Of a stretch of 64,000 bases of DNA, positions 1 to 64,000 are shown in pieces (positions within the stretch are counted from its first letter, which is position 1; the number at the start of each line of letters is the position of its first letter). The stretch covers positions 1 through 64,000 of the forward strand of contig JAKFVC010000005.1 in the NCBI GenBank assembly GCA_021732415.1, read 5' to 3'. Under the pieces are notes generated by a model, which saw only the letters and a list, made by a program, of their open reading frames with translations, did no database searches and had not been told where the DNA came from. The position numbers and the translations under genes were made by a program. Source of the DNA: Planctomycetaceae bacterium (GTDB lineage: Bacteria > Planctomycetota > Planctomycetia > Planctomycetales > Planctomycetaceae).

Positions 1-33
1 CCCCTCTCCCCGGAGTACCAGGGCGAGGGGAGA
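1..33. repeat. GC-rich short inverted repeat downstream of nusA
   Basis: CCCCTCTCCCC and GGGCGAGGGG flank a short spacer, so a small hairpin is possible. It lies just past the nusA stop on the minus strand and may act as a 3' end structure. It touches the window edge, so its full extent is unknown. Confidence 0.4.
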
Positions 34-58
34 AAATTCATCTTGGAAACTCCGTCAG

Positions 59-1303
59 TCAGACAGGCACCGTAGCACCGGGTTCGTCCCGGCCGATTTC
101 CTGCTGCCGCTGATGCTTCAACCGCTTATCAATTTCACTTTGCTTTTCGAGTCGCAGGGCCTCTTCGTCAGCCACTGCCACGATCGAATCACACTGTTCC
201 GGGGTCAGTCCCCCGAGCTCACCCAACTGGTCGGGCTCGATAATCGACAGGTCGTCATAGCTGAAGAAGCCCTGGGCCACCAGGTTTTCAGCCAATTCTT
301 CCGTCACTCCCGGAATCCCGGAGAATGCTGCTACTGAATTCTCGAGTTGGTCGTCCAACTCGGCCCGCGTCATGATCTCGATATCCCAACCGACCAACCG
401 CGACGCCAGACGAACATTCTGACCACGTTTTCCGATCGCGAGTGACAATTGGTCTTCGCGGGCCAGGACGATGACTCGTCCCAACATTGGACACAGGATC
501 ACGTCTTCGACTTCGGCCGGCTGCAGGGCGTTGGGAACCAGGACCTGCAACGAGTCGTTCCAGCGCACGATATCGATGCGCTCGTTCGACAATTCTTCCA
601 CAATATTCTTAATTCGCGCACCACGCACACCGACGCACGCTCCCACGCAGTCGACCTTCAAGTCGATGCAGGAAACGGCGACTTTCGAGCGATAACCCGC
701 TTCACGGGCCAGCGACCGAATTTCGACAATGCGTTCCGCAATTTCCGGAATCTCAAGTTCAAACAGGCGGCGCACTAAGTCGGCATGCACACGAGACAAG
801 ACAATCTTGACTCGGGTTCCCACTTTGCGAACGTCGATGATGATGGCCCGCACCCGGTCACCGACACGGTGCGATTCACCAGGAATCTGTTCGCTCTTGG
901 GAAGAATGCCTTCCACTTTGCCCAGATTGATGTTGGCCATACCGCCGACGTAGCTGGCGACTGTCCCGTTCACAATCTGGCCCTGCATGGCCATATATTC
1001 GTCGTACAACGCGTCGCGTTCAGCTTCGCGGATCTTCTGGATAATCACTTGCTTGGCGGTTTGAGCCGCCACGCGACCGAGGATGTCTCCGAGAATCTCG
1101 GACGAAACCCCGACTGCGTCGTGCAACAGCGTGGGATTGCCTGTCGTGCGCTCAATGTGTACTTCTAGTTGTTCTTCTTCACCGTAATGTTTCTTAGCAG
1201 CCGAAAGAATTGCTTGTTCAATTCCTTCGAAGACAATTTCCTTGTCGATATGCTTATCGCGGTGAATCGCATCAACAATCCGCAATACTTCGGGGCCGTT
1301 CAT
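59..1303 (-). CDS. nusA: Transcription termination/antitermination factor NusA
   Basis: This 414-residue protein has the NusA order: an N-terminal RNA-polymerase-binding domain (about 1-100), an S1 domain (about 105-172), KH1 ([16 protein letters not shown] near 222) and KH2 ([18 protein letters not shown] near 290). It ends with a helix-hairpin-helix-like stretch ([14 protein letters not shown]) and a charged tail. NusA binds RNA polymerase and nascent RNA and modulates pausing, termination and antitermination. The ATG follows a GAGAGGAG ribosome-binding site. The usual partner rimP is not upstream: about 1.6 kb of repeat-rich DNA is. infB may lie beyond the window edge, but this cannot be seen. 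Confidence 0.97.
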
Positions 1304-2228
1304 TCTGCTCCTCTCGAACTTTCAGCAGGCAATTCGTATTGATGGCAGGTTTGGTTTGTCGGTTTGGTTAGAACCACCTTCTCCCGTCAGTCAGTACGCA
1401 AAATCCATTGCCGGCTTAAATGCTGGCCACGAGTCACACGGATGATCAATAACCAAGCCATCCGTGTCTCCCGGCGGCTGGGTTCCCAAGGTTACCCTCA
1501 TGTTGGAGGCATTTGATTTCCTGTTCAAAGGGCGTTTTCGCCGCGTCAAACGGGTGTCAAACACAACCAATATGAAACAAAAAAAGCGGGCCGGAGACCC
1601 ACTTCGTCCTACAAACAACTGGCGAGGCCGGCTCTGGCAGCGGTTCTTCCACCACCAGACCCCGAGAATCACCTTGTCAACAGACTCCGTTGGTTGCTGA
1701 AACAAGCAGTCTGCCCATTTACAGCGAGAAGTCTTGCCCTGACTGGCAATCTAACTTCTCTTTAAGCCCCGGTGGTCCAAATGGCGAATCAGGTTACATT
1801 CTCGGCGCCCTCAGGATTTGCCGGAAATCATCCCGCCCCACCAACGCCGACACAACTGAGTGCCAGTCATTGAGTAAGCACGAAACTGCCGTACGTTCCT
1901 GCCTGCAATTTGCCCGACAACCAGGACGAATTTGGCTGTTTGACACACCGCAGGACATGTCTCCGAGGTTACCCTCAGAAAACACCCTCTCCATTGCGCT
2001 TTCTCAACACGAGAAATCGCTGCTTCCAGAAACGATAATCGGCAGCCAGTCAACTGTCAAGGATTGGCATCGTTTTCGGCCTCGGAATTCGACCGCAAGT
2101 CTTTGTCGGGATTCGCCAGACCGCCGGCATATATGGGGAAGCTGCCTGGCCCGATGGCAGCTCCCCTGCGATGGACGAATTCCGCGCGCCATCTTTGAAA
2201 TCTTTGTACTAACGAGCGCTATCACGTA

Positions 2229-2320
2229 GCCAACTCCGTGAGCGGCACGGCGCTAGCCGCCGGTTCTTCCGGGCACGCCGGCGCATCCCAGAACCGGTGG
2301 CTAGCGCCATTCCGCTCACC
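2229..2320. repeat. GCTAGC-type imperfect palindrome
   Basis: GTGAGCGGCACGGCGCTAGC on the left pairs imperfectly with GGCTAGCGCCATTCCGCTCAC on the right, across a CCGGTTCT/AGAACCGG inner arm. Related palindromes lie at 38321-38410, 39881-39914 and 57207-57240. Confidence 0.65.
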
Positions 2321-2548
2321 AACTCACACAATTTCTTCGCGCAATCTTTGAAATCTTCGCCGTAGGATGGCCGCCTCGGCCGTCGTCCTGTCGATTTGCA
2401 CCGCGCGGAAACGCGTCGCCATCTTTGAAATCTTTGTTCTTTGCCGATGCTTTCGAATCGAGTCGTATTCCGATATCGCTGATATTAAAGATCTTTGATG
2501 TGTTCTGAGGGCTGTCAGAGACGCTTTTCCGGTTGCCCGAACATGACG

Positions 2549-2594
2549 CGGACGCTGGCAGCGTCCGCCACGGGGCCGATGCTGCCAGCATCGG
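2549..2594. repeat. GACGCTGGCAGCGTC palindrome
   Basis: The hairpin GGACGCTGGCAGCGTCC is followed by GCCACGGGG and a second hairpin, CCGATGCTGCCAGCATCGG. It belongs to a family also found at 33657, 37131, 44996, 51123 and 54274. Confidence 0.65.
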
Positions 2595-2892
2595 CGATAC
2601 GCGCGAGTCTCGCGCCATCTTTGAAATCTTTGTTCTGATGTTCATTTTGCGGATCCCAGCCGCATGCGGCATCTGCTTCGAAATACTTCCCCATTCGTCT
2701 GGTCCCGTCGTAGGCCTGAAGCCCCACACTCTTTCTAACCGACGCCATCGCCAGTCCCAAACTGCGAATAGCAGACAATCCATCAGCCTTGAGTCGCTGC
2801 GAATTTGGAATCTTCGCGCAACCCGATCGGCCGCTGGGGATTTGCGACCAATCCCTATTCTCATGGGCGCTCTCGAACGGGGAATCCAAAAT

Positions 2893-3915
2893 TCACGGTC
2901 TGGCAGAGACACTCGAATTCTTGGGGTGTGCCCAATGCCAGGCGATCCTGCGGAAGACCTTTTGGAAAAAAGCCAGAAGTGCGGAAGCCAAGACCAGGGG
3001 AAACGCGATGGTCATCAGCAAGAAGCTCAACAGGATCAACTTCTCAAGGATACGCGAGATATCGGTGATCCCATCCCCGAGCGCGCGTATTAGGGCCCGT
3101 AGCAATGGGATTCCGTTCCAGATCGGCTCAATCATCTGGGCCAGTAAGGCAATTCCGCAGACCAGTTCAAAAACGAGAAGTGAGGTGCTCTGGTCCGCAT
3201 TTTCGATGTCGGGCGAAAGGCCATTTGCCCCGATTTCGGGTAATGCAAACCGTTTCTCGCCCCAAACGTACAGCACAACACCGCCGAGCACTCCGCACCA
3301 GGCGAGGCAGTGCCAGTGGAGTTCGCGCACCCGAATGGCTGCGGGACCGATGGCGATTTCGCAGAAGCCTGAAACGGCCAAGGTAATTCCGATACACCGG
3401 AGGCAAGTTGCTCCTGAAGACGGTTGCATGCGGAGAGCTGCGAACGCAATGAGTGCCAATCCCCAACACAGGAATGTCGGCGCCACGGACCACTTAAACC
3501 AGCCATATTCGAGTGCACACAACGTGGGATCACCGGGGCGAAAATGAACCAGCACTTGCCGCCCCACAGGAAAACTTGCACCGACGGCAGCACCTCCCGT
3601 CCATGTCGAGTTATTCCCGGCAAATCCTGCGAGGTAACGGTCCGACACATACCGCTGGCCTGCGACCGAGAACGCATAAGTGATTCGGGCGCGATCGGTC
3701 AACTTTTTGCCTGATACGTACGTCACATCCAAGATCTTTCCGGGAGCCACTCCTTGCATGCGCACGAGGTCAATGGACTCCCAGAGGACTGCAATCGGTG
3801 GTACCACGAACATCCAGGCGAACAACGCCAGAAACGGAATCGTCAGGAGCAATCCCAGGACCCAGAGTAGTAGGGTTTGGGAGACCCTTCGCAAGAACGC
3901 GGTCCAGTTTTTCAT
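2893..3915 (-). CDS. DUF3592-like multi-pass membrane protein
   Basis: This 340-residue protein has a hydrophobic N-terminal helix (about 12-45) and an extracytoplasmic-looking stretch with the DUF3592 pattern: GKILDVTYVSGKK, then ARITYAFSVAGQRYVSDRY, then VLVHFRPGDPTLCALE. Several further membrane helices follow, with a last hydrophobic segment near 290-325. The family is common in planctomycetes and its function is unknown. It starts 28 bp after the upstream DUF1501 gene ends, so the two may be co-transcribed. Confidence 0.75.
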   Translation of the reverse strand: MKNWTAFLRRVSQTLLLWVLGLLLTIPFLALFAWMFVVPPIAVLWESIDLVRMQGVAPGKILDVTYVSGKKLTDRARITYAFSVAGQRYVSDRYLAGFAGNNSTWTGGAAVGASFPVGRQVLVHFRPGDPTLCALEYGWFKWSVAPTFLCWGLALIAFAALRMQPSSGATCLRCIGITLAVSGFCEIAIGPAAIRVRELHWHCLAWCGVLGGVVLYVWGEKRFALPEIGANGLSPDIENADQSTSLLVFELVCGIALLAQMIEPIWNGIPLLRALIRALGDGITDISRILEKLILLSFLLMTIAFPLVLASALLAFFQKVFRRIAWHWAHPKNSSVSARP

Positions 3916-3942
3916 AGGCGTTGTCTTAGCCCATACCGTGGT

Positions 3943-5307
3943 CTAAACCAGTTCGCGGATCGGTTCGCCAGCATTGAGAATCGGATGCGGTCTCCCTGCG
4001 AAATCGGCGAATTCGGTGCGCTGATCGATTCCTAGATGGCGATAGATGGTGGCCAGCAGATCTTGCGGTCGCAGCGGACGTTCGGTCGGATATTCGGCCT
4101 TCCCCGTCGTCGCGCCGATCGCCTGGCCCATGCGGAGTCCGCCACCCGCGACCAGCGCGGATTGGGCCTGCGGCCAGTGGTCGCGGCCCAGGCAGCCGTT
4201 GGCTCGGTTCAGGCGTGGCGTTCTGCCGAATTCGCCCACTGCCACGACGAGAATCCGGCGGTCGAGATTTTTCTCTGCCAGGTCTTCGATCAGGGTGGAA
4301 AGAGCCTGATCCATGTACTTCGCACGCCAGATCATTCCCTTCGCCATGTCCCAGCCCGGTTGCGCGTTGGCGTGATCGTCCCAACTGAAGTAGAGGGGCG
4401 TGCCCATTTCCGGAGCCAAGGCGTCGATCGTGACGACCGCCGTTCCCGCCTCCGCCAACCGGCGTGCCAAGAGGCAGCTTTGACCCCACAGGTGTCGTCC
4501 GTAACGATTGCGGAGCTCTGGTGATTCTTGTTCGAGGTCAAATGCCGCCGCGACTTTGCTGCTGGTGAGCAACTGAAAGGCTTGCTGCCGGAACTGATCG
4601 ATTCCTTCCATGCTGCCCAGTAAGTCGATATCGCGCTGGAAACGGTCCAATTGTGTTACCAGTCCGCGGCGGTCGTCCATCCGATTGCCGTTGATCCCGC
4701 CGTCGAGAGTCAGATTCGGCGGGCGGAACTTTGCGGCTGACGGATCTCCGGTCGCGAAGGCCGAGTGGCTCATTCCCAGGTAAACCGGCTGTGTCATGAA
4801 CGGTTGCTTGGGAATTCCGATGTATTGAGGAAGTCCGTGGGGTTGAGGTCCTCGGACTCGGCTAGCGATCATCCCCAGGTCGGGATGCGTCGATTTGGCG
4901 GTGGAAGTCGGATCGGCTTGCAGCGGAGTTTTGCCCGTCAGGACTTCGATTGAGCCGTCGTTGTGCGAGGCCATTTCATGGTGCAACGAGCGGATCAGCG
5001 AATAGCGATGAGCCAACTTGGCTTGCTGGGGAAAGAGCTCGCAGATTTCGATTCCCGGAACGCTGGTCGCAATCGGGGAAAAGGGCCCGCGGTATTCCGA
5101 TGGGGCCTGCGGTTTCATGTCCCAGGTTTCGAGCTGGCTGGGACCGCCCCACATCCAAAAGAGAATGACGGACGTATCGAGATTCCCCTGCCCTGCGACT
5201 TCGCGCGCAGCCAGAATCTCGGGCAGGCATGCGCCACCCAATCCGAGAGCTCCTGCTCGGAGGAACTCGCGCCTCGAAGTCGGGCCCCAACAACGGCGAT
5301 CATTCAT
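3943..5307 (-). CDS. DUF1501 protein with Tat-like signal
   Basis: This is a 454-residue DUF1501 protein, an alkaline-phosphatase/sulfatase-like fold common in planctomycetes and usually exported. The N-terminus has a twin-arginine motif (TSRREFLRAGALGLGG). Family features include FWMWGGPSQLETWDMKPQAP, EICELFPQQAKLAHRYSLIR, VVAVGEFGRTPRLN and GRDHWPQAQSALVAGGG. The substrate is unknown. The ATG at 5307 has a GAGGAT ribosome-binding site and places the RR motif about 11 residues in; the open frame extends 15 codons further upstream. No DUF1553/DUF1549 partner, often adjacent in this phylum, is present. Confidence 0.88.
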   Translation of the reverse strand: MNDRRCWGPTSRREFLRAGALGLGGACLPEILAAREVAGQGNLDTSVILFWMWGGPSQLETWDMKPQAPSEYRGPFSPIATSVPGIEICELFPQQAKLAHRYSLIRSLHHEMASHNDGSIEVLTGKTPLQADPTSTAKSTHPDLGMIASRVRGPQPHGLPQYIGIPKQPFMTQPVYLGMSHSAFATGDPSAAKFRPPNLTLDGGINGNRMDDRRGLVTQLDRFQRDIDLLGSMEGIDQFRQQAFQLLTSSKVAAAFDLEQESPELRNRYGRHLWGQSCLLARRLAEAGTAVVTIDALAPEMGTPLYFSWDDHANAQPGWDMAKGMIWRAKYMDQALSTLIEDLAEKNLDRRILVVAVGEFGRTPRLNRANGCLGRDHWPQAQSALVAGGGLRMGQAIGATTGKAEYPTERPLRPQDLLATIYRHLGIDQRTEFADFAGRPHPILNAGEPIRELV

Positions 5308-5962
5308 GAATAGCATCCTCAAGCCCGACCGGCGGCGCACGCGGTCAGTCACGTCAGCAGATCATTATGGTCTCCTGGCGATGTTGCATCAATAGGCATT
5401 GATTCGAAATCGGCCAAATATTGAACTCAGAACAGAGGATTCGCCTGCACCTCGCGACTTCTTCCAATTACGCTCGCTACGCAAGCATCAAAGTTGGTGA
5501 ATTGAGCGTAGCGGAGACGCACAGACGCAAATTAGACGGAACGTGTCACATCAAAAATCACTTTCGAGACCGTGGTGTTCGTTTATTGCGCAGGAATGCA
5601 TCAGGAATAAGCAAGGCGGAACGGGCAAGGGTTGTCTTGGTCACCGATTGACGTGGTTTCGTGGTCTCACGATGACTGAGCCACCGATTGGAGGTTTACC
5701 GCTGGCGGGCACAGGAACTTGCAAACATCCAGCGCTGCGGCGAGTCGGAGTTCGGGATTTGCCAGTCGTCCGGGCTGAGATGTGCTCACCCGCCGGGATT
5801 CCGGCACAGGCGTTGCTCTTCGGACTCACAATGAAAAACCCGTCGACCGCGGTCCGGCTGTTCTGCTGCCCAGTCTTCAGGTTCTATTGTGTGACCCCTC
5901 GCATTTGCGGAGGGTCGGCGCGTTACCGTTCGGTCAACGTCCCCTGGTGATTCACGGAGATC
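5308..5962. other. 655 bp divergent intergenic region
   Basis: The region separates the divergent DUF1501 and phosphorylase genes, so both promoters should be here. Short open frames exist, but none has a recognisable product. I saw no strong hairpin and no repeat shared with the rest of the window. Confidence 0.4.
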
Positions 5963-8629
5963 GTGCTACTAATGACCTACCTCCCAGACGCTCAACTCGA
6001 TTCGGTCCTTCCCGCGCTGCCCGATTTGAGTTCCATTTCTTCCAAGCAAGGGGATCCTGCGGAAACGCTGGCCAATCTGGTCAAGATGGTGCAGGAGCGA
6101 TTTCAGACAGATGTCTGTTCCGTTTACCTCATCGAACCCGATCGGGCGAACTTGGTTTTAGCTGCGACGATTGGGTTGCGGCAGGAGAGTGTGGGCAAAG
6201 TTCGCATGCGGCTGGATGAAGGCCTGGCCGGCCTGGTGGCCGAAGAATTGCGGCCGATCATGGTCGCCGATGCCCCGGAACATCCCCGCTTTAAATACTT
6301 CCGCGAATCAGGCGAAGATCCTTACCTTTCATTTCTGGGCGTCCCGCTCATTGAGCAGGGAGTTTTCCAAGGCGTACTGGTCGTTCAAACGAAAGAGGAA
6401 CGCACCTTCACGCAGGATGAAATCACGTTGATGCTGGCGATTGTCCGGCAACTCGGGCCGATCGTCTGTGAAGCGAGAAATCTGGAACAGTTCATCGCGC
6501 CGACCTACGAGCGAATCTGGGCCCTGGCCCGTAACTTGTGGTGGAGCTGGGATGCCGAATCGACCAGTCTGTTCAATGAGCTCGATCCGGTGAAATGGCG
6601 TGAACTCGACCACAATCCTGTGGCCCTGCTGTCGAAGACATCCCTCGAACAGTTGGAAGAGCGGGCTGGCGAATTGGTCCTGCATAGCCGGTTGAACTAT
6701 GCCTACCGTCGGATGCAGGATTATTTGAAATCCAAGAAAACCTGGGGTGCAACGCACACCGGCGTGTTAAAGGCTCGCCCAGTTGCCTATTTTTCCGCTG
6801 AGTTCGGACTGCACGAATCGTTGCAGATTTACTCGGGAGGTCTGGGAATCCTGTCGGGCGACCATATTAAGAGTGCGTCCGATCTGGGCATTCCGCTGGT
6901 CGGGATTGGGCTGTTCTACGCTCAAGGCTACTTCCGGCAACGTCTCGATTCGACCGGCTGGCAGCACGAGGACTACGTGAACCTCGATCTGCGTCAGTTG
7001 CCGTTGGAACCGATGATGGGGGCCGACCACCGGCCGCTGATGGTTTCTGTTGAGACTCGTGGGGCGACGATCTACGCCCGAGTCTGGAAGGCGATGGTCG
7101 GCCGCAATACCCTGCTCTTGCTTGATTCGGATGTGGAATCGAATCAGCCGGAAGATCGGCAGCTCACCGCACGCCTTTATGGCGGCGACAGCCGAGTCCG
7201 TATCCGCCAGGAATTGCTGCTGGGTGTGGGCGGTGTACGGGCTCTGAAGGCGATGAATATCCAGCCGGGTGTGCTGCATCTGAATGAAGGCCATAGTGCC
7301 TTCGTGGTCCTGGAAATGATTCGTCTTCGCATGCAGACCGAAGGCATTGGCTACGAAGAGGGCTTGCGGCGAGTCTCGACCCATACGGTCTTTACGACGC
7401 ACACGCCCGTTCCGGCCGGACACGACCGGTTCCATGCCGACATGATCGAAGAACACCTTGGGCCGTTGCGTGATGCCTTGGGGATTTCTCACGAAACGCT
7501 GATGGGACTGGGCCGTGTGTATCCGCACAATCACGGCGAAGATTTCTGCATGACGGTGCTGGCGTTGAAGGCCTCACGACGAGCGAACGCCGTGTCATCG
7601 TTGCACGGTGAAGTGTCTCGAGCCATGTGGACATCGCTGTTCCCGGGACGCTCGGAAGACGAAGTACCGATCGGGCATATCACCAACGGCGTGCATGTGC
7701 CGACGTGGTTGGCACCGCAGATGCGGAATCTTTACGACCGCCATCTGGGATCAGAGTGGGCTCAACGCAATGGTGAACCCGATGTCTGGGAGGGGATCGA
7801 AACGGTCGACGACGGCGAACTGTGGGAAACCCATCAGACGCTGAAAACGCGGATGATCAAGTTCGTCCGGCAGCGGGCGGTGGCTCAGGCCGAACGGCGT
7901 GGCGATACGAAGGAAGTGATTGAACGCTGTCGTCGGTCGCTCAGCCCCGATGCGTTGACAATCGGTTTTGCCCGGCGGTTTGCGACCTACAAACGAGCGA
8001 ATCTGATTTTCGAAGAGCTCGAACAATTGGCATCGTTGATCAATGATCCGCAATGGCCGATCCAGTTCGTGTTCGCCGGCAAGGCCCATCCCCGTGACGT
8101 ACCGGGTAAGACCGTCTTGAAGCAGATCGCCGAAATGATGCGTGATCCGGTATTTGCCGGGAAGCTGATTTTCGTCGAAGATTACGACATGAATGTGGCT
8201 CGACACTTGGTTCAGGGTGTCGACGTGTGGTTGAATAACCCGCGTCGTCCGCTGGAAGCGTCAGGTACCAGCGGCCAGAAGGTGGTGCTCAACGGCGGAT
8301 TGAATCTTTCAGTCCTCGACGGTTGGTGGGCCGAGGCGTACGACGGTACGAACGGTTTTGCCATCGGCATGGGCGAAACGCACAGCAATGTCGAAATGCA
8401 CGACAAGATGGACGCGGATGCTCTGAGCCAGACATTGAGTCAAGAGGTCATCCCGATGTATTATGGCCGTGACCGCGACGGATTGCCGCGGGCGTGGATT
8501 GCCCGGATGAAGTCGGCGATTCGTTCGCTGGGCTGGCGCTTCAACGCCGACCGGATGGTCATGGACTATGTGATGAAGTGCTACATTCCCGCAGCGGGGG
8601 GGACTTCGAGCAACATGAGTCAACGTTGA
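5963..8629 (+). CDS. glgP: GAF domain-alpha-glucan (glycogen) phosphorylase fusion
   Basis: The enzyme would release glucose-1-phosphate from glycogen or other alpha-1,4-glucans. Residues 15-165 look like a GAF domain (ETLANLVKMVQERFQTDVCSVYLIEP to DEITLMLAIVRQLGP). The GT35 phosphorylase follows from about 175: SGGLGILSGDHIKSASDLG, HLNEGHSAFVVLEM, FTTHTPVPAGHDRFH, and EASGTSGQKVVLNG with the pyridoxal-phosphate lysine near 771. At 888 residues it is about the length of a classical phosphorylase, but the GAF domain takes up the difference, so the catalytic part is the short type. The start may be GTG 5963 (GGAG 4 nt upstream) or ATG 5972. PEP carboxylase follows after a repeat. Confidence 0.92.
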   Translation: MLLMTYLPDAQLDSVLPALPDLSSISSKQGDPAETLANLVKMVQERFQTDVCSVYLIEPDRANLVLAATIGLRQESVGKVRMRLDEGLAGLVAEELRPIMVADAPEHPRFKYFRESGEDPYLSFLGVPLIEQGVFQGVLVVQTKEERTFTQDEITLMLAIVRQLGPIVCEARNLEQFIAPTYERIWALARNLWWSWDAESTSLFNELDPVKWRELDHNPVALLSKTSLEQLEERAGELVLHSRLNYAYRRMQDYLKSKKTWGATHTGVLKARPVAYFSAEFGLHESLQIYSGGLGILSGDHIKSASDLGIPLVGIGLFYAQGYFRQRLDSTGWQHEDYVNLDLRQLPLEPMMGADHRPLMVSVETRGATIYARVWKAMVGRNTLLLLDSDVESNQPEDRQLTARLYGGDSRVRIRQELLLGVGGVRALKAMNIQPGVLHLNEGHSAFVVLEMIRLRMQTEGIGYEEGLRRVSTHTVFTTHTPVPAGHDRFHADMIEEHLGPLRDALGISHETLMGLGRVYPHNHGEDFCMTVLALKASRRANAVSSLHGEVSRAMWTSLFPGRSEDEVPIGHITNGVHVPTWLAPQMRNLYDRHLGSEWAQRNGEPDVWEGIETVDDGELWETHQTLKTRMIKFVRQRAVAQAERRGDTKEVIERCRRSLSPDALTIGFARRFATYKRANLIFEELEQLASLINDPQWPIQFVFAGKAHPRDVPGKTVLKQIAEMMRDPVFAGKLIFVEDYDMNVARHLVQGVDVWLNNPRRPLEASGTSGQKVVLNGGLNLSVLDGWWAEAYDGTNGFAIGMGETHSNVEMHDKMDADALSQTLSQEVIPMYYGRDRDGLPRAWIARMKSAIRSLGWRFNADRMVMDYVMKCYIPAAGGTSSNMSQR

Positions 8630-8672
8630 TTGAGCCGCTTGGATCGATCAATGCAGTTTGTCATTCTGGTTT

Positions 8673-8780
8673 GAGAGTGTGAGGGATGGAGAGTATGAGA
8701 GAATAAGCCTGTGGATAGATTCAAGATCTTCCAACAAGCTTCTTTCTCCGTAACTCTCATACTCTCTTACTCTCACACTG
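8673..8780. repeat. GAGTGTGAG long inverted repeat
   Basis: AGTGTGAGGGATGGAGAGTA and the adjoining TGAGAG pair with TCTCATACTCTCTTACTCTCACACT about 45 bp away. The hairpin lies about 45 bp after the phosphorylase stop codon and could serve as a 3' end. No second copy was noticed. Confidence 0.6.
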
Positions 8781-8819
8781 ATCACGATAAAGTGGACGAT
8801 CGAATTCGTTCTAGCCCGG

Positions 8820-8864
8820 AGCCAGCGGCGACGGCGGTGTGCCCCGTCGCCGTCGTCGCTGGTT
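8820..8864. repeat. CCAGCGGCGACGG hairpin
   Basis: CCAGCGGCGACGGCGG pairs imperfectly with CCGTCGCCGTCGTCGCTGG around a GTGTGCC loop. It is located between the phosphorylase and PEP carboxylase genes. Confidence 0.5.
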
Positions 8865-8890
8865 TCGGGTTTTTGTTGTTGGGCCCAAGG

Positions 8891-9104
8891 TATCGTGGGA
8901 CGGGTCTCCAGGCCCGTCCGTCCAGCAACGAAAACAGAGAAACACGGAAATCGCCGAGAATCGTGCCTCGTTATGTCGGAAGGAAGAGCACCACTCAATA
9001 TCGATGCCGTGTTGTGGACTCCCTTCGCGGAAATCGATGAGAGTTTGGCCCGTTCGGACCGCGCGGCAGCGGGACGGACGGGCCTGGAGACCCGTCCCAC
9101 GATA
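8891..9104. repeat. Long palindromic element, GGGACGGGTCTCC family, copy 1
   Basis: TATCGTGGGACGGGTCTCCA at the left end is mirrored by TGGAGACCCGTCCCACGATA at the right end, so the arms extend about 30 bp through GGCCCGTCCGTCC. The roughly 150 bp interior lacks the CTTCGTGTCCTTTG inner palindrome of other copies. It lies 37 bp before the ppc start. Confidence 0.85.
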
Positions 9105-9141
9105 CCGTACAACTTAGCAATACACATCAGGGATTTTTGCA

Positions 9142-11907
9142 ATGCGGCCGAAAGAACAGGAAGCACTCAGCGGCGACATTCGTCGACTGGGGGACCTGCT
9201 GGGGCAGGCTCTGCGCCGAGTCGCAGGGGAAGGTGCGTTTGAGTTGGTGGAAGAGATTCGCGCGGCGGCCAAAAGCCTGCGAGCCAATCCCACCGTGCAA
9301 CAGGCCCGGCAACTGCGCGATCGACTCGCCGAACTGCCGTTGGCAGACCTCCGGACGTTGATCCGGGCCTTCACCATTTATTTCGATCTGATCAATCTCG
9401 CCGAGCAACGGGCCCGAGTGCGGGCCTTGCGCATCCGCGCTGCGGAACTGGGCGACGCACCTCTGTCAGAGACACCCGAAGCCGCACTGCGCCAGTTGCG
9501 AGATCGAGGTTTGACGGCCAAGGACGTCCAGGAAGAACTCGACCGGGCCCTCATCTATCCGGTGTTCACAGCCCATCCCAGTGAAGCCCGCCGGCGGACG
9601 ATTCTGGATCGCTTGAATGCCATCGATCAACAGATGGATCGCCTGGAATATGGCCAGCTTCTACCTGCCGAACACGAGCAAGCCGAGGCGTCAATTGCCG
9701 AAGAGGTCGAGACGTATTGGCTGTCGGATTCCATTCGCGACACGCGACCGCGGGTCCAGGACGAAGTCATTCACGGACTCGAGATGGTCGAGGGGAGCTT
9801 GTTCGATGTGGTTCCCCGGCTCTATCGCCAACTGGGCCAGGCCTTAAGCCGAGTCTATCCTGATTGCGCGTGGAAAGTGCCATCGTTCCTGCGGTTTGGA
9901 TCATGGATCGGCGGCGACCGCGACGGACATCCCAGCGTAACCCACCGTGTCACGGCCGAAGCCGTCATGCTGCAGCAGGTGGCAGTATTGCAGCACTATC
10001 AGGCGCAGATGGATCAACTCTGGCGGAAGCTGAGTCACTCGGACCATTTCATCGTCCCGAGTCCCGAGTTCCGTGAATCGCTGGCCCACGATGCGGCCAT
10101 TTTTCCCGATGTCACACTCTCTCCAGAACACGAACCGTATCGCGCCAAGTGCAAGCTGATCTCGGCCAAATTGCAACGGACGTTGGACTACGTCCGCAAC
10201 TGCACTCCCAGTTGGAGCGGCGAAACGGTGGCCGTTCCCGAAGGAGTTTATCTGGGCGGCGGTCAGTTGCTGTTCGACTTGCGGTTGATGGCGTCAGATC
10301 TCAGTCACGCGGGTGCCGCAGCCGCGGTGGCGGGCAGCCTGCAGGACATGATCCGGCTGGTGGATGTCTTCGGCGTCCATATGTTGAAGATCGACTTGCG
10401 GCAACACAGCGGTCGACATCTGGCGGCCTTGGATGAAATCTTCCGCTGGGCAGGCGTCTGCCAATCGTATGTGCAAATGACTGATGAAGCCCGCTACGCG
10501 TGCCTGGTCGGCGAGTTGCAGCATTCCCGGCCGCTGATCCCCGCGCATCTGCCGTTCTCACCCGAGACCAACGAAGTCGTCCAGACCTTCCGCACGACCT
10601 CGGCGATCCTCGACCAGCAGTGCCCGGATGTGCTGGAAAAATACATTATCAGCTCGACGACGACCCCAGCACATTTGCTGGAAGTCCTGCTGTTTGCCCG
10701 CGAAGCACGATTGTTCCGGCCGAATGAAGGGGTCAGCAGGATCGATATCGTTCCGCTATTTGAGGCACTCGAGCCATTACGCAGCGGCCAGGCCATCATG
10801 CAGCGCCTCTTCGCCCTGCCCGTCTATCGGCAGCATCTGGCGTTACGCGGCAACATCCAGGAAGTGATGATCGGCTATTCTGACAGCAATAAAGAGAGCG
10901 GCTTCCTGCAGTCGACCTGGGCGTTGTATCGGACACAGGAGCAGCTCGTAGAACTGGGGCGTCGTGAAGGCATCACGATGCAGATGTTTCACGGACGCGG
11001 CGGTGCGGTTGGTCGTGGCGGTGGGCCGTCCAATCGTGCGATTCTGGCTCAACCCCGCGGTACGGTCAACGGCCGGTTGCGCATCACGGAACAAGGTGAA
11101 GTCATCGCGGATCGCTACGGCAATCGAGCGATCACCGGACGCCATCTGGACCAGGTCGTCAACGCCGTCCTATTGACGAGTGTTCCGGACGAAGGGGTCA
11201 AAGTCGACCCCGGGTGGACCGCTCTGCTCGATCGCTTGGCCGATTCGTCTTATCGCCACTATCGGTCTCTCGTCTACGAAAACCCAGAGTTTCTGACGTA
11301 CTTCGAGCAAGCGACACCCATCAAGGAAATCGCCCGATTGAAGATTGGTTCGCGGCCCAGTCGCCGTGGGACGTCATCCAGTATCGATGAACTGCGGGCC
11401 ATTCCGTGGGTGTTCAGTTGGATGCAATCGAGGCACACTTTGCCGGGCTGGTACGGTCTCGGAAGTGCGGTCTTCGAAGAGCTGGAAAGTCGCCCCGAAC
11501 GACTGGCGACCCTTAAAGAGATGTACGAAAAATGGCCCTTCTGGCGCACATTGATCGACAATGTCCAGATGATTCTGGCCAAGGCCGATCTAACGATTGC
11601 TCGCTTGTACGCGGATCTATTGGAAGATCAATCTCTCGCCGCCCGAATCTTCGGCCAGATTGAGCTCAAATATCAACGCTCGGTCGATGTCATCTGCAAG
11701 ATCACGGGGCAATCCGCCTTGTTGGAACGAGTGCCGATTTTGCAGAAGTCGATCCAGTCTCGGAACCCATATGTGGATCCGTTGAGTTTGATTCAACTGG
11801 TGTTACTGAGGCGGTTGCGAGCGAGTGCGGAACCGGAGGAAGAGCTGCAGACGGCAGTTCTTGAAAGCATCAATGGAGTGGCGTCGGCGTTGAAGAATAC
11901 GGGGTGA
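9142..11907 (+). CDS. ppc: Phosphoenolpyruvate carboxylase
   Basis: This enzyme carboxylates PEP to oxaloacetate and refills the citric acid cycle. The 921-residue length fits the bacterial family. Visible signatures are the catalytic-His motif FTAHPSEARRR (near 141; HPSE replaces the usual HPTE), SDSNKESGFLQSTWALY, the mobile-loop motif FHGRGGAVGRGGGPSNRAIL (near 615), ITEQGEVIADRYGN, and the C-terminal KNTG that closes the active site. An AGGGA ribosome-binding site precedes the ATG. A REP hairpin pair follows the stop within 10 bp. Confidence 0.97.
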   Translation: MRPKEQEALSGDIRRLGDLLGQALRRVAGEGAFELVEEIRAAAKSLRANPTVQQARQLRDRLAELPLADLRTLIRAFTIYFDLINLAEQRARVRALRIRAAELGDAPLSETPEAALRQLRDRGLTAKDVQEELDRALIYPVFTAHPSEARRRTILDRLNAIDQQMDRLEYGQLLPAEHEQAEASIAEEVETYWLSDSIRDTRPRVQDEVIHGLEMVEGSLFDVVPRLYRQLGQALSRVYPDCAWKVPSFLRFGSWIGGDRDGHPSVTHRVTAEAVMLQQVAVLQHYQAQMDQLWRKLSHSDHFIVPSPEFRESLAHDAAIFPDVTLSPEHEPYRAKCKLISAKLQRTLDYVRNCTPSWSGETVAVPEGVYLGGGQLLFDLRLMASDLSHAGAAAAVAGSLQDMIRLVDVFGVHMLKIDLRQHSGRHLAALDEIFRWAGVCQSYVQMTDEARYACLVGELQHSRPLIPAHLPFSPETNEVVQTFRTTSAILDQQCPDVLEKYIISSTTTPAHLLEVLLFAREARLFRPNEGVSRIDIVPLFEALEPLRSGQAIMQRLFALPVYRQHLALRGNIQEVMIGYSDSNKESGFLQSTWALYRTQEQLVELGRREGITMQMFHGRGGAVGRGGGPSNRAILAQPRGTVNGRLRITEQGEVIADRYGNRAITGRHLDQVVNAVLLTSVPDEGVKVDPGWTALLDRLADSSYRHYRSLVYENPEFLTYFEQATPIKEIARLKIGSRPSRRGTSSSIDELRAIPWVFSWMQSRHTLPGWYGLGSAVFEELESRPERLATLKEMYEKWPFWRTLIDNVQMILAKADLTIARLYADLLEDQSLAARIFGQIELKYQRSVDVICKITGQSALLERVPILQKSIQSRNPYVDPLSLIQLVLLRRLRASAEPEEELQTAVLESINGVASALKNTG

Positions 11908-11913
11908 GATGTC

Positions 11914-12000
11914 GTAGCCCGACTCTCTGAGTCGGGTGCATTCGCCAGGCCGTCAGGCCGCGGCGAATCGATATGACCCGACTTGGAGAGTCGGGCTACG
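11914..12000. repeat. REP palindrome pair downstream of ppc and RAYT
   Basis: GTAGCCCGACTCTCTGAGTC on the left and GACTTGGAGAGTCGGGCTAC on the right pair with each other, and each forms a small hairpin alone. Between them, TTCGCC and GGCGAA add an inner stem. The right unit supplies the stop codon (CTA on the plus strand, 11996-11998) of the RAYT gene. Confidence 0.85.
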
Positions 12001-12796
12001 GTGGTCGCTGTGCGAACGCGTCCAGCCACGGGGCAGCGCTATAACGATAGTCACCGGTGCGGGCTTTTGCCGCTTCAGGATTGTTCGCGATGTAGCGACG
12101 AAATATCGTCAACTCCTCTCGGTCACGAACGATGCGATCATAAGATTCGTACTGCCAAAACCGAGGCTTCGGGTGATCTGGACCGCACGGCTGAACTTCC
12201 GGGCTCTGTGGCGCGAGCCATTCGCCGATCAATCTCGATGACCACTTCTTGATCGAACCAAGAATCTCTTCCAATTCGTAATCACCGATTGGCGTCAACA
12301 GTGCATGCACATGGTTCGGCATGATGACGGCATCACCTAACCATAAGCGGGTGCCGTGAAAGTGCGCCGACGAATCGAGGACAATCTTCTGGGGCAAGCC
12401 GTGCTTTAAGACGCAACTTCCGTGACTGCGATCCAGTTCTTCATGCAGCATCCGTGCCTGCCGCCTCTCGAATGCCCGTCTTATTCCTTCAGGAATCTGG
12501 CTATAAAGGAGATTGAAGCGGTCCGAATCGGATTCCTTGAGTTTTGCGTCCAAATTGTGCGCTCGATACCAGCGTTGGCGGATATCGAGCCATTCGGCCA
12601 GCACCTTGAGCGGAATGGAATCGTCCTGACGAAACGTTACGAAATAGGTCGCACCACGCTGCCGCCAATGCGGAAGCCCGCGAACGTATACTCGGCATGG
12701 TCCATTCGGATCGAATGGATTGAACGTAGCCCGACTCGCTGAGTCGGGAGCCTTAATCTCGTCTTGGCGAGATCGATTCTCACTCGAATCACTCAT
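11996..12796 (-). CDS. REP-associated tyrosine transposase (RAYT, Y1_Tnp)
   Basis: RAYTs are HUH-superfamily single-strand nucleases that act on REP hairpins. This one shows the fold's start (RGATYFVTFRQDDSIPL), the HxH metal motif in IMPNHVHALLTP, SIKKWSSRLIGEWL, and FWQYESYDRIVRDREEL followed by RRYIANNPEAAK, where the catalytic tyrosine is expected. From ATG 12796 it has 266 residues; a GTG 57 nt upstream is also in frame. REP units surround the gene, one lies inside its 5' coding part, and another provides the stop. It looks intact. Its activity is unproven. Confidence 0.88.
   Translation of the reverse strand: MSDSSENRSRQDEIKAPDSASRATFNPFDPNGPCRVYVRGLPHWRQRGATYFVTFRQDDSIPLKVLAEWLDIRQRWYRAHNLDAKLKESDSDRFNLLYSQIPEGIRRAFERRQARMLHEELDRSHGSCVLKHGLPQKIVLDSSAHFHGTRLWLGDAVIMPNHVHALLTPIGDYELEEILGSIKKWSSRLIGEWLAPQSPEVQPCGPDHPKPRFWQYESYDRIVRDREELTIFRRYIANNPEAAKARTGDYRYSAAPWLDAFAQRPP
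12725..12752. repeat. REP unit inside the RAYT coding sequence
   Basis: CGTAGCCCGACTCGCTGAGT followed by CGGGAGCC is a REP hairpin located within the 5' part of the RAYT gene. On the minus strand it encodes the residues DSASRAT. Confidence 0.8.
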
Positions 12797-12849
12797 GGCA
12801 GCCGCATTATCAAATTGGTTGGATTTGGTTTGAAACGGCAATGCTGAAT

Positions 12850-12876
12850 GCACCCGACTCAGAGAGTCGGGCTACG
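12850..12876. repeat. REP unit upstream of RAYT
   Basis: CACCCGACTCAGAGAGTCGG followed by GCTACG is the same REP unit in the opposite orientation. With 11914-12000 it brackets the RAYT gene. It ends 6 bp before the stop of the next gene. Confidence 0.8.
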
Positions 12877-12882
12877 TGAAGC

Positions 12883-15831
12883 CTACGGCTTCAGATGCGC
12901 ATCCAAAAACTTATACGCCTCCTCCCGTGCCTCATTCGGAAAGTTATGCGGTCCCGGCGGATAAACGGCCTTCAGATTGTCTTCCTTGTTAAACAGCTTA
13001 TAAACCGGCCGCGCGGCTTCCGTTGTCTCTTTCACTCCGACCACATCGAAGTCATCGTCTCCCTCTGCGGCACTCGTGAAGAACGGGCGCGGTGCCAGAC
13101 TGCCGATGATTTCCGTGAAGTCGAAGGGGAGCTTGTCCGCGGAGTTTTCATAGACGCTGGCAATCCGCGGCATGTAGCGCGGTCCGGTCCAGCTCGGGAC
13201 GTCGTCCTTATGAAAACGGCAATAGCCGCAACTGGAGACGATCACCTTGAGACGTGGCTCGAAGGCCGCAGTCAAGAGTGCGTTGTGTCCCCCGAGAGAA
13301 TGTCCGATGACGCCGATATGTTCCGCGTCCACTTCCGGCAGTGTGGTTAACAAATCGACCGAGCGAACATTATCCCACACGGCTTTCATGGTCCCGCTGA
13401 CGTAGCCGTGGCTGGGGGCGAAGTCGTATTTGTGCTCGCCGAATGAGGGGTAATCCGGTGCCAGCGTGATATAACCGCGTTCGGCCAGATGCAGTGCATA
13501 GTGCAGATTGGGATTGCCTCCCAGTCCGGCCGGTTCATCCTTGCCGAGATTCGTCGTCTGCTGCAGGCAGAGCACCGTCGGCAGCTTCTCTCCGGATTTG
13601 TGTTCGGGGATGAATAACCAGGCTGCCACGCGGTCGTCAGCATCAGTCTGGTAGGTGACCTTGCGCCGTGTCAGTTTCCCGATTTGCTTCTCTTCTACCG
13701 TTTTGACATCCAGCGGCACACGCGATTTCGCACCGGGCAGCGGGCCGGTCACCAGTTGCAGATTAGCCAGAATATGCTGCCGGCGGATTTCCCAATCGGT
13801 TGGTTTTTCGATGGGATATTTCTTCCCGGCCTGGTCGCGGTAGTACATGAGATCGAGATGCTCGTCATAAGCGACGGGGGCAGCAGCGGGCGTCAGATGC
13901 TGCTGGAGAAACATCGTCGTAACGGCGGCGAAGTAGTCGCGATTGTCCTTCTTGCGAAAACCGTGGCCTTCGTTGTCTGCATAAACCGTCCAGACGTCCT
14001 GCCCGTTCTTGCGAACTAACGGAGCGATCTGCCGGGCTTCAGAAAACGGGACGCGTGGGTCGTTTTTGCCATGTGCCACCAGCAGTGCAGACTTGATCTT
14101 GTCCGCGTTTTTCGCCGGGCTGATTTTCTCGAAGACGGCCCGCATGTGAGCGTCTCGCTCGTCACCATATTCAACACGTCGCAGATCACGGCGGTATTCG
14201 CTGGTGTTTTCCAGGAACGTGATGAAGTTCGCGATGCCGACGATATCGATCCCCGCTCGCAACCGCTCGCCGTGCATCACGAGTGACCCCAGGACCATGT
14301 AGCCGCCATAGGAGGCACCGACCACGGCGACTCGGTCGGAATCGAGGTCGGGCTGCAGCTTGATCCAGTCGAGCAACGCGCCGATGTCTTTGACGCTGTC
14401 TTCGCGTTTGTCGCCATTGTCGAGCTGCAGGTACGTCTTGCCGTATCCCGCCGAACCTCGGACGTTGGGACAGATGACTGCCAGGCCCAGTTCATTCACA
14501 TAGTATTGCTCTGTACTGGAGAAGTACGGTCGATATTGGCCCTCGGGGCCTCCATGAATGTTGATCAACACGGGAGCCCGCAGCGCTTTGCTCGCGGTCT
14601 TCGGCTTGAAGACAAACGCCTGAATCTCCTGCTTATCAAACGAGGGGAATTTGATCATCTTCGGTTTGGTGAACGAGGTCGGTTGAAACCCTTCGGTTTC
14701 ACTGGTCGTCCAGCGAACTGCCGGTCCACCGGCGGTGGGGATGGAATAGGCTTCGGAAGGACCGTCCGGGGGCGACCAGGTAAAACCGACCTGTTTTCCA
14801 TCGGGAGAAAACTCGAGCGCGTCCACGATCCAGTCATTCCCGCTGAGCAGCTTGAGTTGCTGGCCGTCGAGCACGAAGACGCTACTCTGGCCCCCAATAT
14901 TCACAGTGAAGGCGACTCGACTCGAATGCTTGTCGACGGCGAGATGATCGATGTCCGCCGGGACATCGGCCTCGGCCGGAATCAGCCATTTATACGTGAG
15001 GTCCGGCAGACTGACTTGCGCCAGACGCAGGAATTCGCCGTTGGCATCGGAAGTCAGGTAGACCGATTTTCCATCGGACGCGAAAGCACCGCTGCCAATC
15101 GCCACTTTCCCTTTGGACCCGGGCGCATGCGGAATCGGGGTGAGTTTTTTCGATTCGATATTCAGCAATGCGGGATAGCGTTCGTTGATCGAAACCACTC
15201 GCATGAGAAGCAAGTCTCGACCGTCGGGTGAGAACCCCAGCACTTGCCAGGTCGCCTTGTCAACCTGCAGAAGTTCGGTCCAGGTGCCCGGCTTCCTCAG
15301 ATCACCCAGGAGAATATCCATGTCGCGACCGTTGCGGCGATTGCTCGCGATGGCCATCCAGTAGCCGTCGTCACTAACCGCTTCCAGAATGTTTCGCGAT
15401 TTGCCATCGGTCAGCAGTTGGGGTTTCTTGTCACCCCAGGGGCGCCAGTAGAGTTGATCGTTTTCGTTACCACCGGCCGACATGATCGTCAGGATGCCGT
15501 CGGTACGATTCGGAACGAAGCGTCCATCGACCGGCTCGGCCTCAAACGTGATCTGGGTTCGCTCCGCGCCCGGTGTCAGTACTCGATGCAATTGTGGTGT
15601 GTTGCCGAACTGAGTTTGAATCAGCATGCCCTTGCTGTCGGGAGACCAGCCACGAAAGCGAGCGTGTCGAATCGCCTGATATTTCTGCAGCCGCGTGGTG
15701 AGTTCTGGCGGAACGACGGGGACGTTTTCGACTTCCATACTCTTCGGCCGCAACGGGTCGGCATCAGCGGCCGTTGCGGTGAGTGTCAGTCCACAAACGA
15801 GTACAAGTCCCAGACAGGCAATTCGGATCAT
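12883..15831 (-). CDS. S9 prolyl-oligopeptidase family protein fused to a second alpha/beta hydrolase
   Basis: This exported protein of 982 residues starts with a signal peptide (MIRIACLGLVLVCGLTLTA). A WD40-like propeller (about 50-400) and an S9 catalytic domain follow, with VGASYGGYMV (Ser near 505), HGKNDPRVPF and NEGHGF. A second hydrolase unit from about 690 has IGHSLGGHNALL (Ser near 843), SAAEGDDDFDVVGV and GPHNFPNEAREEA; it resembles dienelactone-hydrolase/acetyl-xylan-esterase-like enzymes. S9 peptidases usually end after one hydrolase domain at about 650-700 residues. The upstream ATG at 15927 would bury the signal peptide, so 15831 is preferred. The substrate is unknown. Confidence 0.88.
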   Translation of the reverse strand: MIRIACLGLVLVCGLTLTATAADADPLRPKSMEVENVPVVPPELTTRLQKYQAIRHARFRGWSPDSKGMLIQTQFGNTPQLHRVLTPGAERTQITFEAEPVDGRFVPNRTDGILTIMSAGGNENDQLYWRPWGDKKPQLLTDGKSRNILEAVSDDGYWMAIASNRRNGRDMDILLGDLRKPGTWTELLQVDKATWQVLGFSPDGRDLLLMRVVSINERYPALLNIESKKLTPIPHAPGSKGKVAIGSGAFASDGKSVYLTSDANGEFLRLAQVSLPDLTYKWLIPAEADVPADIDHLAVDKHSSRVAFTVNIGGQSSVFVLDGQQLKLLSGNDWIVDALEFSPDGKQVGFTWSPPDGPSEAYSIPTAGGPAVRWTTSETEGFQPTSFTKPKMIKFPSFDKQEIQAFVFKPKTASKALRAPVLINIHGGPEGQYRPYFSSTEQYYVNELGLAVICPNVRGSAGYGKTYLQLDNGDKREDSVKDIGALLDWIKLQPDLDSDRVAVVGASYGGYMVLGSLVMHGERLRAGIDIVGIANFITFLENTSEYRRDLRRVEYGDERDAHMRAVFEKISPAKNADKIKSALLVAHGKNDPRVPFSEARQIAPLVRKNGQDVWTVYADNEGHGFRKKDNRDYFAAVTTMFLQQHLTPAAAPVAYDEHLDLMYYRDQAGKKYPIEKPTDWEIRRQHILANLQLVTGPLPGAKSRVPLDVKTVEEKQIGKLTRRKVTYQTDADDRVAAWLFIPEHKSGEKLPTVLCLQQTTNLGKDEPAGLGGNPNLHYALHLAERGYITLAPDYPSFGEHKYDFAPSHGYVSGTMKAVWDNVRSVDLLTTLPEVDAEHIGVIGHSLGGHNALLTAAFEPRLKVIVSSCGYCRFHKDDVPSWTGPRYMPRIASVYENSADKLPFDFTEIIGSLAPRPFFTSAAEGDDDFDVVGVKETTEAARPVYKLFNKEDNLKAVYPPGPHNFPNEAREEAYKFLDAHLKP

Positions 15832-15963
15832 CGGTCGGCTCACGCGAGGTTGAAATCGGGATGACGTGCAGTGAGCCGGATTATATCTGGTCGATGTGAT
15901 CAAGGGAATTTGATGGAACGCGAGCAAGCTGATTCACGCCCGACCCCTCCGCGTAATGCGCAA

Positions 15964-16014
15964 GAAAAAAATCCGTTGTCGATTGTCGGTTTCCCGACAA
16001 CTGACAACGGATTC
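15964..16014 (-). terminator. Rho-independent terminator after the pilin-like gene
   Basis: On the minus strand AATCCGTTGTC and GACAACGGATT form a long stem with an inner TTGTCGG/CCGACAA arm, followed by seven T. It lies about 25 bp beyond the stop at 16039. Confidence 0.88.
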
Positions 16015-16038
16015 CAGACCACAGCCAGAGGTCATGTC

Positions 16039-16344
16039 TTAGTGTTCGCCGGTGGGATACACGTTGCAGACGATGTCGCAGTCGCAGTCACACGCGTCCC
16101 TGGTGTCGTGGAACGAGCTGCCCGAAGCTTGTCCCTTGTGTCCGGCGACACCGTTGTAGCAAAAGCTTTGATTGATGGAACCGATCGCGGAGCCAACGTC
16201 TTCCAGTTCCTGATTGATGTTGAAGGCGACTTCGGATAGTCCGACGATCAAGGAGAGGACGCCGATCGTGGCGACCAGGACCAATTCGGCAGAGACAATG
16301 AAACCGGCTTCGTCGTTCAACAGGTTGGTGAAGATGTTTGTCAT
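16039..16344 (-). CDS. Flp-pilin-like small membrane protein with Cys/Asp-rich tail
   Basis: The product has 101 residues. Its N-terminus, LLNDEAGFIVSAELVLVATI, matches the Flp/type IVb pilin pattern: a Glu-containing segment before one hydrophobic helix (about 15-40). The helix runs into a polar stretch (ELEDVGSAIGSINQSF). The last 40 residues carry GSSFHDTRDACDCDCDIVC, a C-D alternation unlike ordinary pilins. Similar planctomycete proteins are sometimes misnamed aminotransferases. There is no prepilin peptidase, Tad ATPase or secretin nearby. ATG 16344 follows AAGGAA; a terminator follows the gene. Confidence 0.75.
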   Translation of the reverse strand: MTNIFTNLLNDEAGFIVSAELVLVATIGVLSLIVGLSEVAFNINQELEDVGSAIGSINQSFCYNGVAGHKGQASGSSFHDTRDACDCDCDIVCNVYPTGEH

Positions 16345-16634
16345 GGCTGTGGTTCCTTCTGAGTCGTGTACTTGGCTGTGAATCTGGGTGTGGCCGGTGT
16401 GTTTCGTCACCGGTTGTTTGTATGGCAGGGATGTAAAGCAGTCTGTATGCCAAGTGAAACATTTTGTTTCGGAATCTTGACAGACGGGAATCCGACGAGC
16501 CGTAACTTGTTAAGAGTCTTTGGCTAACGACGTCTGCGTGACGGAGAGCGGGCGCCCAAGAAGAGGGCTCGGAGTGATGCCGAAACTCACCATGTTGCGG
16601 GGGCATCAGCATCATGAGGCGAGAAAGCCACAGC

Positions 16635-16861
16635 GTATCGTGGGACGGGTCTCCAGGCCCGTCCGTCCCCTTGCTTTCGACCACGAAACTGCATTGCTCG
16701 CACGCCGTACATCGAGTGAACTTCCTTCGTGTCCTTTGTGACCTTCTGTTAAAAATGATTTGGAACAGAAGATCGCGAAGGACACGAAGAAATATGGATC
16801 GCGGGAATGTTAATTCCAGTTGGAGCTGGACGGACGGGCCTGGAGACCCGTCCCACGATGC
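16635..16861. repeat. Nested palindromic element, GGGACGGGTCTCC family, copy 2
   Basis: Outer arms (ATCGTGGGACGGGTCTCCAG and its complement) span 16637-16859. Inside, CTTCGTGTCCTTTGTGACCT followed by TCTGTT (16731-16757) pairs with AACAGAAGATCGCGAAGGAC followed by ACGAAG, making a second hairpin. It ends about 12 bp from the lptB stop. Confidence 0.88.
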
Positions 16862-16871
16862 GTCCAACTCT

Positions 16872-17642
16872 TTAGCGGCCGCTCGATAGGGCCATTTGCT
16901 CTTTGCCGTTGATGATGGACTGCTTGTCGAAGCGGTTGCCGAAATAGTATTTGATCGCGTCGGGATCATTCAGGACCGATTCCGCATCGCCGCTGCACAA
17001 CACCTTGCCGCCGTAGATGATGTAGTTGCGGTCGGTGATGGTCAGTGTCTCACGCTCGCGGTGGTCGGTCAGCAGGATGGCAATGCCGCTGTCTCGAAGC
17101 TGGCGGATGATGTCCTGGATGCTGTGGATCGTGACCGGGTCAATACCCGTGAATGGTTCGTCCAGCAGGATCAGAGTCGGTTCGCTGGCCAGGCAGCGGG
17201 CGATCTCGAGCCGGCGTTTTTCACCACCGGAAAGCGTGGTGGCGATCTGATGCTTCTTGGTCGTCAGCCCGAACTGTTCGAGCAATTCACCCGCGATCAT
17301 GATCCGCTCACGACGTTTGACGGAGAGCATTTCCAGGATGGCCAGGATGTTTTGCTCCACGGTCATCTTCACGAAGATGCTGGTCTCCTGGGCCAGGTAA
17401 CCCATTCCGTGCTGAGCCCGCTTATACATCGGCCAGTCGGTAACTTCGACGCCGTTCAGAAACACTCGTCCGGCGGTCGGAGTGACCATTCCGCAGGACA
17501 TGCGGAACGTCGTCGTCTTACCGGCACCGTTCGGCCCGAGCAACCCGACGATCTCACCGCGTTCCACGAAGAAATCGACTCCATCGACAACGCGGCGCGG
17601 ACCGTAAACCTTCACCAATCCCTGGCAAATCAAATGAGCCAT
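16872..17642 (-). CDS. lptB: LPS export ABC transporter ATP-binding protein LptB
   Basis: This 256-residue ATPase has Walker A (GLLGPNGAGKTTTF), the Q-loop region (MGYLAQETSIFVKMTVEQNI), the signature LSGGEKRRLEIARCL, Walker B (LILLDEPFTGIDP) and the switch His in LLTDHRERETLTITDR. These LptB-typical motifs separate it from branched-chain amino acid transporters. It would power lipopolysaccharide extraction from the inner membrane with LptFG, which are not in the window. ATG 17642 follows GGAGGGGAGGG; the open frame extends 47 codons upstream without a better site. Confidence 0.93.
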   Translation of the reverse strand: MAHLICQGLVKVYGPRRVVDGVDFFVERGEIVGLLGPNGAGKTTTFRMSCGMVTPTAGRVFLNGVEVTDWPMYKRAQHGMGYLAQETSIFVKMTVEQNILAILEMLSVKRRERIMIAGELLEQFGLTTKKHQIATTLSGGEKRRLEIARCLASEPTLILLDEPFTGIDPVTIHSIQDIIRQLRDSGIAILLTDHRERETLTITDRNYIIYGGKVLCSGDAESVLNDPDAIKYYFGNRFDKQSIINGKEQMALSSGR

Positions 17643-17793
17643 GTGGCCCTCCCCTCCTGAGAAAATCCCCAGCATCAAGTACGCCGAATCAGGAAATGTG
17701 TCAAGAGGAGACTGACAAGGGTGGTAGAAGTGTGAAGCGTGAAACTGGATTGCAGGGAGTGACCGCGACGTCCTGTTCTTCACCCTTCACACC

Positions 17794-18108
17794 TCACCCT
17801 TCTTTTGCTGCTGCGTTTCGCTTGCGGGTCGCGGCGCCCTTCTTGGCCGAGGCCGAACGCTGTGCGGCAGTTCGGGACGCTGCTGCGGCACCGCCCTTAT
17901 GGCCGCCCTTGATCGAGGGCGCCGGGTTCCGCTCTTTGCCGCGTCCCGAACCGCTTTTCTTGCCGCCATGGTCAGTGGCATTTACGGTCGCCCAGGCGCG
18001 GCTTTCAGCTTCTTTCTTGTCGATGCCTCGGTTCTCGTAGCCTTCCTCAATGTGTTCGGCCATTCGTTTTTGCTTGTCGGTGTATTTTGATTTGTCGCCG
18101 CGTGGCAT
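17794..18108 (-). CDS. Small basic protein with histone-H1-like tail
   Basis: The 104-residue protein starts MPRGDKSKYTDKQKRMAEHI and continues with an AESRAWATVNATDHGGKKSG motif, as in short proteins often labelled plasmid stabilization proteins. The second half is rich in Lys, Ala, Arg and Gly (GGHKGGAAAASRTAAQRSAS), a composition like histone H1 or KGG-type stress proteins. It probably binds nucleic acid; this is inference from composition. AGGAG precedes the ATG. No toxin partner is adjacent. Confidence 0.75.
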   Translation of the reverse strand: MPRGDKSKYTDKQKRMAEHIEEGYENRGIDKKEAESRAWATVNATDHGGKKSGSGRGKERNPAPSIKGGHKGGAAAASRTAAQRSASAKKGAATRKRNAAAKEG

Positions 18109-18626
18109 GATCTACTCCTCGTTGATGGGTTTTCATCCGTCCTGCGGATGTTTCAATTCGGTTCTTACTTGGAGGACCAGCATTGCGGATTGTGAATTGC
18201 AAACGATGAACCATTGGGGGCGGAAACTCGCGGCATTTGATGTCGCACACGGCCATTTTGCAGTTTGCGTGCGATCGAGAAACTCGTGCCACCTTGTGAT
18301 TTATCAACCCGCGGCCGTTCGGTGCGGAACCGCGAAACGTTTGGAGTTTCCAGAGAAAGTGGTGATCTGGCGATAAGTTCGAACGTCAAAACACGGGAAT
18401 CCTTGCAAATCAATCGAGCGAATTGGTCGCCGACACATCAGTGATTGCGAAGTCGTTGTCCCCTCACACCCTCATTTCGAGTTGATACAAACAATCATTG
18501 ATGCATGTGAGCCCGGCGCTGTTAGGCCAGGAGTACCTTGTGTACCGAACAAGTGTATGATGACTCTATACCCCCAGCCGTTAAGGGACTGGGTTCACCC
18601 GCGTCAGTTTTGTTGAGGAGCTGGAA
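18109..18626. other. 518 bp divergent intergenic region
   Basis: This gap separates the basic protein gene (minus) from the HdeD-like gene (plus) and should hold both promoters. I saw only a small ATCCGTCCTGCGGAT hairpin near 18136 and no member of the window's repeat families. No gene was recognised. Confidence 0.4.
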
Positions 18627-19220
18627 ATGCCACCCGAAATCACTGATTTGAATAACGATTTGAATTTGGGCTCGCTGCACCTCGTGGGGGTCGACGAACT
18701 CAGGAAACGTTCGGGTTGGTTTATTGGATTGGGGATTGCCCTCGTGGTGCTGGGGATGCTGGCTCTGGGATCGTCGGTGATTTTTACGCTGGCCTCGATG
18801 GTGTTCATCGGCTGGCTGTTGGTGGCTGCCGGGATTCTGCAAACGGCGCATGCTGTTTTGGCCAAGCGGTGGGGTGGTTTTTTCGTCGATTTGTTGATGG
18901 GTGTGTTGAATATTGTCGTCGGCCTGATGGTTGCTGCGCATCCTGCCGCGGTGGCTGCGGCGCTGACTTTGTTGATAGCGGTATTTCTGATCGTGGGCGG
19001 AATTTTTCGTATTGCTCTGGCGCTGGCCATCCGATTTCAACATGTGTTCTGGTTAGTCCTGCACGGAATCATCAATGTGGCGCTCGGAGTGATGATTCTG
19101 CAGGAATGGCCCGTTTCGGGGCTGTGGGTGATCGGTCTGTTTATTGGCATCGACATGGTGTTCAACGGATGGACCTTGATCATGCTGGGTATGGCTGCTA
19201 AAAAGCTGCCCGCCGCATAG
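18627..19220 (+). CDS. HdeD-like (DUF308) multi-pass membrane protein
   Basis: The 197-residue protein has an N-terminal cytoplasmic stretch of about 27 residues and then about six membrane helices in pairs (WFIGLGIALVVLGMLALGSS, VFIGWLLVAAGILQTAHAV, VNIVVGLMVAAHP and others). This is the DUF308 repeat pattern of HdeD, an acid-resistance membrane protein in E. coli. Its biochemical role is not established. GAGGAG lies 8 nt before the ATG. A one-helix protein follows 86 bp downstream. Confidence 0.85.
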   Translation: MPPEITDLNNDLNLGSLHLVGVDELRKRSGWFIGLGIALVVLGMLALGSSVIFTLASMVFIGWLLVAAGILQTAHAVLAKRWGGFFVDLLMGVLNIVVGLMVAAHPAAVAAALTLLIAVFLIVGGIFRIALALAIRFQHVFWLVLHGIINVALGVMILQEWPVSGLWVIGLFIGIDMVFNGWTLIMLGMAAKKLPAA

Positions 19221-19306
19221 GTTTGCGGCGAAACGCCAGTCGCTCAGTACCCTCGCGAGCGGTCCCCGCCTCACGATTCGGACAAGTTCTTTACGAAGGT
19301 CAGGTC

Positions 19307-19510
19307 ATGGACGCCACACCCGTTCTCGCATTGATGAATCATCTGTTTTCGATGCCACGCTCGAATCCCGATCTGATCGTGGCCAGCGGTCTGGTCCTCG
19401 GAACGATGTATTACATCAGTCGCATCGCGAAGACCTGCATTACGTACGCCTTGGACGACAATCTCGTGCATCCGGCGGAAGCCGATTCGCGGGAGACGGC
19501 GGCTGAGTAG
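19307..19510 (+). CDS. Small one-helix membrane protein of unknown function
   Basis: This 67-residue protein has one likely transmembrane segment (DLIVASGLVLGTMYYISRIA, about 22-41) and a short acidic tail. The ATG follows AAGGTCAGG. I do not recognise the family. Its position after the HdeD-like gene suggests co-transcription. A GGGAG hairpin follows the stop. Confidence 0.55.
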   Translation: MDATPVLALMNHLFSMPRSNPDLIVASGLVLGTMYYISRIAKTCITYALDDNLVHPAEADSRETAAE

Positions 19511-19545
19511 CCGTAACTCGATCAAGTGTCGAAGTCATTCGAGTT

Positions 19546-19632
19546 GATGGGAGAGTGAGGCTCCCGCCGAACCGCGAGTGCTTCCCGGACGTCGATAGAC
19601 TTTGCGGCTCGGCGGGAGCCTCGCCCTCCCAT
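19546..19632. repeat. GGGAGGGTGAGGCTCC hairpin, copy 1
   Basis: ATGGGAGAGTGAGGCTCCCG and CGAACCGC form the left arm; GCGGCTCGGCGGGAGCCTCG and CCCTCCCAT form the right arm, with a loop of about 25 bp. It is located between the one-helix protein and the RND exporter. Confidence 0.8.
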
Positions 19633-19765
19633 GAACCCCAATGTAAGCGACAAATCGCTCGTTCTTAACCGACGAGGATTCACCTGCTCACCGAGTTTGC
19701 TATAGTACGCCCGGCGATCCGCTCGCGCTGCTGTCTCGGCTGGCGTGAGAGATGTGTTCTTCCGG

Positions 19766-22033
19766 ATGAAGGAGCGTGCGTCTGTGGCGAGTGGTCGTTG
19801 GAACCGTTTCATCGACGGGCTGGTCAAGTATCGGCTGGGGTTGCTGTGTCTGGCGATTGTGCTGACCGCGTTGTCGATCTCGCCCGCCAATCAAGTGACG
19901 TTCGATCAGACGATCGAATCTCTGTACGCACCCGGCAATCCGCGGCTGATCGAATATACCAACAGCAAGGCGATTTTCGGCGGCGACGAGTACATCTTTC
20001 TCACGTACACCGACCCGCAATTGTTTGAGGACGCAGGACAAGAACGCCTGGCGAACCTCGCTGCAAAAGTGGCAGAAGTGCCGGGGGTCGTTTTCGACAG
20101 CGTTCAAAGTCTCAACACCTATCTGGAACTGACGAATCGCAGGCCGTTCAAGTCGCGGCGAGCAAAACTGCTGGAGTTCTCGCGCGGGGTGTTACTGGGG
20201 GATGACAACCAGACCACGGCGATCGCGATGCGTCTGGAAGATGAAGCCACCGCGAAGGTCTCGCGTCCGGCCACGATTGCCGCACTGCGCCGCATCGCTG
20301 CCGAGCAATCGATCCCGACGAACGTGGTGGGCGAACCCACGCTGGTTCTCGATATGTTCCGCTACGCCGAGGAAGACGGCCAATTCATGGGCTGGGCGGC
20401 GTCCATCCTGATGGTCGCGGTGATCCTGTTTTTCCTGCGCGATTTTCGCTCGATCATCCTGCCGTTCGTCATTGTGCAGATGACGATTCTCTGGACTAAA
20501 GCCGGGCTGTGGAGCACTCATCTGCAGCTCACGATGGTCAGCTCGATCCTGGGTTCGCTGGTCACGATCATCGGTGTCTCGACCGTGGTGTACCTGTCAT
20601 TTTACTTCCAGGAATTGCGGCAGAAGTTTGATCGAGAAACGGCCTTCCGCAAAATGCTGGAGGTCATCGGCATCGATATTACGTGGGTGTGCGTGACGAC
20701 AGCGACCGGCTTTGCGGCGCACTTGTCGAGTCACCTGCACCCCGTCCGTTCGTTCGGATTGACGATGGTGATGGGATCTCTGCTGGTGTTGCTGGCGATG
20801 GCGCTCGTGCTGCCGGCCGGAATGCTGTTGGGGGCCGGGCAGATCCCCACGGGAAAACCGCGCGGGGAACAACAAGTCAACCAGTCGCTGCATAAGCTCA
20901 CGGCCTGGGTCCTGAGTCATCAGTGGTGGATTGGCATTGCCACGCTGTTCGTGCTGGTCGGCGGCATCAGCGGGCTGTGGCAACTGCGAGTCGACACCGA
21001 CTTCACCCGCAATTTCAGATCGTCGAGTTCCGTCGTTCAAGCGTTGAACTTCATGGAGGAAAAGCTGGGAGGGGCGGGCTTATGGGAAGTCAATTTCTCC
21101 GCTCCCGAAGAACTGGATGAGGACCATCTGGAAAAAGTCCGCCAACTGACGACAAAACTCCGCGAAATGAAAACGGGCAATGAACCGGCCCTGACGAAGG
21201 TGATTTCGCTGACTGATGGACTCGATATTCTGCCGCGCATCCCCATTCTGGTGCCGGATGATGACGCCAAGATTCGCTGGCTGAATGGGATGCAAACCGG
21301 TTTCAGCGACAGCCTGTTCAATCCCACCAAAGGCCGCATGCGGATCATGCTGCGGGCTCGGGAACGGCAGACTGCGGAAGAAAAAGAGCTGTTGATCAAC
21401 CGCGTGACCGAGGTGACCCGATCGGTCTTTCCCGAAGCGAAGGTCACCGGCCTGTTCGTGTTGCTCAACTATCTGGTCGACAGCTTGCTCTCGGACCAAA
21501 TCCTGGGGCTGGTCGTGGGCGCGATCGGGCTGATTGTGGTGATGGCGATCGCCTATCGTTCGATCTGGATGGGGATGATCTCGCTGGTCCCGAACGTACT
21601 GCCGATCTTACTCTTGCTGGGGGGCATGGGCTGGGCGGGAATTCCGGTCAATATTGGGACGGCGATGATCTCCAGCGACACGATGGGGCTGACGATTCAC
21701 GATAGCATTTTCTATCTCTCTGCCTACAACCGAGCCCGCCAATCGGGACTCGATTTCCGGGGGGCGCTGCATGAAGTCCAGACCGAAGTCCGCCGGCCGC
21801 TGATCTATTCGAATATCGCCCTGATCCTGGGTTTCCTGGTGCTGACGACATCCAACTTCGTGCCGCTGATTTACTTCGGGGCACTGGTCAGCACGGCGAT
21901 TGCGGGGGGCTTGTTGGTGAATTTGTTGCTGATACCATTGCTGTTGCAGATTGGCGAACCACGTCAGCCCATAGAGACTTCCGCGGCGATCTCGCCCGAG
22001 GCAGCGAATCCGAATTCAGCCCGGCAGGGGTGA
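19766..22033 (+). CDS. RND/MMPL-family exporter
   Basis: The 755-residue protein has the hydrophobic-helix, large-periplasmic-loop, helix-bundle layout in duplicate. First half: helix near 25-42, loop to about 205, then helices from WAASILMVAVILFFLRDF to VLLAMALVLPAGMLL. Second half: helix near 385-405, loop to about 570, then LGLVVGAIGLIVVMAIAYR to NLLLIPLLLQIG. This matches MMPL/hopanoid-transporter-like RND permeases, which use proton flow to move lipids or hydrophobic molecules. No adaptor or outer-membrane channel is adjacent. ATG 19766 is preferred over GTG 19745. Confidence 0.88.
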   Translation: MKERASVASGRWNRFIDGLVKYRLGLLCLAIVLTALSISPANQVTFDQTIESLYAPGNPRLIEYTNSKAIFGGDEYIFLTYTDPQLFEDAGQERLANLAAKVAEVPGVVFDSVQSLNTYLELTNRRPFKSRRAKLLEFSRGVLLGDDNQTTAIAMRLEDEATAKVSRPATIAALRRIAAEQSIPTNVVGEPTLVLDMFRYAEEDGQFMGWAASILMVAVILFFLRDFRSIILPFVIVQMTILWTKAGLWSTHLQLTMVSSILGSLVTIIGVSTVVYLSFYFQELRQKFDRETAFRKMLEVIGIDITWVCVTTATGFAAHLSSHLHPVRSFGLTMVMGSLLVLLAMALVLPAGMLLGAGQIPTGKPRGEQQVNQSLHKLTAWVLSHQWWIGIATLFVLVGGISGLWQLRVDTDFTRNFRSSSSVVQALNFMEEKLGGAGLWEVNFSAPEELDEDHLEKVRQLTTKLREMKTGNEPALTKVISLTDGLDILPRIPILVPDDDAKIRWLNGMQTGFSDSLFNPTKGRMRIMLRARERQTAEEKELLINRVTEVTRSVFPEAKVTGLFVLLNYLVDSLLSDQILGLVVGAIGLIVVMAIAYRSIWMGMISLVPNVLPILLLLGGMGWAGIPVNIGTAMISSDTMGLTIHDSIFYLSAYNRARQSGLDFRGALHEVQTEVRRPLIYSNIALILGFLVLTTSNFVPLIYFGALVSTAIAGGLLVNLLLIPLLLQIGEPRQPIETSAAISPEAANPNSARQG

Positions 22034-22057
22034 CATCATGGAGGGTGTCTGGACGTC

Positions 22058-22144
22058 ACGGGAGGGTGAGGCTCCTGCCGAACCGCAAGCGTCAATTGGC
22101 CGTCGATAAACGCTTGCGGTTCGGCAGGAGCCTCACCCTCCCAT
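22058..22144. repeat. GGGAGGGTGAGGCTCC hairpin, copy 2
   Basis: CGGGAGGGTGAGGCTCCTGC with CGAACCGCAAGCG is mirrored by CGCTTGCGGTTCGGCAGGAG with CCTCACCCTCCC. The loop is about 20 bp. It lies 25 bp after the RND stop. The right flank GATGCCGAAATATCCTTCAC matches, in reverse, the left flank of the copy at 59534. Confidence 0.85.
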
Positions 22145-22198
22145 GATGCCGAAATATCCTTCACATCGTAGCTTGGAAGGGTCGCAGAAAACTGGATC

Positions 22199-22657
22199 AT
22201 GACCGAACCCATACCAGAAACAACGCGACACAAGTCTATCAAACGCGTTTTGATCGTGGTGTTGATTTGCTTCCCATTAATCTGGGGCGCGGAGGAGTAT
22301 CTGCAGTCACAAAGAGACGAATTCTCTGGCCACTGGGATTACGCTGGAACTCCACTGAGCCTAAGTGCTAACGGTGACTATGAACTTAGCTTGCCTAGCG
22401 GGTCGACCATTGCCAAAGGCTACTGGTGGCGCATCGGTCATCTGGCAGGTTTTCACGAATGGCACCACGATTGGTCGTGGTTCAGCCGGATTTGGTATTT
22501 TGCCACAAAGTATGAACTGCAAACGCTTCGATTTGTAGGGCCTGATACCTTCGAAATGACTGGCGGAACTGGTGTTACGCGAACGGTCAAGGCGCTAAAG
22601 CCCGCAGTTCGGCCAACAATAAATCCAGCGGCAACAGCTTTGAGATTACGGTCGTAG
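22199..22657 (+). CDS. Hypothetical membrane-anchored protein
   Basis: The 152-residue protein has one N-terminal membrane anchor (VLIVVLICFPLIWGAEEYL, about 18-36) and then a stretch that looks beta-rich (FSGHWDYAGTPLSLSANGDY, GSTIAKGYWWRIG, FEMTGGTGVTRTV). The pattern resembles a small lipocalin-like or copper-resistance-type barrel, but I do not recognise a family. No strong ribosome-binding site is visible. Its 3' end overlaps the convergent gene by 71 bp. Confidence 0.5.
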   Translation: MTEPIPETTRHKSIKRVLIVVLICFPLIWGAEEYLQSQRDEFSGHWDYAGTPLSLSANGDYELSLPSGSTIAKGYWWRIGHLAGFHEWHHDWSWFSRIWYFATKYELQTLRFVGPDTFEMTGGTGVTRTVKALKPAVRPTINPAATALRLRS

Positions 22658-23435
22658 CGCCCAAGACCCGCAGTTCGTTGACGATGTCCGCCGTTACGAA
22701 ACCCACCAACACCACCATTTTCGAACTGGGATGTCGTCTCCGGAACTCACCCCAACGTTGTCGCATGGCTTGGTCAAACGGGTCTGTGTCCCATAACACG
22801 ATCTGACCTCCGCCCGCCGAACCCTCCGCAGCGACTGGAAATCCCGCCTTACGAACCAGTTCCACCCACATCTCGGCCAGTTTGCGGTCAGGTGAGATCA
22901 CCCGGATAACGCACCGCGAACCCGATGCAGAGCCGGTCGCAATCGCCGGCTGCTGATGGCGGAAAATCTCATCGCGACCGGCGGTCCACTGCAATGGCGC
23001 CTCGGACAACTCGGGAGCGGTGAGTTGCTGCATTTCTGAGCGCAGTGCTGCGCCAAAATGCTCCAATGGAATGCGCAGGGCCAGCGGCCAATCCTGCCGG
23101 GAGCGGCCGTCGGAAACACACCACGGCCCGTAGCAACACAGCACACGCGACAACGGACCGAAACCGGGCAGTGCCAGAATGGCACGGAAGGGGAATTCGT
23201 CGGACCAGGTCTGGACGACGATGATCAGGTCGGGAAACTCACCCCGATGACAGAGCTCAGCGAGTTCGTCCACGTTGAGGAGCTGAGTCAACGCTCCTTC
23301 AGGAACGGCAACGGACACCAGCCTCTGGACTTCGAGGAACTCGCTGCTACCCGGGGCACCCAATAAAACAACACGGGGGAGAGGCAAAACCTCTTCCCCC
23401 GTGTCGTGAAGTATTCTCAGCCGATCAGACATCAC
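22587..23435 (-). CDS. Hypothetical protein with a degenerate receiver-like C-terminal domain
   Basis: The 282-residue protein has two alpha/beta parts. Residues about 15-130 contain VVLLGAPGSSEFLEVQRLVS and PDLIIVVQTWSDEFPF. Residues about 165-282 contain CVIRVISPDRKLAEMWVELV, IVLWDTDPFDQAMRQRWGEF, KMVVLVGFVTADIV and GATTVISKLLPLDLLLAEL. The second part resembles a response-regulator receiver domain without a clear phospho-acceptor context; a regulatory role is inference. A strong terminator-like hairpin lies in its first 25 codons, so the true start might be further downstream. Confidence 0.55.
   Translation of the reverse strand: MMSDRLRILHDTGEEVLPLPRVVLLGAPGSSEFLEVQRLVSVAVPEGALTQLLNVDELAELCHRGEFPDLIIVVQTWSDEFPFRAILALPGFGPLSRVLCCYGPWCVSDGRSRQDWPLALRIPLEHFGAALRSEMQQLTAPELSEAPLQWTAGRDEIFRHQQPAIATGSASGSRCVIRVISPDRKLAEMWVELVRKAGFPVAAEGSAGGGQIVLWDTDPFDQAMRQRWGEFRRRHPSSKMVVLVGFVTADIVNELRVLGATTVISKLLPLDLLLAELRALAP
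23361..23404 (-). terminator. Rho-independent terminator after the Bax-inhibitor gene
   Basis: On the minus strand, ACACGGGGGAAGAGG and CCTCTCCCCCGTGT form a stem of about 14 pairs with one bulge and a TTTTG loop, followed by TGTTTTATT. It is placed to end the yccA-like transcript but lies inside the 5' part of the next open frame. Confidence 0.72.
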
Positions 23436-23463
23436 AAAACTCGGTGCTTACTCTCAGCGGTGC

Positions 23464-24189
23464 TTAGTCTCGGCTCTGCAACGCCATGACGATTCGCAGA
23501 ACGTAGTAGAACAGCAGCGCCACCGAGGCGAACAATTGCAGTGCCGCACCCACATGCTGGTCAGTGCGGTAGTGGTGCAACACGTTGGACGTGTCATACA
23601 GAATGTATCCACAAGCCAGCAGGACCATGGCACCGCAGAAGAACAACCCCAGGCTGAAGCCCATGAAGATCGAGGCGATGATGATCACCAATGCGGACCA
23701 GCCGGCGATCATCAGCGTCGTTCGCAAGAACGAGAAATCCGCCCCGCTCACCAGGACGATCGTCGTCAACCCGGCGAACATCAACAACGTGATGATACCC
23801 GCGGTCGGGATGATACTTGCGCCGCCCTTGTCCATCAATGTGGCCAGGCTCAATATTGGTGCGAAGAACACGACTTCGGCCACCGTGTAGAGTGCCAGTC
23901 CCATGTACTGAACGGACTGCGACGCGCTGCGACTGGCCCACGATTGGGCGAGCCACGTGGCGGCCATATAACCGACGAAGATCACCAGCATCCCGACTTG
24001 TCCCTTGCCCATCACGAAACGCAGGATCTCAGCTGGCGGGACCACCGTAAACAGCACCGCTTCCAACCCGATGAACGCCAGGATGGCCCCAAACAGGTGG
24101 AGATAGGTTCGTTGCAAGAATTTCGCTCGCTCACCGGCGGCGGCATCAATTGCAAACAAGTCGTTGGCATAGCTTTGCCCGTAACTCAT
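23464..24189 (-). CDS. Bax inhibitor-1/YccA family membrane protein
   Basis: The 241-residue protein has a short cytoplasmic N-terminus (about 1-25) and seven hydrophobic segments, e.g. LHLFGAILAFIGLEAVLFTV, MLVIFVGYMAATWLA, LYTVAEVVFFAPILSLA and LVIIIASIFMGFSLGLFF. The late motif CGYILYDTSNVLHHYRTDQH holds the conserved Asp region of the BI-1/TMBIM family. Bacterial members such as YetJ act as pH-sensitive calcium leak channels, and YccA modulates FtsH in E. coli. AAGGGATGATG lies upstream of the ATG. A terminator follows. Confidence 0.92.
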   Translation of the reverse strand: MSYGQSYANDLFAIDAAAGERAKFLQRTYLHLFGAILAFIGLEAVLFTVVPPAEILRFVMGKGQVGMLVIFVGYMAATWLAQSWASRSASQSVQYMGLALYTVAEVVFFAPILSLATLMDKGGASIIPTAGIITLLMFAGLTTIVLVSGADFSFLRTTLMIAGWSALVIIIASIFMGFSLGLFFCGAMVLLACGYILYDTSNVLHHYRTDQHVGAALQLFASVALLFYYVLRIVMALQSRD

Positions 24190-25293
24190 CGCATCATCCC
24201 TTTCTGAAATCTTTTTTGAAGGTAGTAACCGAGACTCAAGTCACTCAAGGTCAACGATCAACATGAGATCTCGGCTCATGAAATAATCGCTGCTGGTGAC
24301 GGAATGTCAATTCGATCGAGGACGCGGCGACATTAAAAGACAGGACGTGGGTTTCGTCGCCATCAGGATTTTACCCCTCGGCGGTTGAAGATGTCTATCT
24401 CAGGACCTCAACAAATTTCACATATGAACAGTATTTCGCCATATCGAGTCGCGTCGTATCGTGGGACGGGTCTCCTGGCCCCGTCCGTCCTCCGGCCGTA
24501 AAACAGGAAACGGTGATACTCACAAGAAGTGCCGCACAAAATCAGGCACGTAGTGCATTGAACCTTCTTCCTTCGTGTCCTTTGTGACCTTCTGTTCCAA
24601 TCTTTTTAAACAGAAGGTCACGAAGGACACGAAGAAATGCAAGAAGAGAGGGACGGACGGGCCTGGAGACCCGTCCCACGATACGCGGACCGCATCTGCC
24701 AAAACGGCACCTCGTCGTTTCAGTTTCTCGTCCAGTTCCTTTGGTACTTGATTTGTCGCGTCCCTGAACCTGCCGTCGCGGGGCCGCGATGGAACCGCAA
24801 AGGGTGTCCGGCATTCGCCTCCGCGTTTTCTCACGTTCAAGTCCCAATTTGGTTTGCGTCAAACCGAATCTTGCCTTGATCGGACCGGAGTACTAGAATT
24901 CGGCAAGTTTGCCCGATCCTTACAGACTCTATCACCGGAATTCCTGGATCGATCCAAGTTCGTGTGAGAATTGTTCTTGTGAGGGATGGCACGAAAGGTG
25001 CACTTTCCCGATGTAAACCGAACTTTCGTCACGTTCGGTCGCTCTGAATTTCAGAGATTCCGACCGTTGCCTGCGACGAGCCGTTCCTGAGGTATGTTTG
25101 GAAGTCCTGACTGTCCATAAATCCGCATCTCGCTCAAAGTGACGAGAGTTAAAAAAATTTCGAAGACACACACGATGACTCGGAGAGCCATCGGCCAAGC
25201 CGCAAGATAGCGGGAAAATGTCGAGACCCCGTCGACAGGAATTTGACGAATCGCAACGGCTGTCACGCCGCAGATTCCGAAAGGAAGATCTCA
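24190..25293. other. 1.1 kb divergent intergenic region upstream of clpC
   Basis: The gap contains the nested palindrome at 24456-24685 and otherwise no recognisable gene. A candidate sigma70-type promoter reading toward clpC is TTGCCT (24871-24876), a 17 bp spacer, then TAGAAT (24894-24899); it would give a leader of about 390 nt. No CIRCE element was seen. Confidence 0.4.
24456..24685. repeat. Nested palindromic element, GGGACGGGTCTCC family, copy 3
   Basis: Outer arms GTATCGTGGGACGGGTCTCC and GGAGACCCGTCCCACGATAC are 228 bp end to end. The inner inverted repeat is CTTCGTGTCCTTTGTGACCT with TCTGTT (24571-24596) against AACAGAAGGTCACGAAGGAC with ACGAAG (24609-24636), separated by about 12 bp. 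Confidence 0.9.
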
Positions 25294-27837
25294 ATGTACG
25301 AACGATTTACCGATCGCGCCCGCAAGGTCATGCAGCTCGCGAATCAAGAAGCGCAGCGCTTTAATCACGAATACATCGGTACCGAACACATTTTGCTCGG
25401 GTTGGTCAAAGAAGGTTCCGGCGTCGCCGCGAACGTTCTCAAGAACCTCGATGTTGACCTGCGTAAGATCCGCAATGAAGTCGAGAAGATCGTTCAACCC
25501 GGTCCCGATATCGTGACGATGGGCAAGCTGCCCCAGACGCCTCGGGCCAAGAAGGTGATCGAATACTCGATGGAAGAGGCTCGCAACCTCAACCATAACT
25601 ACGTCGGAACCGAGCATATTCTGCTCGGTCTGCTCCGCGAACAAGAAGGCGTGGCCGCACAGGTTCTGATGAACCTCGGTCTGAAGCTGGAGGATGTCCG
25701 CGAAGAAGTCCTCAATCTCCTCGGTCATGGGATGGAATCGGCCGAAGGGAGTTCCGAACGCGGCCAGCCCGGCGCAAAGGGCGGTGAAGGGGGCGCGACC
25801 GCCAAGGGTGGCAAGAGCAAGACCCCGGCCCTCGACAGCTTCGGTCGCGATCTGACTGAACTGGCTCGCCAGAACAAGCTCGATCCGGTCATCGGCCGGT
25901 CGAACGAAATCGAACGCGTGATTCAGATCCTGTCACGCCGCCAGAAGAACAACCCGGTGCTCCTCGGTGAAGCCGGCGTCGGTAAGACGGCTATCGTCGA
26001 AGGTCTCGCTCAGATGATCATCGACGGGACGGTCCCCGAATTGCTGCGTGATCGCCGCATCGTGGTCCTCGACCTGGCGATGATGGTCGCCGGTACGAAA
26101 TACCGCGGTCAGTTCGAAGAGCGTATCAAGGCCGTGATGAACGAAGTTCGTCGGGCTCGGAACACAATCCTCTTCATCGACGAGTTGCATACTCTGGTTG
26201 GTGCAGGTGGAGCGGAAGGGGCGATCGATGCGTCGAACGTCTTGAAGCCGGCTCTGAGCCGTGGCGAACTGCAGTGCATCGGTGCGACAACGCTCGATGA
26301 ATACCGCAAATACATCGAAAAAGACGGTGCTTTGGAACGCCGGTTCCAGACCGTGGTCGTCGAACCGCCCAGTGCCACCGAAGCCGTCGAGATCCTCAAG
26401 GGTCTGCGCGATCGGTACGAAACGCACCACAACGTGCAGATCACCGACGACGCCCTCGAGGCCGCCGTCGAACTCTCGACACGCTACATCACAGCTCGTT
26501 GCCTGCCGGATAAGGCGATCGACGTCATCGACGAAGCGGGTGCGCGCATCCGGTTGAAGTCGATGGTCCGTCCGCCCGATCTGAGCGAACTTGAAGACGA
26601 AATCGAACGCCTCAAGCAAGAGAAGGAAGAGGCGGTCGCCAATCAGGACTTCGAACGGGCTGCAGAGCTCCGCGACAAGGCTGAGAAGCTCGCTAAGAAG
26701 AAGGAAAATCTGAAGAAGGAATGGCAGGAGAAATCCAAGCAGACAGAAGGCCTCGTCGATGCTGACGTGATTGCTGAAGTCGTTGCCAAGATGACCGGTA
26801 TTCCGTTGACTCGCCTGTCGAGCGAAGACGCCGTCCGCCTGCTGCAGATGGAAGACGAACTCAAGAAGAAGGTTATCAGCCAGGAAGAAGGCATCAAGCG
26901 GATCGCCAAGGCTGTCCGCCGCAGCCGCAGTGGATTGAAGGATCCCAAGCGGCCCACCGGTGCGTTCCTGTTTGCTGGGCCGACCGGTGTTGGTAAGACG
27001 TTGCTCGCCAAGTCGCTGGCAGAATTCCTGTTCGGCGACCAGAGTTCGCTTATTCAGATCGACATGAGCGAATACATGGAGAAGCACAACGTCAGCCGCC
27101 TGATCGGTGCCCCTCCGGGTTATGTCGGCTATGAAGAAGGTGGACAGTTGACGGAGAAGATTCGTCGCCGTCCTTACGCCGTGGTGCTTCTCGACGAAAT
27201 CGAGAAGGCTCACCCCGATGTCTTCAACATGCTGTTGCAGATTATGGAAGAAGGTCACCTGACCGACAGCTTTGGTCGCAAGGTCGACTTCAAGAACGTT
27301 GTCTTGATCATGACCACGAATGCCGGTGCGAACGTGATTCACTCAGGTGATACGTTCGGCTTCGGCAAGAAGGACGAAGACACCAGCTACGACCGGATGA
27401 AGCAACGTTTGATGCACGAAATCGAACGCGAATTCAAACCGGAATTCCTGGGTCGTCTGGATGACGTGGTCGTGTTCCGCAGCCTGACTCGCGAAAACCT
27501 GAAGCAGATCGTCGAAATCGAACTGTCGAAGGTCCGCGAACGGTTGTCCGAAAAGGGTCTCGATCTGATCCTGACCGAAGAGGCCAAAGAATTCATCATC
27601 GGCAAGGGTGGCGAGGTCGACTATGGTGCTCGTCCGCTACGTCGGTCGGTGGAAAACTACATCGAAGACCCGCTGGCGGAAGAACTCCTCAAGGGTCAGT
27701 TCAACGGCAAGAACCGGATTACGGTGACGGTGAAGGAAGTCGGCGATCAAAAGCAGCTCGACTTCGTTTCCTCAACCGAACTCCCTGGCGACAGCCACGA
27801 ATTGGTTGCGGCAGCTCCGGCTGCGAAGAGCGAGTAA
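25294..27837 (+). CDS. clpC: ATP-dependent Clp protease ATP-binding subunit ClpC
   Basis: ClpC is a two-ring AAA+ unfoldase that feeds substrates to ClpP. The 847 residues hold two Clp_N repeats ([19 protein letters not shown] near 4, [20 protein letters not shown] near 88) and AAA1 with Walker A ([14 protein letters not shown] near 224) and Walker B ([17 protein letters not shown]). A UVR domain ([20 protein letters not shown] near 448) and AAA2 ([14 protein letters not shown] near 562; [16 protein letters not shown]) follow. The UVR domain identifies ClpC rather than ClpB or ClpA. AAGGAAG precedes ATG 25294. mcsAB and ctsR are absent. Confidence 0.97.
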
Positions 27838-27861
27838 GTTTTCGCTGACAATCTGATGCAA

Positions 27862-27902
27862 CACCAAGAGCCATCCCGGATCGGGGTGGCTCTTGGCATT
27901 TT
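27862..27902 (+). terminator. Terminator after clpC
   Basis: CCAAGAGCCATCCC pairs with GGGGTGGCTCTTGG around a GGATC loop and is followed by CATTTT. It begins 26 bp after the clpC stop. The T-tract is short. Confidence 0.75.
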
Positions 27903-28060
27903 GGGCGCAGGTTGAGATCCATTGCGAAATTTGGACTGCGGCGATTGATCGCCGCTTTCCTATGCATGTCCAACCGGGGCGAACAGTCCAGCACTGCCGC
28001 AATAAAAGGTGAGTCCGGGGCCTTATAGCATTCGGCTTACCTGCGTTTTGATTCGCTCTG

Positions 28061-28795
28061 CTACACGAATAGCGGATAGTCGACTCCCAGCGTCGACCGC
28101 TGGATGTTCGTCAACACGCGGATCCCCTGCTCTGCCAAGGTCAGTTGCAGGTCGAGTTGTTCGCGGTTGAATGTACGGCCTTCAGCGGTTCCCTGAATTT
28201 CGACGAATTCATTGGCCCCCGTCATCACCACGTTCATGTCGACTTCGGCGCGGCTGTCTTCCGAGTAGTCCAGATCGAGGAGCAATTCTCCGTCGATCAC
28301 CCCGAGACTCACAGCGGCGACATTCGACCGAAAGACCGGGCCAGCATCGGGCGGCAGGCGGTCGCGGATCGAATTGACGGCTTCAGCCAGGGCGATCCAC
28401 CCTCCCGTAATGCTCAGCGTCCGGGTGCCGCCATCGGCTTCCAGCACATCGCAATCGACATAAATGGAACGCGGGCCCAAAGCAGCGAGATTGACGACCG
28501 CCCGCAAGCTGCGACCGATCAGACGTTGAATTTCCGTCGTCCGGCCATCGACCGAGCCGGCTCGGTCGCGCCCTTTCCGCGGTGAGGTACTTCCCGGCAG
28601 CATGCTGTACTCAGCGGTGACCCAGCCGCGATCCTGTGTTTTCATCCATTTCGGCAGATTTTCATCAATGCTGGCCGTACAGAGGACGGTGGTCCGGCCG
28701 GCGGAAATCAGGATGCTCCCCGCAGTGGCCTTGGTGAAGTTGCGTTCGACACGAATGGGACGAAGCTGGTCAGGGGAACGGTCTTCAAAGCGCAT
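28061..28795 (-). CDS. rph: Ribonuclease PH
   Basis: RNase PH trims tRNA 3' ends by phosphorolysis. The 244-residue protein begins [20 protein letters not shown] and shows [20 protein letters not shown], the substrate-binding [59 protein letters not shown] with the catalytic Asp residues, and [23 protein letters not shown] 28795 matches the usual family start; another ATG lies six codons upstream. It converges with clpC. Confidence 0.96.
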
Positions 28796-28894
28796 GGTAG
28801 ATCTGGTTTTCAAGGTAAATGAGTGATTGCAGGAGTCTTGTGGTGGGGCATTGTACTATTTGAGTTGCAAAGGCGCCTTGCTCGGGCGGATGAA

Positions 28895-29115
28895 ACCGTG
28901 GGACGGGTCTCCTGGCCCGTCCGTCCCCTACTTCGTATTCCTTCGCGTCCTTTGTGACCTTCTGTTTCAATCATTTTTAACAGAAGGTCACGAAGGACAC
29001 GAAGGAGAAAATTCAATGCACTTTGTGTCTGGTTTTTGATCCACTGTGTAACACGACCGCGATTCCCGATCGACGACGGCGGAACGGACGGGCCTGGAGA
29101 CCCCGTCCCACGGTA
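28895..29115. repeat. Nested palindromic element, GGGACGGGTCTCC family, copy 4
   Basis: Outer arms ACCGTGGGACGGGTCTCCTG and its complement (a C is inserted on the right: GACCCCGTCCCACGGT). The inner inverted repeat is CTTCGCGTCCTTTGTGACCT with TCTGTT against AACAGAAGGTCACGAAGGAC with ACGAAGG, at about 28940-29006. It lies between rph and the Gfo/Idh gene. Confidence 0.9.
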
Positions 29116-29246
29116 CGATTGCGACTGGTTGTCAGGTTCAGTTGTTCTGGGGCGGGTTTGGACGGTATCCTGATATCAGATCGGATATTCTCAATGCGTG
29201 GCCGAAGTGCTCTAGGTCTCTTCAACATCAGTGCAGGAGTTTTGCC

Positions 29247-30713
29247 ATGTTCCATCAATCGCGTCGTGAGTTCCTCGAACAGTCCATGCTGGCGGCCGCT
29301 GCCACCGTGGCGGGAACTGGATTCCAGGGTGGCGTCAGTGCCTACGCTCAAGAAGCTTCGACCAGCCCGAACGAAGTCATTCGTGTCGCTGTTATCGGGG
29401 TTCGTAGCCGCGGGACAGAACATCTGAGTGAAATGGTGAAACGGAAAGGCGTGGAAGTCGTCGCGATTGTTGACGTCGATGAGGCAATCGGTCAAACCAA
29501 GGGTGTGGAACGCGTCGAGAAGGATACCGGTAAGAAGCCCGCCTTCTATAAGGACATGCGTAAGGCCTTTGAAGACAAGTCGATCGACGCCGTCTCGATT
29601 GCGACTCCCAATCACTGGCACTCGCTGGCTGCCATCTGGGCGATGCAGGCCGGCAAAGATGTGTATGTGGAGAAACCCGTCAGCCACAACGTCAGCGAAG
29701 GCCGGCGGGTCGTCGAATTCGCCAAGCAGTTGGGCAAAATCTGCCAGGCGGGAACGCAATGCCGCACGATGAAGGGGACGATCGACGCGATCAACTATGT
29801 GCACGCCGGCAAGATCGGTGACGTCAAGCTGGCTCGGGGCTTGTGCTACAAGTCGCGGCCGTCGATTGGTCCGAAGGGGCATTATGAAGTGCCGAAGAGC
29901 GTGGACTACGATCTCTGGTCCGGACCGGCTCCGGTGCTGGACGTGACCCGCAAGCAGTTCCATTACGACTGGCATTGGCAGTGGGCTTACGGCAACGGCG
30001 ATCTCGGCAACCAGGGGATCCATCAGATGGACATCGCCCGCTGGGGTCTGGGAGTCAATGACATTGGCCAGTCTGTGTTGAGCTACGGGGCTCGCCTGGG
30101 TTACGAAGACGCCGGTGAGACGGCCAACACGCAGATCAACATTCACAACTACGGCGACAAGAACCTCGTGTTCGAAGTGCGTGGCTTGCCCACCGACCCG
30201 TTGAAGGGGGCGCGTGTCGGCGTGATCTTCCACGGCTCCGAAGGTTATGTCGTGTTGTCGAGCTACAACGGCGGCGCCGCGTTCGATCTGGAAGGCAAGA
30301 TGACCCAGGAATTCAAGGGGGGCGGAGATCACTTCGGCAACTTCTTCGACGCCGTGCGGTCGCGCAAGGCGGAAAGTCTCAACGGTCACATCGAACAGGG
30401 TCACCTGTCGAGCGCCCTGTGTCACCTCGGGAATATCTCGTATCGCATGGGTGAAGCGGTGGCGGTTGAAGCGGCCAAGGAACGCCTGAAAGACACGGCT
30501 CCTCAGCCCGAAGTGGCCGAAACGTTCGAACGCGTGGCGAAGCACCTCGCCGACAATCACGTCGATATGACGGCGGCGAAGCTGCATGTCGGACCGCTGC
30601 TGGCAATCGATCCCGTCAAGGAGACGTTCACCGGAACCCGCTCCGACGAGGCGACGCCCATGTTGACTCGCGAGTATCGCGCGCCGTACGCGGTTCCCGC
30701 GAAGGTGGGGTAA
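29247..30713 (+). CDS. Exported Gfo/Idh/MocA-family oxidoreductase
   Basis: This 488-residue NAD(P)-dependent sugar oxidoreductase family member begins with a twin-arginine signal (SRREFLEQSMLAAAATVAG). The Rossmann part follows (VIRVAVIGVRSRGTEHLSEM, VVAIVDVDEAIGQTKG), then the family motif in DVYVEKPVSHNVSEGRRVVE. The C-terminal half has FHYDWHWQWAYGNGDLGNQG and HQMDIARWGLG. Planctomycetes carry many exported copies, thought to act on carbohydrates; the substrate here is unknown. ATG 29247 follows GCAGGAG and puts the RR motif about six residues in; the frame extends 35 codons upstream. Confidence 0.92.
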   Translation: MFHQSRREFLEQSMLAAAATVAGTGFQGGVSAYAQEASTSPNEVIRVAVIGVRSRGTEHLSEMVKRKGVEVVAIVDVDEAIGQTKGVERVEKDTGKKPAFYKDMRKAFEDKSIDAVSIATPNHWHSLAAIWAMQAGKDVYVEKPVSHNVSEGRRVVEFAKQLGKICQAGTQCRTMKGTIDAINYVHAGKIGDVKLARGLCYKSRPSIGPKGHYEVPKSVDYDLWSGPAPVLDVTRKQFHYDWHWQWAYGNGDLGNQGIHQMDIARWGLGVNDIGQSVLSYGARLGYEDAGETANTQINIHNYGDKNLVFEVRGLPTDPLKGARVGVIFHGSEGYVVLSSYNGGAAFDLEGKMTQEFKGGGDHFGNFFDAVRSRKAESLNGHIEQGHLSSALCHLGNISYRMGEAVAVEAAKERLKDTAPQPEVAETFERVAKHLADNHVDMTAAKLHVGPLLAIDPVKETFTGTRSDEATPMLTREYRAPYAVPAKVG

Positions 30714-30743
30714 TCGCTTTGGGTTGAAATCTGACATCGAACA

Positions 30744-30780
30744 CAGCCCGGTTGCAGGTTGCGGCCGGGTTGTTTCGTTG
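30744..30780 (+). terminator. Probable terminator after the Gfo/Idh gene
   Basis: CAGCCCGGTTGC pairs with GCGGCCGGGTTG, using G-U pairs, and is followed by TTTCGTTG. It starts 31 bp after the stop. Confidence 0.6.
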
Positions 30781-30990
30781 CGTCTGTGGTCGATTCGTGC
30801 GAGCCATAGACGATTTGTCAGTCTCCCCGGTTGTCCCAAATTACCGATATTCGGTTTGACAAAATTCTGGAATCGCAGTAGACATCTTTCCGCAGGTACT
30901 CGGCTGTCTTCCAGCGCCTGAAGCGTTTTGTTCGTGGTCGAAGTCGGCGGACGCACTGCGCACGTATTTCCGCGTTTGTGGAGACAATGG

Positions 30991-32496
30991 ATGACGAATA
31001 TGGGCCAATCAGCCCCGCCTGATCTCTTGGAAGCCATTATTGTTGGAGCTGGTTTTGCAGGATTGGGGATGGCGATCGCCTTGCGTAAACAGGGGATCCA
31101 GAATTTTGTGATCCTGGAAAAGGCGCAGGACGTCGGTGGTGTGTGGCGGGACAACAGTTATCCGGGAGCCGCGTGCGATGTGCCCTCCCATCTGTATTCG
31201 TTCTCGTTTGAACTCCGTCATGATTGGAGCAGAACGTATGCTCCGCAAGCGGAGATCTACGACTACTTGCGACACTGCGCTCGCAAATACGACATCCTGC
31301 GGCATATCCGTTTCTCCTGTGAAGTCAGCGACGCTCGGTTCGATGGGCAGACCGCGGTGTGGACCGTCACGACGCGCGATGGCTCGCAATTGCGATCGCG
31401 GCTGTTCATTGTCGGAACCGGTCAATTGAATCGTCCGGTCTATCCCAAGTTGCCGGGAATCGAAAATTTCCAAGGCCGCTCTTTTCACTCAGCCAAGTGG
31501 GACCACGACTATTCGCTGGAAGGCAAGCGCGTCGCCGTCGTTGGTACGGGCGCTTCGGCGATTCAGTTTGTCCCCGAATTGGCCGCGAAAGTTGGCCATC
31601 TGAAAGTCTTTCAACGGTCTGCTCCCTACATCCTGCCGCGGGCCAATCACGTTTATTCGAACAGCTTGAAGACCGTATTCAAGATGGCCCCGTGGCTGAT
31701 GCGACTGTATCGCTGGAAAATCTTTTTGTTTCTCGATATCAGGAAGCCCGCGTTCACTAATCGGCAGTGGCTCATGAAAATCGCGACGGAGAGGCCGTTT
31801 CGCAAGCTACTGGCACGACAGGTGGGTGATAAGGCGTTGCAAGAGAAAATGCTGCCGGACTATGCGGCGGGGTGCAAACGCATTCTGCTCTCCAGCGACT
31901 ACCTGTCGACATTTTCAAAGCCGCATGTCGAGCTGGTCACTGAAAAGATCCGGGAAATTACAGCGAATGGTCTGGAAACGACGGATGGCGTTCAGCATCC
32001 CGTGGATGCGATCATTTACGGGACCGGATTCGCCGCAACCGAGTTTTTGGCTCCGATGCGGATCACGGGAACGGGAAATCTGGATCTCAACACGGCCTGG
32101 AAAGAGGGTGCCCAGGCTTACCTGGGGATGACCGTGCCCTCGTTTCCCAATTTCTTTATTCTCTATGGGCCGAACACGAATCTGGGCCACAATTCGATCG
32201 TGTTCATGCTGGAAAGCCAGATCGCGCACATCATGCGTTGCCTGCAGGTCATGCGTGAGAAGCAATGCGATACGATCGAGATTGGCAGCGAGGCCCACCA
32301 GGCCTTCAATACACGAATTCAGTCCTACCTGATCAAGTCGGTTTGGAATCGTTGCAAGTCCTGGTACGCCGATGCCAACGGGCGTAGTACGACCAACTGG
32401 CCAGGATTTGCGACGACTTTCCGCATGATGACCAGTCGCGGTAAGCTGGATGTGTATAAATTCAGCCGCAGTTCAGATGGCGCAGCGGGCACGTGA
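30991..32496 (+). CDS. Flavin-containing monooxygenase, Baeyer-Villiger type
   Basis: This 501-residue FAD/NADPH enzyme has an N-terminal FAD site (IIVGAGFAGLGMAIALRKQG near 15). The type I Baeyer-Villiger/FMO fingerprint FxGxxxHxxxW is present as FQGRSFHSAKWDHD near 160, followed by the NADPH site RVAVVGTGASAIQFVPELA near 179. AIIYGTGFAATEFLAPM closes the FAD domain. Such enzymes insert oxygen next to ketones or oxidise heteroatoms; the substrate is unknown. ATG 30991 follows GGAG; an ATG three codons later is possible. An esterase gene follows by 13 bp, which fits a ketone-to-ester-to-alcohol-plus-acid route. Confidence 0.88.
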   Translation: MTNMGQSAPPDLLEAIIVGAGFAGLGMAIALRKQGIQNFVILEKAQDVGGVWRDNSYPGAACDVPSHLYSFSFELRHDWSRTYAPQAEIYDYLRHCARKYDILRHIRFSCEVSDARFDGQTAVWTVTTRDGSQLRSRLFIVGTGQLNRPVYPKLPGIENFQGRSFHSAKWDHDYSLEGKRVAVVGTGASAIQFVPELAAKVGHLKVFQRSAPYILPRANHVYSNSLKTVFKMAPWLMRLYRWKIFLFLDIRKPAFTNRQWLMKIATERPFRKLLARQVGDKALQEKMLPDYAAGCKRILLSSDYLSTFSKPHVELVTEKIREITANGLETTDGVQHPVDAIIYGTGFAATEFLAPMRITGTGNLDLNTAWKEGAQAYLGMTVPSFPNFFILYGPNTNLGHNSIVFMLESQIAHIMRCLQVMREKQCDTIEIGSEAHQAFNTRIQSYLIKSVWNRCKSWYADANGRSTTNWPGFATTFRMMTSRGKLDVYKFSRSSDGAAGT

Positions 32497-32509
32497 TAAC
32501 AGACCATTT

Positions 32510-33511
32510 ATGACAACGGTTGAGATTGAACAACTCGGTGGACGCTTTGAGCGATTCAAGGCAGCTATCTCCCGGGGGCTTTTGCGTGGTGTGTTCCGCC
32601 CACTATTAGGGCCACCGAACACCGCGGCATTCCAGCGTCGGTGTGTCGGCTGGCTATCGCGTTTCTTACCGGCCCGCGGCGGCGTGGTTCGCGACCGTAC
32701 GATGGCCGGGATTGTTCCAGTTGAAATCACCTCGGTGCGAGCCGCTAAGAGTGCGGAGAAAAGCCCGGGCGCGATTCTCTACATTCATGGCGGTGGATTC
32801 TGTGTCGGCAGCCCGTTCACGCACCGCACGGTGACCTCACGTCTGGCGTTTGAAAGCAGAATGTCTGTCTGGACGCCCGATTATCGGCTGGCCCCGGAAC
32901 ACCCTTATCCGGCGGCTATGGATGACGTGGAGTGTACCTACCGTGAAATGTTGCGAGTCGGTTATACGGCCGAACAAATCGTGCTGGCCGGAGATTCCGC
33001 AGGGGGAGCCCTGGCTTTGGGATTGGCGATCCGGCTACGGAATCAGAACGAGGCTCGACCCGGTGGCCTGATGTTGCTTTCGCCTGTTACGGACCTGGAT
33101 CGAAACTCGGCGAGCCGCCCGTCTGCGAACGTGAATGACCCAATGATTCGCGGCGACTGGCTGGACCAGATTTTTGAATGGTATGCTTGTCCGTCCGACA
33201 CGCCGGAACATAGCCCGTTGAAAATCGATCTGACGGGATTACCGCCCATGTTGATCCAGGTGGGAGACTGCGAACTGCTCCTCTCCGACGCGACGCGACT
33301 CGCGGAGCATGCGGCACGCTATCAACTGGACTGTCGTCTGGAAATCCATCGCGATCGTTGGCACGTGTTTCAACTGCAGGCTCGTTATTTGCCTTCTTCC
33401 AGGGCTGCGCTAAAAACATTGGCGGGCTTCGCACGTTCTGTGACTCAAGTTCCAGACGCCTTGGAAGACTCGAGCATCAAACCGAATGAGGTCAGAGCAG
33501 AGTTCACTTGA
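32510..33511 (+). CDS. HSL-family alpha/beta hydrolase (esterase)
   Basis: The 333-residue enzyme shows the hormone-sensitive-lipase-type oxyanion motif ILYIHGGGFCVGSPFTHR (near 83) and the nucleophile elbow GDSAGGALALGLA (Ser near 163). SDATRLAEHA and HRDRWHVFQLQ (His near 284) come near the C-terminus, where the acid and His of the triad are expected. It would hydrolyse carboxylic esters. It is the second gene of a pair with the monooxygenase. No clear ribosome-binding site precedes ATG 32510; an in-frame ATG at 32477 would overlap the upstream gene. Confidence 0.88.
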   Translation: MTTVEIEQLGGRFERFKAAISRGLLRGVFRPLLGPPNTAAFQRRCVGWLSRFLPARGGVVRDRTMAGIVPVEITSVRAAKSAEKSPGAILYIHGGGFCVGSPFTHRTVTSRLAFESRMSVWTPDYRLAPEHPYPAAMDDVECTYREMLRVGYTAEQIVLAGDSAGGALALGLAIRLRNQNEARPGGLMLLSPVTDLDRNSASRPSANVNDPMIRGDWLDQIFEWYACPSDTPEHSPLKIDLTGLPPMLIQVGDCELLLSDATRLAEHAARYQLDCRLEIHRDRWHVFQLQARYLPSSRAALKTLAGFARSVTQVPDALEDSSIKPNEVRAEFT

Positions 33512-33520
33512 ATGGGCTTC

Positions 33521-33600
33521 CTAATCTTCGTGTCCTTTGTGACCTTCTGTTCAAAATGCATTGGAATTGGAACAGAAGGTCACGAAGGACACGAAGAATG
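33521..33600. repeat. Inner palindrome alone (CTTCGTGTCCTTTG)
   Basis: CTTCGTGTCCTTTGTGACCT with TCTGTTC pairs with GAACAGAAGGTCACGAAGGA with CACGAAG across about 20 bp. This is the inner part of the nested elements at 16635, 24456 and 28895, here without the GGGACGGGTCTCC outer arms. Confidence 0.88.
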
Positions 33601-33656
33601 AAAAGGCGTTTGTGGATTCTTGTATGTGGTAGCGTGAATTGGATCCTTTTCGTTTT

Positions 33657-33683
33657 CGCCGACGCTGGCAGCGTCGGCCACGG
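33657..33683. repeat. GACGCTGGCAGCGTC palindrome
   Basis: GCCGACGCTGGCAGCGTCGG followed by CCACGG is a single hairpin unit of the family seen at 2549. Confidence 0.7.
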
Positions 33684-33800
33684 TCAGAACCCCCATTCCC
33701 ACAAAAAACTCGTGCCGCTAAGATATTGGCTCTAGGGACTTTAAGTGGCGTGAATGCGGTCGCGATGTGACCGCATCTTAGTGGGATGGAGTCTGACCCC

Positions 33801-36800
33801 ATGAGAGACCGGTATTTGTCTCGCTGTGTAAAGGAATCTCGAATTGCCTGGTTGGCGATTCTGTGGATTCTGTCCGTCACTCCGGCGTGGGCCCAGCCTT
33901 CCCTCGGCGTCACGGTCCCTGAAGGTTTTCAGGTGAGTCTCTACGCCGACGATGATCTGGCGCATGATATCTACAGCCTGACCGTGGACGCACGCGGACG
34001 AATTGTTGTTGCCGGCAAAGGCTATGTGCGGATCCTGATCGACGAAGATGGCGACGGCAAAGCCGAAAAGTACCGCCAGTATTCCGACCAGCCGGCCAAC
34101 GGCGCGATGGGGATGTTCTTCCTGGGTTCCGACCTGATCTGCACGGGCGACGCCGGGCTGCTGCGGTTCCGCGATGCCAACGGCGATGATCAGGCCGATG
34201 GTCCGCCGGATGTCTTCTTGCGAGTCAAAACGGGTAACGAACACGACGCCCACGCGATTCGCCGCGGTCCGGATGGCTGGTGGTATTTGATCTGTGGCAA
34301 CACGGCCAATGTTACGGCGGGATATGCCACGCTGCCGAACTCGCCCGTCAAACGGCCCGAGTTCGGCACCCTGCTCCGCTTGAAGCCCGATCTCAGTGGC
34401 GGCGAGGTCTATGCGCACGGGTTTCGGAACTGCTACGACTTTGATTTCGGTCCCCTAGGAGATCTCTACACCTTCGACAGCGATGACGAGCGTGATTCCT
34501 CGCTGCCGTGGTATCGTCCCACGCGGGTGTTTGAGATGCAGCCCAGTCTGCATGCGGGCTGGCAGTCACAAAGCTGGAAGCGACCCGATTATTTCCTCGA
34601 CATGATGCCGGTGCTCGGTTCGTTCGGCCGCGGTTCGCCGACGGGTGTGACGCACTATCGGCACACGCATTTCCCGGCACCCTATCGAGGCGGTCTGTTC
34701 GTGATGGATTGGACGTTTGGCCGCGTGATTTCCATGCCACTGCAGCGGGCTGGGGAAATCTGGCAATCTCAGCCGAGCGACTTCATGCGGGCCAAAGGGG
34801 AATTCGGATTTGCTCCCACCGATTGCGAAGTCGGACCCGACGGCAGTCTGTATGTCGCCGTCGGCGGTCGCGGAACGCGCGGGGGAGTCTTTCGGATCAC
34901 TCATCCCGCAGGCTTGAAGGCTTGGACCGAGCAACAGAAAACGGCCTCGACCGATAAGCTGACCCGCTGCCTGACGGCCATAGATCCGCTCAGCAGTTGG
35001 TCGCGAGCTCTGTGGGAACCGATCGCGAAAGAGTTGGGTCGCGAGCCCTTCGTTGCAGCATCATTGCAGGCCGATTTACCAGTTGCGAGTCGCGTCCGGG
35101 CCATTGAGATCATCACGGAGAAGTTCGGTGGAGTTGATGCTTCGCTCGTCGCGCGGTTGCGTCAGGCGGCCGAACCAGACGTTCGTGCCCGTGCGGCCTG
35201 GTCGCTGGAACGCGGGCTGCCGATTCAAGTGCCGCCGGAAGTCTGGTTGGGCTATCTGCAAGATCCCGATCCCCTCGTTCGACGCGCCATTCTCGAAGCG
35301 GTAGCCACTCATGCTGCCGTTGTCCCGGTGCCGGCGATTGCGGCGGGGTTCCGGCAGGTTCTCGGTGATCCGCAACGATTTGTCCGAATCGCTGCGGCAC
35401 GCGCTGTCTCAGCGTTGGATGCTGCGGGTTTCCAATTGGTGGGTGAAGAAGTTCGCAAAGGGGACTGGCAGACCGCGCTGAGCTATGCCTATGGCAATTA
35501 CCTGCGAAATCGTGGTGATGGCTCTAAGGTGAATGCCTATGCCATTGAAGTCGGCCGGCGGATTCTAGATGCCGATCATCCTCCTGCATTGAAGCTGGAA
35601 GCAGCGCGGTTGATTCAGCTAGGCTTGGGAGATTTGGGCGCGGTCACAAAACTGCCCGCGGCCTATCACGGTTACGCGTCGCCGCTGGATCTCACCAGCG
35701 TCGAGCGTGAGCTTGATCCGTTGCGGGTCGCGGTGACGAAAGGCTATCCCACTGCGGATAAGAATCTGAATTATGAACTCACGCGTTTGATGTCGGTGTT
35801 GTCGGTCTTCAATGATGCGGCATTGAATAGCGTGCTGGCCCAGATTACGGCAGATTCGGATCCGATCGACGATATTCATCATCTGCTGGTGGCCTCGCGA
35901 ATTCCGGTCGATCGCGGCCAGACGCAACGCAAGCTGATCGCGACGGCGCTCGTGAATATCGAGCCCAAATTGCAGGCGCGCAAGATGGTTCAGGATACCA
36001 ACTGGCCCGATCGTTTCACGGAATTGTACGCTACGCTGGTGGATCTCGACCCCGAGCTGCCGGCGGCAATCCTGGAGCAACCGCAGTTTGGCCGCCCCAG
36101 CCACGTCATTTTCCTGACGAGTTTTCCGCCGGACCTGGCACCCGTCGTGCAGAAGAAATTTTTGGAAGCCGTCCAGCGCGATGCGGAGTACCCGTGGAAC
36201 AACGATGTCGTATTCCTGTTCGCCGAGTCCTCATCACCGGAGACGCTGGCCATCTTGCGAGCCCGTTACGAGCACTTCAACACGCGGAGTGCAGCGATGA
36301 TCTCGTTGGCCCGCCGCCCGCTGCTGGAAGACCGTCAGAAGTTTATTGAAGGCCTGAGTTCCTCGCAGCCGGAAGTCTTGCGGGCGAGTGTCGAGGCCTT
36401 GGAAAAACTGCGGCCGGAATCCAATCCGGAGGAAGTCGTCGTCCTCATCAAAACGCTCCGGCGATTGGGGACTGAAGCTGCGGAGTTTCCGCTACGCGAA
36501 CGGGTCGTCGCTCTGTTGGAGCGGGCCACCAATCAGCGATTCCCATTCATCCGGGGACCTCAGGGGCATCGGCCGCAGCCCGAGTCTGTTCAAGCCTGGA
36601 CGAGCTGGGGCCTGAAAGCATTTCCTGCGCTGGCCAATGAATTACAAGGCGGCGCCGGAGCCGAACTGGCCGAGTTGCGAGCGTTTCTGACCAAGGTAGA
36701 TTGGACGATGGGCAACGCCGCCCGCGGCAAAAAACTGTTTGTTGAGCGAAGTTGCAGCCAATGCCACGGCAGCGGTCAGGCATTGGGGCCCAGTCTATCG

Positions 36801-37112
36801 GGAGTCGCGGGGCGGTTCTCGCGCGAGGATCTATTCATCGCCATCGCCCTGCCCGACCGCGATGTGTCGCCACGCTATCAGGCGACCACCATCGAGACCA
36901 AAACCGGTTTGACCCACACCGGCCTGATTGTCTATGAGTCGGCAGAAGGTCTGATCTTACGCAACACGACCAACCAGACGTTCCGGATTGAAACGCCCGA
37001 CATCGAATCCAAATACAAACACAACCGGTCTCTCATGCCAGCCGGATTGTTGAAGGACTTGAAGCCCGGCGATTTCGCAGATCTCTATCGCTATCTGCAA
37101 ACGGTGCAGTAA
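33801..37112 (+). CDS. PVC-type heme-binding protein (sorbosone-dehydrogenase-like propeller, HEAT repeats, cytochrome c)
   Basis: This exported protein has about 1103 residues. A signal peptide (IAWLAILWILSVTPAWAQ) is followed by a propeller like PQQ/L-sorbosone dehydrogenases (GVTVPEGFQVSLYADDDLA; NEHDAHAIRRGPDGWWYL; ADCEVGPDGSLYVAVG-like stretch). A helical middle of HEAT-like repeats spans about 400-950. The C-terminal cytochrome c domain has the heme motif CSQCHG near 985 and a likely Met ligand in NRSLMPAGLLKDL. Planctomycetes carry many paralogues, thought to be periplasmic; the electron donor is unknown. ATG 33801 lies 9 nt after GGATGGAG; ATG 33786 is an alternative. Confidence 0.9.
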   Translation: MRDRYLSRCVKESRIAWLAILWILSVTPAWAQPSLGVTVPEGFQVSLYADDDLAHDIYSLTVDARGRIVVAGKGYVRILIDEDGDGKAEKYRQYSDQPANGAMGMFFLGSDLICTGDAGLLRFRDANGDDQADGPPDVFLRVKTGNEHDAHAIRRGPDGWWYLICGNTANVTAGYATLPNSPVKRPEFGTLLRLKPDLSGGEVYAHGFRNCYDFDFGPLGDLYTFDSDDERDSSLPWYRPTRVFEMQPSLHAGWQSQSWKRPDYFLDMMPVLGSFGRGSPTGVTHYRHTHFPAPYRGGLFVMDWTFGRVISMPLQRAGEIWQSQPSDFMRAKGEFGFAPTDCEVGPDGSLYVAVGGRGTRGGVFRITHPAGLKAWTEQQKTASTDKLTRCLTAIDPLSSWSRALWEPIAKELGREPFVAASLQADLPVASRVRAIEIITEKFGGVDASLVARLRQAAEPDVRARAAWSLERGLPIQVPPEVWLGYLQDPDPLVRRAILEAVATHAAVVPVPAIAAGFRQVLGDPQRFVRIAAARAVSALDAAGFQLVGEEVRKGDWQTALSYAYGNYLRNRGDGSKVNAYAIEVGRRILDADHPPALKLEAARLIQLGLGDLGAVTKLPAAYHGYASPLDLTSVERELDPLRVAVTKGYPTADKNLNYELTRLMSVLSVFNDAALNSVLAQITADSDPIDDIHHLLVASRIPVDRGQTQRKLIATALVNIEPKLQARKMVQDTNWPDRFTELYATLVDLDPELPAAILEQPQFGRPSHVIFLTSFPPDLAPVVQKKFLEAVQRDAEYPWNNDVVFLFAESSSPETLAILRARYEHFNTRSAAMISLARRPLLEDRQKFIEGLSSSQPEVLRASVEALEKLRPESNPEEVVVLIKTLRRLGTEAAEFPLRERVVALLERATNQRFPFIRGPQGHRPQPESVQAWTSWGLKAFPALANELQGGAGAELAELRAFLTKVDWTMGNAARGKKLFVERSCSQCHGSGQALGPSLSGVAGRFSREDLFIAIALPDRDVSPRYQATTIETKTGLTHTGLIVYESAEGLILRNTTNQTFRIETPDIESKYKHNRSLMPAGLLKDLKPGDFADLYRYLQTVQ

Positions 37113-37130
37113 CCCGTAGGATAAGTTCAG

Positions 37131-37188
37131 CCCCCGTGGCGGACGCTGCCAGCGTCCGAGTTCAGACGCTAGCAGCGTCTGCCACGGG
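37131..37188. repeat. GACGCTGCCAGCGTC double palindrome
   Basis: CCCGTGGCGGACGCTGCCAG with CGTCCG, then CAGACGCTAGCAGCGTCTGC with CACGGG: two hairpins that also pair with each other through CCCGTGGC/GCCACGGG. It lies between the convergent PVC and M42 genes. Confidence 0.8.
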
Positions 37189-37201
37189 AGTGCAATGACT
37201 G

Positions 37202-38263
37202 TCAGCGCGGCGTAAAGTCACTATCCCCGTTGAGTGTCACGCAGAACTCGGCGATCAACTGGGCGGCATTGTCGAGATCGTCGAGCGAAATGACTTCCAC
37301 CGGGCTGTGCATGTAGCGATTCGGGATCGCCACGATGCCCGTCGCCTGCCCGCCGCGGCTGATCTGCATGGCGTTGGCATCGTTCCCCGCGGGCTTGGAA
37401 ATCCCCGCGATTTGAATCGGAATCTCTTTCTCGATCGCGAGCAGTTTCAACTGTTCGTGGACGACCGGATTCACGTTCGGGCCGCGATAGACGACGGGGC
37501 CCTTCCCCACTTTGATATCTCCGTGCTGCTTCTTGTCGAGCGTCGGGCAGTCAGTGGCGTGGGTCACATCCACGGCAATTCCCAGGTGCGGATCGATGGA
37601 GAACGAACTGGTGATCGCCCCGCGCAAGCCAATCTCTTCCTGGACTGTCGAGACCGCATAGACCGCCGCTTCCGGTTTCAACAGTGCGACGCGCTGCAGG
37701 GCACTCATCACCGTCCAGACGCCGACCTTGTTGTCCATGCCTGGTGCCGCGGCCAGCTCGTTGCGGAGTTCGCGAAAGCCAAGTTCAAACGTGACGCAAT
37801 CACCGACCGCGACCAGTGACAGGGCTTCCTCGCGATGCGCGGCTCCGATGTCGATCCACAGGTCCTTCACTTCGGGGACCTTCTGGCGTTCCTCGTTGGT
37901 CAGCAAGTGAATGGCTTTGCGGGCAATCACACCGCGGACCGGCCCCGCCGCACCCCACACGACCATGTGCTGGCCGATCAGCATCTGGACATCCCAGCCG
38001 CCGATAGGATCGCACCAGAGATATCCCTGATCGTCAACATGTTTTACCATCAGGCCGATCTGGTCGCAGTGCCCGGCGAGCATGATCCGGGGGAATCCGC
38101 TGGGGTTCACGACAGCGAGAACGTTGCCGTGCCAATCGGTCCGGACCTCATCCGCAAACGACTCGGCGAATTCTCGAACGACTTTCTGAATCTGCTGTTC
38201 ATAGCCAGATGGGCTGGGTGTGTTGAGCAGGTTTTTGAGAAAATGCAAACCGGCGGCTTCCAT
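37202..38263 (-). CDS. M42 family metallopeptidase
   Basis: The 353-residue dinuclear-metal aminopeptidase is of the tetrahedral TET/FrvX type. Metal ligands and catalytic residues are visible as LAGHCDQIGLMVKHV (His, Asp), PGMDNKVGVW (Asp), VSTVQEEIGLRGA (Glu-Glu), IAVDVTHATDCPT (Asp) and NRYMHSPVEVIS (His). Members release N-terminal amino acids from peptides in the cytoplasm; some were earlier labelled endoglucanases. It follows glcE after about 150 bp holding a palindrome. Confidence 0.93.
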   Translation of the reverse strand: MEAAGLHFLKNLLNTPSPSGYEQQIQKVVREFAESFADEVRTDWHGNVLAVVNPSGFPRIMLAGHCDQIGLMVKHVDDQGYLWCDPIGGWDVQMLIGQHMVVWGAAGPVRGVIARKAIHLLTNEERQKVPEVKDLWIDIGAAHREEALSLVAVGDCVTFELGFRELRNELAAAPGMDNKVGVWTVMSALQRVALLKPEAAVYAVSTVQEEIGLRGAITSSFSIDPHLGIAVDVTHATDCPTLDKKQHGDIKVGKGPVVYRGPNVNPVVHEQLKLLAIEKEIPIQIAGISKPAGNDANAMQISRGGQATGIVAIPNRYMHSPVEVISLDDLDNAAQLIAEFCVTLNGDSDFTPR

Positions 38264-38320
38264 GAGTTTTGTCCGTTGTCAATGAGCGAAAATCAGTTGG
38301 CGAAATTGCGGTAATTGCCC

Positions 38321-38410
38321 GATCAGCCGGAACGCGCTAGCGTCCGGTTCGGAGGTACTACTGACGCTAAATGTTATTCCGAACCGTGGGCTAGCGCCCA
38401 GCGGCTGATG
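38321..38410. repeat. GCTAGCG-type palindrome
   Basis: GATCAGCCGGAACGCGCTAG with CGTCCGGTTCGG pairs with CCGAACCGTGGGCTAGCGCC with CAGCGGCTGATG. It lies in the glcE-M42 gap. Confidence 0.7.
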
Positions 38411-38413
38411 GCA

Positions 38414-39682
38414 TTATCCCTGGTCCATTGGAACGGGTGCGGGAAAAATGAATCGGCCCCGATTGAGCAGGTCTAGTGGGTCAAGCTGTTCTTTCAGCCT
38501 CTGCATCAGCGGCCAGCTCGGTTCGGATTCGCCCCATGTGGGGATCTCCTGCTTCCAGGCCTCGGGAGAATTCACGATGCAGAGATTGCCATGATACTGA
38601 CGCACAAAGCGACGTAGCGGAGTCAGCAATGCGGCCGCGGTCTGAGCCGTTGTGACTCGGTCGGGAAGATGACCAATCACGATTCCGTTCCCCGCATGAG
38701 CCTGTACCGAAATTTGTTCTCTGGCGGCCAACTCCATGAACTCCATCGTTCGCGAAGGGAGTACATTGGCTTTGAACGTCAGCGGTTCCTCGGCGGTCAC
38801 TTCGAACTCGGTCAGGGCGTTCCACAGGCCATCGGCCTCGGCATCAGGTGTGATGACGACTTGTCGCGGGCCCAGCAACTTGAGTTCCGCCTGCAGCGTG
38901 TCAATCTGCCAGGCAACCTCACGGGCGCTTCCTTCAAAGGCCAGTCCCAGGACCGGACCGTCAGTGGGAAGTGAAGTGCGGGCATCTGCAGCGATTTGTA
39001 CCGCGGCCGTGGCGTCCAAAACTTCCATCGCAATGGGACGAGTGGCCGACAGCAGCAATTTGTCGAAGGCGGCTTCAATCTCTTGGAAGCTGGCAAAACT
39101 GGCCCACAGCCAGCGGGTGGCTTCGGGGATCGGACGCAGCTTGAGAGTGACTTGGGTGATGAGACCAAGCGTTCCCAAGGAGCCGTTCAAGAGCTTGCAC
39201 AAATCATAGCCAGCGACGTTCTTCACAACGCGCCCACCCGCTTTGAACTGGGTCCCCGCGGCATCAATCGCCGAGATCCCGATGATATAGTCGCGTAGTG
39301 TGCCGAGACCAAACCGCCGTGCTCCGCCGGCATTACAGGCAATGATTCCGCCCAGGGTGGCCCGGTGCGACTGAGGGACATCAATCGGCAAACGTTGTCG
39401 TTCGTGGCTAAGCAGTTCGTTGAGCGTCTCGATCCGAATTCCCGCCTCGACGGTCACTGTCATATCGCGTGCGGGATAGTCGATGACGCCGGTCAGTTTC
39501 GCCGTGGAAATCGCCACTCCCGGTTCCACCGCCGGGCAGCCAAAATGCAGGGCCGTTCGTCCGCCGACCGGGTACAGCACGCGCTGGCGCGTCGAAAAAT
39601 TGTCCGCCATAAAGCGGGCCAGTTCGGTCTGCGTAGCGGGGGTGAATTCGTCAGCGAAGGCAGCGAGTGTGGGCAGCGACAT
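38414..39682 (-). CDS. glcE: Glycolate oxidase FAD-binding subunit GlcE
   Basis: This 422-residue FAD-linked oxidase has the PCMH-type FAD-binding N-terminus (VLYPVGGRTALHFGCPA, then DMTVTVEAGIRIETLNELLS). HRATLGGIIACNAGGARRFG, GRVVKNVAGYDLCKLLNGSL and GTLGLITQVTLKLRP are GlcE signatures. With GlcD and the iron-sulfur subunit GlcF it oxidises glycolate to glyoxylate. glcD is upstream on the same strand, separated by about 240 bp with a palindrome; glcF is not seen. Confidence 0.9.
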   Translation of the reverse strand: MSLPTLAAFADEFTPATQTELARFMADNFSTRQRVLYPVGGRTALHFGCPAVEPGVAISTAKLTGVIDYPARDMTVTVEAGIRIETLNELLSHERQRLPIDVPQSHRATLGGIIACNAGGARRFGLGTLRDYIIGISAIDAAGTQFKAGGRVVKNVAGYDLCKLLNGSLGTLGLITQVTLKLRPIPEATRWLWASFASFQEIEAAFDKLLLSATRPIAMEVLDATAAVQIAADARTSLPTDGPVLGLAFEGSAREVAWQIDTLQAELKLLGPRQVVITPDAEADGLWNALTEFEVTAEEPLTFKANVLPSRTMEFMELAAREQISVQAHAGNGIVIGHLPDRVTTAQTAAALLTPLRRFVRQYHGNLCIVNSPEAWKQEIPTWGESEPSWPLMQRLKEQLDPLDLLNRGRFIFPAPVPMDQG

Positions 39683-39794
39683 AAATCAACAGGCTGGGTG
39701 GAAATGGAACGGGATTCTTATGGGCGATCCTATCATACGCCAGACCTGGATATTGCACCACGGAGACACGGAGAGCACGGAGTTTCAGAATCAC

Positions 39795-39868
39795 TGTAGC
39801 GGAATCTCGTGAGAGTTCCGCGGTCGTCTGCAGACGTCCCAGCGAAACTCTCACGAGATTCCGCTACA
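39795..39868. repeat. GGAATCTCGTGAGAGTTCCGC inverted repeat, copy 1
   Basis: TGTAGCGGAATCTCGTGAGA with GTT pairs with AACTCTCACGAGATTCCGCT with ACA; the loop is about 25 bp. It is one of several palindromes in the glcD-glcE gap. A short CACGGAGACACGGAGAGC run lies just before it. Confidence 0.8.
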
Positions 39869-39880
39869 TCAAGACGCGCC

Positions 39881-39914
39881 GAACCGGACGCTAGCGCGTG
39901 CCGGCTGATTTGGC
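39881..39914. repeat. GCTAGCG-type palindrome unit
   Basis: GAACCGGACGCTAGCGCGTG followed by CCGGCTGAT is a short member of the family at 38321. Confidence 0.55.
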
Positions 39915-39919
39915 CGATA

Positions 39920-41383
39920 CTACATCGCGGCTCGTACGCCGGTCTTGACGATCTGTTGTTCTGTCCCACACGCTCCCGCCGTGGGCAGCATCTTTTTCGG
40001 ACTGCAGAGGCCCGTCGGATTGAATGCCAGGCGGACTTTGAGCATCGTTGCCAGGTCGGCTTCGGAGAAGAGCTTGCTCATGAAGCTGATTTTTTCCACG
40101 CCGATCCCGTGCTCGCCGGTCACACTCCCGCCGAGTTCAATGCAGGCTTCGAGGATCTCGTCACTGGCGTGGAGGACGCGTTGCACCTGATCGGCATCGC
40201 GTTCGTCGAACAGAATGATGGGATGGATGTTCCCATCACCCGCGTGAAAGACATTCACGATCCGCAGATTGTGCCGCTTTCCCGATTCAACAATTAACCG
40301 CAGAATTTCCGGCAGTTTTGTCCGCGGAACAACTCCGTCCTGCGTGCAGTAACTGGGGCTCAGGCGGCCGATCGCCCCGAAGGCCTGCTTGCGACATTTC
40401 CAGAGTAGCAACCGTTCTTTGGGAGTATTTGCCTGCCGGACTTCTCGCGCCCCGGATGTATTGCAGATTTCAATAATCGTGCGAGCCTCTTCGTCGACGG
40501 CGACTTCCAGGCCGTCGACTTCGATCAGCACCACAGCCCCTGCGTCGAGCGGAAACCCGAAGTGAAACGCCGCTTCGACCGCTTCAATGATTCCCGAATC
40601 CATCATCTCCAGGGCCGCCGGGACGATACCCGCGCCGATGATATTGCTGATGGTTTGAGTGGCGGCTTCGACCGTCTCGAAGATGCCCAGCATGGTGCGG
40701 TAGGCGGCTGGATCGCGAGTGAGTCGCACCCACGCTTTGGTGCAGATGCCGAACGTCCCTTCATTCCCGACGAAGAGGCCGGTCATATCGAACCCGGGAG
40801 CATCTTCCGCCGGGCCACCAAATGTGACGACCGAACCATCAGGCATCACCGCTTCGACACCCAAGATATGATTGACGGTCACACCGTATTTCAAGGTATG
40901 TGGCCCGCCGGAATTCGTGGCGACATTCCCGCCGATCGTGCAAGCTCCCTGGCTCGAGGGATCGGGGGCGTAATGGTACCCGGTCCCTTTCAACCGCTGA
41001 GTCAGATGCACATTGACGAGGCCCGGTTCCACAATGGCGAATCGATCTCGCAGATTGACTTCGAGGATCTGCTTCATCCGCGTCAGGGCGATCATCACGC
41101 CGCCACCAACGGGGAGACTGCCACCGGCCAGGCTAGTGCCTGCTCCACGGGGAATGAACGGCAGTTGGAATTCGTTGCACAACTTGACGATCTGGACGAC
41201 TTGTTCGGTGGTTGTCGGAAAGACAACGACATCGGGGACCTGCTTTTCAATGGTATAGCCATCGCACTCGTAGACGAGAAGCTCTTCTCGCTGACTGAGC
41301 AGATTCTCCGCCCCCACGATCTCGCGCAACCGCCGCAGGACATCGAGACCAAACGTCGGAACTGCAGGGGTAGACACGGACAT
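39920..41383 (-). CDS. glcD: Glycolate oxidase subunit GlcD
   Basis: The 487-residue FAD-linked oxidase begins with a typical GlcD region (YECDGYTIEKQVPDVVVFPT). The FAD-binding motif FIPRGAGTSLAGGSLPVGGG follows, then PDPSSQGACTIGGNVATNSG and GGPHTLKYGVTVNHILG. FHAGDGNIHPIILFD and GSVTGEHGIGVEKISFMSKL complete the C-terminal FAD-oxidase domain. It is the catalytic flavoprotein of glycolate (or D-lactate) oxidation. The small gene at 41458 is upstream on the same strand, separated by 74 bp. Confidence 0.94.
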   Translation of the reverse strand: MSVSTPAVPTFGLDVLRRLREIVGAENLLSQREELLVYECDGYTIEKQVPDVVVFPTTTEQVVQIVKLCNEFQLPFIPRGAGTSLAGGSLPVGGGVMIALTRMKQILEVNLRDRFAIVEPGLVNVHLTQRLKGTGYHYAPDPSSQGACTIGGNVATNSGGPHTLKYGVTVNHILGVEAVMPDGSVVTFGGPAEDAPGFDMTGLFVGNEGTFGICTKAWVRLTRDPAAYRTMLGIFETVEAATQTISNIIGAGIVPAALEMMDSGIIEAVEAAFHFGFPLDAGAVVLIEVDGLEVAVDEEARTIIEICNTSGAREVRQANTPKERLLLWKCRKQAFGAIGRLSPSYCTQDGVVPRTKLPEILRLIVESGKRHNLRIVNVFHAGDGNIHPIILFDERDADQVQRVLHASDEILEACIELGGSVTGEHGIGVEKISFMSKLFSEADLATMLKVRLAFNPTGLCSPKKMLPTAGACGTEQQIVKTGVRAAM

Positions 41384-41457
41384 TGGAGATCCTGATTTGT
41401 GTGGTCTAATGCCAAGAATTCTTCTTCAAATGATCAAGCTTTGCCAGGCACGCTCGA

Positions 41458-41697
41458 CTATTCTGGCTCCTCAAACCCTCCGCCCCGTTCGTCGTCGTTT
41501 TGCCACTCTTCGATCATTTCCATCAGGTTGGATTGCTCCTTGCTGTTGGCCCAGACCGACTCGCCCCCTTCCAGAGCCACTTCGTAGCGGCCCTCGCATT
41601 GGCAGTCGGGCTCGCCGCAAAAATGGGGAGTGGCTGCGACCCACAATACGCGGTAGAGCGGCAGGTGTTTGTCGTCGATTCGGCAGAAAATACTCAT
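41458..41697 (-). CDS. Small Cys-containing protein of unknown function
   Basis: The 79-residue protein starts MSIFCRIDDKHLPLYRVLWV and has a cysteine group, FCGEPDCQCEGRYEVALEGG, that could bind a metal. The C-terminus is acidic. I do not recognise a named family. It lies between gatB (upstream, 163 bp) and glcD. ATG 41697 begins the conserved-looking part; the open frame extends 26 codons further upstream. Confidence 0.6.
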   Translation of the reverse strand: MSIFCRIDDKHLPLYRVLWVAATPHFCGEPDCQCEGRYEVALEGGESVWANSKEQSNLMEMIEEWQNDDERGGGFEEPE

Positions 41698-41860
41698 AGT
41701 GCTTGCTACTTGCGCCGGGTGATCAGGAATCGATTCGGCGACTTGGTCTTTGAGTTTATAATTCCCAGGGTGCAACTGGTTTGGACTGTAGCGGCTTTAT
41801 TGAGGACTCGACAAAAGCACTGGCAGAGCCAGTGGCACCCAATCTCTTATCGCCTGCTCG

Positions 41861-43348
41861 CTATTCCGCGAGTTTCTTCAACAGCAATTCGCGGACCGTG
41901 GCGGGGTCGGCGCCCTTCATTTCCTTCATTGCCTGGCCGATCAGTGATCCGACTGCGGACTGCTTGCCCCCCTTGAAGTCGGCGACCGCTTTCGCGTTCT
42001 TGGCGAGCACTGCCACGATCACCGCTTCTAATTGTCCGCTGTCGGCGACAATCGACAAGCCCTGCTCCTGAATGATCTGATCGATCCGGGCCACGCTGAT
42101 TGTGGACAGGTCTTCGCTGTTCAGCAGGTTCAGGAAGATTTCGCGACCACTCTTGATCGTGATTTTCTTGTCGTTGATCCGTTTGAGGATTTCTCCCAGG
42201 ACTGGCGGCTGAACGGGAAAACCCTCGATCGTCAGCTTGCGGTCGTTCATTTCCCGCAAGACGTCCTGGGTCACCCAGTTGCAGGCCTGTTTGCCGTCTC
42301 CGCAGATCTTCGCCACGTGTTCGACGAAGTTCGCGAAGACGACCCCTTGATCGATGATGACGGCGGCATCGTAGTTCGACAGTTGATATTGTTGAATGAA
42401 CCGCGTCCGTCGAGCAGCCGGGAACTCGACCATGCTGTCGATGACGTTCTGCAGGTACGCTTCTTCGACCGTCACGGGAACAAGGTCGGGATCGGGGAAG
42501 TAGCGGTAGTCGGCGGCTTCCTCTTTGCTTCTCTGGGCGACCGTGATATTGCGGATGGCATCGTAGCCGCGGGTCTCTTTATTGACCTGGCCGAACGTCT
42601 TGCCGTCCTGCTGCCACTGCCGATATTGCCGATCGGCTTCGAATTCGATCGCCAGTTCGACGTTGCGAAAACTGTTCAGATTTTTGATCTCGACCAGCGG
42701 CGTGGCGATCTTCTGGCCGTCGCGATGTATATGCACGTTAACGTTGGCGTCGCACCGCAGACTCCCTTCCTGCATATTGCAGTCAGAAACTTCCAGGTAG
42801 GTCAGCAGCAGTTTCAGCTCTTCGAGATACTCTTTTGCTTCCTGAGCCGACCGCAAATCAGGATGCGACACGATTTCGAGCAACGGCGTGCCCGCGCGGT
42901 TCAGATCAACCTGGCTGTCTTGTCCGCGGCCGGTTTCGTCGTGCGTGTTCTTGCCGGCGTCTTCTTCCAGGTGAGCCCGGATGATGCCGATCTTCTTCTT
43001 TTCGCCGGTCTCCTTATTGATGACAATTTCGAGCCAGCCGTCATGGCTGAATGGCAGGTCGTACTGGCTGATCTGATATCCCTTGGGGAGGTCGGGGTAG
43101 TAGTACTGCTTGCGGTCCCACTTGGTGAAGCGGGCGATCTGGCAGTTGATGGCGATCGCGGTCTTCACGGCGAGGTCGAACGCGGTCCGGTTCATCACCG
43201 GCAATGAGCCCGGCAACCCCAGGCAAACGGGACACGTCTGCACGTTGGGATTGTCCGGATTGAACTTCGTCGAGCAGCCGCAAAAGATCTTCGTGTTAGT
43301 CTGCAACTGGACGTGAACTTCCAGTCCAATGATCGTGGTATAGTCCAT
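41861..43348 (-). CDS. gatB: Asp-tRNA(Asn)/Glu-tRNA(Gln) amidotransferase subunit B
   Basis: GatB binds the mischarged tRNA and carries the kinase site that activates the Glu or Asp side chain. The 495-residue protein has the family start ([20 protein letters not shown]), the zinc-site region ([19 protein letters not shown]), [40 protein letters not shown], and the C-terminal YqeY-like domain ([33 protein letters not shown]). It follows gatA by 88 bp on the same strand. Confidence 0.98.
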
Positions 43349-43436
43349 GATTCCCGCTTTATTCTCACGCTTTCAGGTGCGTTGATGTCATCTGTGAATT
43401 GAGCTTGGCCGACTCATCGCGCGGCGGATACCGGAT

Positions 43437-44897
43437 CTACAAAGTTGCCCGCTGGCCTTGCCACTTGGTCGCCAGTTCATACATCCGGGCGGCTCGCAGC
43501 AACTTCTCTTCTTCGAACGGAGCCGCCAACAGTTGAATTCCGACAGGCAACCCGGCCTCGGTAAAACCCGCGGGAACCGAGATCCCCGGCAATCCGGCGA
43601 GATTCGCACCGATGGTATAGATGTCTTCGAGGTACATCGCCAGCGGGTTCGCGGAATACTCGCCAACCTTTGACGGAGGATTCGGCGATGCCGGCGACGC
43701 GAGGACGTCGATTTGTTCGAACGCCTTGTCATAGTCCTGGCGAATCAGTCGACGAACCTTGAGGGCCTTCAGGTAATAGGCGTCATAGTAGCCGGCCGAC
43801 AGGGCATAAGTTCCCAGCATGATGCGGCGCTTGACTTCGCTGCCAAAGCCCTCGCCACGGCTGGTGGCGTACATGTCGATCATATTGCTGAACTGCGTCG
43901 CGCGGTGTCCGTAATGGACCCCGTCATAGCGAGCCAGATTGCTCGAAGCTTCTGACGGAGCGATCAGGTAGTACACAGCGACACCATAACTGGTGTGCGG
44001 CAGCGAGACCTCTTTGATCTCAGCACCGAGCGACTTGTAGACATGGAGGGCAGTTCGTAGCGTCTGCTCGACTTCGGGATTGAGGCCCTCGACAAAGTGC
44101 TCCTTGGCGATGCCGACCCGCAGACCGGCCAGCGGTTGATTGACCGTCTGGCTGTAGGCTGGCACGGGGGCATTGACGCTGGTGGAATCGCGCCCATCGT
44201 GCCCGGAGATCACTTGTGCCAGGAGGGCTGCTCCATTCACATCATTTGCGAATGGTCCAATCTGATCGAGCGAACTGCCGTAGGCGACCATGCCAAAGCG
44301 TGAGACTCGCCCATAGGTCGGCTTCATCCCCACGACGCTGCAGAACCCGGCCGGTTGACGAATCGAACCGCCGGTGTCGGTTCCCAACGCGAGGGGGCTC
44401 ATGCCTGCCGCGACTGCAGCTGCGGAACCGCCGCTTGACCCACCGGGCGTGCGATCCAGATCCCACGGGTTGCGGGTGATCTGGAAGGCGGACGTTTCCG
44501 TCGTCGAGCCCATCGCGAACTCGTCCATGTTCGTCTTGCCGATCAGAATGGCGTCGGCATTTCTGAGCTGCGTGATGACATGGGCATCGTACGGCGGAAT
44601 GAAGTTCGCGAGCATCGTGCTGGCGCAGGTCGTTTTGAGACCTTTGGTGCAGAGGACGTCCTTGATCGCCACCGGCACACCGGCCAGCAGGCCGAGCGGT
44701 TGTTTGGCCTGCCGTCGACGGTCGACATCGGCCGCCTGCCGGAGGGCTTTTTCCCCATTGACGGTGATAAAGGCCGCGACTTTGCCGTCCACCTGATTGA
44801 TGCGGTCGAGATAGGCGGTCGTCAACTCAACACTGGTCAACTCGCCCCGTTCCAGGCGACTTAACAGCTCACCCGTGGTGGCTCCGATGATCGACAT
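43437..44897 (-). CDS. gatA: Asp-tRNA(Asn)/Glu-tRNA(Gln) amidotransferase subunit A
   Basis: GatA hydrolyses glutamine and passes ammonia to GatB. The 486-residue amidase-signature protein has the catalytic Lys in VPVAIKDVLCTKGLKTTCAS and the Ser-cis-Ser/Lys core in TPGGSSGGSAAAVAAGMSPL followed by GTDTGGSIRQPAGFCSVVG. KPTYGRVSRFGMVAYGSSLD is typical of GatA. ATG 44897 is 9 nt after AGGAA. Downstream gatB is close, but gatC is separated by a terminator and repeats. Confidence 0.97.
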   Translation of the reverse strand: MSIIGATTGELLSRLERGELTSVELTTAYLDRINQVDGKVAAFITVNGEKALRQAADVDRRRQAKQPLGLLAGVPVAIKDVLCTKGLKTTCASTMLANFIPPYDAHVITQLRNADAILIGKTNMDEFAMGSTTETSAFQITRNPWDLDRTPGGSSGGSAAAVAAGMSPLALGTDTGGSIRQPAGFCSVVGMKPTYGRVSRFGMVAYGSSLDQIGPFANDVNGAALLAQVISGHDGRDSTSVNAPVPAYSQTVNQPLAGLRVGIAKEHFVEGLNPEVEQTLRTALHVYKSLGAEIKEVSLPHTSYGVAVYYLIAPSEASSNLARYDGVHYGHRATQFSNMIDMYATSRGEGFGSEVKRRIMLGTYALSAGYYDAYYLKALKVRRLIRQDYDKAFEQIDVLASPASPNPPSKVGEYSANPLAMYLEDIYTIGANLAGLPGISVPAGFTEAGLPVGIQLLAAPFEEEKLLRAARMYELATKWQGQRATL

Positions 44898-44995
44898 GTG
44901 TGGTAATTTCCTCAATCACGATGATGATGCTGGGCTGACGATTGGGTGACGCCAGCCGGTGCCGTATTGTGGCGGATTGGTGGTTGAATTCCAAT

Positions 44996-45022
44996 CCCGT
45001 GGCAGACGCTGCCAGCGTCTGC
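44996..45022. repeat. GACGCTGCCAGCGTC palindrome
   Basis: CCCGTGGCAGACGCTGCCAG with CGTCTGC is a single unit of this family, upstream of gatA. Confidence 0.7.
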
Positions 45023-45029
45023 GAATCTT

Positions 45030-45102
45030 TGTCGCGGAATCTCATGAGAGTTCGGCCTGAAGTCTGGAGACCATCGCGGAACTCTTACGAGATTCCGCTA
45101 CA
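45030..45102. repeat. GGAATCTCGTGAGAGTTCCGC inverted repeat, copy 2
   Basis: GCGGAATCTCATGAGAGTTC pairs with GAACTCTTACGAGATTCCGC. It is the second copy of the element at 39795. Confidence 0.75.
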
Positions 45103-45114
45103 ACAAACGAAGAA

Positions 45115-45187
45115 AGATCTCACGCAAAGGCGCGAAGGCGCAAAGGGTTGGGAGGCAAGATGAATTCTTGGCGCCTTTGCGTGAGCA
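45115..45187. repeat. CTCACGCAAAGGCGC inverted repeat, copy 1
   Basis: CTCACGCAAAGGCGCGAAGG with CGCAAAG pairs imperfectly with TTGGCGCCTTTGCGTGAG. A second copy lies at 57017. Confidence 0.75.
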
Positions 45188-45222
45188 CTCTTCTTAAAAC
45201 TCTAATCGCTTGCTCAACGGTT

Positions 45223-45249
45223 CGTCCGACTCTGGAGAGTCAGGCTACA
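45223..45249. repeat. Single REP unit
   Basis: GTCCGACTCTGGAGAGTCAG with GCTAC matches the REP right-hand unit found at 11975-12000 and 53588-53614. Confidence 0.65.
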
Positions 45250-45261
45250 GACAGGGCGCAA

Positions 45262-45295
45262 CAAAAAGCCCGGCTTTCTTGCGAAAACCGGGCTG
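45262..45295 (-). terminator. Rho-independent terminator after gatC
   Basis: On the minus strand AGCCCGGTTTTCG pairs with GAAAGCCGGGCT, followed by five T. It lies about 28 bp past the gatC stop and should separate gatC from gatA transcription. Confidence 0.85.
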
Positions 45296-45322
45296 AATTT
45301 GATCGACTTCAAAACGGATGAA

Positions 45323-45622
45323 CTATTTGTCTTCCAGGATCTGTGGGACCAGGAAAAACGTGCCGTCCGTTTTGGGAGCATTTTGCAATGCGGCAGCCCG
45401 CGGTAGCGACGGCTGAACTTCGTCAGCGCGGAACACATTGCTCAGTTCCACGGCATGCACCATCGGTACCACACCTTCAGTGTCGACCTCATTGAGAGTA
45501 TCGACGTACTTCAGGATGTTCCCGAGCTTGGTCGCGTAGTCACCTATCTCGGCATCCGACAATTTCAGTCGGGCGAGAACGGCCACCTTGCGGACCTTTT
45601 CGATGTCGAGCGTTTCAGCCAT
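45323..45622 (-). CDS. gatC: Asp-tRNA(Asn)/Glu-tRNA(Gln) amidotransferase subunit C
   Basis: GatC is the small stabilising subunit that wraps GatA and GatB. The 99-residue protein has the family pattern: VRKVAVLARLKLSDAEIGDY near 10, LGNILKYVDTLNEVDTEGV near 32, NVFRADEVQPSLPRAAALQN near 62, then DGTFFLVPQILED at the end. It starts just after rpmB (24 bp) and is followed by a terminator rather than directly by gatA. Confidence 0.95.
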   Translation of the reverse strand: MAETLDIEKVRKVAVLARLKLSDAEIGDYATKLGNILKYVDTLNEVDTEGVVPMVHAVELSNVFRADEVQPSLPRAAALQNAPKTDGTFFLVPQILEDK

Positions 45623-45646
45623 AGATTGAATCGCTGATTACGAGAA

Positions 45647-45904
45647 CTAGGCAGTGGGCAGCGAGAACAACTTGCGAACGATAGCCTTCTTGATCGTCCC
45701 GGAGCGAATGCACTTCACGCACACCCAGCGGCGGACGGTCGTGCCATTTTCATCCAAGCGGACGTGTTGCAAGTTGGGCTGCCACTTGCGCTTGGTGATA
45801 CCAGTCGTCTTGCGACCGTTACCGCCCAAGTACTTCGCCTTACCACGCTGTTCAACGGAGTTGCCCGTCGACGGGCCTTTTTCGCAGATTTCACAAAACG
45901 GCAT
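45647..45904 (-). CDS. rpmB: 50S ribosomal protein bL28
   Basis: The 85-residue protein carries the zinc-binding form of L28: CEIC near 4 and CVKC near 68, with GNSVEQRGKAKYLGGNGRKT and RKWQPNLQHVRLDENGTTVR between. ATG 45904 follows GAGGGTTGG; a TTG two codons upstream is also open. The C-terminus (SGTIKKAIVRK) is typical. gatC follows by 24 bp, so the two may be co-transcribed. Confidence 0.95.
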   Translation of the reverse strand: MPFCEICEKGPSTGNSVEQRGKAKYLGGNGRKTTGITKRKWQPNLQHVRLDENGTTVRRWVCVKCIRSGTIKKAIVRKLFSLPTA

Positions 45905-46114
45905 TTCCAACCCTCATTTCAAAACGCAACCCGCGTTCATCGCGGGAGTTGTGTCGCAAGCTAAGCTGTTTAGCCTGACCACACGCAGATCAGCCAGATC
46001 TGAGTTTATCGGTCAGGAAATAGTGAAAAACGCACCTCTTCCGACCGGGAAGCGAGTTATTTTAGCCGTCGACGGGTCAATTGCAAGCGAGCTTGGATGT
46101 AATGCAAGCTCAGT
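45905..46114. promoter_or_regulatory. Leader of rpmB with a short GC hairpin
   Basis: On the minus strand CCCGCG (45946-45941) and CGCGGG (45935-45930) form a tight hairpin followed by TTGCGTTTTG, about 25 nt before the rpmB start. It could be an attenuator-like or 5' stabilising structure. No -10/-35 pair stood out. Confidence 0.35.
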
Positions 46115-46336
46115 GTGTCGTGGGACGGGTCTCCAGGCCCGTCAGTCCCTGTAACATTCGACGCAACACAGATTCAACCCTCGCGAGCTTCGCGCAGCGC
46201 ACGAGTTGAATTTGGATGAACAACGATGCGGCAAGCAAATGCGACTCGCGCGCTGCGCGAAGCTCACTTGGATTTAAAGGACTTCCAAGTCGAATGTTAG
46301 GCGCACTGACGGGCCTGGAGACCCGTCCCACGACAC
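46115..46336. repeat. Nested palindromic element, GGGACGGGTCTCC family, copy 5
   Basis: Outer arms GTGTCGTGGGACGGGTCTCC and GGAGACCCGTCCCACGACAC span 222 bp. The interior differs from other copies: ACATTCGAC and GTCGAATGT form a second arm pair, and GCGAGCTTCGCGCAGCGC and GCGCTGCGCGAAGCTC a third. It ends next to the stop of the DUF1501 gene. Confidence 0.88.
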
Positions 46337-46337
46337 G

Positions 46338-47726
46338 TTAGAACACCGGAATCGGTTGCCCCGTCGGTTGGATCGGCACTGGACGATTCTCGCGGTTGAC
46401 GATCATCGTGTCGGGATTGATGCCAACCGCCTGATAAACCGTGGAGACGGCATCCGCAGGAGAATACGTCCGCCCTACGCTGTAGCCGCCAACTTTGTCG
46501 GTCGCTCCGAGGACCTGGCCACCCTTCACACCGCCACCGGCATAGAAGATCGATCCAGAATGACCCCAGTGGTCGCGGCCGCCGTTGGAGTTGATCTGTG
46601 GGGTGCGACCGAACTCGGTGAGATAGACCACCAGTGTTCGTTCCAGCCGGCCGCTTTCTGCGAGATCTTCGAGCAACGCGGCAAACGCCTTGTCGACAGC
46701 CGGCAGGTGGTAGGGCTCTTTGCACATCTTCCACATGTGTGGCTGGTTCTGGACCGGGGCGCAATGGTTGTCCCAGAGGTTGTTGTAGTCACCCCAGTCA
46801 TAGCCGTAATCGACCATGGCGAAACGAGTTCCGGCGTCAATCAAACGTCGGGCCAGCAGGCAGCGCTGGCCGATCTTGGACATTCCATACCGTTCGCGAG
46901 TCGCCAGCGATTCGGCCTTGATATCGAATGCTTGACGAACATGGGGAGCGGTCAAGAGCTCGACCGCGCGGCCGTAGAGTTGTTCCAGGTCTTCCAGTCC
47001 GCCGGAACGCTCTTGCGCTGCCAGATTCTGTTCTAACTGGGTTCGCAAGTTCCGGCGTTCGTCGAACCGTTGACGAGTCACCTGATCGGCGAAGGACAGG
47101 TCGTTGACCTGGAAATCGTCCTTGCGGGGTTCACCTTGTGTGCAGAAGGGGGCGTACTTCTGGCCCAGCCAAGCGGAGACGAACAGGTTGGTATTGGGAG
47201 GTCCAGGAGCTGTGGTGCCGGGAACGGCCACATAAGCCGGCAAACCACCGGTCGCACCGAGTTGGTGGGCAATCACTGAACCGAAATTCGGTTCGCTCAG
47301 GATGCCGTTGGGGAGAATATTGCGTCCCGACAGGGCATAGGCCTGGGCGTCAAAGTGGTCGGGGGTGCCAGAGGCAAAGCTGCGGACGACCGCCATTTTG
47401 TCCATATGGCGAGCGAGATGCGGCATGACCTCGGCAAACTGGACTCCTGGCACATTGGTGTTGATGGCCTGGATATCGCCGTGAATTTCGTATGGCGCTT
47501 CCGGTTTGGGATCGAACGATTCGTGGTGCGTGACTCCGCCGGGCAACCACAGAAAGAGGACCGAATCGGCCGTTGCCGGCAGTTCGGGCTTGGCGATCGC
47601 CTGTCCGCGGTGGCCGAACAATTCCCACGCTGCTGCGGCGACCGTGACCCCGCCGATCCGCAAAAAATTGCGGCGATGCGGGGCGACCGGAAAATGACGT
47701 CGCGGCGAATTTGTTTCAAACGACAT
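46338..47726 (-). CDS. DUF1501 protein with Tat-like signal
   Basis: This 462-residue DUF1501 protein has an N-terminal RR motif and hydrophobic stretch (HRRNFLRIGGVTVAAAAWEL). Family features are SVLFLWLPGGVTHHESFDPK, FAEVMPHLARHMDKMAVVRS, VVYLTEFGRTPQINSNGGRD and WGHSGSIFYAGGGVKGG. It is probably exported and folds like alkaline phosphatases; the substrate is unknown. ATG 47726 follows AGGTGCAG; the frame extends 26 codons upstream. It is unpaired with DUF1553/DUF1549. Confidence 0.88.
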   Translation of the reverse strand: MSFETNSPRRHFPVAPHRRNFLRIGGVTVAAAAWELFGHRGQAIAKPELPATADSVLFLWLPGGVTHHESFDPKPEAPYEIHGDIQAINTNVPGVQFAEVMPHLARHMDKMAVVRSFASGTPDHFDAQAYALSGRNILPNGILSEPNFGSVIAHQLGATGGLPAYVAVPGTTAPGPPNTNLFVSAWLGQKYAPFCTQGEPRKDDFQVNDLSFADQVTRQRFDERRNLRTQLEQNLAAQERSGGLEDLEQLYGRAVELLTAPHVRQAFDIKAESLATRERYGMSKIGQRCLLARRLIDAGTRFAMVDYGYDWGDYNNLWDNHCAPVQNQPHMWKMCKEPYHLPAVDKAFAALLEDLAESGRLERTLVVYLTEFGRTPQINSNGGRDHWGHSGSIFYAGGGVKGGQVLGATDKVGGYSVGRTYSPADAVSTVYQAVGINPDTMIVNRENRPVPIQPTGQPIPVF

Positions 47727-47976
47727 ACTGCACCTGATTAGTTCCGGGCGGGAGCGCTCGACCAATGGTGTTTTCTCTGATATCCGACCGTTACACAGTA
47801 GCAATCACTGATATGATCGGCAAGAGGCAAAGGGAGACGTTGACTCTCTTTGCAATTCCTCCACCGGCTGGAATTCATTCAAGTTGGCCGATACGATTTG
47901 ACCCGACGACTGAACCGAATTAATCGTCAACTTTGGCTCGAGATCTTGCTCCGTAAAGCAACAGTGAGGAGAAAAC

Positions 47977-48678
47977 ATGCGACGAAGTGCGAGTTTGCTC
48001 AGTGTAGCGTTGTTGGTGCTGACCGGAAGTTTTTCCTATTCAGATGATGCTAAGAAGGTAGACAATACTCCTCCAGAGGGATTTATTGCCCTGTTTAACG
48101 GCAAGGATCTGACCAACTGGAAGGGACTCGTGGCCGACCCCAAGAAGCGCGCCGCGATGACTCCGGAAGAATTGGCCAAGGCCCAGGCAGTGGCTGACGA
48201 GAAGATGAAGGCCCACTGGGCAGCGAAAGACGGCGTGATCGTATTTGATGGCAAGGGTGATAACCTCTGCACGGCCAAGGACTATGGGGACTTTGATTTG
48301 TGGGTGGATTGGAAGATCGAACCCAAGGGTGACAGCGGCATCTATCTCCGCGGGACGCCTCAGGTTCAAATCTGGGACACCGAACTCCCGGCCGGCAATG
48401 TGGGCTCAGGCGGTCTCTATAACAACCAGAAGAATCCCAGCAAGCCGTCGAAAGTGGCTGACAAGAAAGTGGGCGAGTGGAACACCTTCCACATCGTCAT
48501 GATCGGTGAGAAAGTGACCATTCATCTGAATGGCGAACTGGTTGTCGACAACGTGACCCTGGAAAACTACTGGGAACGCGACAAGCCGATCTACGCCACC
48601 GGCGCGATCGAACTGCAGAATCACGGCAATACGTTGTACTTCAAGAATATCTATGTGAAGGACCTGACGAAGAAATAG
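47977..48678 (+). CDS. Exported DUF1080 (3-keto-disaccharide hydrolase-like) protein
   Basis: The 233-residue protein has a signal peptide (SASLLSVALLVLTGSFSYS) and one DUF1080 concanavalin-like domain. This starts with the family motif GFIALFNGKDLTNWKG and continues with YGDFDLWVDWKIEPKGDSGI, RGTPQVQIWDTE, GEWNTFHIVMIGEKVTIHLN and GAIELQNHGNTLYFKNIYVK. DUF1080 members were linked to glycoside or 3-keto-glycoside hydrolysis; the substrate here is unknown. GAGGAG precedes the ATG and a terminator follows. Confidence 0.9.
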   Translation: MRRSASLLSVALLVLTGSFSYSDDAKKVDNTPPEGFIALFNGKDLTNWKGLVADPKKRAAMTPEELAKAQAVADEKMKAHWAAKDGVIVFDGKGDNLCTAKDYGDFDLWVDWKIEPKGDSGIYLRGTPQVQIWDTELPAGNVGSGGLYNNQKNPSKPSKVADKKVGEWNTFHIVMIGEKVTIHLNGELVVDNVTLENYWERDKPIYATGAIELQNHGNTLYFKNIYVKDLTKK

Positions 48679-48712
48679 TCAGTGTCAGCGATGATTTAAG
48701 TTTTGAGATTCA

Positions 48713-48752
48713 GCAAGCCCCGACGGGAGATGTTCCGTCGGGGCTTGCTTCG
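48713..48752 (+). terminator. Terminator after the DUF1080 gene
   Basis: AAGCCCCGACGG pairs with CCGTCGGGGCTT around AGATGTT, followed by GCTTCGTT. It starts about 37 bp after the stop. Confidence 0.75.
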
Positions 48753-48824
48753 TTAGCAGGCTGCGAACTTCGAAGTAGACTCGCGAAACACATTGCCCCG
48801 GCTCGCCAAATTCTCTATGGAACG

Positions 48825-50918
48825 TCACTTCTTAGACAACGCTTGGGCGAGTGCCTCAACTCCCACCCGGGGCATGCCGCAGGTCCCGTGTTCGCAGATG
48901 TAAGCCGTGGTCTGACCTCCCCGCGACGGCTTTCCCTTGAGGAGCGCCAACTCCGCGGGCAAGTCGGCATCGTTCATGCTTGCGCTGCGGATCGCCACGA
49001 CTTTGTTGGGAATGAAGCTGTCGTGAATCGTGCGTAGCATCTCTGCTGATCCAGACCCGGAGGCCGTCCCTTCAATTAAGGCGATCTCGAATGTCGGGCC
49101 GAGCCAGAAATCGATTGCTGCCAGCGTTTGCCCGGCCGCGGAGGGATAGCGTTGTGCGACTGGCGACAGGAGATTCAATGTCCGCTCGGCGACTGTTTCG
49201 AAGTCGCTGCGGCCTGTGAGTCTTCCCAATCGCAGCAAGGCAGTCGCCGCCATGCTGTTGCCGCTCGGCGTGGCGTTGTCTTGCACATCTTTCTGGCGGG
49301 CAATCAATTCTTCGTGGTCGTGGCTGGTGTAGAAGAATCCGCCAGCGGCAGGATCTTCGAACTGAGACCGCAGTTGCTCGGCGAGCCGTGTGGCCGCCGA
49401 TAAGTACTGCGGATCTTGAACTGCCTGGAAAACATCGATCAGTCCGTCGATGGCACAAGCATAATCGTCGAGGTATCCGTTGAGCCGAGCCTTGCCGTCT
49501 TTGAAGGCGTGCCACAACCGGTCATCGGGCTGTTTCAAAGTGGTGAGGAGAAAATCGGCCGCGCGTTGGGCTGCCGCTGCGTAACGCGGTTCGGAAAGAA
49601 CCTGTGCGGATTGCGCGAAGGCCGACAGCATCAGGCCGTTCCAACTCGTCAGAATCTTTTCGTCCCGTCCCGGCCAGATACGCTGTGAACGGACGGCGAA
49701 GAGTTTTTGACGACACTGGGCGAGAAGCTCTTCGAGTTCCGCTTCGGGGATGTTCAAAGTCTGGGCCGCCTGAGCGTGCGTCTTACGGCGGTTGAGGATA
49801 TTGGTTTCTTCCCAGTTGCCATGCGGGCTGACGTCGTAACACACGCAGAAAATGCGGCCAGCATCAGGCCCCAGGATGGAGAGAATCTCGGCTTCGCTCC
49901 AGACGAAGAATTTGCCCTCGACCCCTTCGCTGTCTGCATCCTGCGTGCTGTAAAAACCGCCATCGGGATGAGTCATCTCGCGGATGACGTAATCGAGCGT
50001 TTCGCGGACGACTCGCAGGTAGTCGGGGTTGTGTGTGGCCTGCCACGCCTCGAGGTACAGCGGGACCAGCAGGGCATGGTCGTACAGCATTTTCTCGAAG
50101 TGAGGCGCGAGCCAGCGAGTGTCGGTGGAATACCGATGAAAGCCGCCGCCGAGATGGTCGTAGATGCCGCCGGCTGCCATTTTATCGAGCGTCAACGTGA
50201 CGACGGCGAGGGCGTCCTGATCGCCGAAGCGTTTCCAGGCGCGCAGGAGAACTCGTAGGTCCATCGAGTGCGGAAACTTGGGCGCACCACCGAATCCCCC
50301 TTCGCGTCGGTCAGCCCGTTGGCAGAGCACGGTGGCCGCGTTGCGAATCAGATCAGTGGTCAGCGGACTCGGGTCTCCCTTGGGGATGGAATCCGCGACG
50401 ATCGCCGCAGTCAGTCGCTCGGCACTTTCGTAGACTTCCTGCCGGCGTTTCGACCAGGCTTCGTGAACTCCTTGCAGAACGTCAGGAAAGCCGGGCATGC
50501 CGCGCTGGGCGGCGGGGGGCCAATAGGTGCCGCCGAAGAACGGTTTTAAGTTGGGAGACAAGAAGACGGACATCGGCCAGCCTCCCCTGCCCGTCATCAA
50601 CTGCACCGCCGTCATATAGATCTGGTCGAGGTCCGGGCGTTCTTCGCGGTCGACTTTGATGTTGATGAAATGCTGGTTCATCAAAGCCGCGATTTCCGGG
50701 TTCTCGAAGCTCTCGTGTTCCATCACGTGGCACCAGTGACAGGCACTGTAGCCGATCGATAGGAAGATCGGTTTGTCGAGCTTCCGTGATAACTCGAGCG
50801 CCTCGGGACCCCACGGGTACCAGTCGACCGGGTTGTAGGCGTGCTGCAGGAGATAGGGGCTTGTTTCCTGGCCGAGGCGATTTGGCTCGGCACGACGAGC
50901 AGTGTCGGATGCGGACAT
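48825..50918 (-). CDS. YyaL-like thioredoxin-domain protein (DUF255 and six-hairpin glycosidase fold)
   Basis: The 697-residue protein starts with the DUF255 thioredoxin-like domain: [20 protein letters not shown], then a CHWC redox-like motif in [17 protein letters not shown] (near 60) and [20 protein letters not shown]. An alpha/alpha barrel like that of N-acylglucosamine epimerases follows ([60 protein letters not shown]). Homologues include YyaL and human spermatogenesis-associated protein 20; the reaction is unknown. No ribosome-binding site is evident. A REP pair lies just upstream. Confidence 0.9.
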
Positions 50919-50930
50919 GTTGATGTTCTA

Positions 50931-51025
50931 GTAGCCCGACTCTCTGAGTCGGGACCTCCCAGCCTTCAGACAGTGATTTGTGACATCTTCGATGAAATGC
51001 ACCCGACTCAGAGAGTCGGGCTACG
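50931..51025. repeat. REP palindrome pair upstream of the YyaL-like gene
   Basis: GTAGCCCGACTCTCTGAGTC (50931) and GACTCAGAGAGTCGGGCTAC (to 51024) pair with each other and each forms a hairpin; the spacer is about 45 bp. It is located between two divergent genes. Confidence 0.82.
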
Positions 51026-51122
51026 GCATCCTGCGGATGCTCTGACTGAAGGATAACGGTCTTAACAGAAGATTCCATATGCTTCGCAGTTTGAAGAATC
51101 TCTGGCGGTGCCCTATAACTCA

Positions 51123-51150
51123 TCGTGGCGGACGCTGCTAGCGTCCGGGG
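51123..51150. repeat. GACGCTGCTAGCGTC palindrome
   Basis: CGTGGCGGACGCTGCTAGCG with TCCGGGG is a single unit of the family at 2549, in the leader region of the DUF1015 gene. Confidence 0.65.
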
Positions 51151-51222
51151 TGCCGACGTTTTTAGTCGGTTCGGCCACGGTGGTTCACGTTTTCTCACTT
51201 AGTAAGCATTGAAGCAGATATC

Positions 51223-52527
51223 ATGGCAGACATTCTTCCGTTCCGTGGCTGGCGATACGACTTGTCTCAAGTGGGTGATCTGTCGGACGTGACGGCTCCT
51301 CCGTATGACGTCATCAGTGAGGCCCAGCAGGAAGGTCTGTATCAGGCTCATCCCTGTAACGTGATTCGCCTCGAACTGACTCGTGAAGAACCGGGTGACG
51401 CGCCCGATGCGAAGTACTTGCGGGCGGCGAATTTCCTGCGGCAGTGGCAGAATGACGGCGTCTTGAATCGCGACCGCGAAGATTGTTTGTACGCCTACCA
51501 TCAGGAATTCACCTGGGAAGGGACGACCTACGTTCGCAAGGGTTTTCTAGGGCGGATTCGGCTGGAGCCGTTTGGTGAGGGCTGCGTGTTCCCTCACGAG
51601 CAAACTCTGTCAGGTCCCAAAGCCGATCGCCTGTCGTTGATCAAGGCGACCAAGACCAATCTGTCGCCGATTTTCGGATTGTATCCCGACGATAACAACG
51701 AGGTCATGGAACCGCTGGACCGCGCCGTTATTGGCGTGCCGCCGGTCGTTGCGACGGATCACCTGGGAGTCATTCATCGTCTCTGGCCGGTCAGTGATCG
51801 AGGGGTGATTCAGGCGGTTCACGACCGGATGCGGAATAAGAACATCTTTATCGCCGACGGACACCATCGCTACGAAACGGCGAACAATTATCGCAGTGAG
51901 CTGGCTGAGGCCGGACAATTGAAGGGGACTGATGCACCACAGGAATTCGTGATGATGATGTTCGTCAGCATGAGCGACCCCGGGCTGACCATCCTGCCGA
52001 CGCATCGCCTGGTCGACGGCTTGCCCGATCTGACGGCCGATCAAGTCGAAGCCGCGCTTAAGGGGCATTTCGAAGTGGAACGAGTCGGTACGGGCCCCGC
52101 CGCCGCGAAAGAAACTTGGGATCTCATTGATGCCGACGGTGGCCAGGATGTGCTCGGCTTTGGCACGACCGCTGACGACACTTGGTTATTCGCCCGCGTC
52201 ACCGACGCGTCCCTCATGGTGAACCTGGCTCCTGATCAGACGCCGGAATGGCATAACCTGGGGGTCAGTCTGCTGCATAAATTGGCGCTCGAGCATCTGA
52301 TCGTCCGGCCGATTCCTCATGCCAAGCCGAAATTCACCTACGTCCATTCCCTGGCCGAAGTGAAGGAAGCGCAGGCCGCCAAGAGTTGTCAATTGGCTTG
52401 CCTGGTCCCACCGGCACAGATTGATCACGTCGAAGTGATTGCCTCGCATTTGGAAAAGATGCCGCCGAAGAGTACGTACTTTTATCCGAAATTGCTGAGC
52501 GGGTTGGTGTTCAATCCGATTGAGTAG
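51223..52527 (+). CDS. DUF1015 family protein
   Basis: The 434-residue protein matches DUF1015, a widespread cytoplasmic family of uncertain function. Signature stretches are LPFRGWRYDLSQVGDLSDVT near the start, APPYDVISEAQQEGL, FPHEQTLSGPKADRLSLIKA and FIADGHHRYETANNYRSELA (near 210), with FTYVHSLAEVKEAQ late. It is annotated elsewhere as a putative HPr(Ser)-kinase-like or SpoOJ-linked protein, without firm evidence. A hypothetical gene follows after 16 bp. Confidence 0.88.
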   Translation: MADILPFRGWRYDLSQVGDLSDVTAPPYDVISEAQQEGLYQAHPCNVIRLELTREEPGDAPDAKYLRAANFLRQWQNDGVLNRDREDCLYAYHQEFTWEGTTYVRKGFLGRIRLEPFGEGCVFPHEQTLSGPKADRLSLIKATKTNLSPIFGLYPDDNNEVMEPLDRAVIGVPPVVATDHLGVIHRLWPVSDRGVIQAVHDRMRNKNIFIADGHHRYETANNYRSELAEAGQLKGTDAPQEFVMMMFVSMSDPGLTILPTHRLVDGLPDLTADQVEAALKGHFEVERVGTGPAAAKETWDLIDADGGQDVLGFGTTADDTWLFARVTDASLMVNLAPDQTPEWHNLGVSLLHKLALEHLIVRPIPHAKPKFTYVHSLAEVKEAQAAKSCQLACLVPPAQIDHVEVIASHLEKMPPKSTYFYPKLLSGLVFNPIE

Positions 52528-52543
52528 CGAGAGAGGGTAAGAA

Positions 52544-53044
52544 ATGCCTTCAAAAGCACGACATCCGCTTGCAGAGCGTCTGAAGGCTGGACTCAAAGAG
52601 GCCATTGCCCATGTTAAGGGCGAACTCACCCTTAAACAGGTCGATGTTGGCGACAACAGCCTCGAGCCAATGTCTCCACAAAAGGGGCGGAAGCAGCCTA
52701 AGTGGGATTCGCGTCTGATTGGCACTTGGAAGTCTGACCGGCGTCGCACGTTTCTCCGTTATCAACCGAAACAAGATTCGACGCCCGCGAGAGTTCGAAA
52801 ACTCAAATCGCTGTTTGGGAAGATGACAATTCGGTGGGGACGTGGAAAGTGCTACAGCGACTATCAAGGAACCCGAGAGACGTCACGTTATGAGCTATTG
52901 GGGACCGATGCCGGAAGTGTCGTCGTCAGGATCTTGGATGACTCACTTCAACCGGGGCGGATCTACCAGATTCATTTCGAAGACGACTATTACTGGATTG
53001 GATTAGGTAGCGGGTTGTGTGAGTATTTCCGACGGATCTCGTGA
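52544..53044 (+). CDS. Hypothetical protein
   Basis: The 166-residue soluble protein is basic in its first half (RHPLAERLKAGLKEAIAHVK) and has a C-terminal stretch that looks beta-rich (IGTWKSDRRRTFLRYQ, KMTIRWGRGKCYSDYQGTRE, IYQIHFEDDYYWIGLGSGLC). The pattern recalls small lipocalin-like proteins, but I do not recognise a family. GAGAGGGTAAG precedes the ATG. It is likely in an operon with the DUF1015 gene and the MmcQ-like gene (7 bp downstream). Confidence 0.6.
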   Translation: MPSKARHPLAERLKAGLKEAIAHVKGELTLKQVDVGDNSLEPMSPQKGRKQPKWDSRLIGTWKSDRRRTFLRYQPKQDSTPARVRKLKSLFGKMTIRWGRGKCYSDYQGTRETSRYELLGTDAGSVVVRILDDSLQPGRIYQIHFEDDYYWIGLGSGLCEYFRRIS

Positions 53045-53051
53045 GGCCCCG

Positions 53052-53372
53052 ATGACCGGTAACGCATTTCGGAAACTGGCACTCGCTCTGCCTGACGCGG
53101 TGGAAGCCCAGCACATGGGGCATCCCGATTTTCGAGTCGGTGGGAAGATCTTCGCGACGCTCGGGCCGGATGAGGATTGGGGAATGGCCAAGTTGCCCTC
53201 TGAGGAACAGGCCCGGTTGGTGCAGTTGGAGCCTGACGTTTTCAGCCCAGCGAGCGGTGCGTGGGGACGGAGCGGTTGCACCATTATTCAGTTGGCTGGT
53301 GCGGACAAAGTTACGGTGAAGGAAGTATTGCTCGCGGCTTGGCGCAAAGTTGCTCCGAAAGACGGGCGCTGA
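53052..53372 (+). CDS. MmcQ/YjbR family protein
   Basis: The 106-residue protein has the CyaY-like fold signature of MmcQ/YjbR: FRKLALALPDAVEAQHMGHP, then DFRVGGKIFATLGPDEDWGM and the C-terminal VKEVLLAAWRKVAPK helix. The family is often called DNA-binding, but its role is not established. ATG 53052 follows GAGGCC, 7 bp after the previous stop, which suggests translational coupling. Confidence 0.88.
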   Translation: MTGNAFRKLALALPDAVEAQHMGHPDFRVGGKIFATLGPDEDWGMAKLPSEEQARLVQLEPDVFSPASGAWGRSGCTIIQLAGADKVTVKEVLLAAWRKVAPKDGR

Positions 53373-53388
53373 TCAATAGGCCTTGTCT

Positions 53389-53614
53389 GTAGCCTGACTC
53401 TCCGAGTCGGGTGCATGGGAGGGCGAGGCTCCCGCCGAGCCTAAGACGAGCTTAAGCTCGGCGACCGCCGGAGGCATCGAACACGGCCTCCGGCGGACGC
53501 CGACCTGCGGTCGTCTTAGGCTCGGCGGGAGCCTCGCCCTCCCATCTTGCCGAGAAGCCCTTCACGTCAGCCACGCGGAAACGACATACATCCCGACTCA
53601 GAGAGTCAGGCTAC
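53389..53614. repeat. REP pair enclosing a GGGAGGGCGAGGCTCC hairpin
   Basis: Outer units GTAGCCTGACTCTCCGAGTC (53389) and GACTCAGAGAGTCAGGCTAC (to 53614) enclose the long hairpin at 53415-53545. Two repeat families are nested at one site, between the MmcQ gene and the isomerase. Confidence 0.85.
53415..53545. repeat. GGGAGGGCGAGGCTCC hairpin, copy 3 (long form)
   Basis: ATGGGAGGGCGAGGCTCCCG with CCGAGCCTAAGACGA pairs with TCGTCTTAGGCTCGGCGGGA with GCCTCGCCCTCCCAT. An inner CCGCCGGAGGC/GCCTCCGGCGG stem extends it to 131 bp, compared with about 87 bp for other copies. Confidence 0.87.
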
Positions 53615-53633
53615 AACTTGCAGGAGCCCTGTG

Positions 53634-54608
53634 ATGGCAAGTCAACAGTCCCTCAAATTGTGCTTCTCGACGCTGGCCTGCCCCGATTGGAGTTGGGCCG
53701 ACATCCTGCATTACGGTCCGCAGTTTGGCTATCAGGGTGTCGAGGTCCGTCTGCTGGAACGTGAGACCGACTTGCTGGTGCGGCCTGAGTTTCAACCGGA
53801 TCAACTCTCCCAACGGCGCGCGGAGCTGGAGGCGGCCAAGTTCCAGGTGGCGGGGTTGGGATCCTCGGTGAGGTTTGATTACCTCGACGCTGATGTTCGT
53901 TCGCAGCAGATTGAAATCGGTCAGCGGTACGTCGATCTGGCACATCAATTGCGTTCTCGGTTTGTGCGAGTGTTTGGGGATGTCTTCACCGCCGGGCAGG
54001 ACGCCTCTGGTCGCGAGCGGGTATTGTCGCAGGTCGTTGAGGGGTTAACGGCTCTGGGGCACTACGCCGAGCCGCGCGGTGTGCTGGTGTTGATGGAGAC
54101 GCATGGTGATTTTGCCGCCACTCAATGGATGCAGACGGTGATGGAGCGGGTCGATCATCCGGCGGTGGGAGTCCTCTGGGATACTCATCATCCTTGGCGA
54201 TTTTACAACGAACCGTTGTCCGAAACTTTCAATCGCCTGCGTCCCTGGATTCGTCATACCCATTGGAAGGACTCCGTGGCCGACGCTGCTAGCGTCGGTA
54301 TTCGAATCAGTACCGACGGCAGTACAGACGCTGGCAGCGTCTGCCACGGGGGCGCAGCTGCCGCGCAAGCTCACTCATTGATGAGTGGTCACAAGCCCGC
54401 ACACTATGTGTTGTTTGGTAGCGGAGAATTCCCCGCTCTCGACGCGCTGCAATTGTTGGACCTGGCTGGTTATGACGGTTGGTACAGCCTTGAATGGGAG
54501 CTGGCCTGGCATCCGGAATTGGAACAACCTCTGGTTGCTTTGCCGGACTTTCCGAGAAAACTGATTGCGCTTGATCATGCGGTACGCGCCGGCAATGCTG
54601 GCCGATAG
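53634..54608 (+). CDS. Sugar phosphate isomerase/epimerase (AP-endonuclease-2 fold)
   Basis: This 324-residue TIM-barrel protein of the xylose-isomerase-like superfamily has FSTLACPDWSWADILHYGPQ near 11, YQGVEVRLLERE near 33, VLVLMETHGDFAATQWMQTV near 147, WDTHHPWRFYNEPLSET near 181 and RHTHWKDS near 206. The family's metal-ligand Glu, Asp and His positions appear to be present. After HWKDS, about 26 residues (roughly 214-239) are encoded by a GACGCTG palindrome pair; the fold resumes at HYVLFGSGEFPALDAL. ATG 53634 follows CAGGAG. The substrate is unknown. Confidence 0.85.
   Translation: MASQQSLKLCFSTLACPDWSWADILHYGPQFGYQGVEVRLLERETDLLVRPEFQPDQLSQRRAELEAAKFQVAGLGSSVRFDYLDADVRSQQIEIGQRYVDLAHQLRSRFVRVFGDVFTAGQDASGRERVLSQVVEGLTALGHYAEPRGVLVLMETHGDFAATQWMQTVMERVDHPAVGVLWDTHHPWRFYNEPLSETFNRLRPWIRHTHWKDSVADAASVGIRISTDGSTDAGSVCHGGAAAAQAHSLMSGHKPAHYVLFGSGEFPALDALQLLDLAGYDGWYSLEWELAWHPELEQPLVALPDFPRKLIALDHAVRAGNAGR
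54274..54350. repeat. GACGCTG double palindrome inside a coding sequence
   Basis: CCGTGGCCGACGCTGCTAGC with GTCGG and CAGACGCTGGCAGCGTCTGC with CACGGG are two facing units of the family seen intergenically at 37131. Here they lie in frame within the isomerase gene. Confidence 0.85.
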
Positions 54609-55207
54609 TTGGATGCGGGTCATTCCGGCGCGCGAAAACGGTCCGTCTATAACTCTCGAATCGGTGGGTCTGATTTGAGGGCCGAAAGACAGTTTTAAGA
54701 TGTTGCATAAGCGTGCGTGCATGACAGCGTCTGCAGCAATTGTTGCAAATTGGCGCGAAGAAAGTTTGATACACCTGTCTTCAGTGTTACGGTCCGCAGA
54801 GTCTAGTTCTTAAGAAAAGTGTGACTGTACTGTTCTCTGAACGCGGTGAAAAAAATCTTCACTAAATAAGTGTTTTCGAGGTGGCTTGGAGATGAACTCC
54901 ACCTAACAGTTTGCCTGATGGGATCTGCTTTCCCTGTCTGCGTTTGTGAATCATTAGGAGTCTTTTGAGATGAGTGTGTCGAACGGGAGTCGTGGGATGC
55001 CGGTGTTGGCTAATCGCTACGTCTCGCTGTTTGACCACCCCCAGAATGCGTTCTATAGTCAAGTTGTCAGCGTCTGGTTCGATTTCTTGAACAAATCGCG
55101 GACAACAACAGACACGCATCACGACGGCGCGTTACCAATCGTCATGTTCGGCAAGATCGATCTGGTCGGTCAAGCTTGCCCAACCCGGTAGCGAAAGGCG
55201 TCGTCAT
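54609..55207. other. 599 bp intergenic region
   Basis: This gap precedes the S41 peptidase gene. It is more AT-rich than its surroundings around 54740-54900 and includes a GAGGTGG/CCACCT inverted pair near 54879-54903. One short open frame (54970-55191) has a ribosome-binding site. No member of the window's palindrome families was seen. Confidence 0.4.
54970..55191 (+). CDS. Possible small protein
   Basis: A 73-codon frame starts MSVSNGSRGMPVLANRYVSL and has AGGAG 10 nt before the ATG. It ends 16 bp before the S41 peptidase gene. No domain, signal peptide or membrane helix is evident. It may be a real small gene, a translated leader, or chance. Confidence 0.25.
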   Translation: MSVSNGSRGMPVLANRYVSLFDHPQNAFYSQVVSVWFDFLNKSRTTTDTHHDGALPIVMFGKIDLVGQACPTR

Positions 55208-56869
<1,662 letters not shown>

Positions 56870-56904
56870 GCAGCGGGTGAGTCCGAAGATTGATTGCAGA
56901 TTTC

Positions 56905-56942
56905 AACAGCCCGGTGACATTCAGTTGCCGGGCTGTTTTTGC
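56905..56942 (+). terminator. Rho-independent terminator after the S41 peptidase gene
   Basis: ACAGCCCGG and CCGGGCTGT form a stem around TGACATTCAGTTG, followed by TTTTT. It starts about 36 bp after the stop. Confidence 0.88.
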
Positions 56943-57016
56943 GTTCTTTGGTCCGCGCTGTGGCATCCATCGAACCATCGCAGAATCCAGCGCATCGTTG
57001 AAGAATCAGGAATACA

Positions 57017-57091
57017 AGATCTCACGCAAAGGCGCCAAGGCGCAAAGAACGAAGAGATGAATTCTTTGCGCCTTGGCGCCTTTGCGTGAGA
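57017..57091. repeat. CTCACGCAAAGGCGC inverted repeat, copy 2
   Basis: GATCTCACGCAAAGGCGCCA with AGGCGCAAAGAA pairs with TTCTTTGCGCCTTGGCGCCT with TTGCGTGAGAT; the arms are over 30 bp with a loop of about 12 bp. It is a better-preserved copy of 45115-45187. Confidence 0.87.
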
Positions 57092-57206
57092 TTATTCTCT
57101 TTGAAACCACCGACACGGCACAATTCAAAAGTAAATGGTCTCTAGTGCGTGTGACTCGGCGAGAATGAGTCGAACTTGACTACCACCGCCAAGCAATTCG
57201 ACCAGA

Positions 57207-57240
57207 TGAACCGGACGCTATCGCGTTCCGGCTGATTTGG
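57207..57240. repeat. GCTAGCG-type palindrome unit, degenerate
   Basis: GAACCGGACGCTATCGCGTT with CCGGCTGATTTGG resembles 39881-39914 with a T in place of G in the core. The rest of the 56943-57392 gap shows no gene. Confidence 0.5.
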
Positions 57241-57392
57241 TGGTGCCCCATGGAGGTCGAAATCTTCAGCAGAATGCCGTTTCCTCTGAGAATCTGGACC
57301 TTGCGGTGCGGTGACGAATTGTCCGGGGCCTTACGGCACCTGGCTCACCACGAAAGGTGAATTCATTCGAAGCGACGTTCAAGGGTGAAGAA

Positions 57393-58316
57393 TTACGGCC
57401 GGTCAGCAGCGAGTTGAACTCCGCCGTTGGCGTGAGACTTCAACAACCAGGCCTTCCACTCGCTCTCCAGCTTCGTCAGCGTGACGCCTGAGAGGGGTTT
57501 GTCGAGGCCCCGCTGGGCTCCGTCGACGAAACGCAGAACACCCTCTTCCGAGTCCGAATTCTGGGACAGCAGGAACTCGACCAGCGAGCCACTTTGAGCG
57601 TAGAACAGATCGCCCAAGTGCTTGTTCTGCGGGTACTGCTGCATGCTCAACAGTTGCTGGAGCGTGAAGCCTCGACCCTGCTTGATCTCGGCCGCCAGCC
57701 AGCCGCGCATGTCCTTCTGACGTGCCGGGGGTTCTGAATTTAAGGCGATGCCTTCATCAGCCCAGCGCGGAATCTGCTTGTGGGCAAACCGGTCTGCGAG
57801 AATCACATGAGTCAGCTCGTGAACGGCGACATTGAAGACCCGCGCTTCGTTATCCGAACGCAAGTCGAGCCGTCGCACCCACACTTTGCCCTCGCCAATT
57901 TCGAGATCCGCAAAGCCCCAGGAGTCGGCGGGGAAACGGGTCTTCTGCTGGTACTCAGCGGGCGTTGGGTAGAGGAAGACGTCGCACTTGATTGACCAGT
58001 TGGCGGTACCGTAGGCGGCCAGCCAGCGTTGGCGGATTGACGTGCGAGATTCTTCGCAGAGGACCGCCAGCCGAGCGACCAGATTCGATTGACTGTGGTG
58101 ATGAAACCGGAAATTGCGACTCTCGGCAACGTGCCAGCCGTTGGCTTGAGTGTGCCGTAATGCCTCTTGCTTGACGGGTTGTTTAACGGTTTGAGTGACG
58201 GGCGCCGCGGGAACTCCATTTTCAGCTCGCAGAACAGGTCCAAGTCCAGTGGACACCGACCAGGCGGCAAACACGAAAATCAGAGGGAGACACCGTCGAC
58301 AGTTGGCAGTCATCAA
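57393..58316 (-). CDS. Exported putative metalloprotease (HExxH, DUF1570-like)
   Basis: The 307-residue protein has a signal peptide (CLPLIFVFAAWSVSTGLG). The central part contains FRFHHHSQSNLVARLAVLCE and the gluzincin-type zinc motif in VHELTHVILADRF (near 178), followed by PRWADEGIALNSEPPARQKD, where a third ligand Glu is expected. AQSGSLVEFLLSQN and EGVLRFVDGAQRGLDKPLSG follow. This pattern is typical of DUF1570/peptidase MA-like proteins of planctomycetes. The substrate is unknown. It converges with the S41 gene. Confidence 0.82.
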   Translation of the reverse strand: MMTANCRRCLPLIFVFAAWSVSTGLGPVLRAENGVPAAPVTQTVKQPVKQEALRHTQANGWHVAESRNFRFHHHSQSNLVARLAVLCEESRTSIRQRWLAAYGTANWSIKCDVFLYPTPAEYQQKTRFPADSWGFADLEIGEGKVWVRRLDLRSDNEARVFNVAVHELTHVILADRFAHKQIPRWADEGIALNSEPPARQKDMRGWLAAEIKQGRGFTLQQLLSMQQYPQNKHLGDLFYAQSGSLVEFLLSQNSDSEEGVLRFVDGAQRGLDKPLSGVTLTKLESEWKAWLLKSHANGGVQLAADRP

Positions 58317-58983
58317 TTTTACCCGTCACTGTTGGCTGGGCGACCAGTTCGATCGGTCAGCGATCAGACGCACGCAGTGTGCCGATTTCTCGGAAATTTC
58401 ATTGCTGCTGTCTGTAACATATTGATAAAATGTGATTTGTGTTGTTTGAAGATTTTGCAAGTGGGAGATAAGCGGCCGGCAACAGCGTTTGATTGCATAG
58501 AATCGTGGCGAGGTTGCCTGCAGGACGTGCAGATCAAACTGGGTGTCGCAGGCGTTGAAATGGCTGTTTGGTAGGGCGTGTTCGACGGCTCCTGGTCGCC
58601 TCGGTTTGAGGAACGGCTATGGTCGAAGCATCTGCGTGTGGGGCGAGAGCGGAAGCTGGGGCGCGCAAAACGGCGCGCTGGTCTCGGGGATTACTTATTC
58701 GTTAAGCAGCAGTCCAGGAGCCCGAAAACACGTCGCAGATCATCATTTTGCTGCGGTGGCGCGGTCGTTTGGCGGCATTCGCGGATTGACAATTAACTCC
58801 CGAGGAGCACACTGGAAGGAAAGGATTTTTGCCAGCGCATAAGCTGCGCGGGAAAGCGCCGGTCGTTTGAGAAATGTCCGCCAGGAGGAAACGAATTGAA
58901 TCGTGATTTCCGGGATCTGAAAGCCCTGTTGTCCGATGTGATGGACCGCAGGCCTCGGATCCGTTTCAGAAAAGGTGAGTATC
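58317..58983. other. 667 bp divergent intergenic region
   Basis: No clear gene is present. TTGACA at 58788 has only a weak -10 after it. AGGAGG at about 58882 is followed by a TTG-start frame (58896-59078) that overlaps the next gene in another phase and is probably spurious or a leader. No shared palindrome family was seen. Confidence 0.4.
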
Positions 58984-59364
58984 ATGAACAGCTTGTTGAG
59001 AAACTGCGGATTGGCGGCACTGGTGGTGAGTGCCACATGCCTGAGTCTGACGACTGCCGAGGCTGGTGGGCGGCGTAACTGCTATCAGTACTCAAATCAG
59101 TCGTACTATGCCCCGGCCACCACCTACGCGGCACCCGCTCCCGCGGTGGCGACGACCGATGGCCGTCAACGTTATCAAAGTGCCTATCAGGCACCCGCGA
59201 TGCCAGCCGATACGTATTACGGGTCAGGCAACGGTTACTACCAGGCACCGGCCAATAACTACGTCTATGGTTCGGGTCACCTGGGTGGTGGAATGCCTTT
59301 GAACTTCCAGAATCGCACCTTCCATGACCAATGGGATGCTGGCCGCAAGATTCGCGGGTGGTAG
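58984..59364 (+). CDS. Small secreted Tyr/Ala/Pro-rich protein
   Basis: The 126-residue protein has a clear signal peptide (LRNCGLAALVVSATCLSLTT, cleavage probably after AEA). The low-complexity mature part is rich in Tyr, Ala, Pro and Asn (SNQSYYAPATTYAAPAPAVA, YQAPAMPADTYYGSGNGYYQ). The C-terminal motif is FHDQWDAGRKIRGW. The function is unknown; the composition suggests a surface or matrix protein. AAAGGTGAG precedes ATG 58984. A strong terminator follows. Confidence 0.72.
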   Translation: MNSLLRNCGLAALVVSATCLSLTTAEAGGRRNCYQYSNQSYYAPATTYAAPAPAVATTDGRQRYQSAYQAPAMPADTYYGSGNGYYQAPANNYVYGSGHLGGGMPLNFQNRTFHDQWDAGRKIRGW

Positions 59365-59422
59365 GTTCGACAACTGATTAAGAGTCAGTTGCTCTTAGTC
59401 ATTGAACGATTCAGAACATGTT

Positions 59423-59470
59423 GAGAGGGGTCAGGCAAAGAGCTCAATGCCTGTCTCCTCTTTCTTTTTT
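59423..59470 (+). terminator. Rho-independent terminator after the small secreted protein gene
   Basis: GAGAGGGGTCAGGCA pairs with TGCCTGTCTCCTC around AAGAGCTCAA, followed by TTTCTTTTTT. It is the strongest T-tract terminator on the plus strand of this window. Confidence 0.88.
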
Positions 59471-59533
59471 GCCGTCGATGTGTATGACGGACTACCGCCC
59501 CACGGGCTAGGCCGTGAAGGATGTTTCGACGTC

Positions 59534-59620
59534 ATGGGAGGGTGAGGCTCCTGCCGAACCGCATAGTCTGGCGACGGTCGATAGACGCATGCGGTTCGGC
59601 AGGAGCCTCACCCTCCCATC
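59534..59620. repeat. GGGAGGGTGAGGCTCC hairpin, copy 4
   Basis: ATGGGAGGGTGAGGCTCCTG with CCGAACCGCAT pairs with ATGCGGTTCGGCAGGAGCCT with CACCCTCCCAT. The left flank GTGAAGGATGTTTCGACGTC mirrors the right flank of copy 2 at 22145-22168. Confidence 0.87.
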
Positions 59621-59784
59621 TACTCGAATCACAAATCGGACCGGATCTTCTGCAAAAGTCTTTCACGGCATTGCCCCGCGGGGCCAATTTGAGACTTATC
59701 TTCTAGACAGCAAATAACGTATCTGATAATGTTTATGCATTCTTCGCACGACTTATTAGATGTCTCCTGCCTCAGAGTACAACT

Positions 59785-61218
59785 ATGCTGACGATGCTGG
59801 GCGGACCACGCCGATTTTGTGACGGGGTGACTCGTCGGGAGACGTTGCAGGCGGGGGCGATTGCTGCTTGTGCCGGGCTGAATCTCCCCAACTTCCTACG
59901 AGCCGAAGCCGCTGCCGACCGCCCTCCCGGTAAGGCGAAGAGTGTCGTCGTCCTGTACCTGCATGGCGGTGCGCCGACGCAGGATATGTTCGACATGAAG
60001 CCGCAGGCTCCCGTCGAAGTGCGCGGCGAGTTCAAGCCGATTGCGACGTCTGCACCGGGCATTGAAATCTGCGAACATCTGCCGCTGAGTGCCAAGTGGA
60101 TGCATCGGACCGCGATCGTGCGCAGCGTGATCAACAAGTCCAACTGCCACAATACGATGCCGAGTTACACCGGGTTTGAGGAACCGCTCCCCGACCTCAC
60201 GATCTTGCGGGATTCGTATCCGCCCAGCATGGGTTCGGTTTGCGAGTACCTGAAAGATCCGGCTCAGGACATGCCGGCGTATGTCCATTTGCCGGCCCCG
60301 CTCGGCTGGGGTGGTGGACCGCGGAAGGCGGGGCCGTATGGTGGGTTTCTGGGGGCCCGTTACGCACCGTTGGAGACGATCTGCGAACCATACGTCGACA
60401 AAGGGACGCCGACCGATATTCGGGAAAATCCGGCTTTGATCAAAGGGATCCCGCGCATCGCCGACAGTCGCCTGGCAGACGGTGTCACGATCGATCGACT
60501 CAGCCAGCGACGCAGCTTGCTCGAGCAATTGAATTACGGCGTGCGGCAGATGGAAGCCCGCATGCCGCTCAATCAGTTCGACCGCTTTCAGCAGCGGGCA
60601 TTCGATGTTCTGACTTCGCACAAGCTGGCCGCGGCGTTTGATCCCAAGCAGATTGATGAACGTGTCCAGCAACGCTACGGCGACACCTTGTTCGGCAACA
60701 GCACCTTCATTGGCTTGAAGCTGGTGCAGGCGGGAGTCCGCTTCGTCCATGTCTTGTGGGATTGGTACAACGGCCGACTGTCCAATTTGCAGGACTTTGG
60801 CTGGGATACCCACATGTGGAATTTCCAGATCCTCAAAAAGTACCTGCCAGTCGTCGATATGTCCTTCAGTTCGTTGATGGAGGACCTGGACCAGAGCGGC
60901 CTGCTGGACGAGACGCTGGTCGTCATCATGAGTGACTTCGGCCGCACCCCGAACGTCAACAAAGATGCCGGCCGCGATCACTGGACGTTCTGTTATTCGG
61001 TCGTCCTGGCCGGAGCTGGAATTCGCGGCGGCACGATTTATGGGGCCTCAGACAAGCACGCGGCCTGGCCCGTTGATCGCCCGGTCAGCACGGCAGATAT
61101 CTGTGCGACGATCTACGAATGCCTGGGGATCGATCCCCATTCGCTCATTACAGACAAGCTGGGGAGACCGCTGCCGGTTGGCCACGGGGGTAATCCCATC
61201 CGTGATATTCTGGTATGA
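59785..61218 (+). CDS. DUF1501 protein with Tat-like signal
   Basis: This 477-residue DUF1501 protein has an N-terminal TRRETLQAGAIAACAGLNLP motif. Family features are SVVVLYLHGGAPTQDMFDMK, GIEICEHLPLSAKWMHRTAI, LVVIMSDFGRTPNVNKDAGR and DHWTFCYSVVLAGAGIRGG. It is probably exported; the substrate is unknown. No typical ribosome-binding site is seen before ATG 59785; a second Met lies four codons in. It converges with the squalene-hopene cyclase gene, and no DUF1553/DUF1549 neighbour is present. Confidence 0.88.
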   Translation: MLTMLGGPRRFCDGVTRRETLQAGAIAACAGLNLPNFLRAEAAADRPPGKAKSVVVLYLHGGAPTQDMFDMKPQAPVEVRGEFKPIATSAPGIEICEHLPLSAKWMHRTAIVRSVINKSNCHNTMPSYTGFEEPLPDLTILRDSYPPSMGSVCEYLKDPAQDMPAYVHLPAPLGWGGGPRKAGPYGGFLGARYAPLETICEPYVDKGTPTDIRENPALIKGIPRIADSRLADGVTIDRLSQRRSLLEQLNYGVRQMEARMPLNQFDRFQQRAFDVLTSHKLAAAFDPKQIDERVQQRYGDTLFGNSTFIGLKLVQAGVRFVHVLWDWYNGRLSNLQDFGWDTHMWNFQILKKYLPVVDMSFSSLMEDLDQSGLLDETLVVIMSDFGRTPNVNKDAGRDHWTFCYSVVLAGAGIRGGTIYGASDKHAAWPVDRPVSTADICATIYECLGIDPHSLITDKLGRPLPVGHGGNPIRDILV

Positions 61219-61261
61219 GAGACGCGACGGAACCTTGGGACGGGTCACCGACCCCTCGTCG

Positions 61262-63412
61262 TTAGACGTTCCGCAAGCGTGCGACCCGGGCTAAGGCCAT
61301 CAGCGGGAAATACGTGCGGTACAAGTGATAGCGCAGATAGAAGACTCGCGGGAAGCCGGTGCCGGTGTATTCGGGTTCGTCCCAGGTACCGTCCGGAAGT
61401 TGAGTGTCCAGCAGATACTGGACTCCGCGGTCGACTGCTTCGGAATTCACTTCGCCGCCCGCACACAGTCCCATCAACGCCCACGCAGTCTGTGATGCCG
61501 TGGGACTCCCCTGCCCTCGCAGAGTTGGGTCTTCGTAGCTGCGGGGAGTCTCGCCCCAGCCGCCGCAGGCCTGCTGGACACTCTTCAGCCAGCCGGCACC
61601 CGCCTTGATACGAACGTCAGTCGCGGGGATGCCTACCGCTGCCAGGCCGACCAGGCACTGCCAGGTTCCGTAGAGATAGTTGATGCCCCAACGGCCGATC
61701 CAGCAGTGGTCGGGTTCCTGATGCTGCCAGACAAAGTTGAGGGCTTTGTCCAAGGCCGGATGCTTGGTCCATAGACCGAGCTTGCCGATCATCTCCATCA
61801 CGCGGGCCGTGATATCGGCCGTGCTGGGGTCGATCATGGCGTTGTGGTCGGCGAACGGGACGCGGGTCAGAATTTCGCGGTTATTGTCGCGATCAAACGC
61901 TGCCCAGCCACCATCTTTATTCTGCATCGCCAGCATCCAGCGGACCCCGCGCTGCATGGCGTTGAGCATCGGGCGAGCGGCGTCTAATTCGGCGAGGAGC
62001 GTCGGGGCCGACTGCACATTACGCTGGGCGAGAACGGTCTGCATGCCGGGGACCGATTGCTCGACCCAGTTCATTTCGACCTGCCACGTCTGACTGACAC
62101 CTTCCGGCAGGCATTGCTGCAGGGCCATCAGCACCATGATCGTGTCGTCGATGTCGGGGTAGAATTCATTGTTGAATTCAAAATACCAGCCGGCTGGTTC
62201 GACCTTAGAATTGCGGACCGACCAGTCTCCCTTGTCGCGGACTTCCTTCGACAACAGCCATTTCACCGCCGAGCGGATCGCCGGATGTTGGGCGGGAACG
62301 CCGGCTTCTCGCAGCGCAATAGTAGAGATCGCCGTATCCCAGACCGGAGATTTGCATGGTTGCAGATGGACCGAACGCTGATCGTCAGATTCGATGACCA
62401 GCGACTCGAGCTCGTTGAGTGCCCGTTGCACGTCGGGTGACTCGTCCGTGTGCCCGAGACATTTCAGGCCGATCACGCTCCAGATGATGGGCGGGAAGAT
62501 GGCGCCAAGACCGTCGCTTTTGGCAAACCGGGCCTGGATCCATTCCGCACAAAGGCGAATCGCTCGCTTGCGGAGCGGCTTGATTCCGTTGCGTTCGCAG
62601 AACTTGATGGCCAGATCGGCCCGTTTGAAGAACAGATGCCAGTTGATCCACGTCTTCTTCTGCAGTTGATCGACGTTCTCTGACGGCGGCATCGTGACGG
62701 GCAGCTCGCGCGATGGTTTGAGGAACAGCTCTTCGATGCTCCATTCCACGGGCAACACGCGTACGGGACGGAAGGCCCAGAGCAAGCTCAATGGGATGAC
62801 GATCGTGCGCGACCAGGCGGACATTTCATAGATGTTGAACGGCGCCCACTTGGGGAGCAGAATCAACTCGGGAGGCACTGCCGGGCATTGGTCGTAAGAG
62901 ATGGCTCCCAGGAGTGCCATGTAGTAGCGCGTGAAACTGTTGACCTTTTCTGCCCCGCCGGCGTCGCGAATGGCTTGCCGAGCACGCTGCATGTACTCGG
63001 ATTCCGGGTCGTGGCCGGTGATCTTCAAGACCCAATAGGCTTTGACTGAGGCACTGATTTCCACGGGACCGTCGGGATAAATGGCCCAGCCACCGGTGGG
63101 AAGTTGCTGATCGACGATGTATTGTGCGGCTTGGCGGGCTCGCTGGCTTTGCTCACGGCCGAGGAACGCCAGCAGGAGGATATATTCAGACTCAAGGATC
63201 GTGTCCCCCTCAAGTTCCGCGCACCAGAAGCCCGCGGGATCTTGCTCAGCCAGCAGATAATCGCGAGTTTTCGCTATGGCGGCAGTCAGAGACGGCGAGA
63301 GGCCGGACCCAGATAGGAGAGCCGCATCGTCCCAGAACAAGCGGTTGCTGTTGGGAACAGCGTGTTCGTGGTCAATGCGAATACGATTGGGGGCAGTCCA
63401 GTCGGAATCCAT
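61262..63412 (-). CDS. shc: Squalene-hopene cyclase
   Basis: The enzyme cyclises squalene to hopene or hopanol, the core of hopanoids that order bacterial membranes. The 716-residue class II terpene cyclase has the proton-donor DxDD motif in NEFYPDIDDTIMVLMALQQC (Asp residues near 415) and several QW motifs (DGGWAAFDRDNNREI, DHCWIGRWGINYLYGTWQ, CGGWGETPRSYEDP, LPDGTWDEPEYTGTGFPRVF). AGGFWCAELEGDTILESEYI starts the first barrel. GAAGAGAG precedes the ATG. No hpn genes are adjacent; an MlaE-type permease is divergent. Confidence 0.97.
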   Translation of the reverse strand: MDSDWTAPNRIRIDHEHAVPNSNRLFWDDAALLSGSGLSPSLTAAIAKTRDYLLAEQDPAGFWCAELEGDTILESEYILLLAFLGREQSQRARQAAQYIVDQQLPTGGWAIYPDGPVEISASVKAYWVLKITGHDPESEYMQRARQAIRDAGGAEKVNSFTRYYMALLGAISYDQCPAVPPELILLPKWAPFNIYEMSAWSRTIVIPLSLLWAFRPVRVLPVEWSIEELFLKPSRELPVTMPPSENVDQLQKKTWINWHLFFKRADLAIKFCERNGIKPLRKRAIRLCAEWIQARFAKSDGLGAIFPPIIWSVIGLKCLGHTDESPDVQRALNELESLVIESDDQRSVHLQPCKSPVWDTAISTIALREAGVPAQHPAIRSAVKWLLSKEVRDKGDWSVRNSKVEPAGWYFEFNNEFYPDIDDTIMVLMALQQCLPEGVSQTWQVEMNWVEQSVPGMQTVLAQRNVQSAPTLLAELDAARPMLNAMQRGVRWMLAMQNKDGGWAAFDRDNNREILTRVPFADHNAMIDPSTADITARVMEMIGKLGLWTKHPALDKALNFVWQHQEPDHCWIGRWGINYLYGTWQCLVGLAAVGIPATDVRIKAGAGWLKSVQQACGGWGETPRSYEDPTLRGQGSPTASQTAWALMGLCAGGEVNSEAVDRGVQYLLDTQLPDGTWDEPEYTGTGFPRVFYLRYHLYRTYFPLMALARVARLRNV

Positions 63413-63704
63413 TCCAAACTCTCTTCAAGTGGAAGTCCTGTTCGCAGCGTGCGAACCTGATTCAATCAGCATTGCCGGACTATACGCATCACCTGCCGGT
63501 GCTGCAACACTGAGTTGTGATCGTCCGTTGTCCGTTGTCCTTGGTCCGTTGTCCTTTGGAGCGCGGAAGGGATCCAAGGCTGCTTCCGGGTGGTTGACGA
63601 CAGTCTAAATTGGTCTCGCAGAGAATGGGGGATCTCGATATTCTCCCGCCCGTGCCGAAGGTGTGCCCAGGATGGGCAGCGAGGATGGAAAAATTCTCAC
63701 CAGG

Positions 63705-64000
63705 ATGCGTGACTTCATGGCCGCGACTGCCATTACGAATTTCTCGACGGGTCTGGTCCGTGGACTGGGCCAGCGTACGGTCGAGAGCGTGCAGTTTGCG
63801 GGCGATCTGACGCTGTTTTCCCTGGATTTACTGGGGTGGTTGTGCGGTCGCCTGCCGCGCGGCCGCGTGGTCCTGCCCAACCTTTACACCATCGGTGTGC
63901 AAAGCGTGCCCGTCGTCCTGATCACCGGCTGTTTCATCGGCATGGTGCTGGCCGTGCAGAGTTACGATCAACTCCGTTCCGTACGGATGGAAGCGACTCT
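63705..64000 (+). CDS. MlaE-type ABC transporter permease (5' part only)
   Basis: The open frame runs off the window end. The translation begins MRDFMAATAITNFSTGLVRG and reaches GDLTLFSLDLLGWLCGRLPR, then VLPNLYTIGVQSVPVVLITG and CFIGMVLAVQSYDQLRS. This matches the N-terminal half of MlaE/YrbE permeases, which move phospholipids between the outer and inner membranes with an MlaF ATPase and MCE protein, expected beyond the window. Starts at 63672, 63705 and 63717 are all in frame; none has a decisive ribosome-binding site. Confidence 0.85.
   Translation, partial: MRDFMAATAITNFSTGLVRGLGQRTVESVQFAGDLTLFSLDLLGWLCGRLPRGRVVLPNLYTIGVQSVPVVLITGCFIGMVLAVQSYDQLRSVRMEAT

Follow-up and report, generated by a model that had tools for sequence, protein, structure and literature searches.

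A REP-type stem-loop dimer read in frame within an isomerase-like gene of an uncultured planctomycete

Main finding

The genome of an uncultured planctomycete (Planctomycetaceae bacterium) contains a head-to-head dimer of REP-type stem-loops within the open reading frame of a xylose-isomerase-like gene. A short palindromic repeat thus appears to contribute protein sequence in this organism. The evidence comes from orthologues, from a structure model and from a sister locus at which the site is empty in one orthologue. We consider it very probable that the REP dimer was inserted ancestrally and in frame and has since been kept as a tolerated loop.

The isomerase gene and its repeat

Within the 64-kb stretch of DNA analysed here (the window), a plus-strand gene at 53634..54608 encodes 324 residues plus a stop codon from an ATG start and was assigned as a xylose-isomerase-like TIM barrel gene from its open frame, Pfam and orthologues. 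Its frame (53634-54605) matches PF01261 at 1.7e-26 and runs without a stop codon through the repeat, as an earlier note on this DNA had stated. In an NCBIfam search of the protein, every match fell far under the cut-off. By fold, the best matches of known structure are Art22, AsbF and sugar 3-epimerases, with 12-19% sequence identity among the matches listed.

The dimer occupies 76 bp (54274..54349, plus strand; CCGTGGC...GCCACGG), begins with CCGTGGCC and ends with GCCACGG when its outer arms are included, and is read in frame as (S)VADAASVGIRISTDGSTDAGSVCHG. Based on sequence, unit anatomy and covariation, it comprises a left unit (54276..54298, plus strand) with a GTGG tag, the stem CCGACGCT/AGCGTCGG and the loop GCT, and a right unit (54325..54347, minus strand) with a GTGG tag, the stem CAGACGCT/AGCGTCTG and the loop GCC, which are separated by a spacer (54299..54324). 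The corresponding 15-mers are GACGCTGCTAGCGTC on the left (54282-54296), with one mismatch to the pattern GACGCT-NNN-AGCGTC, and GACGCTGGCAGCGTC on the right (54327-54341), so that the two facing units reported by the earlier note are indeed present within the coding sequence. A dimer of the same family outside the isomerase, with which the note had compared this one, was recovered from the sequence at 37134..37187 (plus strand). With up to two mismatches allowed, nine such 15-mers were observed in the window versus 0.45 expected, a count reached in none of 100 shuffles.

A REP-type repeat family in the genome

The unit GACGCTNNYAGCGTCKGCCACGG is present in 300 strict copies in the 9.87-Mb genome (350 contigs), while the reversed control yielded none. 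The anatomy of 113 strict units consists of GTGG, which was itself part of the search pattern, followed by a stem of 8 bp and a loop of 3 nt, which is GCC in 70 units and GCT in 40. One variable stem position forms a Watson-Crick pair in 106 of the 113 units (A-T in 50, C-G in 45, G-C in 11) and another combination in the other seven, and this covariation identifies the GACGCT repeat as a genuine family of REP-type hairpins. Relaxed matching in 53 stretches (333,947 bases), which cover the window and the surroundings of the first 100 copies listed, grouped the units into 91 clusters. Of these, 54 are head-to-head dimers ('-+') and 36 are single units, the remaining one being a triple; 40 of the 54 dimers are 54-56 bp long. 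Five of the 91 sampled clusters are clearly genic, and the label 'extragenic' therefore fails for a measurable share of REP copies. Among the congeneric genomes, strict units number 116 in G003, 52 in G002 and none in G001. In a class-wide draw of 297 genomes, eight contain units, including the genome studied here, and the remaining seven have one to seven each.

Further repeats and the candidate mover

The window harbours several other repeats. Just upstream of the isomerase, at 53388-53615, a GTAG-type REP pair surrounds an element of 131 bp whose inverted arms (ATGGGAGGGCGAGGCTCCCGCC...) match perfectly over 35 bp, forming nested repeats. Inverted repeats of the GTGGGACGGGTCTCCAGGCCCGTC type with 126-177 bp between their arms were identified at 8889-9106, 16634-16862, 24455-24685 and 46115-46336; because the same sequence also flanks a Y1_Tnp gene at C40:22859 (L073), these repeats may be non-autonomous derivatives. 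A palindromic family, TTCCTTCGTGTCCTTTGTGACCTTCTGTT, is located at 16722-16792, 24568-24637, 28939-29006 and 33525-33597, in two places within GTGGGACGGGTCTCCAGGCCCGTC-type arms. Furthermore, a 30-nt direct repeat ending in CATCTTTGAAATCTT occurs four times, unevenly spaced, at 2175-2630. The region 11915-12876 holds a RAYT-like Y1_Tnp gene on the minus strand (match 12080-12328) together with GTAG-CCCGACTC-TCT-GAGTCGGG REPs on both sides of it, a typical REP/RAYT arrangement.

REPs are thought to move as single-strand hairpins via RAYT (Y1) transposases (PMC3733652, PMC6006769). The genome contains 13 Y1_Tnp hits, several of which are bordered on either side by tagged REPs of their own, including the one in the window. 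A GACGCT unit flanks none of these 13 loci and none of 22 of the 24 hits in the three congeners, all in fragmented assemblies; one GACGCT core with one mismatch lies about 1 kb from a Y1_Tnp locus (L250). Because no Y1_Tnp gene flanked by a GACGCT unit was found, we infer rather than observe arrival by single-strand transposition with a RAYT/Y1 transposase acting in trans; REPs without a RAYT of their own are possible. The first candidates for the mover are the genes at C33:36268 and C40:22859, which have GTGG-tagged flanks.

Distribution and age of the insert

Alignment with planctomycete orthologues, which the earlier note had named as a check, revealed the dimer at the same isomerase site and in frame in both congeners that cover it, G003 (92% identical) and G002 (89%, partial). 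Nine family-level orthologues (51-60% identity) lack the insert, and none of the 45 aligned relatives more distant than the congeners has it. The isomerase fragment of the fourth congener, G001, spans residues 5-84 only and stops at a contig end with the site outside, so the comparison within the genus holds no empty site at the isomerase. In the DNA alignment, the spacers of the three congeners vary in sequence and differ in length by multiples of three. The 350-contig assembly is fragmented, and repeats are known to provoke misassembly, which might suggest that the repeat was misjoined into the gene during assembly or binning. However, in three separate assemblies the insert begins at an identical codon, the spacers differ and the frame is always kept, and we regard such an artefact as exceedingly improbable. 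The shared position instead indicates an old insertion that predates the split of the three congeneric genomes.

In an alignment of 48 sequences, the stretch from V215 to G252 has a length of 36, 31 and 33 residues within the genus, of 23-30 residues across 33 planctomycete relatives (median 23) and of four residues in 12 others. The earlier estimate of about 26 added residues therefore stands for what the repeat encodes but not for the net gain, since the loop exceeds the relatives' median by no more than about 8-13 residues. Since distant relatives have 23-30 residues of other sequence at this position, the insert must, on this alignment, have entered a variable linker with part of the old linker lost or replaced, rather than constituting a pure 26-residue addition. 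Pairwise dS/dN values for three congener pairs were 0.37/0.046, 0.46/0.070 and 0.42/0.046, corresponding to a dN/dS of about 0.11-0.15. With dN far under dS in all three pairs, these values indicate that purifying selection acts on the isomerase with the insert present.

Structure model and proposed origin

Structure prediction, likewise named as a check, gave a barrel that is confident apart from one loop of low confidence. The AlphaFold2 model (48 sequences) has a mean pLDDT of 90.9 and a pTM of 0.88, with residues 227-239 below 50; this segment falls between the strands with HTHWKDS and the helix from residue 240. The insert is thus probably disordered within a confidently modelled barrel, and the low model confidence together with the linker variability suggests that it may lie at the protein surface.

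Alternatively, the repeat could have been retained for a function, either as an mRNA hairpin that delays translation or shields the message, or as a peptide that alters the enzyme near its active site. The 84-nt insert region is predicted to fold strongly (-54.8 kcal/mol, z -7.4 versus 200 shuffles), the insert has been retained in three lineages, and it directly follows the invariant residues H210, K212 and D213. Any such palindrome would yield a comparable hairpin strength, however, and both the length and the sequence of the spacer have drifted, the inserted loop has low model confidence and most other sampled copies are situated outside clear genes. We therefore consider retention for function improbable.

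In the favoured account of a tolerated insertion, a dimer of two facing GTGG-tagged 8-bp stem-loops would have entered the gene in the ancestor of the three congeners, in the linker that directly follows the conserved motif HTHWKDSV. It was able to persist there because it introduced neither a stop codon in the frame used nor a frameshift, and because the encoded residues are small, polar and flexible and the loop varies in length anyway. In-frame indels would later have altered the spacer while purifying selection held the enzyme, and the insert itself would need no function. The earlier proposal of a REP-like element tolerated in frame as a loop is borne out by the 300 units, the congener-shared insert that family-level relatives lack, the low dN/dS and the low-confidence modelled loop.

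Other in-gene copies and the reading frame used

Five of the 91 clusters, including the one in the isomerase, are located in long frames whose coding score is positive to either side of the repeat. One is a single unit in an AddB-like helicase-nuclease (C26:20966; L166:7009-10464) with ADDB_N and PDDEXK_1 domains, seen only in the genome studied here (G000). The other three frames lack Pfam matches and have homologues elsewhere: a 1208-residue frame (C26:65764) whose insert also occurs in G002 and is absent in G001, a 442-residue frame (C40:10108) with the insert in G000 and an empty site in G003, and a 498-residue frame (C40:12565) whose insert also occurs in G003 and whose product appears, by eye, hydrophobic and membrane-protein-like. 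At the empty site of C40:10108, the 92%-identical G003 orthologue is 57 bp shorter with the frame kept. A sixth case, a single unit in a kinase/WD40 protein (C73:12047) with an ambiguous state in the congeners, came from frame searches. Relatives have stretches of similar length at the C26:20966 and C73:12047 sites, and these single units may be remnants or replacements rather than clean insertions.

Of the 91 clusters, 48 are bordered to either side by 30 open residues. Most of these, like most of 25 stretches from the frame searches, were rejected as chance frames because the coding score of a flank was not positive.

In five of the six in-gene copies the encoded peptide is (P)VADAASV or the partner DAGSVGHG, and in the other copy it is PWQTLPASATPTLAASATG. 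The third frame, rich in Arg and Cys, is closed in 54 of 108 readings, versus 26 of 108 for each of the other frames, and by openness alone the VADAASV frame would account for 82 of 218 open readings. A hand-worked binomial gives about 0.03 for the excess of this frame, which is suggestive only: the sixth case stems from searches favouring long frames, there are at least six in-gene cases among the matches listed, and the count leaves out a weak candidate read in the other frame, C273:1767 (417 residues, with scores of 0.01 and 0.11 on its flanks), and C4:85088 (150-residue frame, flank scores 0.01 and 0.15). Tentatively, and with rather low confidence, we suggest that the lineage has a process resembling that of the Rickettsia palindromic elements (RPEs), in which the frame (P)VADAASV...DAGSVGHG forms a tolerable linker that selection has repeatedly kept in loops, including that of the AddB-like protein. 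If so, a selfish repeat would be a recurrent source of protein linkers.

Comparison with known systems

One point of reference is the REPIN concept from REPIN/RAYT systems. Like these systems (PMC6006769), the genome has inverted pairs of tagged hairpins and some Y1_Tnp genes flanked by REPs; unlike them, it has no Y1_Tnp gene flanked by a GACGCT unit.

The RPEs of Rickettsia, the classic case, are palindromic repeats of about 150 bp, nearly half of which lie within ORFs, and are found in frame in unrelated protein genes, where the extra peptide occupies non-structured segments (PMC10969869 and PMC2996958). The GACGCT dimers resemble RPEs in manner only, with in-frame insertion in unrelated genes (the isomerase and five others), and differ in that they are mostly 54-56 bp long with far fewer clearly genic clusters in the sample.

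Assignment to the CGTC superfamily of REPs (unpaired CGTC tag, 8-9 bp stem starting with AT pairs, loop of 4-5) was rejected, as CGTC here lies within the stem, the loop has 3 nt and there is no AT start. The repeat is closer to the GTAG superfamily, which, according to PMC3733652, comprises tagged stem-loops with short loops that form head-to-head dimers in hundreds of copies, mostly intergenic and some genic. The 8-bp stem and 3-nt loop fall within the 5-13 bp stem and short loop of that superfamily, and head-to-head dimers predominate. In contrast to it, the tag is GTGG, itself part of our search pattern, and canonical GTAG is absent; the likeness to the published elements, for which 24 consensus sequences exist, is one of described features. 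Association with a RAYT gene is a further trait of these REPs; no flanking transposase was found beside GACGCT units in the fragmented assemblies. According to the same paper, most GTAG-20 units of O. terrae have GTGG as a variant of the tag, and planctomycetes are named among REP hosts. No paper on the GACGCT family was found by title or abstract in partial literature coverage, which is weak evidence.

PMC3733652 also reports REPs within ORFs in many species, with dimers encoding 20-30 residues, and intragenic targets that include DNA-repair genes, which the AddB-like repair protein with its GACGCT unit parallels. It also suggests flexible loops or linkers as tolerant sites, an idea that structure prediction and dN/dS support for the isomerase. 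In-frame genic REPs are already known from other bacteria, and the planctomycete isomerase is a further example with good comparative support.
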